Assembly (NCBI RefSeq): GCF_947258935.1
Contig: NZ_CAMYKH010000024.1
Location: forward strand, 1-43,436
Origin: an uncultured Muriicola sp.
GTDB taxonomy: Bacteria; Bacteroidota; Bacteroidia; Flavobacteriales; Flavobacteriaceae
Direction of reading: 5' to 3'
Length of the DNA stretch: 43,436 nucleotides
Shown here: one piece after another, positions 1 through 43,436 of the stretch
Numbering within the stretch: the stretch's first letter is position 1
Layout of the letters: every line of letters begins with the position of its first letter
Made by a program: the position numbers and the translations under genes
Notes under the pieces: model-generated
Seen by the model: only the letters and a program-made list of their open reading frames with translations
Told to the model about the DNA's origin: nothing
Databases searched by the model: none

Positions 1-1
1 A

Positions 2-529
2 AAACTGAGTAAGTACATCACAAATATCCATTTTGACAAGATGGGTAAGCTTCTGGTGCTCCTATCACTCGTTTACCTATATTTTAATATTAATGAGTAT
101 CTGGGCCCCGCTTTTAAAATGGTAGGGGTTGAAGGGGAACATATCACAGAACTTTTTGTTGGTAATTATGCCCCCATGTATTGGTTTGTTCAATTAGGTG
201 GACTTGTTTTACCTATTATTTTCTTAATGTTCAACAGGTTTCGTAAACCACTGCCAATATTAATTATATCAGTGTTTGTAGTTCTAGGAGCTTGGTTTAA
301 ACGCTTTTTAATTGTAATCCCTTCACTTCAACATCCATATTTACCTATTCAGGGAGTTGATGAGTCCTACTTACACTATAATCCAACCTGGGAAGAATGG
401 GCAATTACCATATCATCTTTTGCCTGGTTATTACTAATTATTACAGTGCTTATTAAATTGTTTCCGGTAATCCCTGTTAAAAAATATAAACATGGTTCTG
501 AAACCGTCTTTGAACAAAATATTTTCTAA
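2..529 (+). CDS. NrfD/PsrC-family quinol-interacting membrane subunit, 3' part
   Basis: The reading frame is open from base 2, so the gene begins upstream of the window and only its C-terminal ~175 residues are present; the ATG at 41 is internal. Four hydrophobic segments are visible, with charged loops between them. The motif FNINEYLGP, a WFVQLGG helix, a RFRKPLP loop and an ESYLHYNPTWEEWAIT segment before the last helix resemble the C-terminal half of NrfD/PsrC-type integral membrane subunits, which exchange electrons with menaquinol in molybdo- or multiheme oxidoreductase complexes. The iron-sulfur and catalytic subunits expected for such a complex would lie upstream and are not visible. 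The next gene starts one base after the stop, and a cytochrome c follows, so this looks like the end of a respiratory operon. Family assignment is from recognition, not a search. Confidence 0.75.
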   Translation, partial: KLSKYITNIHFDKMGKLLVLLSLVYLYFNINEYLGPAFKMVGVEGEHITELFVGNYAPMYWFVQLGGLVLPIIFLMFNRFRKPLPILIISVFVVLGAWFKRFLIVIPSLQHPYLPIQGVDESYLHYNPTWEEWAITISSFAWLLLIITVLIKLFPVIPVKKYKHGSETVFEQNIF

Positions 530-530
530 A

Positions 531-1115
531 ATGAAATCTAATAAAAATCTATATGGCTGTTTTCTGAAAATCATTCTCATAACGCATTTGTTTTTCATAG
601 GTAACTCTAATATTTATGCACAGGATTCATTAGCTGTTGCTGAAGTCTCTCTTTCCTTCTCGGATGCAAATGATGTCAAAACTATCATAGCTACAGCTGT
701 AGATGCCTCGGGTTTACCTATTGAAGAACTCGATTTATATTTTTTTGTGACAAGAACGTTTAGTTTATTGCCTATTGGAGATGTTTTTAATACTACGGAC
801 GAAAATGGAGTTGTCGAAATAGAATTTCCATATGATTTACCGGGCGATACTGAAGGTAATGTTGAAATCGTGGTCAAAATTATTGAATCTGATTTATATA
901 ATGATCTTACCCTTAATGTGTTAAAAAAATGGGGTGTTCCAACAACTCCATTAGATCAATCTGAGGAAAAAAGATCTTTGTGGGCAGCTGCAGCAAATGC
1001 TCCGATTACCCTTGTTTTGGCCACTAGTGGTATGATTCTTGTAATATGGTTCATAATAGGTTATATTATTTTTAAGCTCTTTAAAATCAGTAGAATAAAA
1101 CCAGTAAAATCTTAA
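531..1115 (+). CDS. Exported one-TM protein of the NrfD cluster, function unknown
   Basis: A 194-residue protein. I chose the ATG at 531, one base after the NrfD stop, rather than the upstream ATG at 492, because it puts a signal peptide at the N-terminus (hydrophobic residues ~9-24, then a YAQ-D cleavage-like site near residue 31) and removes a 38-base overlap. Residues ~35-130 form a beta-rich domain with an Ig/carboxypeptidase-regulatory-like look (a TDENGVVEIEF stretch), and residues ~158-183 are a C-terminal membrane helix followed by a basic tail. The bulk should therefore sit in the periplasm, tethered by the last helix. I do not recognise a named family. Its position between an NrfD subunit and a cytochrome c suggests an accessory subunit or assembly factor of that complex. 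Confidence 0.7.
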   Translation: MKSNKNLYGCFLKIILITHLFFIGNSNIYAQDSLAVAEVSLSFSDANDVKTIIATAVDASGLPIEELDLYFFVTRTFSLLPIGDVFNTTDENGVVEIEFPYDLPGDTEGNVEIVVKIIESDLYNDLTLNVLKKWGVPTTPLDQSEEKRSLWAAAANAPITLVLATSGMILVIWFIIGYIIFKLFKISRIKPVKS

Positions 1116-1142
1116 GTTGATATTCATTTAAACCCTTTAACC

Positions 1143-1553
1143 ATGAAAAAACAGTTTATACTTTTAAGTACAGTAGTTATAGGAAGTTTCGTTCTGTTGT
1201 CAATGACTATTATAAAATCTAACCTGCAAGACTCGTGGGAAGTACCTGCTAAATATCAAAAAATGGTAAATCCTTATGCCGACGCTGCAGATGACGAAAG
1301 AATAGGACGCATCTTATATGCTAAACATTGTAAATCATGTCATGGCTCCAAAGGAAAGGGCGATGGAACGAAAGCAAAATCGATTGATACACCCATTGGT
1401 GATTTTACAGAGGCTTCATTTAAACAGCAAACAGACGGCAGCATGTACTATAAGTCATTCATAGGACGAGATGACATGCCTAGTTTTATAAAGAAGATTC
1501 CGGATGATGAGGAACAATGGATGTTAGTCAATTATATAAAAAACTTAAAGTAA
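1143..1553 (+). CDS. Mono-heme cytochrome c, exported
   Basis: A 136-residue protein with an N-terminal hydrophobic segment (residues ~4-24) that acts as signal peptide or anchor. The class I cytochrome c heme site CKSCH lies at residues 63-67, preceded by a helix with GRILYAKHC and followed by GSKGKGDG. The likely distal heme ligand is Met112 in GRDDMPSF, and the C-terminal helix (EEQWMLVNYIKNL) is typical of the fold. It lies 27 bases after the preceding gene in the same direction, so it probably belongs to the NrfD operon and carries electrons to or from that complex in the periplasm. The exact redox partner cannot be read from the sequence. Confidence 0.85.
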   Translation: MKKQFILLSTVVIGSFVLLSMTIIKSNLQDSWEVPAKYQKMVNPYADAADDERIGRILYAKHCKSCHGSKGKGDGTKAKSIDTPIGDFTEASFKQQTDGSMYYKSFIGRDDMPSFIKKIPDDEEQWMLVNYIKNLK

Positions 1554-1638
1554 AAGTTGAGCTTATACTACATCTCTTAGCTGAAAAACGGATTAACTAA
1601 ACTCTTTATCTTATTTATGGAATAGTCATATATTCATT

Positions 1639-1646
1639 TACTTTTG
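1639..1646 (+). promoter_or_regulatory. Candidate -7 element (TAnnTTTG) before the lipoprotein gene
   Basis: TACTTTTG matches the flavobacterial -7 consensus and lies 59 bases before the ATG at 1706, in a 152-base gap after the cytochrome gene. No clear TTG is seen 17-23 bases upstream, so the call is weak. It would make the lipoprotein gene a separate transcript. Confidence 0.3.
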
Positions 1647-1705
1647 ATTAAATAAACGGTCTAATCACCAAACAAATTCACTAATCTGATATTGAAATAC
1701 TTACA

Positions 1706-2464
1706 ATGACAACCTATAAAAACTTTCTAATACCCGTATTTATTATTCTAATACTCTCTGGCTGTAGACAAGGCCCAAAAACTGCTGAACCCTACACCAT
1801 CACCAGGGCTATTGATAAAAATGCTAAAAGCAGTGAGGTGAATTACGAAATGCGTGAGGTAGTCATTAAGGAATTGCAACCTACTCCCAAATATATCTAC
1901 GCCAGGGTACAGGAAGGCGAACAATTTTATTGGATCGCAACTCAAAAACAAGATCTGGAAATCGGAAAACCCTATTTATACAATGAATCACTTCTGAAAA
2001 CTCAATTTGAGAGCAAAGAATTTGATCGAATTTTCGACACACTTTTCCTGGTGACTACTCTTGTCCCAAAGGATCATGGTATTATAGAAGGTACCTTCCA
2101 TGGCAGCCAAAAAAGTAATGAAAAGATCGCTGTGATAAAAGAAGTGATCGCCAAGCAAGACAGTGCTGCCATCTTTATGGGTGCCGTTCGAATTGCGGAT
2201 CTCGTTAATAATCCAGGGAAATACGAGGGCAATGAAGTAGTCATAAGCGGGGAATGCGTTAAAGTGAATGCAAATATTCTGGATAGAAATTGGTTACATT
2301 TAAAAGATGGAAGCAAGGACGATTTTGATCTTATTGTTACTTCCGATGAACAGGTACAAAAAGGAAATAAGATAACTATCCGCGGTATTGTGCGACTGAA
2401 TGCAGATTTTGGCAGCGGCTATTCCTACCCTATTCTGATAGAAAACGGTCGACTAGTAGATTAA
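1706..2464 (+). CDS. Lipoprotein with NrfJ-like domain and OB-fold domain
   Basis: A 252-residue protein with a lipoprotein signal: a hydrophobic stretch followed by LSGC, lipidated Cys at residue 20. Residues ~48-115 resemble the small domain seen in NrfJ-type proteins (YIYARVQEGEQFYWIAT, a KVxxGxxx-like turn, then FESKEFDRIFDTLF). Residues ~160-250 look like a tRNA_anti/OB-fold: VVISGECVKVN, NWLHLKDG, then NKITIRGIV. Similar OB-fold proteins are often labelled DNA-binding, but an envelope lipoprotein is unlikely to bind DNA. It follows a cytochrome c gene by 152 bases, and NrfJ-type proteins are linked to respiratory complexes, so a role in envelope electron transfer or cofactor handling is an inference. 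The gene converges on the giant adhesin gene with 37 bases between stops. Confidence 0.65.
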   Translation: MTTYKNFLIPVFIILILSGCRQGPKTAEPYTITRAIDKNAKSSEVNYEMREVVIKELQPTPKYIYARVQEGEQFYWIATQKQDLEIGKPYLYNESLLKTQFESKEFDRIFDTLFLVTTLVPKDHGIIEGTFHGSQKSNEKIAVIKEVIAKQDSAAIFMGAVRIADLVNNPGKYEGNEVVISGECVKVNANILDRNWLHLKDGSKDDFDLIVTSDEQVQKGNKITIRGIVRLNADFGSGYSYPILIENGRLVD

Positions 2465-2501
2465 GGTCTCCTTCTAAGGAATTTATTTTAAGTAGATTCA
2501 C

Positions 2502-5500
2502 TTATCGATAAAGGGTAAAATGCCCAACATACTGTTGCTTTTCTTTGTCATTGGCATTCACTACATACCAGTAATCACCGGTGGGTAGTTCACTTCCCTC
2601 ATAGGTTCCATCCCAGGAAGTTACCTGGTCTAGCACAGCTACAACACGACCATATCTATCGTAGATCTTCACATCTATGTTAGGGAAGAAATCTCTGTTT
2701 CTAGGATACCAGACATCATTGTTGTTATCCCCGTCTGGCGTGAAGAAATTAGGAATATCGAGCATCCCGGTAAAATCGAACGGGATGGCCATTACAGCTA
2801 CACACCCCTGCTGATCTACTACCCGCACAGTTACAGTAGCGTCTGCATTCACCTCATAGATATTTACACTGCCATAGGAAACATCCTGGAAGAAATATTC
2901 ATACCCACCAAAACCACCCGTAGCAGTTGCTGTGAGCTCATTAGGCCCGGATTTGATCAGATCGAGTGTTAGCGGATCATAACTATCAATCGTAAAATCG
3001 ACAAAAGTGCTACATCCATTAGAATGGTAAATATATACGGTATGGTCACCCGGTGGAAGATCGCCCCATGTACGTTCTATATCTGCCAGAGCGGTAATAG
3101 CATCAGTTGGATCTGCAGGATCCAGAGCGAACATCAATTCCGGATATTGGGTAATATCCTGTACAGATACGGTAGCAGTGCTATTAGGGAAGATTCCAGT
3201 GCAGCCATAACTAACAAGGGCTTCAGGTATTAATTCTATGCCAATTCCTACCGGGACAATTACATTGGTCTCACATCCCCTCGCATCTCTGATAAATACC
3301 ACATAGGTATCTCCTCCACGGAGGTTATTAAATGTCATGGTTGGGTTAGGCGCAAAATCGGCCGGATCGGAAGAATTGAGGGAAAATTCATAAGGTGCTG
3401 TACCTCCATTTACAGTTACAGTGACCGAACCATCTTCATCACCCAAACAAGTTTCAGGAATAGAATTACCTATACCGGCAACCAATTCAGTGGGCTCCAT
3501 GATGGTGACCGTTTGTGTAATAGTACACCCCAGTTCGTCCTGAATGATGATCTCATAACTTCTTGGTTCCAGATCGGTGAAGGTCTTTCTATTTGGAAAT
3601 AAAGGATCGTCTCCTTCGAAAAATTCACTCAACTGATCGGAAATGGAATAACGTATGATCCCTGTTCCTCCACTGGCCTCAATAATGATCTGTCCATCAA
3701 TATCACCGTAACAACTAACAGGAACTGCTTCCAAATAGTCCAAGACTAATGGCGGCGGATCTACTATGGTGATGGGGGTGGAAATCGCCGTACAGCCTCC
3801 ACTTTCGGCATACACCCAGTACGTACCAGGACCAAGATCTCTGAAAATTCCTGATGCTTGCGCAGATCTTTCAGTATTTAAGGCATTTGGGAAAGGCGGC
3901 ACATCCGAATTCAACAAGGTATAGACATAGTTTCCTATTCCCCCAAAGGCTTCAGAACGAATGATCCCGGTGGCTTCCCCTGCACAATTAATAGTGGCAT
4001 TGGTAAGATCTAATGAGATTACAAGCGGTGCAGCCGGATCCAAAGAGATCTGGTTGGAGATCTCAAACGGACAGCCATTAGAATTTTGCACATCATACTG
4101 GAACGGTCCCGGATCGAGCGTAATGTCTTCCGAAATCTGAACAACAGTTGCTAAAGGATCTAAGGTATTAAACGGGATAAAAGGATCCGCAGTGCCAGAT
4201 CTTCTGTAGAAATAACTTATTCCCGGTTCCGGATTAGTGACTGTTAATTCCATAATACCTATATCACCACATCCGGGTGGTTGTAATTCTACTAATTCAG
4301 TGATCACAACTTCAGGATCTAAGATGGTGATAGGGATGGTTGTATAACTACATGCCCATCCATCAAAAACGGTTATGGTATAATCCCCAGCCGATAGATT
4401 TGCAAAGGAAGGAGTGGTTTGTAATCCACTGCTTGTTCCTTCTGAAATTCTATTTAATTGATACAGATAATTTCCTGCCCCCTGACCTCCACTTAAATTG
4501 AATGCCTCTATGACACCATTATTATCATTGTTACATTGTAAGGGCGTCGTGATCTGAATATCCGCATAAATAGGCGTAGGTAATAATAAAGTAATGGTAT
4601 TGGTAGCTATACATCCTTCAATATCCCGGATATTGATGGTATATGTGCCCTCCGAAAGATTAGTAATACTCATATTGGTACTTGGGTAGTCTTGAATAAC
4701 GGTAAATCCGTCTGGAGCAATAACCTGATATTCATAGGTTCCCCATCCACCATCGCCGGTTAGAAAGATCTCTCCAATTCCAGGAATAGCACAAGTTACT
4801 TCAGCGGTTTGCTGAGCTACCACAGTTAAGGCCCTATCGGGTTGCCTAACTGTTGTGACATTACTTACCGCATCACAGAAAGGCGTATCTAAAGCCTCTA
4901 CATGTACCACAAGATTTCCAGCGGGTAAGCCAGTAATTACACCAGGATTTTGGCCAACTATATTGGTGTCGAATGTTCCGGTTACACCGGTAGTAGTTTC
5001 CACACCGGTATTATCTCTTGAAAACACCTCGTAATTATAAATTCCTGTATACCCATTTATCTGTATGCTAATTTCTCCATCGGAGCCGTTGAAACAGGTT
5101 ACAGGCTTTACCTCAGCAATAACTGCATCAATGGTGTTGTACTCCGGCACATTAACTACAGCTGTTAGGTATGAACATCCTGCGTTGCCAATATCTGTAA
5201 CACTAAAGATATAATCTCCGGGTGTACTGATACTCCATACAACCCTGTCCGTTCCTCCAGAATTCTGGATCGGGGCAGATCCTAATGGAAGTATTTCTAC
5301 ATCATAATTACCCGGTCCTTGATCCATAATGATCTCTATTGATCCCGGATTTACACCAACACCGGTAGCATCACAGCTAAGCGGATTTACCAAATAAGTA
5401 AAGGTCAGATCCGTGGGAGCGTTGATCGTAATAGTATCTGTGATTTCACATCCGTTCTGATCCCTGGCCGTGAGAATAATAGTTTGATTTGTACCATTAT

Positions 5501-8500
5501 CGATCACCTCAAAAGTATTACTGGTCTGGAAATTGGTACCGTCAAAAGCAGGAGTACCGTCATTCATACTGTAGGTATACGGTGCGGTACCGGTATCAAT
5601 GCCACTACCATCACCATTGGTATCGGTATAAATGGTAATTGTGGCAGTGTTAAATCGGTTACTGCTGGGATCACAGGTAAAATCTGTATTCACTGCGTTG
5701 ATCTGTAAAGGCGAAGGTTCTGTGATGATCACATCGCCAGATCTGTCTGTACATCCCCTATCCGAGATCACTTCTACCTGATAGGTTCCGGGTGCTAAAT
5801 TATCAAAAAGAGCTACCCCCTGAGGACCCTGAACAATGGTAGCCGTACCTCCATCGTATAAGATAAAAGAGAAGGGTGAGTCTGTATCAGTTCCGGGTTG
5901 TAATTCTACTGCTATATATCCATCATTGGCTCCGTTACAGGTAATATCTCCTTTAGGTGTAGCAGAGATCACCGGATTTATAACCACCGTTACGTCTACC
6001 GTAACAGTATCGTTACATAAAGGAATGGTATTAGAATCCAGATCTGTCACCAGGATGGTATAATTACCTGGAAGAAGATTAATAAAGACTGGGTCATTTA
6101 GCTGAACTATAGGTGGATTTATTCCATCATCCAATTCATATTCAAAATTACCACTACCTCCGCTTGTATTTACCGTGATGACACCGTCCCCGGCATTACA
6201 TGTTGGTTCGGTAGTAGCACTTGCAGATATCGCAAAAAAGTCGAATACCCTCGCTATAACAGTATTTGTACATCCATTCCCATCTCTAACGGTTATGGTG
6301 TAATCTCCGGGATTAGGCACTGTAAAATTGGGACTACTCTGGAAACCTCCACCTATATCGTACTGAAAGGTGTCTTCTGGGGCCGGACCTGTTGTTAAAG
6401 GACTGGTTACGTCTATGGTATAATTTGCCACAGCAGTACACTGATTACTAACATCTACTGTAGGTACAGGAACTCCGGGATCTGTGGTAACCGTAACCGT
6501 TGTAAAGCTTGTACATCCAAAACTATCCTGCACATAAAAATCATAATCGGCAGGATATGGTCCGGCAATTTCATAGGTGGTCTGTGCTGTAAACACTCCC
6601 GGTGCTGGGTTCCCGTTGGGCACATAGGCAAAACCGTAAGCTGGTGTTCCTCCATTTCCGCGTACTGTGACCAGTGCTCCAACATTACAGTTAGCAGGTT
6701 GGTTATCATCTATGACAATGGCGGGGACATTGGGAACAATATCTACCAGTGTACTTGCATTACAACTTGTGTTATCATCCTGAACGATGATCTGATAGTT
6801 CCCTGCCGGCAATCCGGTGAATGAGCCATTGTAGGGAATAGGTTCGTTCGTAAGTGATGTTGGTCCACTTATAATTGCTCCGGTATTGGTATCCTGCAAT
6901 TGTATTGTTATGTCTGCCGGAGAGCCTATCCCGGTAACCTCGAAATCGATAGTTCCATTCGAATTAGGGGCACATGCGGCCGATGTGGCAGTTGCGATCA
7001 CCGAAAGTGGTGAAGGACCTACTATTGGATCAATTTGTTCTATATAGATACATCCCAATGCATCCTGAACCTGGACAAAATAAGTAACGCCGAAAGTCAC
7101 TTGCCCTGCAAAATCATGGATATCAATCCCGTTGACATTGGCCGGAACCAGCGGATTACCCACTAAACCAAACAAGTACGGTGCTGTACCGCCACTAGCC
7201 TGAAATCTGTACGTAATCCAGGGGTCCGTACAGTTAAGTGGTGGCACATCAAGCGGTGTAAGGATAATCTGATTTTGTATTATGGTAACGGTATCCCTGT
7301 CTTCACAACCCGATGCATCCTGGGTAATGACAGTATAGGTTCCCGGAACTAAATTTGGAAAATTAACAGCAGTTAGTGCCGTTGGCCCAACGGTCGTAAT
7401 TGTTGTTCCATTTATGTCTTGTACTATATAGGTATAAAGGGAAGTACCGTTCACAACATTTGTTACATCAATAGATCCTTCTACCGTAGGGGCAGCACAA
7501 ACGGCATCATTTGCTACAACCGTAGCATCGATCGCTGCACTGGCATTGATGGTTGCTGAAAGTAACGGTGTGGTACATCCACGGCTATCCCGGATCATAA
7601 AAGTATTGTATACTCCGGGGGCAAAGCCAGAAAACACATTCTGAGGTCCAAAAGTTGCTCCACTATCGTCACTGTATTCATAGGGAGGCACCCCAAAAGT
7701 CGTATCCGCGGTTAATGTGATAATCCCGTTATCTTCCCCACAAGTTGTATCGGTTGGAGTAGCCGTTCCAACTATAGATTCCGGTGGCGAAATAGTAACC
7801 ACATTAGTTTCTGTAGTACATCCTCTGCTATCTGTCACTAAGAACTGAAAGGTTGTATCGGCAATTAGAGAACCATCATTAGGAATACTATAGACAAAGG
7901 AGTTACCTGTAATATTAGTTGCACTAGAAGTATAAGGTGCCCCATCTATACTCACTTCGTAAATATCGTAGTCACCTCCTGAAGGGTACCCATCGCTGAT
8001 AACAACCTGTATTTCAGCTGGTGGACCACCACAATTTAGTTCAGTAATGGTTGTCGCAATGGCCGAAATTTCGGGCTCAATAGTAACAGAAACGGTATCT
8101 CTACAATCATTGGCATCTGCCACTTCTATTGAATAGGCACCTGGAGTAAGTCCATTAAAGGAACTCCCTCCTACCCAAGGTCCGCCATTAATTCTATATT
8201 GATAAGGTGGTAATCCCCCTGCAGCATTTACAGCAATGGTAGCCTGGTCTACATTGTCATAGCAATAATCACTAGACGCAGTATCAATGGTCAAAACCGG
8301 GGCTGCTAATACGGTAAGGGTAAAGCTGTCTGTAATGGTACAACCGTTTGCATCTGTAACACTTACCTGGTACAGGCCATCTAGAGTTAAATTGGAAAAA
8401 GTATTACCATTCTTTGGCCCTCTTATTGAAAGGTCTGGTTGAGTTAGCGTATAGCGATTTCCGCCCCATCCACCGACGGTATTGATGGTAACACTACCAA

Positions 8501-10841
8501 TATTTCCATTCTGGCAACTCATTGGAGTGACATTCAGACTACCGATCGCGAAAGCAACTGCAGGTTCCTGAATAACAAGTGTAGCTGTATCAGAACAATT
8601 CGTATCCTCATCAGTAACGTTAATTACATAACTGCCGGCACTTAAACCGGTCAGGGATATAATGCCGTTAGATTCACCCGTATTTAAAGGTCCGGCATCA
8701 ATGCTGTAACTATAGGTAGTTGCAAAACCATCGACCAGGAATCGTCCTTCACCATCGCTATCTCCAACGCAGGTGACCACTTTGGTTGCCTGAGCTTGCA
8801 CTGAAATTGAACTGATATCCGTTATTGCAAATACTTCATCGTATGAACAACCTTCATTATCGGTTACTCTAAATGTATATGTACCTAATCCCAAACCTGT
8901 AAAAACAGGATTATTCCCGTTATTGATGGCGCTAGCTGCCGGGGCAATAATTTCATAAGTAAAAGGTGCTGTACCATTTGTAACAGCTACGGTAACCGAG
9001 GCTGTACTGGTAAGACAATCGATACTGGAAATGGTAAAATCCATATCCGTAGGCTTATTCAAAGCATTGAAAATTATGGGCGCCAAGCTTTGTACACAAC
9101 CATTTGCATCTCTGATCTGCGGGGTATAAGTTCCCACACCAAGGTTAGTAAATACTGTTGTTCCGCTAAATCCGGCTCCAAGGCTATAGTCATATGGCCC
9201 TGTACCTCCGGATACTCCGGAAATAGTAATTTGTCCGCCATTCTCATTCAAACAACTGGGCACAGAATCGGCCGTAGCAGTAGCGGTGATATTTGAAGGT
9301 GTTCCAACAGTTTCAATTGTTGCCGGAGTTGTACAGATAAAACTACCTTGTTGGTAGCGGATCATTACGTCATAGCTGCCAGGAGCTAGGCCGGTAAATA
9401 CATTACTACTCTGGTAGCTTACTCCATTATTATTACTGTACTCTAAATTATACCCAAATCCATTGGTAATATTAACCGTTATACTCCCATCATTGATCCC
9501 TCCGCAATTTGCATCGAGGGTAGTGACTGTAAATACCGGCGGTGGAAGATCCTGTACATCCACACTTGCCGTTTTTGTACAGCCATTGGCATCTTCAATT
9601 AAAATATTATAGGTGCCGGCAGCACTTACAGTAAAAACGGTTGAAGGTGCATACGGTGCGCTAAAACTAACACCACCGTCCAGACTATATCTGTAGGGTG
9701 AAGTACCTCCTGAAGTATCAAGGGTTACGTCTACTGTGGCGGCCCCGCAACCAAAGCTATCATTTGCGGTAGCAGAAACGGCGATCGGACTTATACCATT
9801 ACCTATTACGATAGGGTTTGAATTTACATCCAGGGTAATAAGCTCATTACACTTATTTGTTTCCACTCGCACACTATAGGTGCCAGGACTTACATTGGCA
9901 AAGGTATAATTGTTTGCAGCATCGGGTCCAAAAGTATCTACAGTTACTGCATTCTTGATAAGTCTATATGTAAAAAAGCCGGGAACCCCCGTAACTTGTA
10001 CATCAATACTACCTAGTTGACCGCTACATAATATATCATTAGCCGTGACATCTACATTGATATTAAGGTCTGCAACTGTAACCGTATTAGAAGGAAATAA
10101 ACAAGAACTTGCAGATACATTCTTAAGTCGAACCCACACCATATAGTTTCCTGGTGCTGTAATATCAAAATATGGAGTGTCCTGGTAAGGACCTGCAGGA
10201 CTGTTAAGACTATATTCATAACCAGCAGGTACATTAGTGATCTCTACTCTTCCCGGGTTACCACAGATAATATCTTCCTTAATAAGTTGCGGATTCAGTG
10301 GATTGAGAGTAGATTTAAAATAATAGTACTGTCCACCGTCTACGCGTACTCTGAACTCCCCACTGCTAGACAAATCATAGGTTGCTCCGGTACCTACAGT
10401 GTCATAACATGTATTTGTTGTATTTGCGCAATCCTCAATAACGGAGGCAGCACAACGGTTGGGATCTAATTTTTGCCATTCGTAGGAAGAACCGGATTGA
10501 CTTAAACCTATGGTCCTAACATCACTTGTACCACAAAGAAAGAATTTAGCCAATGTGCTACCGTCGTTGGGACAGGTAACCTCCTCGTTGGCTCCAAGTA
10601 TTATAGTAACAAACATGGGAGATGCCTCCGAGATCATTATTTCGGAACTGAACGGGGTATTAGTCACTAAAAGATCAGCCTCTGTAATAGCATCATTGGA
10701 TACTATCTCCGACTTAGCTGTATTATCGAGCTTTGAAATAAACCTGTATATGTTCGGGTTTGCGACGGCTGAAGTACCTACGATACAAAAAGCCAACCAA
10801 AGCACGGCATACACAAAATGCCTAGATTTTTTAGGGAGCAT
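2502..10841 (-). CDS. Giant SprB-repeat protein with T9SS type B sorting domain
   Basis: A 2779-residue secreted protein. Residues 1-27 are a signal peptide (hydrophobic run ending in SAVA). From about residue 185 to 2690 I count roughly 29 degenerate repeats of 75-95 residues with the pattern C-x(2-5)-DGxIxV, GGxxPYxYSL, FxxLxxGxY, then V-D-xxGC; this is the SprB-repeat type found in the gliding adhesin SprB and many flavobacterial surface proteins. Residues 2693-2779 form the gliding-motility-associated C-terminal domain. The protein would cross the inner membrane by Sec and the outer membrane by the type IX system, then act as a surface adhesin or shed filament. It is well below the size of SprB itself (over 6000 residues), so it is a paralogous family member. 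It stands alone, convergent with the upstream lipoprotein gene and divergent from the sugar dehydrogenase. Confidence 0.88.
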   Translation of the reverse strand: MLPKKSRHFVYAVLWLAFCIVGTSAVANPNIYRFISKLDNTAKSEIVSNDAITEADLLVTNTPFSSEIMISEASPMFVTIILGANEEVTCPNDGSTLAKFFLCGTSDVRTIGLSQSGSSYEWQKLDPNRCAASVIEDCANTTNTCYDTVGTGATYDLSSSGEFRVRVDGGQYYYFKSTLNPLNPQLIKEDIICGNPGRVEITNVPAGYEYSLNSPAGPYQDTPYFDITAPGNYMVWVRLKNVSASSCLFPSNTVTVADLNINVDVTANDILCSGQLGSIDVQVTGVPGFFTYRLIKNAVTVDTFGPDAANNYTFANVSPGTYSVRVETNKCNELITLDVNSNPIVIGNGISPIAVSATANDSFGCGAATVDVTLDTSGGTSPYRYSLDGGVSFSAPYAPSTVFTVSAAGTYNILIEDANGCTKTASVDVQDLPPPVFTVTTLDANCGGINDGSITVNITNGFGYNLEYSNNNGVSYQSSNVFTGLAPGSYDVMIRYQQGSFICTTPATIETVGTPSNITATATADSVPSCLNENGGQITISGVSGGTGPYDYSLGAGFSGTTVFTNLGVGTYTPQIRDANGCVQSLAPIIFNALNKPTDMDFTISSIDCLTSTASVTVAVTNGTAPFTYEIIAPAASAINNGNNPVFTGLGLGTYTFRVTDNEGCSYDEVFAITDISSISVQAQATKVVTCVGDSDGEGRFLVDGFATTYSYSIDAGPLNTGESNGIISLTGLSAGSYVINVTDEDTNCSDTATLVIQEPAVAFAIGSLNVTPMSCQNGNIGSVTINTVGGWGGNRYTLTQPDLSIRGPKNGNTFSNLTLDGLYQVSVTDANGCTITDSFTLTVLAAPVLTIDTASSDYCYDNVDQATIAVNAAGGLPPYQYRINGGPWVGGSSFNGLTPGAYSIEVADANDCRDTVSVTIEPEISAIATTITELNCGGPPAEIQVVISDGYPSGGDYDIYEVSIDGAPYTSSATNITGNSFVYSIPNDGSLIADTTFQFLVTDSRGCTTETNVVTISPPESIVGTATPTDTTCGEDNGIITLTADTTFGVPPYEYSDDSGATFGPQNVFSGFAPGVYNTFMIRDSRGCTTPLLSATINASAAIDATVVANDAVCAAPTVEGSIDVTNVVNGTSLYTYIVQDINGTTITTVGPTALTAVNFPNLVPGTYTVITQDASGCEDRDTVTIIQNQIILTPLDVPPLNCTDPWITYRFQASGGTAPYLFGLVGNPLVPANVNGIDIHDFAGQVTFGVTYFVQVQDALGCIYIEQIDPIVGPSPLSVIATATSAACAPNSNGTIDFEVTGIGSPADITIQLQDTNTGAIISGPTSLTNEPIPYNGSFTGLPAGNYQIIVQDDNTSCNASTLVDIVPNVPAIVIDDNQPANCNVGALVTVRGNGGTPAYGFAYVPNGNPAPGVFTAQTTYEIAGPYPADYDFYVQDSFGCTSFTTVTVTTDPGVPVPTVDVSNQCTAVANYTIDVTSPLTTGPAPEDTFQYDIGGGFQSSPNFTVPNPGDYTITVRDGNGCTNTVIARVFDFFAISASATTEPTCNAGDGVITVNTSGGSGNFEYELDDGINPPIVQLNDPVFINLLPGNYTILVTDLDSNTIPLCNDTVTVDVTVVINPVISATPKGDITCNGANDGYIAVELQPGTDTDSPFSFILYDGGTATIVQGPQGVALFDNLAPGTYQVEVISDRGCTDRSGDVIITEPSPLQINAVNTDFTCDPSSNRFNTATITIYTDTNGDGSGIDTGTAPYTYSMNDGTPAFDGTNFQTSNTFEVIDNGTNQTIILTARDQNGCEITDTITINAPTDLTFTYLVNPLSCDATGVGVNPGSIEIIMDQGPGNYDVEILPLGSAPIQNSGGTDRVVWSISTPGDYIFSVTDIGNAGCSYLTAVVNVPEYNTIDAVIAEVKPVTCFNGSDGEISIQINGYTGIYNYEVFSRDNTGVETTTGVTGTFDTNIVGQNPGVITGLPAGNLVVHVEALDTPFCDAVSNVTTVRQPDRALTVVAQQTAEVTCAIPGIGEIFLTGDGGWGTYEYQVIAPDGFTVIQDYPSTNMSITNLSEGTYTINIRDIEGCIATNTITLLLPTPIYADIQITTPLQCNNDNNGVIEAFNLSGGQGAGNYLYQLNRISEGTSSGLQTTPSFANLSAGDYTITVFDGWACSYTTIPITILDPEVVITELVELQPPGCGDIGIMELTVTNPEPGISYFYRRSGTADPFIPFNTLDPLATVVQISEDITLDPGPFQYDVQNSNGCPFEISNQISLDPAAPLVISLDLTNATINCAGEATGIIRSEAFGGIGNYVYTLLNSDVPPFPNALNTERSAQASGIFRDLGPGTYWVYAESGGCTAISTPITIVDPPPLVLDYLEAVPVSCYGDIDGQIIIEASGGTGIIRYSISDQLSEFFEGDDPLFPNRKTFTDLEPRSYEIIIQDELGCTITQTVTIMEPTELVAGIGNSIPETCLGDEDGSVTVTVNGGTAPYEFSLNSSDPADFAPNPTMTFNNLRGGDTYVVFIRDARGCETNVIVPVGIGIELIPEALVSYGCTGIFPNSTATVSVQDITQYPELMFALDPADPTDAITALADIERTWGDLPPGDHTVYIYHSNGCSTFVDFTIDSYDPLTLDLIKSGPNELTATATGGFGGYEYFFQDVSYGSVNIYEVNADATVTVRVVDQQGCVAVMAIPFDFTGMLDIPNFFTPDGDNNNDVWYPRNRDFFPNIDVKIYDRYGRVVAVLDQVTSWDGTYEGSELPTGDYWYVVNANDKEKQQYVGHFTLYR
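2505..2765 (-). other. Type B T9SS C-terminal sorting domain (within the giant gene)
   Basis: Residues 2693-2779 carry the hallmark features of the type B (CHU_C) signal: IPNFFTPDGDNNND, then a W, KIYDRYGRVV, a WDGTYEGSELPTGDYWYVV block and the ending HFTLYR. In this family the domain directs export through the outer membrane, normally with a dedicated PorP/SprF-like partner; no such partner gene is present in this window. Confidence 0.9.
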
Positions 10842-10904
10842 AGGTTAATCCATATTATGGCAAGAATATGTTGATTTGGGGTCAGTATATTCAGAGCGTA
10901 GTTA

Positions 10905-10933
10905 TTGAACTTATAGTTTTCTATTTATCTTTG
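10905..10933 (+). promoter_or_regulatory. Flavobacterial promoter of the aldose dehydrogenase gene
   Basis: TTG at 10905-10907, an 18-base spacer, and TATCTTTG at 10926-10933 match the TTG-N17-23-TAnnTTTG promoter. The start codon at 10977 is 43 bases downstream of the -7 box. It lies in the 135-base divergent gap with the giant adhesin gene, for which I found no equally good promoter on the opposite strand. Confidence 0.7.
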
Positions 10934-10976
10934 GTCTTTAAAGACCTTCTATTATTAAATAATTTAACGTTTGAAT

Positions 10977-12098
10977 ATGAAAAAAAGTATCCTAATTAGC
11001 TGTTTTTTCGTTGTAATGACCTTCACCTCCTGTGCCCAAAAATCTGATAATTCGATAAAAACACCCGAGCAAACAATCATTTCGGCCGAATTAATCGTAA
11101 ATGACCTGCAAATCCCATGGGGTATGGTTTTCTTGCCAGATGGCAGTATGTTGATCACTGAGAAATCGGGGGAATTGATCCATTATAAGGATGGTGAAAA
11201 GACCAATATTTCTAATGTCCCGGCGGTATATTACAGAGGTCAGGGAGGCTTAATGGATATTGAACTACACCCCAATTACGAAGAAAACGGGTGGATCTAT
11301 TTGTCCTACTCTTCGGAAGAAGGAACTGATAAAGGTGGGCATACGGCTATTTCCAGGGCCAAATTGGAAGGCAATTCACTTACCAACATTGAAGTTCTTT
11401 ACAAGGCAGGCCCCAATACTACAAGAGGTCAGCATTTTGGATCCCGATTGGAATTTGATGATAATGGCTATTTATATTTTACTATTGGAGAAAGAGGCGA
11501 AAGGGATGTAAATCCGCAAGATATTACTCGTGATGGTGGTAAGGTCTATAGGATCAATGATGATGGGTCCATTCCACAGGATAACCCGTTTGTCAATGAA
11601 ACTGGTGCAAAAGGTGCTATTTATACATACGGCAACCGAAATCCACAAGGGATGCTTAAGCATCCTGGGACGGGTGCTATCTGGATCCATGAACACGGTC
11701 CCAGAGGCGGTGATGAGATCAACATTGTAAAAAAGGGCGCCAATTATGGCTGGCCGGTGATCACTTACGGCATCAATTATAGCGGGACACCTATCACGGA
11801 TAAAACTGAAATGGAAGGAATGGAACAACCCATTTATTACTGGGTGCCCTCTATTGCACCAAGTGGCATGACCTTTATTACCTCAGATGTGTATCCTGAT
11901 TGGAAGGGTGATCTTTTGGTAGGGTCTCTCTCATTTCAATATCTGGAACGAATGCAACTAGAAGGCGAGAAAGTTACCTATCGTGAAAAATTACTCGAAG
12001 ATATCGGAAGGGTTAGAAATGTAAGACAAGGTCCGGACGGTTATATCTATGTGGCAGTAGAAGGAAAAGGTATTTACAAATTGGTTCCTAAATCGTAA
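10977..12098 (+). CDS. PQQ-dependent aldose sugar dehydrogenase (YliI/Asd-like), lipoprotein
   Basis: A 373-residue six-bladed beta-propeller of the glucose/sorbosone dehydrogenase family. I use the ATG at 10977; the TTG at 10971 would add only two residues. The signal peptide ends in TFTSC (Cys at residue 19), so it is a lipoprotein. Family motifs in order: PWGMVFLPDGSMLITE, GQGGLMDIELHP, GQHFGSRLEF (containing the conserved propeller His), YTYGNRNPQG, EHGPRGGDEIN, GANYGWP and the closing VRQGPDGYIYVAVE. Known members oxidise aldose sugars with PQQ and pass electrons to a periplasmic acceptor. A cytochrome c gene follows 18 bases downstream and is the obvious acceptor. PQQ biosynthesis genes are not in the window. 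The true sugar substrate is unknown. Confidence 0.85.
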   Translation: MKKSILISCFFVVMTFTSCAQKSDNSIKTPEQTIISAELIVNDLQIPWGMVFLPDGSMLITEKSGELIHYKDGEKTNISNVPAVYYRGQGGLMDIELHPNYEENGWIYLSYSSEEGTDKGGHTAISRAKLEGNSLTNIEVLYKAGPNTTRGQHFGSRLEFDDNGYLYFTIGERGERDVNPQDITRDGGKVYRINDDGSIPQDNPFVNETGAKGAIYTYGNRNPQGMLKHPGTGAIWIHEHGPRGGDEINIVKKGANYGWPVITYGINYSGTPITDKTEMEGMEQPIYYWVPSIAPSGMTFITSDVYPDWKGDLLVGSLSFQYLERMQLEGEKVTYREKLLEDIGRVRNVRQGPDGYIYVAVEGKGIYKLVPKS

Positions 12099-12116
12099 AA
12101 AATCAGTTCTTTTTTT

Positions 12117-12527
12117 ATGTTCATAAAAATTGTATTGGTTGTCTTTTCAATAGGTTTAACCGGGATTTTTCTTGGGCTTCAGCAGGATAGTTCATTTCAG
12201 GAAAGTAAGGCAAGAGGAGCTGTTATTTATCAGGACTTCTGTGTAACTTGTCATCTTCCTGCCGGGGAAGGCGTGCCCTATGTGTATCCTCCATTAGCCA
12301 GGTCAGATTATTTACTTAATAACAAAACCGCCAGTATTCGAGGAATAAAATTTGGACAACGAGGTCCAATGGTAGTGAATGGAATTTCCTATGACAACAC
12401 TATGATGCCTTTGGGTCTGGAAGATGAAGAAATTGCCGATGTGATGAATTACATTCTTACCTCTTGGGGGAACACTACTGAAAAAATGGTGACGCCGGAA
12501 GAAGTTGCTGAGGTAGGCCCCAGATAA
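12117..12527 (+). CDS. Cytochrome c, probable electron acceptor of the sugar dehydrogenase
   Basis: A 136-residue protein with an N-terminal hydrophobic signal or anchor (residues ~3-21). The heme site is CVTCH at residues 42-46 and the probable distal ligand is Met96 or Met97 in NTMMPLGL; a typical terminal helix (EEIADVMNYILTSWG) follows. The GVPYVYPPLARSDYL segment after the heme resembles the cytochrome c domains attached to or paired with PQQ dehydrogenases and copper oxidases. It starts 18 bases after the aldose dehydrogenase stop, which supports one transcript and a direct electron-transfer partnership. Its stop lies 2 bases from the end of murQ on the other strand, leaving no room for a separate terminator. 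Confidence 0.85.
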   Translation: MFIKIVLVVFSIGLTGIFLGLQQDSSFQESKARGAVIYQDFCVTCHLPAGEGVPYVYPPLARSDYLLNNKTASIRGIKFGQRGPMVVNGISYDNTMMPLGLEDEEIADVMNYILTSWGNTTEKMVTPEEVAEVGPR

Positions 12528-12529
12528 AA

Positions 12530-13345
12530 TTACTTTTTATAGTTGTCCATGGCCTTTTTTACCGACCCGAATTTTTTTAGGACTTGTGCAGCCTCTTTGT
12601 AATTTAATTGCAGGCCTTCCATTAAATACCTGGTACCCCTGTCTACTAATTTGTTATTACTCAACTGCATATTCACCATTTTATTCCCTTTAATCCTACC
12701 TATGCGGATCATAAGGGCAGTCGAGATCATGTTGAGTACTAGTTTTTGAGAAGTACCACTTTTCATTCGGGTACTGCCGGTAACAAATTCGGGACCCACG
12801 TTGATCTCTAATGGAATCTCCACGGCCTGTGCCAATGGAGAACCCGGGTTATTGGTGATACCAGCCGTTAAAAGTCCTTGTTTCCTGGCTTCAGTTACTC
12901 CTCCCAGTACATAGGGGGTAGTTCCGGAGGCAGCTATACCAACCACCGTATCTAATGCATTTATATCAAACTCCTGAAGGTCTTTCCAGGCTTGTTGGGT
13001 ATCATCTTCCGCAAATTCTACTGCTTTTCTGATAGCAGAATCGCCACCTGCAATGAGGCCAATTACGCGATCATGCGGAAGCCCAAAGGTTGGTGGAATT
13101 TCGGAGGCATCAAGAATGCCCAGCCTTCCGCTGGTTCCTGCGCCTATGTAGAACAGTCTACCCCCTTGTAAAAATCGCTCGGTGAGGGCGTTTACCAGGG
13201 TCTCAATAGGAGGTATAACAGCGGCTACTGCTCTTGCCACTTTCTGATCTTCCATATTTATATTAGACAGAAGATCTGCTGTGGACATCAGTTCGAGACT
13301 CTCATGTTCCGAGGAATTTTCGGTGATTTTCTTAAAGTTGGTCAT
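12530..13345 (-). CDS. murQ: N-acetylmuramic acid 6-phosphate etherase
   Basis: A 271-residue SIS-domain enzyme that removes the D-lactyl ether from MurNAc-6-P, giving GlcNAc-6-P and D-lactate in the cytoplasm. Visible motifs are GRLFYIGAGTSGRLGILDASE with the probable catalytic Glu82, the second catalytic-type Glu113 in FAEDD, and the GCKR/MurQ signature GPEFVTGSTRMKSGTSQK. These match the two acidic residues (83 and 114) described in the E. coli enzyme. The protein is slightly shorter than the usual ~300 residues. It lies 2 bases after the deoR-type regulator and forms an operon with it, divergent from the NagB/PIG-L fusion that would process its product. Confidence 0.95.
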   Translation of the reverse strand: MTNFKKITENSSEHESLELMSTADLLSNINMEDQKVARAVAAVIPPIETLVNALTERFLQGGRLFYIGAGTSGRLGILDASEIPPTFGLPHDRVIGLIAGGDSAIRKAVEFAEDDTQQAWKDLQEFDINALDTVVGIAASGTTPYVLGGVTEARKQGLLTAGITNNPGSPLAQAVEIPLEINVGPEFVTGSTRMKSGTSQKLVLNMISTALMIRIGRIKGNKMVNMQLSNNKLVDRGTRYLMEGLQLNYKEAAQVLKKFGSVKKAMDNYKK

Positions 13346-13347
13346 AA

Positions 13348-14097
13348 TTACAATAAACGGATGTCCTGGTTTCTAAATAGATTTAAAAGGGTATTCTCTG
13401 GTTGAAGTTCTGTGATCATCGTATTTATGGCATTGATATCGCAGGTCTTAAAACGATGTTGGGAATTCAGTTTTTCAGATATACACAAAAGTATTGTTTT
13501 TTTAGAAGCCTGGATAACAGCTTTCTTAAGCTGAACCACATCCCAGTCGAACTCTGTAAGCCCATGCAATGAATCCACATATCCTGTCCCAATAAAGCAA
13601 TAGTCGAATTTAACTTCAGATAAGCGTTGAATTGTATAGGATCCGTTAGAGATCATTGCATCCTTAGAGATTCGCCCTCCAATAAAAATAAGGTCCACAT
13701 TGGGCATCCCGGCAAGTTGCAGAGCCACCGGCAGACTATAAGTAAAGCAAGTCAGATTTAGTTTTGGTGGAATTGTTCTGGCCATCTCAAGACAGGTTGT
13801 TCCGCCATCAATAAAAATAACTGCACCATTTTTAAGTAGCGTCACTGCTTTTGTGGCAATCACCATTTTTTCATTAAGGGCATACACATTGGTGCTGCGC
13901 GAGGCAGTATGGGTATATCCCAGTGATATGGCACCCCCATGTACTTTCCTCAATTTACTTTCTGAATCTAGCTCCTTCACATCCCTGCGAACTGTATCTA
14001 CAGAAACTTCAAGATGTTCTGCAATGTCTGTTAACAACACCCTATTGTGTAATTCAACTTCATTTAATATTAGCTGTTGTCTTTCTTCTTTTAACAT
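13348..14097 (-). CDS. DeoR-family regulator of amino-sugar/MurNAc recycling
   Basis: A 249-residue repressor-type protein. Residues 1-57 form the DeoR winged helix (RQQLILNEV, LTDIAEHLEVSVDTVRRDVKEL, then KVHGGAIS). Residues ~75-235 are the DeoRC phosphosugar-sensing domain with its FIDGGTTCLEMA loop at 95-106 and the later FIGTGYVD motif. Family members sense sugar phosphates; given its operon with murQ and its position opposite the NagB gene, an amino-sugar phosphate such as GlcNAc-6-P, GlcN-6-P or MurNAc-6-P is the likely ligand. The intergenic repeats at 14176-14216 are the most plausible operator. The ligand and target are inferences. Confidence 0.9.
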   Translation of the reverse strand: MLKEERQQLILNEVELHNRVLLTDIAEHLEVSVDTVRRDVKELDSESKLRKVHGGAISLGYTHTASRSTNVYALNEKMVIATKAVTLLKNGAVIFIDGGTTCLEMARTIPPKLNLTCFTYSLPVALQLAGMPNVDLIFIGGRISKDAMISNGSYTIQRLSEVKFDYCFIGTGYVDSLHGLTEFDWDVVQLKKAVIQASKKTILLCISEKLNSQHRFKTCDINAINTMITELQPENTLLNLFRNQDIRLL

Positions 14098-14116
14098 GTA
14101 GGAAACGCTTTCTAGG

Positions 14117-14124
14117 CAAAGATA
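14117..14124 (-). promoter_or_regulatory. Candidate -7 element for the deoR-murQ operon
   Basis: Read on the minus strand this is TATCTTTG, a full match to TAnnTTTG, 19 bases before the regulator's ATG. No TTG is found at the right distance upstream. A second match (TAAATTTG, 14163-14170 minus) would give a longer leader and is the alternative. Confidence 0.4.
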
Positions 14125-14175
14125 CTCAATTCAATATTATGCCGTTTTGTTCTTGTTTCATACAAATTTAAACTA

Positions 14176-14216
14176 TTTATTGCATTTTATTGCATTTTTT
14201 ATTGCAAAATACTGCA
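14176..14216. promoter_or_regulatory. Candidate operator: phased TTTATTGCA direct repeats
   Basis: TTTATTGCA occurs three times, at 14176-14184, 14186-14194 and 14198-14206, followed by a degenerate AATACTGCA at 14208-14216. The spacing is 10, 12 and 10 bases, about one helical turn, so all copies face one side of the DNA. The last copies reach the expected -33 position of the plus-strand promoter. Binding by the DeoR-type regulator encoded next door is the simplest reading, not proven by the sequence. Confidence 0.5.
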
Positions 14217-14234
14217 GATGTAGATTTTATTTTC

Positions 14235-14242
14235 TATTTTTG
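14235..14242 (+). promoter_or_regulatory. Candidate -7 element of the NagB/PIG-L recycling operon
   Basis: TATTTTTG matches TAnnTTTG, 29 bases before the ATG at 14272. The -33 position is a CTG (14212-14214, 20-base spacer) lying inside the repeat array, so a bound regulator would contact the promoter directly. Confidence 0.5.
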
Positions 14243-14271
14243 CCTCGTATAAAACAATATGTAATCTAATT

Positions 14272-16215
14272 ATGATATCACCTGCTCTTTTACCTGAAGG
14301 TATTTCCTTTCCAACAGACGAGGAATCACAAAAGTTTGAAAAGATCAAAACACACATTCACACTAATTCTGAGGAAGCTTCTTATTACGTTGCCAACGAA
14401 ATTGCCGAACTTATAAGACAGCGGCAAAAGAGTGGAAAAAAGGTAGTCTTAGGACTTGCTACTGGTTCTACACCTACCAAGGTTTATGACATCCTGGTCA
14501 AATTTCACAAGGAAGAAGGTTTGAGCTTTAAGAATGTGGTCACTTTTAATCTGGATGAGTACTTCCCCATGAAAGCAGATTCAATTCACAGTTATGTTCG
14601 TTTTATGCGCGAACATCTTTTTGATCACATAGATATAAAGAAAGAAAATGTAAACATTCCTGACGGTAGCCTTGAAAAGGAAGATGTACGCGACTACTGT
14701 GCCGCCTTCGAAGAAAAAATTAAAAAGGCAGGAGGAATAGATATACAGGTGCTGGGTATCGGCAGAACAGGGCATATCGGATTCAACGAACCAGGATCCT
14801 CCATCATCAGTAAAACCAGGATGGTAAGACTAGACAGGGTTACAAGACTAGATGCTGCAAGCGACTTCTTTGGTTTGGAAAATGTTCCTTCCCGTGCTAT
14901 CACCATGGGAGTTGGTACCATTCTCTCTGCAAAACGAATTATTCTGATGGCCTGGGGTGAAGGCAAAGCCGATATTATTAATCAGGCTGTGGAAGGCCCA
15001 ATTCGGGAATCCGTGCCTGCTACCTTCCTTCAAAATCATCCAAATTGTGACTTTATCCTCGATGAGGCAGCAGCCTCTGATTTAACAAGGGTAAATACCC
15101 CCTGGCTGGTAAGCGAATGTCAGTGGGATGATACCTTGACAAAAAAAGCCGCTATCTGGCTTTCGGGGAAACTCAATAAAGCGATCTTAAAATTGACCAA
15201 CGAGGATTACAATGAATACGGAATGGGGAGCCTGGTTGCCGAAATAGGATCTGCAGAACATATAAACCTTATTGTTTTTAACGAGTTGCAGCGTACTATT
15301 ACCGGTTGGCCGGGTGGTAAGCCCAATGCAGATGACAGTAATAGGCCGGAGCGCAAAGATCCGTACCCAAAAACATCGCTTGTGTTTAGTCCGCACCCAG
15401 ATGATGATGTAATCTCCATGGGTGGTACGCTACTAAGACTGGTAGATCAGGGGCATGATGTTCATATAGCCTACCAGACCTCAGGAAATATCGCGGTCTT
15501 CGATGATGAAGTGATCCGCTTCCTTGATTTTGCCAAGGATATCCAAAATGACAATGAGGCACTACAAAAACAATTTAAAGAAGTTAGAGCATTTTTAGAT
15601 CAGAAACATCCGGGACAGGTAGATAGTCCTCAAATACAACAATTCAAAGGGTTGATACGCAAGGGTGAAGCGCTGTCTGCCTGCCGTTATTGCGGGGTAA
15701 AAGAAGAGAATGCTCACTTTCAAAACCTGCCTTTTTACGAAACCGGAACGGTGAAGAAAAAACCCTATTCCGAGGCAGACATAGAACAAACGTACCAACT
15801 CCTGCAAAAGATAAAGCCTCATCAAATATTTGCTGCGGGGGATCTTTCCGACCCGCATGGTACGCACAGGGTGTGTCTGAATATCATTTACAGAGCACTG
15901 GATAGACTAGTCAAAGAAAAAGCTGCCTGGATAAAGGATTGTTATGTTTGGCTTTATAGAGGTGCCTGGCAAGAATGGGATATTGCCGATATGGAAATGG
16001 CAGTACCTGTTGGTCCAAAAGATATGCAACGAAAGAAAAATGCCATATTTAAACATCAGTCTCAAAAGGACAGTGCCATGTTTCCCGGTAATGATAACAG
16101 AGAATTCTGGCAACGTGCAGAACAACGAAATAAGAAAACAGCCAACAAATACAATGCCCTGGGACTAGCTGAGTATGAGGCCATGGAAGGATTTGTCAGG
16201 TATCATTTTATGTGA
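14272..16215 (+). CDS. nagB: Glucosamine-6-phosphate deaminase fused to a PIG-L/LmbE deacetylase domain
   Basis: A 647-residue two-domain cytoplasmic protein; a standalone NagB is about 240-270 residues. Residues ~20-285 are the NagB domain: GLATGSTPTKVY phosphate loop at 61-72, NLDEYF at 93-98 and GIGRTGHIGFNEPGS at 162-176, with His168 and Glu173 matching catalytic residues; the Asp of the E. coli triad is Thr166 here. After a linker, residues ~365-560 are a PIG-L/LmbE domain with the zinc motif HPDDD at 375-379 and the second half HGTH at 529-532. NagB turns GlcN-6-P into fructose-6-P and ammonia. The PIG-L family removes N-acetyl groups from GlcNAc derivatives, so the fusion could also supply the GlcNAc-6-P deacetylase step. 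No nagA is seen in the window. First gene of the plus-strand recycling operon. Confidence 0.9.
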   Translation: MISPALLPEGISFPTDEESQKFEKIKTHIHTNSEEASYYVANEIAELIRQRQKSGKKVVLGLATGSTPTKVYDILVKFHKEEGLSFKNVVTFNLDEYFPMKADSIHSYVRFMREHLFDHIDIKKENVNIPDGSLEKEDVRDYCAAFEEKIKKAGGIDIQVLGIGRTGHIGFNEPGSSIISKTRMVRLDRVTRLDAASDFFGLENVPSRAITMGVGTILSAKRIILMAWGEGKADIINQAVEGPIRESVPATFLQNHPNCDFILDEAAASDLTRVNTPWLVSECQWDDTLTKKAAIWLSGKLNKAILKLTNEDYNEYGMGSLVAEIGSAEHINLIVFNELQRTITGWPGGKPNADDSNRPERKDPYPKTSLVFSPHPDDDVISMGGTLLRLVDQGHDVHIAYQTSGNIAVFDDEVIRFLDFAKDIQNDNEALQKQFKEVRAFLDQKHPGQVDSPQIQQFKGLIRKGEALSACRYCGVKEENAHFQNLPFYETGTVKKKPYSEADIEQTYQLLQKIKPHQIFAAGDLSDPHGTHRVCLNIIYRALDRLVKEKAAWIKDCYVWLYRGAWQEWDIADMEMAVPVGPKDMQRKKNAIFKHQSQKDSAMFPGNDNREFWQRAEQRNKKTANKYNALGLAEYEAMEGFVRYHFM

Positions 16216-16320
16216 TAAATAATATCTCCAGCTAAAAAGGAAATTGAATGTATGGTCTTTTTTTAAAATGAAGGGCGCTAAGCCCGGTGAAAGTTTTAAA
16301 TTTAGCCTTGATACTAATAC

Positions 16321-17598
16321 ATGATACAAAAAGATAAATGGGCCTGGGCCTGGGTTCCTATTCTTTATTTTACGCAGGGACTACCTTATGTTATGGTAGT
16401 CACCGTTTCAGTAATCATGTACAAAAAGCTGGGGATTAGTAATGCAGATATTGGCTTGTACACTAGTTGGCTCTATCTGCCCTGGGTAATAAAACCGCTG
16501 TGGAGTCCATTCCTTGATCTGAAAAGCACAAAACGAAATTGGTTCTTGCTGATGCAGTTAATCGTTTCCTTGTCCTTCCTGGCCATCGGTTTTGCGCTTC
16601 CTACAAACATATTTTTTATAACTACCCTGGCCTGTTTCTGGATGGCGGCCTTTGCCTCTGCCACAAACGATATTGCCTCAGATGGCTATTATATGATTGG
16701 CCTAACTCAGGAAAAACAGTCGTTTTTTGTAGGAGTACGCAGTACCTTCTATAAATTAGCGAATGTTACCGGACAGGGTTTGCTGGTGATCCTGGCGGGT
16801 TTTTTAGAAAATTATTACGGGGACAATACAAAGGCCTGGTCCGTCACCATGATCTGTGCGGCAATCATAATGTTCGCCCTAACGGTCGCCAATTATTTTA
16901 CTACCCCTAAATTTGAATCTTCTAGTGCAATCACCCTCGAAAAACCAAATAGCTTTTTAGAAGTATTCTCTACCTTTTTTAAGAAACCCGGAATAGGAAT
17001 GGCTCTGGCCTTTATTTTGTTCTTCAGGTTAGGGGAATCCCAATTAGTGAAAATGGCCTCTCCTTTTTTACTCGATCCTAAGGAGGCAGGTGGACTTGGA
17101 TATAGCACGGCAGAAGTAGGAACAATTTACGGCACCATAGGAGTAATTATGCTTACTATTGGAGGAATATTAGGTGGAGTATTAATTTCGAGACACGGTT
17201 TAAAGAAATGGTTCTTTCTTATGGTACTCTCACTCAATATTCCAAATGCATTCTATGCCTTCCTGGCTATTACCAATACCAATAGTATTGCTGCTGTTGT
17301 AACCACAGTAATATTGGAACAATTTGGCTATGGCTTTGCAATTGCAGGATTTATGGTATATCTCATCTATATTGCCGAAGGTGTATCTAAAACTTCTCAC
17401 TATGCTCTCGCAACCGGATTTATGGCACTGGGAATGATGCTTCCCGGTCTTATCAGTGGGTATATGCAAGAATGGTTGGGCTATGATGGTTTCTTCATTT
17501 GGGTTGTTTTAGCGGCGCTACCTTCGTTCATTCTCTTAAAATATATCAAATATCCTCCCGATTATGGAAAAAAAGGAGCAGACAACAGTACCTACTAA
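16321..17598 (+). CDS. AmpG-like MFS permease for anhydro-muropeptides
   Basis: A 425-residue inner-membrane protein with about 12 hydrophobic helices and no signal peptide. The start (WAWVPILYFTQGLPYVMV), the LYTSWLYLPWVIKPLWSPFLD segment and the TNDIASDGYYM motif in helix 4 are typical of the AmpG family, which imports GlcNAc-anhydroMurNAc and its peptides. Flanking genes for NagZ, AnmK, MurQ and a NagB fusion make muropeptide uptake the most coherent role. It follows the NagB fusion by 105 bases, and the downstream GH3 frame overlaps its 3' end. I saw no strong promoter of its own. Confidence 0.82.
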   Translation: MIQKDKWAWAWVPILYFTQGLPYVMVVTVSVIMYKKLGISNADIGLYTSWLYLPWVIKPLWSPFLDLKSTKRNWFLLMQLIVSLSFLAIGFALPTNIFFITTLACFWMAAFASATNDIASDGYYMIGLTQEKQSFFVGVRSTFYKLANVTGQGLLVILAGFLENYYGDNTKAWSVTMICAAIIMFALTVANYFTTPKFESSSAITLEKPNSFLEVFSTFFKKPGIGMALAFILFFRLGESQLVKMASPFLLDPKEAGGLGYSTAEVGTIYGTIGVIMLTIGGILGGVLISRHGLKKWFFLMVLSLNIPNAFYAFLAITNTNSIAAVVTTVILEQFGYGFAIAGFMVYLIYIAEGVSKTSHYALATGFMALGMMLPGLISGYMQEWLGYDGFFIWVVLAALPSFILLKYIKYPPDYGKKGADNSTY

Positions 17599-19180
17599 CA
17601 TAATGCCTTTTAAAGAGGCAACATGCATACTTACTGATCGGGAGAAAATTGGTCAATTTTTTATGCCTGCAGCCTTTATTAACGATTCCGAGGCTTCCAT
17701 AAAATCTTTGGAATCTCTGATTCGCAAAGAATCTATTGGAGGTATTTGCTTCTTTCACAGCAGGGCCAGTGCAGCTACCAATTACGAAGGGAAAAAGAAA
17801 ATAACCTACAATAAGAATAGCTTTCAGGTCCTAAAAGATTTGATTGTCCGATATAGCGCAGCGGCCAAATACCCGCTCCTAATCAGTATTGATGCAGAAT
17901 GGGGTCTTGCTATGCGAGTTGAAGAAACTCCTCAATACCCTTATGCCATTACCTTGGGAGCCGCACATGACCCGCAATTGGTCTATGAGGTGGGAAAAAA
18001 AGTAGGTAGCGATTGCAAAGCTGCCGGCATTCACTGGAATTTTGCTCCGGTAGCAGATGTCAATAATAATCCGAATAATCCTGTTATAGGATACAGATCT
18101 TTTGGAAGTAACAAAAAAGACGTTAGCACTAACGCAATTGCCTTTTCCAAAGGATTACAGGATGCAGGGATCCTCGGTTGTTCGAAACATTTCCCGGGGC
18201 ATGGTGATACAGCCACAGATTCGCATTTGGGCCTACCTGTGATCGATAAATATAGAGAAGACCTTTTTGAGCAAGAACTCTATCCATTTATGGAACTGAT
18301 AAAAAATAATGTAGACGCTGTGATGGTAGGGCACCTATCTGTACCCGCCTTTACCAAAGGAAAACAGGTCTCAGCTTCTGTTTCGGACGAGATCATCAAA
18401 GGATTGCTTAGAGGGGAGTTGGGATATGATGGAGTGGTAGTTTCAGACGCTTTGAACATGCACAGTGTTTCCAAGACCTTCCCAAAAAAGGGTGGCCTGG
18501 AATGGGCTGCCTTTAACGCCGGGAATGATATCCTTTGTTTTGCAGAAAACGTCAAAGAAGGGATCGACGCTATCTTAAAAAAAGCGACTAATTCTCAAAT
18601 TGAAGAGAGCTTTAATAGGGTCTGGGCATTAAAAATAAAAGCGATAAGCCAGGCTTCAACCAATCTTCCCGCAGTGAGCGATCCTGATCCTTTGAACGCA
18701 CTCATAGCTGGAAAATGTCTTACATTTTACAAAGGCTCTCAGGAAATACTTTCAGAATTTTTAGGATCTGGTTTTTACGGAATCCAATTTGGCAAAAGCA
18801 AACTAACCGCCTTTTTCGATATTGTTAATGAACGTACCGGAAGCCAAAGTTTGTTGGGACGCGATCGATCTTTTAAGAACATAAAATCGGCCCTAGGCGC
18901 AAACTCCAAACTACTGATCGCGGTATATCCACCCAGCATCAAACCGCAGCTTAGTTTTGGCATGGACCCTCTTCAACTTGAGATTCTTATTGAACTTATT
19001 CGCAAATATGACGTAGTTTTATATTTGTTTGGAAATCCGTATTTCCTTAGGTTGTTACCCCTGAAAAAGGTCTCTGCAATAATAATCGCATACCAGGATC
19101 TAAAGGGTTTCGAAGAAAATGCAGCAGCACATTTTTTGGGCAATACGAAGGCCGTTGGTTCATTGCCTGTGTCATTATAA
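17564..19180 (+). CDS. nagZ: NagZ-type GH3 beta-N-acetylglucosaminidase with C-terminal extension
   Basis: A 538-residue glycoside hydrolase family 3 protein. The ATG at 17564 overlaps the permease by 35 bases; an ATG at 17603, four bases after the permease stop, is equally plausible and loses no domain. Key features are the NagZ loop KHFPGHGDTATDSH (residues 208-221, general acid/base His) and the nucleophile Asp295 in VVSDALNMHS. There is no signal peptide, so it is cytoplasmic and would cut GlcNAc from anhydroMurNAc after AmpG uptake. Compact Gram-negative NagZ enzymes are about 340 residues; this one carries another ~170-200 residues (FYKGSQEIL onward) that resemble the second domain of longer GH3 glucosaminidases. 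Part of the recycling operon, ending 9 bases before anmK. Confidence 0.88.
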   Translation: MEKKEQTTVPTNIMPFKEATCILTDREKIGQFFMPAAFINDSEASIKSLESLIRKESIGGICFFHSRASAATNYEGKKKITYNKNSFQVLKDLIVRYSAAAKYPLLISIDAEWGLAMRVEETPQYPYAITLGAAHDPQLVYEVGKKVGSDCKAAGIHWNFAPVADVNNNPNNPVIGYRSFGSNKKDVSTNAIAFSKGLQDAGILGCSKHFPGHGDTATDSHLGLPVIDKYREDLFEQELYPFMELIKNNVDAVMVGHLSVPAFTKGKQVSASVSDEIIKGLLRGELGYDGVVVSDALNMHSVSKTFPKKGGLEWAAFNAGNDILCFAENVKEGIDAILKKATNSQIEESFNRVWALKIKAISQASTNLPAVSDPDPLNALIAGKCLTFYKGSQEILSEFLGSGFYGIQFGKSKLTAFFDIVNERTGSQSLLGRDRSFKNIKSALGANSKLLIAVYPPSIKPQLSFGMDPLQLEILIELIRKYDVVLYLFGNPYFLRLLPLKKVSAIIIAYQDLKGFEENAAAHFLGNTKAVGSLPVSL

Positions 19181-19189
19181 GAGAACAGT

Positions 19190-20266
19190 ATGAAGATATA
19201 TAAAGGTATTGGAATGATGTCTGGTACTTCGCTGGATGGACTCGATCTTGTGTATTGCCATATATGGAAACCTTTGACCAGGTGGGAGTTCAAGATTGAA
19301 AAGACGAAAAGTATCCCTTACAGCAAAAAACGAGTGACTCGCTTACAGGAGGCTATTAGATTGCCTGCAGATCAGTTACTTTGTTTGCACAATGAATACG
19401 GTACATGGCTGGGAGAACAAGTTGGGCAATTTATTGAGAAAGAAAAGTTAGAAGTTAATTTTGTTTCGAGTCATGGGCATACGGTGCACCATCAACCTGC
19501 GAAAGGCCTTACATTTCAAATAGGATCGGGTCAGCATCTGGCCAACGCCTGTGGCATCAAGACCATCTGCGATTATAGAACAAACGATGTAGCCCTGGGT
19601 GGGCAAGGAGCTCCGCTTGTTCCAATAGGCGATCATATGCTCTTTGGAACCTATGATTTTTGCCTTAATCTTGGAGGAATTAGCAATATATCTTTTGTTC
19701 TGGATGATAAGAGAATAGCTTATGATATTGGGATAGCCAATATGTTACTCAATTATATTGCGGCAGGTGAAGGATTAAAATATGATAAAGGAGGAACCTT
19801 GGCACGCAAGGGAACATTGCTTCCGCAGTTGTTTGAGAAGTTAAATTCTCTTGCTTATTACGCGCTGCCCTACCCAAAGTCTACGGGATATGAATGGTTC
19901 TCAAAAGAAATTGTCCCATTGATTAAAGAGCAAGACGCTTCCATTGAATCCTTATTGCACACATCGGTTCACCACATATGCGAACAGATCGCCCGGCAGT
20001 TAAAATTGCTTACGATTAAAAATGAAAAAACCTTATTGATCACAGGGGGAGGTGCTTTTAATACCTACCTGACCGAAGTTTTGCAAGACAAGCTAGGAAA
20101 AAAGATCAAACTTGAGATTCCTTCAAACCAGCTAATTGAATTCAAAGAAGCGCTGATTTTTTGTCTTATGGGTGTCTTGCGTTTGGAACAAGAGATCAAC
20201 GTATTGCATTCGGTAACAGGCGCCAGCAAAGACTCATCTTCCGGAGTGGTATACCTGCCATGTTAA
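19190..20266 (+). CDS. anmK: Anhydro-N-acetylmuramic acid kinase
   Basis: A 358-residue ASKHA-fold kinase that opens and phosphorylates 1,6-anhydroMurNAc with ATP, giving MurNAc-6-P for MurQ. Motifs: MMSGTSLDGLD at residues 9-19, SSHGHTVHH, the GGQGAPLVP loop at 137-145, NLGGISNIS, and a GGGAFN turn in the C-terminal lobe. The usual GPGN segment reads DIGIANMLLN here, a variant I associate with the Bacteroidota branch. It is the last gene of the plus-strand recycling operon and converges on the carboxylase gene with a 24-base gap that has no clear terminator. Assignment is secure from the N-terminal motif and context. Confidence 0.95.
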   Translation: MKIYKGIGMMSGTSLDGLDLVYCHIWKPLTRWEFKIEKTKSIPYSKKRVTRLQEAIRLPADQLLCLHNEYGTWLGEQVGQFIEKEKLEVNFVSSHGHTVHHQPAKGLTFQIGSGQHLANACGIKTICDYRTNDVALGGQGAPLVPIGDHMLFGTYDFCLNLGGISNISFVLDDKRIAYDIGIANMLLNYIAAGEGLKYDKGGTLARKGTLLPQLFEKLNSLAYYALPYPKSTGYEWFSKEIVPLIKEQDASIESLLHTSVHHICEQIARQLKLLTIKNEKTLLITGGGAFNTYLTEVLQDKLGKKIKLEIPSNQLIEFKEALIFCLMGVLRLEQEINVLHSVTGASKDSSSGVVYLPC

Positions 20267-20290
20267 GCCGGCCCAACGATAAAATTTAAA

Positions 20291-21832
20291 TTATAAGGGA
20301 ATATTTCCATGCTTTCTTATCGGTAATGTTACCTCCTTTTTTTCGAGCATGCGAAAGGTTTTAATAAGTTTTCGCCGTGTATCTTTTGGTTCAATGACCT
20401 CATCGATAAATCCTCTTTTTGCCGCCCTAAAAGGATTCGCAAATTTTTCTGCATACGCTGCCTCCTTTTCAGCTAGTTTTTGTACCGGATCTTTAGCTTC
20501 CATTATTTCTTTGCGGAAAATGATCTCACTGGCGCCCTTTGCACCCATTACAGCGATCTCTGCAGTGGGCCAGGCGTAGTTGAAATCGGCTCCAATATGC
20601 TTAGAATTCATAACGTCATAAGCCCCTCCATAGGCTTTCCGTGTAATTACGGTTATCCTTGGAACTGTTGCTTCGCTTAAGGCATAGAGCAACTTGGCCC
20701 CATTTACGATGATCCCATTCCATTCCTGGTCCGTCCCGGGCAAAAACCCTGGCACATCAACTAAAACTAGAAGGGGTATATTGAAACTATCACAAAACCT
20801 AGTAAATCTTGCCGCTTTCCTTGAACTGTTTACATCCAAAACTCCTGCAAGGAACATCGGTTGGTTAGCTATAATACCAATACTTCTGCCAGCAAGCCTT
20901 GCAAAACCTACAATTATGTTCTCAGCAAAGTCTTTATGGATCTCGTAAAAACTATCATCATCAATGAGGCCCTGGATTACCTCGTGCATATCGTAGGGTT
21001 TGTTCGGGTTTTCAGGAACCAAACCATCTAAAACTTCCCGTACTTCTTCCCCTAGTTCATAAGGAAGGTCTTTAGCCTTTTCGCGATTGCTTTGCGGCAT
21101 ATAGCTCAGTAATTTCTTAACATCTTCGAGACATACAATATCATTTATTGATGTTTTATGAGCCACACCAGATTTAATAGCATGTGTACTTGCCCCACCT
21201 AATTCCTCTGAAGTCACTTCTTCATTGGTCACTGTTTTTACAACGTTGGGACCTGTCACAAACATATAGCTCGTATCTTCTACCATAAGGGTAAAATCTG
21301 TGATGGCAGGTGAATATACTGCTCCTCCCGCACAAGGTCCCATGATGGCTGAGATCTGCGGAATAACCCCAGATGCCTTTACATTTCGATAAAATATATC
21401 GGCATACCCGCCAAGCGATCGAACACCTTCCTGTATACGCGCTCCTCCAGAATCATTAAGTCCGATTACCGGTGCCCCAACATTCATCGCCAGATCCATG
21501 ATCTTGCAGATCTTTTCCGCATGTGTTTCAGAAAGTGCTCCTCCAAATACCGTGAAATCCTGCGCATAGATATAGATCAATCTTCCATCTATGGTTCCGT
21601 AACCGGTTACAACTCCATCGCCGTAATAAATTTCTTTGTCCATCCCAAAATCGGTGGTGCGATGGGTAACCAATATACCCATTTCCTCAAACGATCCTTC
21701 ATCCAAAAGGTATTCTACACGTTCTCTGGCGGTCAGCTTTTTTTTCTTATGCTGTTTGTCGATACGTTTCTGACCCCCACCCTGTAAGGCCTGGGCAATA
21801 CGGTCATCTAATTTTTTTTTCGTTGTATTCAT
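20291..21832 (-). CDS. Acyl-CoA (propionyl-CoA) carboxylase, carboxyltransferase beta subunit
   Basis: A 513-residue crotonase-fold carboxyltransferase. It has the two-lobe arrangement of PccB-type subunits: [13 protein letters not shown] at the start, GGSLSETH-like and [14 protein letters not shown] motifs, the oxyanion loop [12 protein letters not shown] in the N lobe, [19 protein letters not shown] and [10 protein letters not shown] in the C lobe, and the usual KHGNIPL ending. It transfers carboxyl from biotin to an acyl-CoA. Propionyl-CoA is the likeliest substrate because methylmalonyl-CoA mutase genes lie just beyond the divergent gap. It is the third gene of the minus-strand operon, 2 bases after the biotin carboxylase. 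Confidence 0.92.
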
Positions 21833-21834
21833 TT

Positions 21835-23277
21835 TTATGGAGTTGGGATTCTCAGTATTTTTTGATCCGTCAGGTATTGTTTCAGGGCAATAAGTGCGGC
21901 AATTTCAGCTTCCTCATCTGCCTTTTGTTTTAGGATTTCAGGGGAGTAATAATTCTTTACAAAATGAGTGTCAAAATTTCCAGATCTAAAAGCTTCGTGT
22001 TCAAAGACAAATCGGCCAAACGGAAGTGTGGTTTGCACCCCGTCTACAATATAGGCATCAATGGCCTTTATCATGATCTGTATGGCCTCTTCCCTACTCT
22101 TTCCATAGGTGATCAATTTGGCTAGCATAGGATCATAATAAATGGGGATCTCCATACCTTCTTCAAATCCATTGTCTACTCGGATACCTTCCCCTTCTGG
22201 CAGCCGATAAGTATGTAGGGATCCTACGCTGGGTAAAAAATTAGAAAGAGGATCTTCCGCATAGACTCTGAGCTCTAAGGCATGTCCATTTATTTTTAAA
22301 TCTTCTTGTTTCATGGAAAGTGCTTCCCCCCTGGCCACCCGGATCTGTAACTCTACCAGATCTACGCCGGTAATAAGCTCTGTGACGGGATGTTCTACTT
22401 GCAGGCGGGTATTCATCTCCAGAAAATAAAAATTAAGTTCCGCATCCATTAGGAATTCTACCGTGCCAGCTCCAAGATAATCACAGGCTCTGGCAACCTT
22501 GGTTGCCGCTATCCCCATCTCTTGTCTTTGTTCAGGACTAAGAATAGCCGATGGAGCTTCTTCCACCACTTTCTGGTGCCTTCGCTGAATACTGCATTCC
22601 CGTTCGAAAAAATAAAGAATATTGCCATGACTGTCGGCCATGATCTGTATTTCTATATGCCTGGGTGAGCTTACGTATTTCTCAATAAAGACCGAACCAT
22701 CTCCAAAGGCAGAAGTAGCTTCAGAAATAGCCCGTTCCATTTGGGAAGCCAGATCTTTTTCCTTTTCTACGATGCGCATTCCTTTACCACCTCCACCGGC
22801 TGAAGCCTTAATTAAGATCGGGAAACCGATCTCTTTGGCAATAGATTTGGCCTTTTCTACCTCAGATATTGCCTCATCGATCCCCGGAACCATTGGAATA
22901 TCATAGTGTTTTACCGCCTCTTTTGCAGCTAATTTACTACCCATCATCCTTATAGCCTTGGGTTTAGGCCCAATAAAGATAATTCCGCTTTTTGTGACAG
23001 CTTCAGCAAAATTTGCATTTTCACTTAAAAAGCCATAGCCTGGGTGAATCGCATCTACCTTAAGGCGTTTTGCCTCTTCAATGATCTTTGCACTATTCAA
23101 ATACGACTGGTTAGATGGGGCTTCCCCAATCCACACGGCTTCATCAGCAAATTGCACATGAGGAGCATTCCGGTCTGCAGAAGAGTACACGGCCACTGTT
23201 TTTATACCCATTTTCCGGGCTGTTTTCATTACCCGGATTGCAATTTCTCCGCGATTGGCAACAAGTATTTTTTTCAT
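21835..23277 (-). CDS. Biotin carboxylase subunit of the acyl-CoA carboxylase
   Basis: A 480-residue ATP-grasp biotin carboxylase. The N-terminus is the standard [14 protein letters not shown]; the glycine-rich ATP loop [14 protein letters not shown] and the active-site stretch [16 protein letters not shown] are intact, and the C-terminal domain is full length for an AccC/PccA-type enzyme without a fused carrier domain. It carboxylates biotin on the carrier protein encoded immediately upstream (13-base gap) and hands it to the carboxyltransferase encoded downstream (2-base gap). Fatty-acid-type AccC is the alternative, but the neighbouring PccB-type subunit and mutase genes favour propionyl-CoA carboxylase. 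Confidence 0.93.
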
Positions 23278-23290
23278 TCTTTAAAGAGAT

Positions 23291-23776
23291 TTACTCATAA
23301 GAGATCAGTAATTGTTTTTTATCTACCGTATCTCCTTTTTTAACAGCGATACTTTTGATGACACCTTCCCGGGGGGAGGTAATAATATTCTCCATTTTCA
23401 TAGCCTCCAGAATAAGGAGGGGAGAATCCTCGGCAACCAATTCCCCTTCCTTGACATTAATATCGAGTATAAGGCCAGGCATTGGAGCCATTATATTACT
23501 TATGTTTTTAGTAGATCCGAGAGAAAATCCCATCTCGGCGATCTGTTGATCCAATTCATTCTTTAATGTAACCTCATAGGTCTCATTTTTAACTTTGATC
23601 AGATATGTGCGGTCGTGAAAGGTATTAGATATCACCTCCACAGCGAAGGACCTGCCTTCCTTTAACACATGGTATTTGGTTGAAGAGGTTTGAAGGGCAT
23701 CGAGTGATACAAGGTCTTCCTCAGAAAAGGAAAACTCATAGGTCTCATTAACAGAGACTTTAAAGCGTTGAGACAT
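23291..23776 (-). CDS. Biotin carboxyl carrier protein of the acyl-CoA carboxylase
   Basis: A 161-residue protein. Residues ~90-161 are a complete biotinyl domain with the biotinylation motif EAMKMEN, Lys127 being the modified residue, and the conserved MAPMPG turn at its start. Residues 1-85 form a beta-rich region resembling the BT domain that joins carrier and carboxylase in propionyl-CoA-type enzymes. It is the first gene of the minus-strand operon and provides the swinging arm between the two enzymatic subunits. A biotin ligase is not in the window. Confidence 0.93.
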   Translation of the reverse strand: MSQRFKVSVNETYEFSFSEEDLVSLDALQTSSTKYHVLKEGRSFAVEVISNTFHDRTYLIKVKNETYEVTLKNELDQQIAEMGFSLGSTKNISNIMAPMPGLILDINVKEGELVAEDSPLLILEAMKMENIITSPREGVIKSIAVKKGDTVDKKQLLISYE

Positions 23777-23898
23777 ATGCTATTTAAAATTTCAAGGTTG
23801 AGATGAAGGTAATATATAGAAAAAAAGAATGGTCGTAAAATTTTATTTTCTTCAGTCTGTGAAAGTTTACTAATTTGATTAAATCCTGGCAACTATGC

Positions 23899-23924
23899 CA
23901 AAAATAACTTTATAAAAATCTCAA
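23899..23924 (-). promoter_or_regulatory. Weak candidate promoter of the carboxylase operon
   Basis: On the minus strand TATTTTTG (23906-23899) matches TAnnTTTG and TTG lies at 23924-23922, but the spacer is 15 bases, shorter than the usual 17-23. It would give a ~120-base leader. The rest of the 270-base divergent gap (23777-24046) holds no gene that I can see. Confidence 0.3.
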
Positions 23925-24021
23925 ATCTATGATTTGTATCATATTTTAACAGAGCAGTGAATTATACCTAAGTACACTAAAATGATACTGGTCTATACCA
24001 ACAGATATGCATCCAAATCCT

Positions 24022-24029
24022 TATTTTTG
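24022..24029 (+). promoter_or_regulatory. Candidate -7 element before udk
   Basis: TATTTTTG matches TAnnTTTG, 17 bases before the udk ATG. No TTG is present at the proper distance upstream, so only half of the promoter is supported. Confidence 0.4.
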
Positions 24030-24046
24030 AATAAAACAAAGCAAGT

Positions 24047-24655
24047 ATGTTGATCATCGGAATTGCTGGCGGAACTGGCTGCGGGAAAACTACGGTAGTG
24101 AACCAGATCATCAATGAAATTCCAGAAGAGGAAGTAGGCGTAATTTCTCAGGATTCATACTACAATGACCTATCTCATTTATCATATGAGGAACGCAGCA
24201 AGATCAATTTTGATCATCCACGTGCCATCGATTTTGAATTATTGGGTGAACACCTCAGCATTCTACGAAAAGGCGAACCTATAGACCAGCCTGTATATTC
24301 CTTTCCTAAACACAATCGCACCAAAGACATCATCAGGACACATCCAAAAAAGGTAATGATCGTGGAAGGAATTTTGATCCTCACCAATCCGACAATCAGG
24401 CAAATGTTCGACATTAAAATTTATGTTCATGCAGATTCTGACGAGCGACTCATCCGTAGACTTAAACGCGATATAAATGAACGCGGAAGGGATATTGAGG
24501 AAGTAATCTCCCGTTACCAAACAACCTTAAAACCTATGCACGATCAGTTTATAGAACCTACCAAGGAATATGCAGATATCATTATTCCCAATAATAAATA
24601 CAACACAGTGGCAGTAGACATTGTTCGCACTATTATAACTGATAAACTTACCTGA
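24047..24655 (+). CDS. udk: Uridine kinase
   Basis: A 202-residue P-loop kinase that phosphorylates uridine (and cytidine) in pyrimidine salvage. The Walker A GGTGCGKT is at residues 8-15, followed by SQDSYYNDLSHL and FDHPRAIDFELL, which bind the nucleoside, and a KVMIVEGILIL strand; RRLKRDINERGRDIEEV is the lid region. Length is normal for the family. It heads a plus-strand cluster: the DivIC-like gene starts 5 bases downstream, then the mutase subunits. The functional link to those neighbours is not obvious, but the tight packing suggests one transcript. Confidence 0.94.
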   Translation: MLIIGIAGGTGCGKTTVVNQIINEIPEEEVGVISQDSYYNDLSHLSYEERSKINFDHPRAIDFELLGEHLSILRKGEPIDQPVYSFPKHNRTKDIIRTHPKKVMIVEGILILTNPTIRQMFDIKIYVHADSDERLIRRLKRDINERGRDIEEVISRYQTTLKPMHDQFIEPTKEYADIIIPNNKYNTVAVDIVRTIITDKLT

Positions 24656-24660
24656 TCGCT

Positions 24661-24996
24661 ATGGGAATGAAAGATCTGAGAGCAAAAAAATGGTTTGGTG
24701 TTGTAACCAATATTTATGTTGTGGTCTTAACGGCATTTGTTATCTGGATGGTATTTTTTGATTCGATTTCACTGATTATACATTTAAAAAAACAGATCAA
24801 AACCCTTGAAAAGCAACAGGAATTCCTCAGAAGTGAAATAGAACAAGATAAAAAAACACTGGAAAAACTTTCAGATCCCAAAGAATTGGAAAAGTTTGCC
24901 AGGGAACATTATTATTTAAAAAAGAAAAATGAGGAGATCTACCTGATAGAATATGAGGATAGTCTAAAAAACAAACAGGATGACGATGAGCAGTAA
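24661..24996 (+). CDS. Septum formation initiator (DivIC/FtsB-like)
   Basis: A 111-residue bitopic membrane protein. A short cytoplasmic N-terminus is followed by one membrane helix (~residues 15-37), a coiled coil (~38-72, LKKQIKTLEKQQEFLRSEIEQ) and the family's closing motif DPKELEKFAREHYYLKKKNEEIY. This is the layout of FtsB/DivIC proteins, which bridge FtsL and FtsQ/DivIB in the division complex. The start could be the ATG at 24661 or at 24667. It begins 5 bases after udk and its end overlaps the start of the mutase small subunit, so all three are probably co-transcribed. Confidence 0.9.
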   Translation: MGMKDLRAKKWFGVVTNIYVVVLTAFVIWMVFFDSISLIIHLKKQIKTLEKQQEFLRSEIEQDKKTLEKLSDPKELEKFAREHYYLKKKNEEIYLIEYEDSLKNKQDDDEQ

Positions 24997-26362
24997 GTTT
25001 TACAATTTTCCAGGTGTTTCCTCTAAAGCCTGGAAACAGCAAATACAGGCAGGGCTCAAAGGGGAAGACTACAACGACCGCTTGGTGTGGGAAGGTCCGG
25101 ATCATATTAAAGTAAAACCTTTTTATAATTCCGAGGATCTTAAAGAGCATCCCCCTCATCCCGTACCTACTCCTACTAGCTGGAAGATTGGTCAGGTATG
25201 CTATGTTCAAAATGAGAAACCCGCTAATAAAAAAGCTGCCGATGCTCTATTGAGGGGTGCTGAGAGTCTGTATTTTATACTTCCTTCTCCAGAAGTTAAT
25301 TTAGAGGAACTATTACTGGGAATCGATCTTTCGGTGGTACCCATCCATCTTGAACTGCGATTTATCTCTACTGAATTCACCGAAAAATTATCAAAGTTCA
25401 AAACACCTGATAGTGCCACTTTCTTTATCCATATGGATGTTTTAGGTAGCCTTGCGAGAACAGGGAACTGGCAACATTCCATGGAAAAAGATATGGGTTC
25501 CATGGTACAAATAGCAAAGGACTTGCCAGTTTTCCATACTGTCACAATAGATGGCGCACTATATCAAAATGCGGGAGCCAATCGGGTTCAGCAATTGGCC
25601 TATATGTTATCTCAGGCAAATGAATATTTGCATCTCTTTGGAAACCAACAGAACCCAGTAAACTTTCCTGAGCCCATCTTTAAGGTTGCGGTAGATTCAG
25701 ATTATTTTTTCGAGATCGCTAAATTAAGGGCCCTCCGGCTCCTGTGGCAAACCCTGGCCTCCTCTTACAATGCTCCCGCAGGTTGTCATATTGTTGCACA
25801 GCCGAGTAAACGAAACAAGACCCTGTACGATTACAATGTGAACTTATTACGAACCACCACAGAATGTATGGCGGCCATCAATGGCGGGGCAGATACTATT
25901 TGTAATCTTCCGTACGATGCGATCTATCATAAGGATAACGAATTTGGAGATAGAATTGCCCGCAATCAGTTGTTGATCCTTCGAAATGAAAGCTATTTTG
26001 GAGAAGTTTCAAATCCCGCAGATGGGGCATATTATATAGAATCCCTGACAGATCAGTTGGCTGAAAAAGCCCTGCATCTCTTTAAAAACCTTGAAGCTTC
26101 AGGTGGCTTTCTAAAAGCCCTCAAGCAACATACAATTCAAAAGAAGATCAGAGAACAAGCGGAAAAAGATCAACAACAATTTGATAGTGGTGAACGAGTC
26201 TTAGTGGGGAGCAATGTATATGTGAATCCTAAAGATACCATGAAAGAGAATATTGAAATCTATCCATTTTTAAAAACCAAACCGGGAAAGACCCTTCTAG
26301 AACCTATTTTGGAAAAAAGGTTGGCAGAAACCATGGAACAGAAAAGACTTGACAATGAATAG
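24986..26362 (+). CDS. mutA: Methylmalonyl-CoA mutase small subunit, short form without B12 domain
   Basis: A 458-residue protein homologous to the TIM-barrel part of methylmalonyl-CoA mutase ([25 protein letters not shown], then [22 protein letters not shown] and [35 protein letters not shown]). I start it at the ATG at 24986 rather than 24980; both overlap the preceding gene. Classical small subunits are over 600 residues and end with a cobalamin-binding-like domain; that domain is absent here and the protein stops after a short helical region. In the heterodimer this subunit is not catalytic and supports the large subunit. The large-subunit gene overlaps its last 8 bases. Confidence 0.9.
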
Positions 26363-28514
26363 GAAAGACGTACAAGACCTCCAATTACACTCAAATGGAT
26401 CGCCAAAAGGGCGATCGTCTAAAAGTGATTCTTTTCATTTTGCTGAAGGTATCGATGTACACAAACAGTATACCAAGGAAGAAATAGACGCTATGGAGCA
26501 TCTCGATTTTGCTGCAGGTGCGCCACCTTTTCTGCGAGGTCCTTATGCCACCATGTATGTGCAAAGACCCTGGACCATACGGCAATATGCCGGTTTTTCT
26601 ACTGCTAAAGAAAGTAATGCCTTTTACAGAAGAAATCTTGAAGCTGGGCAAAAAGGCTTATCTGTGGCCTTCGATCTTCCCACCCATAGAGGATATGATA
26701 GCGATCACGAACGTGTAGTTGGCGATGTTGGGAAAGCCGGTGTAGCTATAGATTCTGTAGAGGACATGAAGATACTTTTTGAGGGCATCCCCCTAGATAA
26801 GATGTCGGTTTCAATGACCATGAACGGCGCCGTTTTACCCATAATGGCTTTCTATATCGTCGCTGCAGAAGAACAAGGAGTTTCACCTCAATTGTTAGCG
26901 GGGACCATTCAAAATGATATTCTTAAGGAATTCATGGTGAGGAATACGTACATCTATCCTCCGGGGCCCTCTATGGAGATCATTGCAGATATTTTTGAGT
27001 ACACCAGCAAATACATGCCTAAATTTAATAGTATAAGCATCTCAGGCTACCATATGCAGGAAGCCGGAGCCACTGCAGATATTGAATTGGCGTATACGCT
27101 GGCAGACGGATTGGAATACATCAGGACCGGATTAAAAGCAGGATTGGATATAGATACCTTTGCCCCCAGACTTTCCTTTTTTTGGGCCATTGGAATGAAT
27201 CATTTTATGGAGATCGCCAAAATGAGAGCAGGTCGTATTCTCTGGGCTAAAATTATCCAACAATTCGAACCTAAAAACCCAAAGTCGCTCGCCCTCAGAA
27301 CCCATTGCCAAACCAGTGGGTGGAGTCTCACAGAACAAGATCCCTTTAACAACGTGGCGCGGACCACCATTGAAGCGGCGGCGGCAGCTTTTGGGGGTAC
27401 TCAAAGCCTTCATACAAATGCTTTGGATGAGGCTATTGCCCTTCCGACCGACTTTTCCGCGAGGATCGCCAGGAATACGCAGATATATCTGCAAAGCGAG
27501 ACCAACATAACAAAAACGGTAGATCCCTGGGCAGGAAGTTATTATGTGGAATACTTAACGGATGCCTTAGCCAAAAAAGCCTGGACTCTTATTGAAGAAG
27601 TAGAGGCATTGGGTGGTATGACAAAAGCTATTGAAGAGGGCATCCCAAAAATGCGGATAGAGGAAGCGGCGGCCAAAAAACAAGCCCGAATAGACAGCGG
27701 AAAGGATATAATTGTTGGTGTAAACCAATACCGCCTGGAAGAGGAAGAACTTATGCAGATCCTGGAAGTAGACAATGCCGAAGTTCGCAGGCAGCAAGTT
27801 GAGCGACTCGAAAAAGTAAAAAAAGAACGAGATAGTAAAGCAGTGACCAAAGCCCTGAATGCTCTTACTACTGCTGCTGAGAACAAAGGAAAAGACCTGA
27901 AGGATAAAGCTGAAAATAATTTGTTAGCTTTAGCCATAGATGCTGCAAGGAAAAGAGCTACCCTGGGTGAGATCAGTGATGCTCTGGAAGTTGTCTTCAA
28001 GAGGTACAACGCAAAAATTCAAACATTTTCAGGAGTGTATTCCAAAGAAATAAAAGACGATAAAAGCTTTAAAAAGGCACGTGATCTTGCCGATGCCTTT
28101 GCTGAAATGGATGGCAGACGTCCCAGGATCATGATCGCGAAAATGGGACAGGACGGGCACGACAGAGGGGCCAAGGTGGTAGCCACCGGATATGCCGACC
28201 TTGGGTTTGATGTAGATATTGGTCCATTGTTCCAAACTCCGGCCGAAGCCGCTAAACAAGCTGTTGAGAACGATGTGCATATACTGGGAGTTTCCTCGCT
28301 GGCAGCAGGTCATAAAACCCTGGTACCACAGGTTCTGGAGGAATTAAAAAAGTATGGCAGAGAAGACATTATGGTGATCGTAGGTGGCGTGATTCCAAAA
28401 CAGGATTATCAATACTTGTTCGATGCTGGCGCCGTAGCAGTTTACGGTCCCGGAACCAAAATCAGTGAAGCAGCCATACAGATCCTGGAAATACTCTTAG
28501 ACACGGATAAATAA
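26355..28514 (+). CDS. mutB: Methylmalonyl-CoA mutase large (catalytic) subunit
   Basis: A 719-residue enzyme that isomerises (R)-methylmalonyl-CoA to succinyl-CoA with adenosylcobalamin. I start it at the ATG at 26355 inside the small-subunit stop (ATGAATAG overlap); a TTG at 26349 is less likely. The N-terminal barrel shows [24 protein letters not shown] and [14 protein letters not shown], typical of the substrate region. The C-terminal B12 domain has DGHDRG with the cobalt-binding His602, then [14 protein letters not shown] and VIVGGVIP. A linker of ~60 residues rich in Ala and Lys lies before it. Together with the divergent carboxylase operon it converts propionyl-CoA to succinyl-CoA; epimerase and MeaB genes are not in the window. 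Confidence 0.95.
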
Positions 28515-28600
28515 TTCGCTACCTGCCACAAAGTAAGTTGGGTGTTTACATTAGGTTCCCAATTCATAAGTTATTCACTTTGTGTTAACAAAATACATTT

Positions 28601-28614
28601 TTTGGCTAACCAAA
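28601..28614. repeat. Short palindrome upstream of parA
   Basis: TTTGG-CTAA-CCAAA is a perfect 5-base inverted repeat 29 bases before the first parA ATG. It has no T-run and is too short for a terminator. It may be an operator or chance; it does not resemble a parS site. Confidence 0.25.
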
Positions 28615-28642
28615 TAATCGTATTTTTAACCCCTAACTTACT

Positions 28643-29422
28643 ATGATGATGGGCAAAATAATTGCTATTGCAAACCAAAAGGGTGGTGTTGGTAAAACTA
28701 CCACTACCGTAAACCTCGCTGCCTCGCTGGGTGTTTTGGAGAAAAAAGTACTTTTGATTGATGCAGATCCCCAAGCTAATGCCACTTCCGGCCTTGGTAT
28801 TGATGTTGATACGGTCGAATTAGGAACCTATCAAGTACTGGAACACACAAAATTGGCCAGGGAAACTATTATTAAGACTTCCTCTCCTAATGTTGACCTT
28901 ATTCCTTCACATATTGATCTGGTTGCTATAGAAATAGAACTGGTAGATAAGGAGGACCGGGAATACATGATGAAACAGGCTATCAGGGAGCTCAAAGAAG
29001 AATATGACTATATTCTGATAGATTGTGCACCATCCCTGGGGTTATTAACGCTTAACGCTTTGACAGCTGCAGATTCAGTGATCATCCCAATACAGTGTGA
29101 ATACTTCGCACTGGAAGGTCTTGGGAAATTATTAAATACGATTAAAAGTGTTCAGAGGATCCATAACCCGGATCTGGATATAGAAGGATTGTTACTCACC
29201 ATGTATGATTCGCGTTTACGCTTGTCTAATCAGGTAGTAGAAGAGGTTAAGAAACATTTTTCGGACATGGTCTTTGACACCATCATTCAACGAAATGTTC
29301 GCCTCGGAGAAGCGCCCAGCTATGGGGAGAGTATTATAAAATATGATGCCAGCAGCAAAGGGGCTATCAATTATCTCAACATGGCCAACGAACTTCTCAA
29401 GAAAAATAAGGAGAAAGTATAA
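28643..29422 (+). CDS. parA: Chromosome-partitioning ATPase ParA (Soj-like)
   Basis: A 259-residue deviant Walker A ATPase. The KGGVGKTTTTVNLA motif near residue 14, LLIDADPQANATSGLG and the switch DYILIDCAPSLGLLTLNAL are intact. There is no N-terminal HTH, so it is the chromosomal Soj type rather than plasmid P1 type. Three ATG codons run in tandem at 28643-28651 and the true start cannot be decided between them. Its stop overlaps the parB start by one base. It opens a long plus-strand operon and works with ParB and parS in moving chromosome origins. I saw no convincing full promoter in the preceding 128-base gap. Confidence 0.95.
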   Translation: MMMGKIIAIANQKGGVGKTTTTVNLAASLGVLEKKVLLIDADPQANATSGLGIDVDTVELGTYQVLEHTKLARETIIKTSSPNVDLIPSHIDLVAIEIELVDKEDREYMMKQAIRELKEEYDYILIDCAPSLGLLTLNALTAADSVIIPIQCEYFALEGLGKLLNTIKSVQRIHNPDLDIEGLLLTMYDSRLRLSNQVVEEVKKHFSDMVFDTIIQRNVRLGEAPSYGESIIKYDASSKGAINYLNMANELLKKNKEKV

Positions 29423-30327
29423 TGGCGAAAGCAACACGAAAACAAGCGTTAGGACGCGGACTTTCTGCCCTCTTAAAAGATCCGGAGAATGATATTAACT
29501 CCGTTGCTGATAAGAATGCAGACAAAGTTGTCGGGAATATTGTTGAACTGGAATTAGATGCGATCGATGTAAATCCTTTTCAACCCAGATCCAACTTTAA
29601 CGATGAAGCACTTCAGGAATTGGCCTCTTCCATTAGAGAACTAGGGGTCATACAACCTATAACTGTTCGAAAACTCGATTTTAATAAATACCAGCTGGTC
29701 TCCGGAGAGCGTCGGTACAGAGCTTCCAGATTGATTGGTCTGGAAACCATCCCTGCGTACATCCGTATTGCCAACGATCAGGAATCCTTAGAAATGGCCT
29801 TGGTTGAAAATATTCAACGACAAGATCTCGATCCCATTGAAATTGCACTTTCATACCAGCGATTAATTGAAGAAATTGAGCTTACCCAGGAGAAGTTAAG
29901 TGACAGAGTGGGTAAAAAAAGATCTACGATCACTAATTACTTAAGATTATTACGATTAGATCCCATTATTCAGACAGGCATTCGAGATGGATTCATAAGT
30001 ATGGGCCATGGCCGTACCTTGGTGAATGTTGAACGTCGTGAGGATCAATTGGAGATTTACGAACAGATCATAGGCGATTCGCTTTCTGTGAGGCAGACGG
30101 AGGAATTAGTTAGAAAATACCATGATTCCGGAAGCATTACTAAGAAGTCTGGCTCCAAATCTATTCCTAAATCGAGGTATATCGTTCAAAGTGAAATAGA
30201 CCTATCTCAATTTTTAGAAACCCCGGTAATTCTTAATACTTCAGACAATGAAAAAGGCAAAATGACCATTTCGTTCAAGTCCAAGGAAGAATTACACCGA
30301 ATCAAAAAATTGATCACAGGTGAATAA
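29422..30327 (+). CDS. parB: Chromosome-partitioning protein ParB (Spo0J-like CTPase)
   Basis: A 301-residue ParB. The N-terminal domain shows NPFQPRSNFNDEALQELASSI and the CTP/parS clamp motif SGERRYRASRL, then VENIQRQDLDPIEIA; a central HTH (LTQEKLSDRVGKKRSTITNYLRLLRL) follows and a C-terminal dimerisation region closes the protein. The opening ALGRGLSALLKD is the usual ParA-stimulating peptide. It overlaps parA by one base and the next gene by 8 bases. The window contains no copy of the usual parS consensus as far as I could see, so the sites lie elsewhere. Confidence 0.95.
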   Translation: MAKATRKQALGRGLSALLKDPENDINSVADKNADKVVGNIVELELDAIDVNPFQPRSNFNDEALQELASSIRELGVIQPITVRKLDFNKYQLVSGERRYRASRLIGLETIPAYIRIANDQESLEMALVENIQRQDLDPIEIALSYQRLIEEIELTQEKLSDRVGKKRSTITNYLRLLRLDPIIQTGIRDGFISMGHGRTLVNVERREDQLEIYEQIIGDSLSVRQTEELVRKYHDSGSITKKSGSKSIPKSRYIVQSEIDLSQFLETPVILNTSDNEKGKMTISFKSKEELHRIKKLITGE

Positions 30328-30952
30328 GCGATCTTTTTTTTTTGCTGTCCTTCTCTGTTGTGTTGCTTTCATAAATGCACAGGACAAAAAGACATCAGCA
30401 GATTCACTTCGCACAAATTTTAAAGAAAAAGGGATTGTCGTTGAGGGCAAAATAGAAAAGAAAAAGGTAGATCCGCTTGGCCCTAGCAAAGCTGCTTTTT
30501 ACTCTGCCATTCTTCCAGGTTTGGGACAAATCTATAACAGGCGATATTGGAAACTGCCCATTGTCTATGGAGCTATTGGGACCGGAGTATATGCCTACGT
30601 GTACAACGATGATCTGTACGACAGATTTCGAACTGCCTTTAAAAGGCGTAGAGCGGGGTTTATAGATGATGAGTTCTACGATGTAAATGGCAGCGGCATT
30701 GTACCCGGTAGTCCGGATCTTTCGGATGAAGCTTTACAAGATGCACAGGAACGGTATCAGCGAGATAGGGATCTTGCACTTCTTATCACTATTGGTTTAT
30801 ACGCTTTTAATATCATTGATGCCAATGTGGACGCGCATTTAAAGCAATTCAATGTAGACGATGACCTAAGCTTGGATATAAAACCCTACTTGGAATATCA
30901 TCCAATAACTTCCGATCCCAATTACGGCATTGCCTTAACTATAAAATTTTAG
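30320..30952 (+). CDS. DUF5683-family envelope protein, GTG start
   Basis: A 210-residue protein with a signal peptide (NKRSFFFAVLLCCVAFINAQ). The only possible start between the upstream in-frame stop and the signal peptide is the GTG at 30320, which overlaps the parB stop as GTGAATAA, a translational-coupling arrangement. After the signal, residues ~50-100 read DPLGPSKAAFYSAILPGLGQIYNRRYWKLPIVYGAIG, the hallmark of DUF5683, with a hydrophobic hairpin and later a second hydrophobic stretch (ALLITIGLYAFNIIDANVDAHL). The family is found with parAB and dapB in Bacteroidota; its function is unknown. An outer- or inner-membrane location cannot be settled from sequence. Confidence 0.85.
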   Translation: MNKRSFFFAVLLCCVAFINAQDKKTSADSLRTNFKEKGIVVEGKIEKKKVDPLGPSKAAFYSAILPGLGQIYNRRYWKLPIVYGAIGTGVYAYVYNDDLYDRFRTAFKRRRAGFIDDEFYDVNGSGIVPGSPDLSDEALQDAQERYQRDRDLALLITIGLYAFNIIDANVDAHLKQFNVDDDLSLDIKPYLEYHPITSDPNYGIALTIKF

Positions 30953-30955
30953 TCT

Positions 30956-31657
30956 TTGAGAATAGCACTGTTCGGGTATGGTAAAATGGGTAAAATGATC
31001 GACCAGATCAGCCAAAAAAGAGGCCATAATATAGTGGCTCGTATAGATGTGGGCAGCACGGAAATTGATTACAACAATATGGATGTGGCTATAGACTTCA
31101 GTGTCCCTGAATCTGCAGTTAACAATATCAAAGGGTGCATTAAGGCAGGGGTCCCTGTCATCTCTGGAACCACAGGATGGTTAACCCAGTATGAGGAGGT
31201 AGTGGATCTGTGCAAAAAACAGCAAGGAGCTTTTTTGTACGCGTCTAATTTTAGCCTGGGGGTCAATATATTTTTTGAGCTCAACAAGGTATTGGCCGGG
31301 ATGATGGCCAACTTAAAAACCTATGAAGTATCTATCGATGAAACCCATCACATTCATAAAATAGATGCTCCCAGTGGTACAGCTATTACACTTGCTGAAG
31401 GGATCATAAGTAAAACTGACTTTACCAAATGGGCGCTGGAGCATAGCGGGAAAAATATCCTTCCTATTCATTCTCATCGAGAAGGCGAAATACCGGGAAC
31501 TCACGAAGTTAGTTATTCGGGTATTGAAGATCAGATAAGTATTAAGCACATTGCACATGGCCGGGAAGGATTTGCCCTGGGGGCTGTGGTGGCTGCCGAA
31601 TGGATTCAGGGAAAGAAAGGTGTTTTTAGTATGAAAGACGTGTTAAACCTGGGTTAA
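30956..31657 (+). CDS. dapB: 4-hydroxy-tetrahydrodipicolinate reductase, TTG start
   Basis: A 233-residue DapB, which reduces the DapA product with NAD(P)H in the diaminopimelate/lysine pathway. The start is the TTG at 30956: an in-frame stop lies two codons upstream and the next Met (residue 11) falls inside the dinucleotide-binding motif GYGKMGK. Other motifs are VISGTTGW, SNFSLGVN and the DapB signature ETHHIHKIDAPSGTA with the catalytic His-His and Lys. Flavobacterial enzymes are a little shorter than the ~270-residue proteobacterial form. It lies 3 bases after the DUF5683 gene and supplies a peptidoglycan precursor. Confidence 0.95.
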   Translation: MRIALFGYGKMGKMIDQISQKRGHNIVARIDVGSTEIDYNNMDVAIDFSVPESAVNNIKGCIKAGVPVISGTTGWLTQYEEVVDLCKKQQGAFLYASNFSLGVNIFFELNKVLAGMMANLKTYEVSIDETHHIHKIDAPSGTAITLAEGIISKTDFTKWALEHSGKNILPIHSHREGEIPGTHEVSYSGIEDQISIKHIAHGREGFALGAVVAAEWIQGKKGVFSMKDVLNLG

Positions 31658-31709
31658 AAATGGTAACAAAATGATACCTTGCCGCGTCTAACAGAAAAAA
31701 TAAGCAAGA

Positions 31710-33407
31710 ATGAACGCTACACAGTGGATTCTATTTATTCTACTAATTCAGGTGATCCATTTTTTAGGAACCTGGAAACTTTATATAAAAGCAGGTAGGC
31801 AGGCATGGGAAGCAGCAATTCCCGTTTACAATGCCATCGTTCTTATGAAGATCATCAACAGGCCCGGCTGGTGGGTGATCCTCTTGTTTATTCCTATCAT
31901 TAACTTACTCATGTTTCCTGTAATATGGGTGGAGACCATCCGTAGTTTTGGGCGAAATAGCTTGATTGATACCTGGCTGGTGATCCTAACCCTGGGATTC
32001 TACATATATTATGTAAACTACAGTTTAGATGTAGAACACTTAAAGGACCGTAGTTTACACCCCAAAAGTGGCACAGGTGAATGGGTAAGTTCCATTGTTT
32101 TTGCCATAGTGGCAGCCACCCTTGTACATACGTATTTTATTCAGCCATATGTTATTCCAACAGGATCCTTAGAACGCACTTTGCGTATAGGGGATCTGCT
32201 CTTTGTAAGCAAATTTCATTACGGTGCCAGGACCCCTATGACCACCATAGCGGCACCTATGGTGCATGATACACTTCCCTTTGTTGGTATCCGATCCTAT
32301 TTGAATAAACCTCAACTCCCTTATTTAAGACTTCCCGGATTCACCAAAGTTGATAGAAACGACATTGTGGTTTTCAGTTGGCCCGCCGATACTGTACGAG
32401 CCTTTTTTAAAAGGGAAAAAGGAGTCATAAAACCGATCGATAAGAAATCTAATTATGTTAAACGGTGTGTTGGTCTCCCAGGGGATTCTTTAGAGATACG
32501 CAATGGTTATGTCTATATCAATGGGGATCAGCTTGTTCTTTCAGACAGGGCCAAACCCCAATACGATTATACCCTGTACGCTCAGAAAGGGGTCTCTTCC
32601 CGCTTGTTGATAGAAGCTGGCGTGTCAGAATTCAATAGAACTTATGTTGCACAGTCGTTGAGTCCGCAACAAAGCAATGCCCTGCGCACATATGGTTACG
32701 GGGTTTATGATCAAAATAATCCCCCGGTGATACTTACGGATAGCAAAGGAATTACAACCGACATTATACGTGCCTTGCGCCTTTCCCTAAGAGAGATAAC
32801 GGATAGAGAGCGGCAAGCTACTTTAACGGACGAGATGGTGGATAAATTACGCTCCGATCCTCAGATCGATTCAATCGTCAAAATACTTGAACCAAAAGGA
32901 GTTCCTGGTTATAACATCTTTCCACAAAATGAGGTATATCAGTGGAACAATGACAACTTTGGACCAATTTATTTGCCAAAAAAAGGAAGCACAGTTGCAC
33001 TTAGTCTTAAGGTGTTGCCCCTTTACAAAAAGATTATTCGGGACTATGAAAGCAACACGGTAACAGTATCCGGAAACCAGGTTCTCATCAATGGCAAGGT
33101 AGCAGACAATTATACCTTTAAACAAGATTATTACTGGATGATGGGTGATAACCGCGACCATTCAGAAGACAGCAGAACCTGGGGTTACGTTCCGGAGAAT
33201 CATATTGTTGGCACACCTATTTTTATTTGGTTGAGCTTTGATAATTTCAACGAAGGTATTGCCCATTGGAAACCCAGATGGGATCGTATCTTTACCACCG
33301 TTAATGGCAAAGGTGAACCCGTTTCCTATTTTAAATATTTCCTAATGGCTTTGGTTGCCTGGTTTGTATTCGATTTCTTCAGGAAACGTAGAAAAAAGAT
33401 AAAGTAA
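31710..33407 (+). CDS. lepB: Signal peptidase I, long Bacteroidota form
   Basis: A 565-residue S26 protease, almost twice the size of E. coli LepB (324). Several hydrophobic helices fill residues 1-145 (including a DUF5684-like N-terminal part), then the catalytic PTGSLERTL with Ser153 and the general base Lys251 in YVKRCVGLPGDSLEI. Between that and the C-terminal box MMGDNRDHSEDSRTWGYVP lies a ~200-residue insert with few recognisable motifs. It removes Sec signal peptides at the outer face of the inner membrane. It follows dapB by 52 bases within the same operon. The large insert is a feature of this phylum as I recall it. Confidence 0.93.
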   Translation: MNATQWILFILLIQVIHFLGTWKLYIKAGRQAWEAAIPVYNAIVLMKIINRPGWWVILLFIPIINLLMFPVIWVETIRSFGRNSLIDTWLVILTLGFYIYYVNYSLDVEHLKDRSLHPKSGTGEWVSSIVFAIVAATLVHTYFIQPYVIPTGSLERTLRIGDLLFVSKFHYGARTPMTTIAAPMVHDTLPFVGIRSYLNKPQLPYLRLPGFTKVDRNDIVVFSWPADTVRAFFKREKGVIKPIDKKSNYVKRCVGLPGDSLEIRNGYVYINGDQLVLSDRAKPQYDYTLYAQKGVSSRLLIEAGVSEFNRTYVAQSLSPQQSNALRTYGYGVYDQNNPPVILTDSKGITTDIIRALRLSLREITDRERQATLTDEMVDKLRSDPQIDSIVKILEPKGVPGYNIFPQNEVYQWNNDNFGPIYLPKKGSTVALSLKVLPLYKKIIRDYESNTVTVSGNQVLINGKVADNYTFKQDYYWMMGDNRDHSEDSRTWGYVPENHIVGTPIFIWLSFDNFNEGIAHWKPRWDRIFTTVNGKGEPVSYFKYFLMALVAWFVFDFFRKRRKKIK

Positions 33408-33434
33408 CCCCTAATGAAAATAAGGGTTAGGTAA

Positions 33435-34082
33435 ATGATGCATATGGATCCTCTGATTTTACTTCATCCTACTTATTTTCCCAACATAGCCAGTATGGCA
33501 CTACTTGCACAAAGGAAATGCCTATGGGAGGTTTGTGATTACTTTCAAAAACAAACCTACAGGAATAGAACGTATATCTGCACGGACCAGGGGAAACATA
33601 TGATGACAATCCCCATAAAACATGTAGGTGGAGAACAGGGCAAGCAGTTTTACAGAGATGTAAAAGTAGATAACCAATATCCCTGGCAACGACAACACTG
33701 GCGCACGCTACAAACTGCATACAGATCTTCGCCATTTTTTGAATATTACGAGGATGAACTTGCTCCGTTATTTAAAGACAGCTTTGAGTTCTTACTCGAT
33801 TTTAACCTTAGATCTATTGAGCTGGCATGTGAACTTCTTCAACTGGATATACCTTCATCTAAAACAACGGTCTATGATCCTAATCCTAACAATTTCATAG
33901 ATATGCGATGTATGGTCAATGCTAAAAAATCAGTCTCATTTTATCCGCCTCCGTATACACAGGTGTTTGTTGAACGTCATGGGTTTATAGGTAACCTAAG
34001 TATTCTAGACCTACTCTTTAACGAAGGAACGGCAGCACCGACCTATTTAGAAGAGGTTTCCTTATCTTTTCTCAATGCTTAG
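33435..34082 (+). CDS. WbqC-family protein
   Basis: A 215-residue protein of the WbqC-like family, seen in polysaccharide and unrelated core loci. It begins with the family motif LLHPTYFPNIASMALLAQ, followed by NRTYICTDQGKHMMTIPIKH, and the DxxYPWQRQHWRTLQTAYRSSPFFEYYEDEL region that is the most conserved part. The protein has no signal peptide or membrane helix. Start is uncertain among the ATGs at 33435, 33438 and 33444. The biochemical function is not established; a role in glycan modification is suggested by family members near O-antigen genes. It overlaps the next gene by 8 bases. Confidence 0.8.
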   Translation: MMHMDPLILLHPTYFPNIASMALLAQRKCLWEVCDYFQKQTYRNRTYICTDQGKHMMTIPIKHVGGEQGKQFYRDVKVDNQYPWQRQHWRTLQTAYRSSPFFEYYEDELAPLFKDSFEFLLDFNLRSIELACELLQLDIPSSKTTVYDPNPNNFIDMRCMVNAKKSVSFYPPPYTQVFVERHGFIGNLSILDLLFNEGTAAPTYLEEVSLSFLNA

Positions 34083-34386
34083 ATTCGTGCTCCATTATGG
34101 AATTCATTTTATGCTTCCCATTGCGGTGGGTTTCCTTTTCTTTAAAGAAAACCGAGCAAGGATCATTTTAATTATGCTGGCTGCCATATTGATAGATGTA
34201 GATCATCTGCTGGCTACGCCTATTTTTGACCCCAATCGATGTAGCATCAACTTCCATTTTCTGCACCAATATTGGGCTATGGTGTTGTATGTTATTTTCC
34301 TTTTTGTAAAACCCCTAAGAATCATCGGGATTGGCTTATTGATCCATATGCTGGCAGATGGAATAGATTGTCTTCTTATGATTTAA
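34075..34386 (+). CDS. Small DUF6122-like membrane protein with His/Asp motifs
   Basis: A 103-residue integral membrane protein with three or four helices. Conserved-looking polar residues sit in or beside helices: HYGIHF near the N-terminus, LIDVDHLL, FHFLHQYW and HMLADGIDCL at the end. This His/Asp pattern is reminiscent of membrane-bound metal-dependent hydrolases (DUF457/YdjM type), though the protein is much smaller. I recall it as DUF6122 in Flavobacteriia. It overlaps the WbqC gene by 8 bases and is the last gene of the parA operon, converging on a rhomboid gene with 19 bases between stops. Confidence 0.7.
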   Translation: MLRFVLHYGIHFMLPIAVGFLFFKENRARIILIMLAAILIDVDHLLATPIFDPNRCSINFHFLHQYWAMVLYVIFLFVKPLRIIGIGLLIHMLADGIDCLLMI

Positions 34387-34405
34387 ATAGACGGAGCAGC
34401 GGGTG

Positions 34406-35281
34406 TTATGAATCCTCCTTGCCTGCTTTGAAGAGGAAATCCTTCTCTGCTTTGGAAAGGCTTTCATAACCAGATTTGCTGATCTTATCCAGAATAGCGT
34501 CTATCTTACGTTGTCTGCTTTCTTTGTCGTAATCTACTTTAGATTTGGCCGCACTCTTTGCTTTCCGGTAGACAGTTTTCATAGGTGCTTTTTTCTCGCT
34601 GGGTTTAAAGAATGCCCCCAGAGCATCTAGCATCTTGGAAAAGCCTTCACCTATATCCTTCCCTTTCGTTAATTGCCTGGCGTATACATATCCCAATAAG
34701 GCCCCTCCCAAGTGAGCCAGATGCCCTCCTGAATTACTGGCCGGGATTTGGATAAGATCTACAAACACAAAAAATGCTCCTATATACCACAACTTTACAT
34801 TAAAGAAAAACACCCTTACTACCTGGTTCGGTATATAGGCACAAATAAATATCAAAACGGCTGTGACACCTGCCGAAGCACCTATAATGGAGGTATTAGA
34901 TCCCATAAAGACGGGGAAGATATTGTAGCTTACTACAAAGAGTAAGCCGCCAAGGATGACGCCTAAGAAGTAAACATTGATCAGTTTCCTGGCAGAAAAT
35001 AAATTCATAAAGATCCTACCGGAAAAATATAACAACAGCATGTTCCAGAACAAATGGAAAAAATCTGCATGGAAAAAGGAGTAGGTAATAATAGACCACG
35101 GTTGCGTAATGTAGGTCATTAGGTTTACCGGAAGTTCAAACCATTGTGAAATGGCATTTTTGCCAAAGCCAAGAAGAAAAGGCAGTAGTGCGTTTAAAAT
35201 AAAAACAGCCACATTAACAGCAATAAGCTTTTCTGCTATGCTTAGTCGGGCATATTGATATCTAAGTCCTCCTGTGCTCAT
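34406..35281 (-). CDS. Rhomboid-family intramembrane serine protease, Lys-rich tail
   Basis: A 291-residue membrane protein. Six or so helices carry the rhomboid elements: HADFFHLFWNMLLLY in helix 2, the nucleophile Ser136 in IIGASAGVTAV and the catalytic His190 in GGHLAHLGGALLGY. Residues ~205-291 form a soluble, Lys/Ser-rich cytoplasmic tail (KKAPMKTVYRKAKSAAKSK, then helical KISKSGYESLSKAEKDFLFKAG) that is common in Bacteroidota rhomboids. It lies directly after a second rhomboid gene with no gap, and both follow mutL. Substrates are unknown. Confidence 0.92.
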   Translation of the reverse strand: MSTGGLRYQYARLSIAEKLIAVNVAVFILNALLPFLLGFGKNAISQWFELPVNLMTYITQPWSIITYSFFHADFFHLFWNMLLLYFSGRIFMNLFSARKLINVYFLGVILGGLLFVVSYNIFPVFMGSNTSIIGASAGVTAVLIFICAYIPNQVVRVFFFNVKLWYIGAFFVFVDLIQIPASNSGGHLAHLGGALLGYVYARQLTKGKDIGEGFSKMLDALGAFFKPSEKKAPMKTVYRKAKSAAKSKVDYDKESRQRKIDAILDKISKSGYESLSKAEKDFLFKAGKEDS

Positions 35282-36025
35282 CTAATTCCACCTATTTTTA
35301 TTGAACTGCTTCTTTTTCCAATACCACATCATTATAAATCCAAATAGGGCACCTCCTACATGCGCAAAATGGGCTATCCCCTGTCCAAAGATAGAGTATC
35401 CCGTAACACCAGAAAATAAGTCGAGTCCAATTAGCACTGGAATAAAATACTTTGCTTTGATAGGTACAGGTAGAAAAATAAGAAAAAGTTCACTGTTAGG
35501 AAAAGACATCCCAAACGCCACCAGAATACCATAGATTGCCCCTGATGCCCCTACTGCAGGCGTAGAGTATGCCATTAGGAAATTATCTATAGTGCTCTTA
35601 GATGCCAGGTTATACCAACTGGGACTAAATTTCCCCTGTGAAATAATGTCTATGACCTCCGCTTTGGCCATTCCCGAATTTAAAAGGACATCCATGCCTT
35701 CAGTAAAGTAGTAATAGTTCACTGCCGTGTGAATAATGGCTGCCCCGATCCCGGCAGAAAAATAAAAGAATATGAATTTATTTTTGCCCCACATTTGTTC
35801 CAAAGGTGATCCAAAGGCCCATAGAGCGTACATATTAAAGAGGATATGCATAAATCCACCGTGCATAAACATATGGGAAATAACCTGCCATAAGGCAAAA
35901 TTTTCATTCTCCGGGAACCAAAGGGAGAACCATTGAAACATTTGCTCTCCGTAAAGGCTGGTAGCCACAAAAAAGAGGATGTTGATTATCAGAAGGTGCT
36001 TAATGGCCCCGGTGAGTCTTCCCAT
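35282..36025 (-). CDS. Rhomboid-family intramembrane serine protease
   Basis: A 247-residue membrane protein with catalytic Ser161 in VGASGAIYGIL and His222 in AHFAHVGGALFGF, plus the HMFMHGGFMHILFNMYALW helix. A ~60-residue loop rich in polar residues (TEGMDVLLNSGMAKAEV) separates the early helices from the active-site helix. Unlike its downstream neighbour it has no long C-terminal tail, only KKKQFNKNRWN. It starts with no gap after the mutL stop and ends flush with the next rhomboid gene, so the two are a diverged tandem pair. Targets cannot be inferred. Confidence 0.92.
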   Translation of the reverse strand: MGRLTGAIKHLLIINILFFVATSLYGEQMFQWFSLWFPENENFALWQVISHMFMHGGFMHILFNMYALWAFGSPLEQMWGKNKFIFFYFSAGIGAAIIHTAVNYYYFTEGMDVLLNSGMAKAEVIDIISQGKFSPSWYNLASKSTIDNFLMAYSTPAVGASGAIYGILVAFGMSFPNSELFLIFLPVPIKAKYFIPVLIGLDLFSGVTGYSIFGQGIAHFAHVGGALFGFIMMWYWKKKQFNKNRWN

Positions 36026-37876
36026 TTAGTTGAATTTTTTATCAATTTCGTTTTCAGATAACGTAATAAAGATTGGTTTATTAAACGGACTCAGCAGTGT
36101 TTCCTTACATGCAAAAAGGTCATTTACAAGGGCTAATTGCGATATACTGTCTAATAAATCGCCTGTTTTAACCGAAAGTGACTTACTCAGTGCCTTGGCC
36201 AGCATGTCTGATTGTGAAAAATCGGTCGACTTGCTTTCCATTGAACATTCTGAAATAAGCTGATCCAATACTAGTTCGGCTTCCTTTTCTGCCACCATAG
36301 GAGGTAAACCTTTTATAACGAGTTGTTCTTCCTGTTCATTACCAAAGACAAATCCCAAAGCATGTAAATGATCTTTCATTTGATGCAGTATGGCCATCTC
36401 ACCTTTGGAGAAAGATAAAGAGATAGGGAACAAAAGTTGTTGACTTAATGTCTCTTTTAAAGTCATGCTTCGCAAGAACTTTTCGTATAACACGCGTTGA
36501 TGTGCCCTGCTTTGATCTATGATAAGCATGCCGGATCTAATGGTGGTAACAATATATTTTCTTCGAAGTTGAAAAGTGGTGGAATCATTTCCTTCGGGTT
36601 GTTCAGACTGGGGGAATATAGAACCTGAAATGGTCTCTGATTCATAGTGGACACTACTAAAAGAATCTTTTCTACTTGCCTTAGATTCCATACCCACATA
36701 AAGATTCTCCCATCCTTCAGCGGAGGCTTTCTTGTGAAATCCGCCAGGTGCAGATCTGCCAGTAGATTCCTGAAAGGGATTAAATCCGGGATTCACGGTA
36801 ACACCGGGTAGATTGGCTTCCTTGTTTTGATAGGCATAAGGCGTCTCTAAATTTTGATCCTTGTCAAAATCTATCATAGGGGCTAAGTGAAATTGCCCAA
36901 GGCTGTGTTTCACAGTTGCCCTTAAAATCGCATAAAGCGTTTGCTCATCATCGAACTTTATTTCAGTTTTCGTTGGGTGGATATTAATATCTATAGAGGT
37001 AGGGTCTACCTTCAGATATAAAAAATACCCGGGATGCGACTCAGGTTTAATGAGACCTTCAAAAGCCGAAAGTATGGCATGGTGGAGGTACGGACTTTTG
37101 ATAAACCGATCATTGACAAAGAAAAATTGTTCTCCCCTGCTCTTTTTGGCAAATGATGGCTTGCAGATAAACCCTTCAATGCTTACTACTTGTGTTTCTT
37201 CCTGAACAGGTACCAATTTTTCATCGGTCTTGTGGCCAAAGATCTGAACTATACGTTTCTTTTGAGAATGAGATGTTAGGTGAAATAACTCACTTCCGTT
37301 ATGAAAGAAATAGAAGTTGATCCCCGGATGAGCCAGTGCCACTCGGTGAAACTCATCTGTGATATGCCTGAATTCTACCTGATTCGATTTTAAAAAGTTA
37401 CGGCGAGCGGGAATATTATAAAAAAGATTTTTTACTGATATAGAAGTGCCCTTTGGTGTTACAATAAACTCCTGAGAGACTACGGTGCTGCCTTCAATTT
37501 TTAGATGCGTTCCTACTTCTTCATCCTCGGGCTTTGTATGCATCTCTACATGGGCAATTGCTGCAATGGAGGCAAGAGCCTCTCCCCTGAATCCTTTGGT
37601 ATGTAATTTAAAAAGGTCTTCTGCACTTCGGATCTTTGAGGTTGCATGACGTTCAAAGCTAAGTCGGGCATCTGTTGGACTCATCCCAATACCATCATCC
37701 ACAACCTGGATCAGCGTTTTTCCACCCTCCTTCACAATAAGTTGAATGGTACTTGCACCGGCATCCACAGCGTTTTCCAACAACTCCTTAACCACAGAAG
37801 CAGGTCGTTGCACTACCTCTCCCGCTGCTATTTGATTGGCCACATGATCTGGCAAGAGTTGTATGATATCTGCCAT
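36026..37876 (-). CDS. mutL: DNA mismatch repair protein MutL, degenerate endonuclease motifs
   Basis: A 616-residue GHKL ATPase that couples MutS mismatch recognition to strand removal. The N-terminal ATPase is intact: IAAGEVVQRPASVVKELLENAVDAG, DDGIGM, TKGFRGEALASIAA and FVNDRFIKSP. A variable linker covers residues ~345-445. The C-terminal domain has DQSRAHQRVLYE (36482-36517) where endonuclease-type MutL has DQHA-x2-E-x4-E, and SPFNKP (36074-36091) where CPHGRP is usual; key metal ligands are therefore replaced. It overlaps the upstream small gene by one base and abuts two rhomboid genes. Confidence 0.95.
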   Translation of the reverse strand: MADIIQLLPDHVANQIAAGEVVQRPASVVKELLENAVDAGASTIQLIVKEGGKTLIQVVDDGIGMSPTDARLSFERHATSKIRSAEDLFKLHTKGFRGEALASIAAIAHVEMHTKPEDEEVGTHLKIEGSTVVSQEFIVTPKGTSISVKNLFYNIPARRNFLKSNQVEFRHITDEFHRVALAHPGINFYFFHNGSELFHLTSHSQKKRIVQIFGHKTDEKLVPVQEETQVVSIEGFICKPSFAKKSRGEQFFFVNDRFIKSPYLHHAILSAFEGLIKPESHPGYFLYLKVDPTSIDINIHPTKTEIKFDDEQTLYAILRATVKHSLGQFHLAPMIDFDKDQNLETPYAYQNKEANLPGVTVNPGFNPFQESTGRSAPGGFHKKASAEGWENLYVGMESKASRKDSFSSVHYESETISGSIFPQSEQPEGNDSTTFQLRRKYIVTTIRSGMLIIDQSRAHQRVLYEKFLRSMTLKETLSQQLLFPISLSFSKGEMAILHQMKDHLHALGFVFGNEQEEQLVIKGLPPMVAEKEAELVLDQLISECSMESKSTDFSQSDMLAKALSKSLSVKTGDLLDSISQLALVNDLFACKETLLSPFNKPIFITLSENEIDKKFN

Positions 37877-38166
37877 TAGTTGTTTAGGAATATGGATAGA
37901 TCAAAATCAATAATGTAAAGAAAAATAAAGATAAGTACAGCTATGATGATGAGCATTCTCAATTTATAATATTGATCGCCTCCTCTGCGGAGATCAGACA
38001 TAGCGTGGTTCAATTTAGACTTGATACCTCTGGGAGTTTCAACCGTTGAACGAAACTTGTCTAATTTTCGTTCTATTTTATAGGGATTTCCTTCCCCTTT
38101 ATCATCGAAATATCGTGGTGTATAATTGTATTTTTTGTTCTTGCGCAGTTTCGTAAATCGTCCCAT
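37876..38166 (-). CDS. Small conserved membrane protein upstream of mutL, function unknown
   Basis: A 96-residue protein: a basic N-terminal region (GRFTKLRKNKKYNYTPRYFDD), a charged middle with RKLDKFRSTVET and SKLNHAMSDLRR, and one C-terminal membrane helix (residues ~70-90). Orthologues in this position are sometimes labelled riboflavin synthase subunit beta, which I regard as a transferred error because the real lumazine synthase gene (ribH) lies nearby. The stop overlaps the mutL ATG by one base (TAATG), so it is very likely co-translated with mutL. It heads the mutL-rhomboid operon. A tail-anchored, nucleic-acid- or lipid-facing basic domain is conceivable but unsupported. Confidence 0.72.
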   Translation of the reverse strand: MGRFTKLRKNKKYNYTPRYFDDKGEGNPYKIERKLDKFRSTVETPRGIKSKLNHAMSDLRRGGDQYYKLRMLIIIAVLIFIFLYIIDFDLSIFLNN

Positions 38167-38179
38167 AATGCTCCTCCGT

Positions 38180-38187
38180 CAAAGGTA
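38180..38187 (-). promoter_or_regulatory. Candidate -7 element of the mutL operon
   Basis: TACCTTTG on the minus strand matches TAnnTTTG and lies 13 bases before the ATG of the 96-residue gene, implying a very short leader. No TTG is seen at the right distance. The rest of the 154-base gap to ribH shows no other feature. Confidence 0.4.
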
Positions 38188-38320
38188 CTTAAATATAAAA
38201 AAAGTGTAGAACCATGGCTCCCAAAATTTGTTAACACCAGGAGGAAAAATTCTGCAACAGTAATTACATAAAAAGATTGATCTGGAAAGGTAGTAATTTT
38301 AATGGACTGGGGTCAACTAG

Positions 38321-38806
38321 TTAGATAGATCCCAGCGCAGCCATTTTAATGGCCGCAATAGCAGCTTCTGTTCCTTTATTTCCGTGTTTGCCACCGCTTC
38401 TGTCCTGGGCTTGTTGCAAGGTATCATCGGTTAGAACACAAAAGATCACTGGCGTCGTAAATTGAAGGTTGAGATCTTTGATCCCTTGTGCAGTGGCACT
38501 GCACACAAAATCGAAGTGCATAGTTTCTCCTCGTATCACACTTCCAATTGCAATGATCGCATCGGGCTTTTCTACCTGTATCATCTTTTTGCAACCAAAT
38601 GTAAGTTCAAAACTTCCAGGAACATCCCAGCGGAGAATATTTGTCTCCTTAACCCCACAATCAACCAAAGCACTGTGAGCCCCTTTATAAAGTCCTTCTG
38701 TTATTTCGGTATTCCACTCAGATACCACCAGACCAATCTTGAAATGATCTGCTTTTGGTATACCGTCCTTATCATACTCTGATAAATTTCGGTTTGCAGT
38801 AGCCAT
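38321..38806 (-). CDS. ribH: 6,7-dimethyl-8-ribityllumazine synthase
   Basis: A 161-residue lumazine synthase, penultimate enzyme of riboflavin synthesis, which condenses the ribityl-aminouracil with dihydroxybutanone phosphate. Motifs: IGLVVSEWNTEITEGLYKGA at the substrate site, VPGSFELTFGCKKM, AIGSVIRGETMHFDFVCSATAQGI with the catalytic His, and VIFCVLTDDTLQQAQDRSGGKHGNKGTEAA. Length is normal. It starts 2 bases after the TPR gene stop and is probably co-transcribed with it. Other rib genes are not in the window, which is common where riboflavin genes are scattered. Confidence 0.96.
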   Translation of the reverse strand: MATANRNLSEYDKDGIPKADHFKIGLVVSEWNTEITEGLYKGAHSALVDCGVKETNILRWDVPGSFELTFGCKKMIQVEKPDAIIAIGSVIRGETMHFDFVCSATAQGIKDLNLQFTTPVIFCVLTDDTLQQAQDRSGGKHGNKGTEAAIAAIKMAALGSI

Positions 38807-38808
38807 CT

Positions 38809-39573
38809 TTATTGGGTTTGAGCCATTCCTATGAAAACATCGATCGTTCTTGCCTCATCCGAATTTGGAAATTCATCCTTGATCCGTTGAAAATAACCGA
38901 GTGCTTTCTCTTTTGTTCCAAGCTCTAAAGCAGCGATCCCGGCTTTGTATAAATACCTGGGTGTTGTAAGTTCATTTTCATCATGTGAAAATGCTTTTAC
39001 ATAATAGGCAAGTGCATCTTCTGTTTGTCCAAGTTGAAGAAAAGAATCCCCAATGCCTCCAAGGGCCAGAGAAGCTGTAATTTCTTCATCTGCAGATACC
39101 TTTTCCAAATACTCAATTGCCTTGTCATATTGTTTTAACTCCTTATAGGCCATTCCGGCAGCGTAGGTTGCAATATTGGCGGACGGAGTGCCAGAATACT
39201 CTTCTATGATATCCAAATACCCATATTTCCCTTCGGCACCATTAAGGGCTAATAAAAACAGTGAATCTTTTTCCGCAGTGCTTTGTAGGGCTTCGTTAAA
39301 ATATTGGTTGGGATATAACATCTCATTAGCAGCACTTGCGTTCTTTGGTTCTTGTACAAACTGATAGTACCCCAAATATCCTAAAACGGCCACGGCAATG
39401 ACCCCAATGACCCCAAGAATGTAATTCTGGTTACGGGCTACCCATTGCTCTGAGCGCGAAGCACTTTCATCTAATGTGCTGAAAACTTCAGCAGTTGTGC
39501 TGCCTTGTTCTGTGCGTGCTCTTTCCTCTTCCTTATTTTTCGGCTTGTAACCCCTCTTTTTATATGTTGCCAT
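38809..39573 (-). CDS. Membrane-anchored tetratricopeptide-repeat protein
   Basis: A 254-residue bitopic protein. A basic, disordered N-terminus (residues 1-45) is followed by a membrane helix (~51-70) and a periplasmic part with several TPR-like helices: ATYAAGMAYKELKQYDKAIEYLEKV, ASLALGGIGDSFLQLGQTEDALAYYVKAF and YKAGIAALELGTKEKALGYFQRI. The layout resembles YfgM/ancillary SecYEG translocon proteins, but similarity is only architectural. It is first in a two-gene operon with ribH and divergent from recF. Its partner proteins are unknown. Confidence 0.82.
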   Translation of the reverse strand: MATYKKRGYKPKNKEEERARTEQGSTTAEVFSTLDESASRSEQWVARNQNYILGVIGVIAVAVLGYLGYYQFVQEPKNASAANEMLYPNQYFNEALQSTAEKDSLFLLALNGAEGKYGYLDIIEEYSGTPSANIATYAAGMAYKELKQYDKAIEYLEKVSADEEITASLALGGIGDSFLQLGQTEDALAYYVKAFSHDENELTTPRYLYKAGIAALELGTKEKALGYFQRIKDEFPNSDEARTIDVFIGMAQTQ

Positions 39574-39593
39574 AGTTCCATCAATTGATCGCG

Positions 39594-39601
39594 CAAAAAT
39601 A
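39594..39601 (-). promoter_or_regulatory. Candidate -7 element of the TPR-ribH operon
   Basis: TATTTTTG on the minus strand, 20 bases before the TPR gene ATG, matches TAnnTTTG. No suitable -33 TTG is visible. Confidence 0.35.
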
Positions 39602-39636
39602 AAGTTTTATTCCAAAACCGAAGGGTATTTATTTGT

Positions 39637-39644
39637 TATTTTTG
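39637..39644 (+). promoter_or_regulatory. Candidate -7 element of the recF operon
   Basis: TATTTTTG matches TAnnTTTG, 40 bases before the recF ATG, in the 111-base divergent gap. No TTG lies 17-23 bases upstream. Confidence 0.38.
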
Positions 39645-39684
39645 GATATTTACGGCCCCAAAATCAATTTCAACAACCCTTTGA

Positions 39685-40764
39685 ATGTTTCTTCAAAATA
39701 TTTCTCTTCTTAATTACAAGAATTTTAGCGATGTAAACTTTGAGTTCGATGCTAAAATAAATTGCTTTGTAGGAAATAACGGAATTGGCAAAACCAATTT
39801 GCTCGATGCTATTTATCATCTGGCATTTGGGAAGAGCTACTTTAATCCCATAGCCTCACAGAACATTAAACACGGTACCGATTTTTTTGTGATCGAGGGG
39901 ATTTTTATGCTGAACGAGCGCGAAGAGAAGATCGTTTGTTCTTTAAAACGCAATGTTAAAAAAGTAATTCGAAGAAATGGGAAAACCTATGACAGGCTAT
40001 CAGATCATATTGGTCTTCTTCCGCTGGTAATCATCTCACCTGCAGATAGAGATCTTATCATTGAAGGGAGCGATACCCGCAGGAAGTTTATGGATGGGGT
40101 TATCTCACAATCAGATACTGAATATCTGCAAACCTTGATGAGCTATCAAAAGGTATTGGCTCAACGAAACGCATTGTTAAAGTATTTTGCTGCCAATCAC
40201 ACTTTCGATCAGGAAACTTTAGACATTTACAATGAACAATTACATTCTTACGGTCAGGTGATCTATGAAAAAAGAGCTTCGTTCATTGAAAAATTTGTTC
40301 CTATTTTCCGGGAACAATATAGCCTAATATCGGGTGATAGTGAAGATGTGAATCTGGTCTACAACTCACGCTTACACGATGCGGATCTAAGTTCCCTTTT
40401 AACTTCAAATATTGATAGGGATAGGGCACTGCAGTATACCAGTGTAGGAATTCATAAGGATGACCTCGATTTTGAGATCGGTGGGTATCCTATTAAGAAA
40501 TTCGGAAGTCAGGGCCAACAAAAATCATTTTTGATCGCTTTAAAATTTGCACAATTTCATTTCCTGAAGGTCCTGGTAAAAACCACTCCCATTTTATTAT
40601 TGGATGATATTTTCGACAAGCTCGATGAAAATAGAGTTGCACATATTGTTACCTTAGTAGAGGACAAGAATTTTGGTCAGATCTTTATAAGCGACACCCA
40701 TGCGGAACGAACCGAAAAGATCATCAAAGAAATTCATCAATCCTATAAGATATTTCCCCTGTAA
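39685..40764 (+). CDS. recF: DNA replication and repair protein RecF
   Basis: A 359-residue SMC-like ABC ATPase that loads RecA at single-strand gaps with RecO and RecR. Walker A is [14 protein letters not shown] near residue 30, the signature region is [17 protein letters not shown], and Walker B is [17 protein letters not shown]; the N-terminus [19 protein letters not shown] is typical. Length is normal. It is not next to dnaA-dnaN here, unlike in many bacteria, but begins a plus-strand operon with a lipoprotein gene and a DUF721 (DciA-like) gene, the latter keeping a replication link. Confidence 0.96.
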
Positions 40765-40765
40765 A

Positions 40766-41182
40766 ATGAGACATCTATCCATTATTTTAGCCTGTATACT
40801 CCTGTATTCCTGTGGCGATCCGGTCACCAAAGAGGACCTCACCTTTCTAGATGGGTATTGGGAGATCAAACAGGTTAAATTCCCAAATGGTGATACCAAG
40901 ACCTATGAAATAAATGCAACCGTCGATTACATTGAGGTAACAGGCACCAAAGGGTATCGCAAAAAGGTTCAACCGCTTATTGACGGAAGTTTTGAAACTT
41001 CTGATGATGCGGAGTACTTCTCCATATCAGAACGAGACGGATCTTTTTTTATGGTTTATAAGAGCGCCATGGCTGACTGGGAAGAGGAGATCAAAAGCAT
41101 TGCGGAAACTGAGCTCAGGCTCGTGAATGAAGAGCAAATTACCTATATTTATGAACGTTTTCAACCCATAACATTAGAGTAA
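40766..41182 (+). CDS. Small lipoprotein downstream of recF
   Basis: A 138-residue lipoprotein. I use the ATG at 40766, immediately after the recF stop, because it starts a lipoprotein signal (RHLSIILACILLYSC, lipidated Cys at residue 15); a longer frame from 40700 would overlap recF and bury the signal. The mature part (GYWEIKQVKFPNGDTKTYEINATVDY, later SERDGSFFMVYKS) has the look of a lipocalin-like beta barrel. I do not know a function. The order recF-lipoprotein-DUF721 is familiar from Flavobacteriaceae, so it is a conserved neighbour rather than a chance insertion. Confidence 0.8.
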   Translation: MRHLSIILACILLYSCGDPVTKEDLTFLDGYWEIKQVKFPNGDTKTYEINATVDYIEVTGTKGYRKKVQPLIDGSFETSDDAEYFSISERDGSFFMVYKSAMADWEEEIKSIAETELRLVNEEQITYIYERFQPITLE

Positions 41183-41183
41183 C

Positions 41184-41477
41184 TTGGTTCGTAAAAAGAA
41201 CAATATATCGCTTGGAGAAGCCTTGAAAGAATTTATTTCCACCAATAAATTGCAAAAGGGTATAGACAAGGTGCTCGTAAAGGAAGCCTGGGTTTCCCTA
41301 ATGGGAAATGGGGTTAATAATTATACCACAGCCATTGATCTGCGAAACAGCACCCTTTTTGTTTCCCTCTCCTCCTCAGTACTCAGGGAAGAATTAAGTC
41401 ACGGAAAATCTAAAATAATAGCCCTTTTAAATGAAGAACTAGGGCGGGAAGTGGTCACTAAGATCGTCTTGCGATAA
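41184..41477 (+). CDS. DUF721/DciA-like protein, TTG start
   Basis: A 97-residue protein of the DUF721 family, whose member DciA assists loading of the replicative helicase DnaB in bacteria lacking DnaC/DnaI loaders. The sequence ISLGEALKEFISTNKLQKGIDKVLVKEAWVSLMG, then LRNSTLFVSLSSSVLREELSHGKSKIIALLNEELG matches the KH-like core. The only start upstream of that core is the TTG at 41184, because an in-frame stop lies at 41175 and the next Met is residue 40. It follows the lipoprotein by one base, and a terminator lies just downstream. Confidence 0.88.
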   Translation: MVRKKNNISLGEALKEFISTNKLQKGIDKVLVKEAWVSLMGNGVNNYTTAIDLRNSTLFVSLSSSVLREELSHGKSKIIALLNEELGREVVTKIVLR

Positions 41478-41506
41478 GTAGAAATAAATCCGCTTCCAAA
41501 AATAAC

Positions 41507-41534
41507 AAAAGGACCTCCGTTAGAAGGTCCTTTT
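41507..41534. terminator. Bidirectional intrinsic terminator between DUF721 and ndk
   Basis: AAAAGGACCT (41507-41516) and AGGTCCTTTT (41525-41534) form a perfect 10-base-pair stem with an 8-base loop, with a T-run on one strand and an A-run that becomes a T-run on the other. It lies between convergent genes and would stop transcription from both sides. Confidence 0.9.
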
Positions 41535-41554
41535 TATTCTATGATCAATAATTT

Positions 41555-41974
41555 TTAATAGATCTCTCTTCCTGAAAAATGAAAACCACCTTCTATAGCG
41601 GCATTTTCATCACTATCTGATCCATGGACGGCATTCTCTCCTATATCTTTGGCAAACAACTTTCGGATAGTTCCTTCCGCTGCCTCAGCAGGGTTGGTGG
41701 CCCCTATAAGTGCCCTAAAATCTTCTACAGCGTTCTCCTTCTCCAGGATCGCAGATACAATGGGCCCTCTTGTCATAAACGATACTAATTCCCCAAAGAA
41801 AGGACGTTCCTTGTGAACCGCATAAAATTCCTGGGCATCGCGTTTGCTTAATTGAGTGTATTTCATAGCTATGATCTTAAAGCCTGCGGAGGTGATCTTT
41901 CCTAAAATAGCCCCTATATGGCCATTCTCAACCGCATCGGGCTTGATCATGGTAAATGTTCTTTTTCCTGTCAT
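41555..41974 (-). CDS. ndk: Nucleoside diphosphate kinase
   Basis: A 139-residue NDK that passes phosphate from ATP to other nucleoside diphosphates through a phospho-histidine. I start it at the ATG at 41974 ([14 protein letters not shown]); a longer frame to 42001 adds an unlikely N-terminus and would run through the promoter. The active site is [12 protein letters not shown] with His117, and [14 protein letters not shown] and the [13 protein letters not shown] loop are intact. Length is normal. It is transcribed alone from its own promoter in the 49-base gap. Confidence 0.97.
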
Positions 41975-41990
41975 TCTAAAAAATTTTCGG

Positions 41991-42021
41991 CAAAAATACA
42001 CTTTCTAGATGCAACCTACAA
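41991..42021 (-). promoter_or_regulatory. Flavobacterial promoter of ndk
   Basis: On the minus strand TTG (42021-42019), a 20-base spacer and TATTTTTG (41998-41991) fit the TTG-N17-23-TAnnTTTG consensus; the ATG is 16 bases downstream. The promoter sits just after the stop of the PhoD-like gene. Confidence 0.6.
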
Positions 42022-42023
42022 CA

Positions 42024-43058
42024 TTAATACTGTTGTGTTAAGGCATTCAGGATCTTGCCTTGATCGCCTACCATCTTCATTTGTACTTCCTTTGATGCAA
42101 GATTGAGCGTTAGTAACCCAAAACTTTTCTTAGAAATCACTTCACCTATTCTATACGGATTGGGTTCTCCCGAATAACTAGAATAAACATGAGTTAGGCC
42201 GCTACTAGTAAAATCGATCAGTGGATACGATAGGCCCGGAACTATAATTTCAGAGAATTCTGAGATATGACGATCTCCTGAAAGTATGATGACCCCACTG
42301 GCACCCGATTCTTTGATTAGTCCATTAAGTTTATCCACCTCATGCGGAAAATTCCCCCAGGTCTCAAATCCATGTTCGGCAGACAAGAATTGTATACTGC
42401 TTACTAAAAGGTTGAAATCAGCGTTTGAATTCCGCAATTCCGCCTCCAACCAAGCCCATTGGGTCTCGCCCAATACAGTACCCTGTCCGTAGATTCCAGG
42501 CTGGTAGCGTTTTTTCTTGTCTGCTGCCGGGGTCAATGCCGATCTAAAATAGCGTGTATCCAGAACCAGGATCTTTACCGAACCCGCGGGAAGATCATAT
42601 GTATAACTAGCATAAACCCCTTCCTTCTGCCTACGTGGGCTATCTGAAGGAACGTCCATAAAATCTAAAAATACCTGCTGACTAGCTGCTTTTGAAGTAA
42701 ACTCCACACCCCCATCATTCAAACCGTAATCATGGTCATCCCAGGTCCCAATTACCTGAACTTGATCACATAAAGCTTTATATCCCTGGATCTCCTTCTG
42801 AACATTGAACATTCTGGCAATTTCTGAAGCCTCACCGGTATCGGCATAAATGATGTCCCCTCCCCATATCCAAACATCTGGTTGGGCGGCCAAAACATCA
42901 TCCCAGAGATTGTTTTTTACCGTATGCTTATTGCAAGAACCAAAGGCAATTGTGAAAGAATCCTGGGAGGGAAGCGGTTGATCCTGAATCTGGCTAATTT
43001 TACAACCAAAGAACAAAATTATTATTACCGAAAAGAAAGAATATTTGGATAGCGTCAT
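42024..43058 (-). CDS. PhoD-like metallophosphoesterase, lipoprotein
   Basis: A 344-residue protein of the alkaline phosphatase D family. The signal ends in FFGC with a lipid-accepting Cys at residue 19. Metal-binding motifs in order: AFGSCN, VWIWGGDIIYAD, GTWDDHDYGLND, VLDTRYFR, and LSGDRHISE near the end. These enzymes are calcium/iron phosphodiesterases or phosphomonoesterases working outside the inner membrane. The family's usual N-terminal Fn3-like domain is missing, so the catalytic domain starts directly after the lipid anchor. No pho-box or phosphate-transport gene is close by, so phosphate regulation is not supported. It is divergent from the DHH gene across a 214-base gap (43059-43272) that holds no gene that I can see. 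Confidence 0.88.
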   Translation of the reverse strand: MTLSKYSFFSVIIILFFGCKISQIQDQPLPSQDSFTIAFGSCNKHTVKNNLWDDVLAAQPDVWIWGGDIIYADTGEASEIARMFNVQKEIQGYKALCDQVQVIGTWDDHDYGLNDGGVEFTSKAASQQVFLDFMDVPSDSPRRQKEGVYASYTYDLPAGSVKILVLDTRYFRSALTPAADKKKRYQPGIYGQGTVLGETQWAWLEAELRNSNADFNLLVSSIQFLSAEHGFETWGNFPHEVDKLNGLIKESGASGVIILSGDRHISEFSEIIVPGLSYPLIDFTSSGLTHVYSSYSGEPNPYRIGEVISKKSFGLLTLNLASKEVQMKMVGDQGKILNALTQQY

Positions 43059-43239
43059 TATAAAAAGAAACTTTAATATTTTAAATGTAAAATATTTGAT
43101 TGTTAACCCAATAAGTAGTAGCTAAAGATATCTTTTATTTAACTTTAATCGAAGTTAGCCGCGTAGCAAATTCATCAATACTTCGCTTCAAATAACTCAA
43201 TTCCCTTGTTAATTTGGTCGTTTTAAACCACTTTGGTAT

Positions 43240-43267
43240 TTGCATTTTGTATTAAATTGTATCTTTG
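43240..43267 (+). promoter_or_regulatory. Promoter giving a near-leaderless DHH transcript
   Basis: TTG at 43240-43242, a 17-base spacer and TATCTTTG at 43260-43267 match the flavobacterial consensus. The ATG at 43273 is only 5 bases after the -7 box, so transcription should begin at or beside the start codon. Confidence 0.6.
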
Positions 43268-43272
43268 CACCC

Positions 43273-43436
43273 ATGAAATCAGCCGATGTTGGGGCCCTTA
43301 AAACCCTGCTTAGTAGTCCCCAAAAAATAGTGATCATTCCCCATAAGAATCCAGACGGCGATGCCATAGGCGCTGCTTTGGCCTTGAATTTCTACTTAAA
43401 ATCAACAGGGCATAGCGCAACTGTCATAACCCCAAA
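43273..43436 (+). CDS. DHH-family phosphoesterase (NrnA-like), 5' part
   Basis: Only the first 54 codons are present; the gene runs off the right edge. The start MKSADVGALKTLLSSPQKIVIIPHKNPDGDAIGAALAL carries the DHH-superfamily metal motif HxNPDGDAIG, placing it with bifunctional oligoribonuclease/PAP phosphatase (NrnA) or related exopolyphosphatase-like enzymes. NrnA degrades nano-RNAs and 3'-phosphoadenosine phosphate in the cytoplasm; the remaining motifs (DHH, DHHA1) needed to confirm it are outside the window. It is divergent from the PhoD-like gene and has its own promoter. Confidence 0.85.
   Translation, partial: MKSADVGALKTLLSSPQKIVIIPHKNPDGDAIGAALALNFYLKSTGHSATVITP

Follow-up and report, generated by a model that had tools for sequence, protein, structure and literature searches.

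A protein encoded in a peptidoglycan-recycling locus of an uncultured Muriicola sp. is probably a bifunctional enzyme that deacetylates N-acetylglucosamine 6-phosphate (GlcNAc-6-P) and deaminates the product, and it would thereby constitute a non-orthologous replacement of the amidohydrolase NagA. Deacetylation of GlcNAc-6-P is required for living on cell-wall sugar, chitin, and the amino sugars of mucin. The gene is located at positions 14272–16215 on the forward strand of the analyzed stretch of DNA (43,436 nucleotides; hereafter, the window), and its product of 647 aa comprises, all on the same strand, a NagB (glucosamine-6-phosphate deaminase) domain (aa 25–277, 14344–15102), a helical linker (aa 278–365, 15103–15366), and a PIG-L/LmbE domain (aa 366–647, 15367–16212). 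The NagB domain was delimited by structure alignment and residue conservation, and the PIG-L domain by PF02585 and structure alignment; the linker is without a Pfam match and contains helices at residues 287–301, 310–315, 319–325, and 328–342 in the AlphaFold model.

The Pfam model Glucosamine_iso matches aa 33–254 with 81.2 bits (cut-off 27), and the PIG-L model PF02585 matches aa 370–542 with 64.7 bits (cut-off 28.2). Furthermore, the NagB equivalog model TIGR00502 scores 259.2 bits (cut-off 236.9), and NF002557 (PRK02122) covers aa 16–646 with 1062.6 bits (cut-off 384); TIGR00221, the model of the amidohydrolase NagA, has no match to the fusion protein at E ≤ 0.001. Because the whole chain matches NF002557, the architecture is that of an already named family, which is widespread and annotated as a deaminase only. 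The fusion is no product of chance or assembly, since it was found over the NF002557 cut-off in 125 of 296 Bacteroidota genomes (sampled with a requested completeness of at least 95%; the genome of the window is 94% complete) and in 8 of the 9 genomes of the genus, where it is split into 2 pieces in G298 and truncated in G296, the single genome without it being 74% complete. An earlier reading of the window, made from the sequence alone, had described a NagB domain joined to a PIG-L domain with both zinc half-motifs, and the Pfam and NF002557 matches as well as the motif positions (TGHIGF at 166, HPDDD at 375, HGTH at 529) agree with that description, including its numbering of H168, H375, and D378.

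Residue conservation was evaluated in 181 fusion sequences, i.e., that of the window, 80 near orthologs, and 100 copies from the phylum sample. In the deaminase half, the catalytic residues of NagB are represented by D95, H168 (each in 180 of 181), and E173 (181 of 181), which we take to correspond to D72, H143, and E148 of Escherichia coli NagB; position 166, presumably the counterpart of E. coli Asp141, is Thr in 143 of the 181 sequences. In the PIG-L half, HPDDD (15394–15408, forward strand) would supply the zinc ligands H375 and D378 together with the general base D377, while HGTH (15856–15867, forward strand) contains H529 and, judging from conservation, the putative third zinc ligand H532. 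This assignment follows the published LmbE motif HXD1D2 plus H, in which, according to a 2014 review (PMC4101496), 2 His and D2 serve as metal ligands and D1 as the base, and which corresponds to H375-P-D377-D378 and H532 in the fusion. H375 and D378 are invariant, D377 is present in 177 of the 181 sequences, and H529 and H532 are present in 179 each. As stated in the same review (PMC4101496), all LmbE enzymes treated there act on an N-acyl-glucosamine core. Two oddities count against reading the second half as a deacetylase: T531 occupies, in all 181 sequences, the position before the last zinc ligand at which MshB and BshB have Asp, and the D378–H532 spacing of 154 residues lies outside the 97–148 residues between ligands 2 and 3 given for characterized LmbE enzymes in the review (PMC4101496), a range that describes known members and is no requirement.

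The AlphaFold model of the fusion, built from 55 fusion sequences, has a mean pLDDT of 90.5. In comparisons with VIA-align, the first half matched 2bkv, which we take to be the NagB of Bacillus subtilis, with a Z-score of 37.7 (rmsd 1.1, 242 aligned residues), and 1ne7 with 37.4. The PIG-L half matched the bacillithiol enzyme BshB (6p2t; Z-score 21.8, rmsd 2.8, 210 aligned) and an archaeal diacetylchitobiose deacetylase (3wl3; 21.3, rmsd 4.7, 239 aligned). It should be noted that the same fold also hosts a hydratase, GalB (5cgz; 20.1), which counts against the deacetylase reading.

The genes around the fusion are consistent with a role in peptidoglycan recycling. On the reverse strand, and thus divergent from the fusion, lie murQ (N-acetylmuramic acid 6-phosphate etherase, 12530–13345; NF003915 363.7 bits, cut-off 168; TIGR00274 296.2, slightly below the cut-off of 302) and, between murQ and the fusion, a gene for a DeoR-family regulator (13348–14097; PF00455 and PF08220). 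Downstream, on the forward strand, follow genes for an AmpG-like muropeptide permease of the MFS type (16321–17598; TIGR00901 181.6 bits, below the cut-off of 350), a glycoside hydrolase family 3 NagZ-like beta-N-acetylhexosaminidase (17564–19180; PF00933 241 bits; NF003740 151.1, below the cut-off of 207), and the anhydro-N-acetylmuramic acid kinase AnmK (19190–20266; NF007144 504.5 bits, cut-off 436). From these neighbors we infer a pathway in which AmpG would import anhydro-muropeptides, NagZ would split off GlcNAc, and AnmK would yield MurNAc-6-P, which MurQ would convert to GlcNAc-6-P. The zinc-dependent PIG-L half would then cleave off acetate, and the resulting GlcN-6-P would be converted by the NagB half of the same chain into fructose-6-phosphate and ammonia. 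As regards the gene arrangement itself, the gap between the fusion and ampG is only 105 bp, and the permease and NagZ-like frames overlap by 35 bp (17564–17598, starts as called), which suggests that their translation may be coupled. Elsewhere in the window, a frame on the reverse strand (2502–10841) encodes a 2779-aa protein that is repetitive and, by eye, secreted-looking.

The conservation of this arrangement was determined in orthologous loci, taken as the best 80 of 218 related loci in GTDB contigs; the related loci stem from Muriicola, Zeaxanthinibacter, Eudoraea, Robiginitalea, Allomuricauda, Flagellimonas, Cellulophaga, metagenome-assembled genomes, and others. The divergent order of murQ and the DeoR-type gene relative to the fusion is kept in 79 of the 80. 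Within up to 8 kb, with several loci ending at contig ends, AmpG was found in 72 of the 80, NagZ in 66, AnmK in 56, and NagA in none. A gene whose cluster is represented by a GHL10 protein (PF02638) was present in the retrieved flank in 53 of these 80 loci (e.g., L068, 15338–16849); GHL10 enzymes include DigH of E. coli, which acts on denuded peptidoglycan glycans. Two further genomes (G048 and G185) have MurQ and the fusion on a shared strand behind a kinase-like gene, the latter being judged from its N-terminus alone.

A different picture emerged for 100 further fusion copies, chosen among the matches listed for the phylum sample and analyzed with 7-kb flanks where contigs allowed: the same sequence test detected NagA in the flanks of 2 copies and MurQ in none of them, and therefore the linkage to MurQ is limited to a part of the fusion family. 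Recurrent around these copies are TonB-receptor-type genes, GH20 hexosaminidases, sodium:solute symporters, and LacI regulators. Moreover, a ROK-family gene adjoins the fusion on a Persicobacter plasmid, and an MFS transporter, a GH18 protein, and SusC are encoded near it on a Hymenobacter plasmid; both plasmid records label the fusion as nagB, glucosamine-6-phosphate deaminase. In other Bacteroidota, the same protein is located in chitin- and glycan-type loci.

The genome of the window (2.9 Mb in 155 contigs, 94% complete) contains no nagA over the TIGR00221 cut-off, the best score being 32 bits compared to 225.65. The sequence-only reading had noted a murQ divergent from the fusion and no nagA in the locus, both of which hold, and the genome-wide search for nagA that it proposed has likewise turned up none. 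A diverged NagA elsewhere in this genome was considered and set aside: 6 weak TIGR00221 matches score 22–32 bits, two of which (L001 and L004) are, on reading, large amidohydrolases unlike NagA, and two (L003 and L006) share a contig with L001. Two further candidates were rejected by inspection, namely the only other NF002557 match in the NagB half, which is encoded beside a glucose-6-phosphate dehydrogenase-like frame and resembles 6-phosphogluconolactonase, and the only other PIG-L protein from the NF002557 search, which resembles the bacillithiol protein BshB1. The kinase model NF046058 reached only 17 bits in this genome, and viral contigs contained no relative of the fusion. Across the genus, a nagA match at E ≤ 1e-20 is missing from all 9 genomes (including that of the window), of which two reach 99% completeness with no more than 3 contigs. 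In a set of 60 relatives, NagA and the fusion do not avoid each other: the 6 genomes with NagA all carry the fusion, and NagA is absent from each of the 30 genomes without the fusion.

Within the phylum sample, a nagA match at E ≤ 1e-20 is present in 52 of the 296 genomes (44 of the 52 over the cut-off) and MurQ in 218, including 124 of the 125 with the fusion. NagA was matched in 30 of these 125 genomes and not in the other 95; Bacteroides ihuae, a named control, has the fusion and MurQ and no nagA match at E ≤ 1e-20. A mutual exclusion of NagA and the fusion was considered and abandoned in view of the 30 genomes with both, and NagA occurs in 1 of the 130 genomes with neither deaminase form. 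NagB-type matches (E < 1e-20) were obtained in 166 genomes, as the fusion in 125 and otherwise in 41, and a search of the latter with the PIG-L half revealed a partner of another form in 29: a long form, mostly of approximately 770–820 aa, and one split pair. NagA is absent from 114 of the 154 NagB-type genomes with a PIG-L partner, compared to 1 of the 12 without one (present in 40 versus 11; Fisher 9e-6, phylogeny ignored). Fourteen of the 154 have the long form only, without a canonical NagB over the TIGR00502 cut-off, and leaving those out, NagA is found in 37 of 140. Of the 27 genomes in which a canonical NagB stands alone, 8 of the 9 without NagA and 7 of the 18 with NagA have a PIG-L partner (Fisher 0.019; within-family permutation 0.022).

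The strongest objection to this interpretation comes from G067, in which a NagA over the TIGR00221 cut-off directly adjoins an intact fusion, in a cluster that also encodes an N-acylglucosamine 2-epimerase-family protein and a protein with sialate-esterase-type domains. Given this genome and the 30 of 125 in which both enzymes coexist, the PIG-L half may be redundant there or may have a different substrate. It is conceivable, although we regard it as rather unlikely, that the PIG-L half is an active deacetylase of another GlcNAc compound (free GlcNAc, GlcNAc-anhMurNAc, or chitobiose) and that NagB receives GlcN-6-P after the action of a kinase. Besides the coexistence with NagA, this would fit the nearest solved PIG-L folds, which include diacetylchitobiose deacetylases and BshB, as well as the GH20, TonB/SusD-type, and transporter genes of fusion loci. 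However, in the pathway of the window, MurQ forms GlcNAc-6-P directly, no other GlcNAc-6-P deacetylase was found in the same genome by the TIGR00221 and NF002557 searches, and the fusion to, or pairing with, NagB points to a substrate just upstream of NagB.

Natural variants bear on whether the two active sites are separable. In G218, which has no NagA, NagB and a 286-aa PIG-L protein are encoded by neighboring genes with a gap of approximately 26 bp (as called), and both motifs are intact. Neither G229 nor G237, which are 2 species of one genus, has a NagA match at E ≤ 1e-20; in both, the fusion carries D95Y/H168N and retains HPDDD and DPHGTH, and each genome encodes a separate canonical NagB with the usual motifs. 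The reverse situation was found in 4 genomes of another genus, in which a second fusion copy (L212, L213, L214, and L216) has lost the base D377 (HPADD), two of the copies also lacking H532, while the deaminase site of the copy and an intact first copy remain; two of these genomes (G170 and G202) have a NagA-model match. The neighbors of the L212 copy are the same as those of the intact copies L208–L210 (clusters c35, c36, the TonB-receptor cluster c9, and c49).

A residue-by-residue reading of the long form covers 8 loci (L245–L250, L273, and L274); beyond these, the form was deduced from NagB and PIG-L matches on neighboring stretches of one long frame. The 8 proteins are approximately 780–800 aa long and consist of a degenerate NagB half, in which the glutamate equivalent to E173 is lost, and a PIG-L-like half, in which the zinc ligands and the base are kept (HHDD...DTH). 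Three long forms scanned with Pfam gave no match, and a profile comparison with the fusion aligned 581 columns (E 2.8e-46). MurQ is encoded in the fetched stretch of L245–L250 and AmpG in those of L248–L250 and L273, so that 7 of the 8 have one or both and L274 has neither; a BadF-type kinase is present in the L248 stretch. A canonical NagB follows the long form on the same strand, at a distance of 123 bp in L273 and with 2 genes in between in L274. As a mark of NagA-less genomes, the linkage of the long form to MurQ proved weak: among 19 MurQ regions, partly chosen for closeness, the long form occurs in 6 of 12 from NagA-less and 0 of 7 from NagA-positive genomes, and outside these regions the NagA-positive G223 has a long form approximately 6 kb from MurQ.

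Furthermore, the 2 halves of the fusion are conserved to different degrees. The PIG-L half is more conserved than the NagB half in all 5 pairs with an intact zinc site (identities of 92% versus 81%, 96% versus 88%, 88% versus 80% in the f8 pair, and 62% versus 57%; 89% versus 82% in the G237/G229 pair with its dead NagB half), and less conserved in both D377A pairs (68% versus 81% and 84% versus 91%). The dead NagB half of G229/G237, at 82%, drifts no faster than that of the intact f8 pair and therefore may keep some role. Taken together, the split pair, the half-dead variants, the long form, the D377-lost copies, and the half-by-half conservation indicate that the zinc site most likely still works catalytically and is under selection, that it is separable from deamination, and that its product is fed to a NagB. 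The proposal of the sequence-only reading that one chain performs both steps in place of NagA is well supported by comparative genomics (no NagA found in any of the 9 genomes of the genus, the split pair, the separated sites, and the conservation of the PIG-L half), but not as an exclusive replacement, with 30 of 125 fusion genomes also having a NagA match.

There is very little room for the view that the PIG-L half has lost catalysis and is structural or regulatory, the protein being a NagB with an extra domain, as annotated. Current names, including the annotated plasmid records, do give a deaminase only, T531 stands in place of Asp, and 4 second copies lack the base. However, zinc ligands and base are kept in at least 177 of the 181 sequences, the PIG-L half exceeds the NagB half in conservation in pairs with an intact zinc site and falls below it in pairs that lack D377, and G229 and G237 have lost the NagB site and kept the zinc site.

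In 55 of the 296 genomes, MurQ was found without NagA, the fusion, or any NagB-type match at E < 1e-20 (SIS-type NagB-II being left out). Only one weak match to a PIG-L protein was detected among these 55 (G021), and therefore such MurQ-only genomes do not use a fusion-type enzyme. The premise of the earlier reading that GlcNAc-6-P from MurQ needs deacetylation is consequently a weak one: because of these 55 genomes, the presence of MurQ does not imply a need for NagA or another deacetylase, and the absence of NagA beside MurQ is weak evidence that proves little by itself. That MurQ-derived GlcNAc-6-P stays acetylated (e.g., through direct use as UDP-GlcNAc) and that the fusion serves glucosamine only, as these 55 genomes might suggest, is nevertheless highly improbable, since the fusion and MurQ are divergently arranged in 79 of the 80 orthologous loci (best 80 of 218) and share a strand in G048 and G185, and since the conserved zinc site would have no job.

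The open-access literature searched yielded no deacetylase role for the PIG-L half, and none of the words NagB, "fused," and glucosamine-6-phosphate occurs in the LmbE review (PMC4101496). For Flavobacterium johnsoniae, 2 reports (PMC5127042, PMC7426924) give Fjoh_3974 as the predicted NagA and describe, for the NagB of the chitin locus (Fjoh_4557), that its expression in E. coli failed and that its deletion left chitin use unaffected. With somewhat less assurance than for the protein of the window, we consider it likely that most GlcNAc-6-P-catabolizing Bacteroidota do without NagA and employ a zinc-dependent PIG-L deacetylase joined to NagB, as one chain, be it of the short or the long form, or as the products of a gene pair, in peptidoglycan recycling as well as in the use of chitin and glycans, the two-step enzyme being hidden under the annotation of its second half. 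If so, a second, unrelated enzyme would perform GlcNAc-6-P deacetylation in approximately 40% of the sampled Bacteroidota (125 of 296), metabolic reconstructions that rely on NagA only would show gaps or predict wrong phenotypes, and half of the function would be missing from public records in which the gene is called just nagB. The variants with either half inactivated make the two-step claim directly testable.

Compared with known systems, the fusion has the same two-domain architecture as the "glucosamine-6-phosphate deaminase-like protein" of NF002557 (PRK02122), a name that covers the deaminase only and assigns no role to the PIG-L half. With NagA (TIGR00221), of which none was found in its own genome, it would share the reaction, although NagA belongs to an unrelated family, the amidohydrolase superfamily. 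The N-terminal half has the fold and the catalytic residues of the NagB enzymes from E. coli, human, and B. subtilis, from which the fusion differs by the additional C-terminal PIG-L half. The latter has in common with BshB, MshB, and diacetylchitobiose deacetylase the fold and the HxDD plus H zinc motif; in contrast to these LmbE/PIG-L deacetylases, it is joined to NagB, has Thr before the last zinc ligand and the longer spacing of 154 residues, and would act on GlcNAc-6-P.
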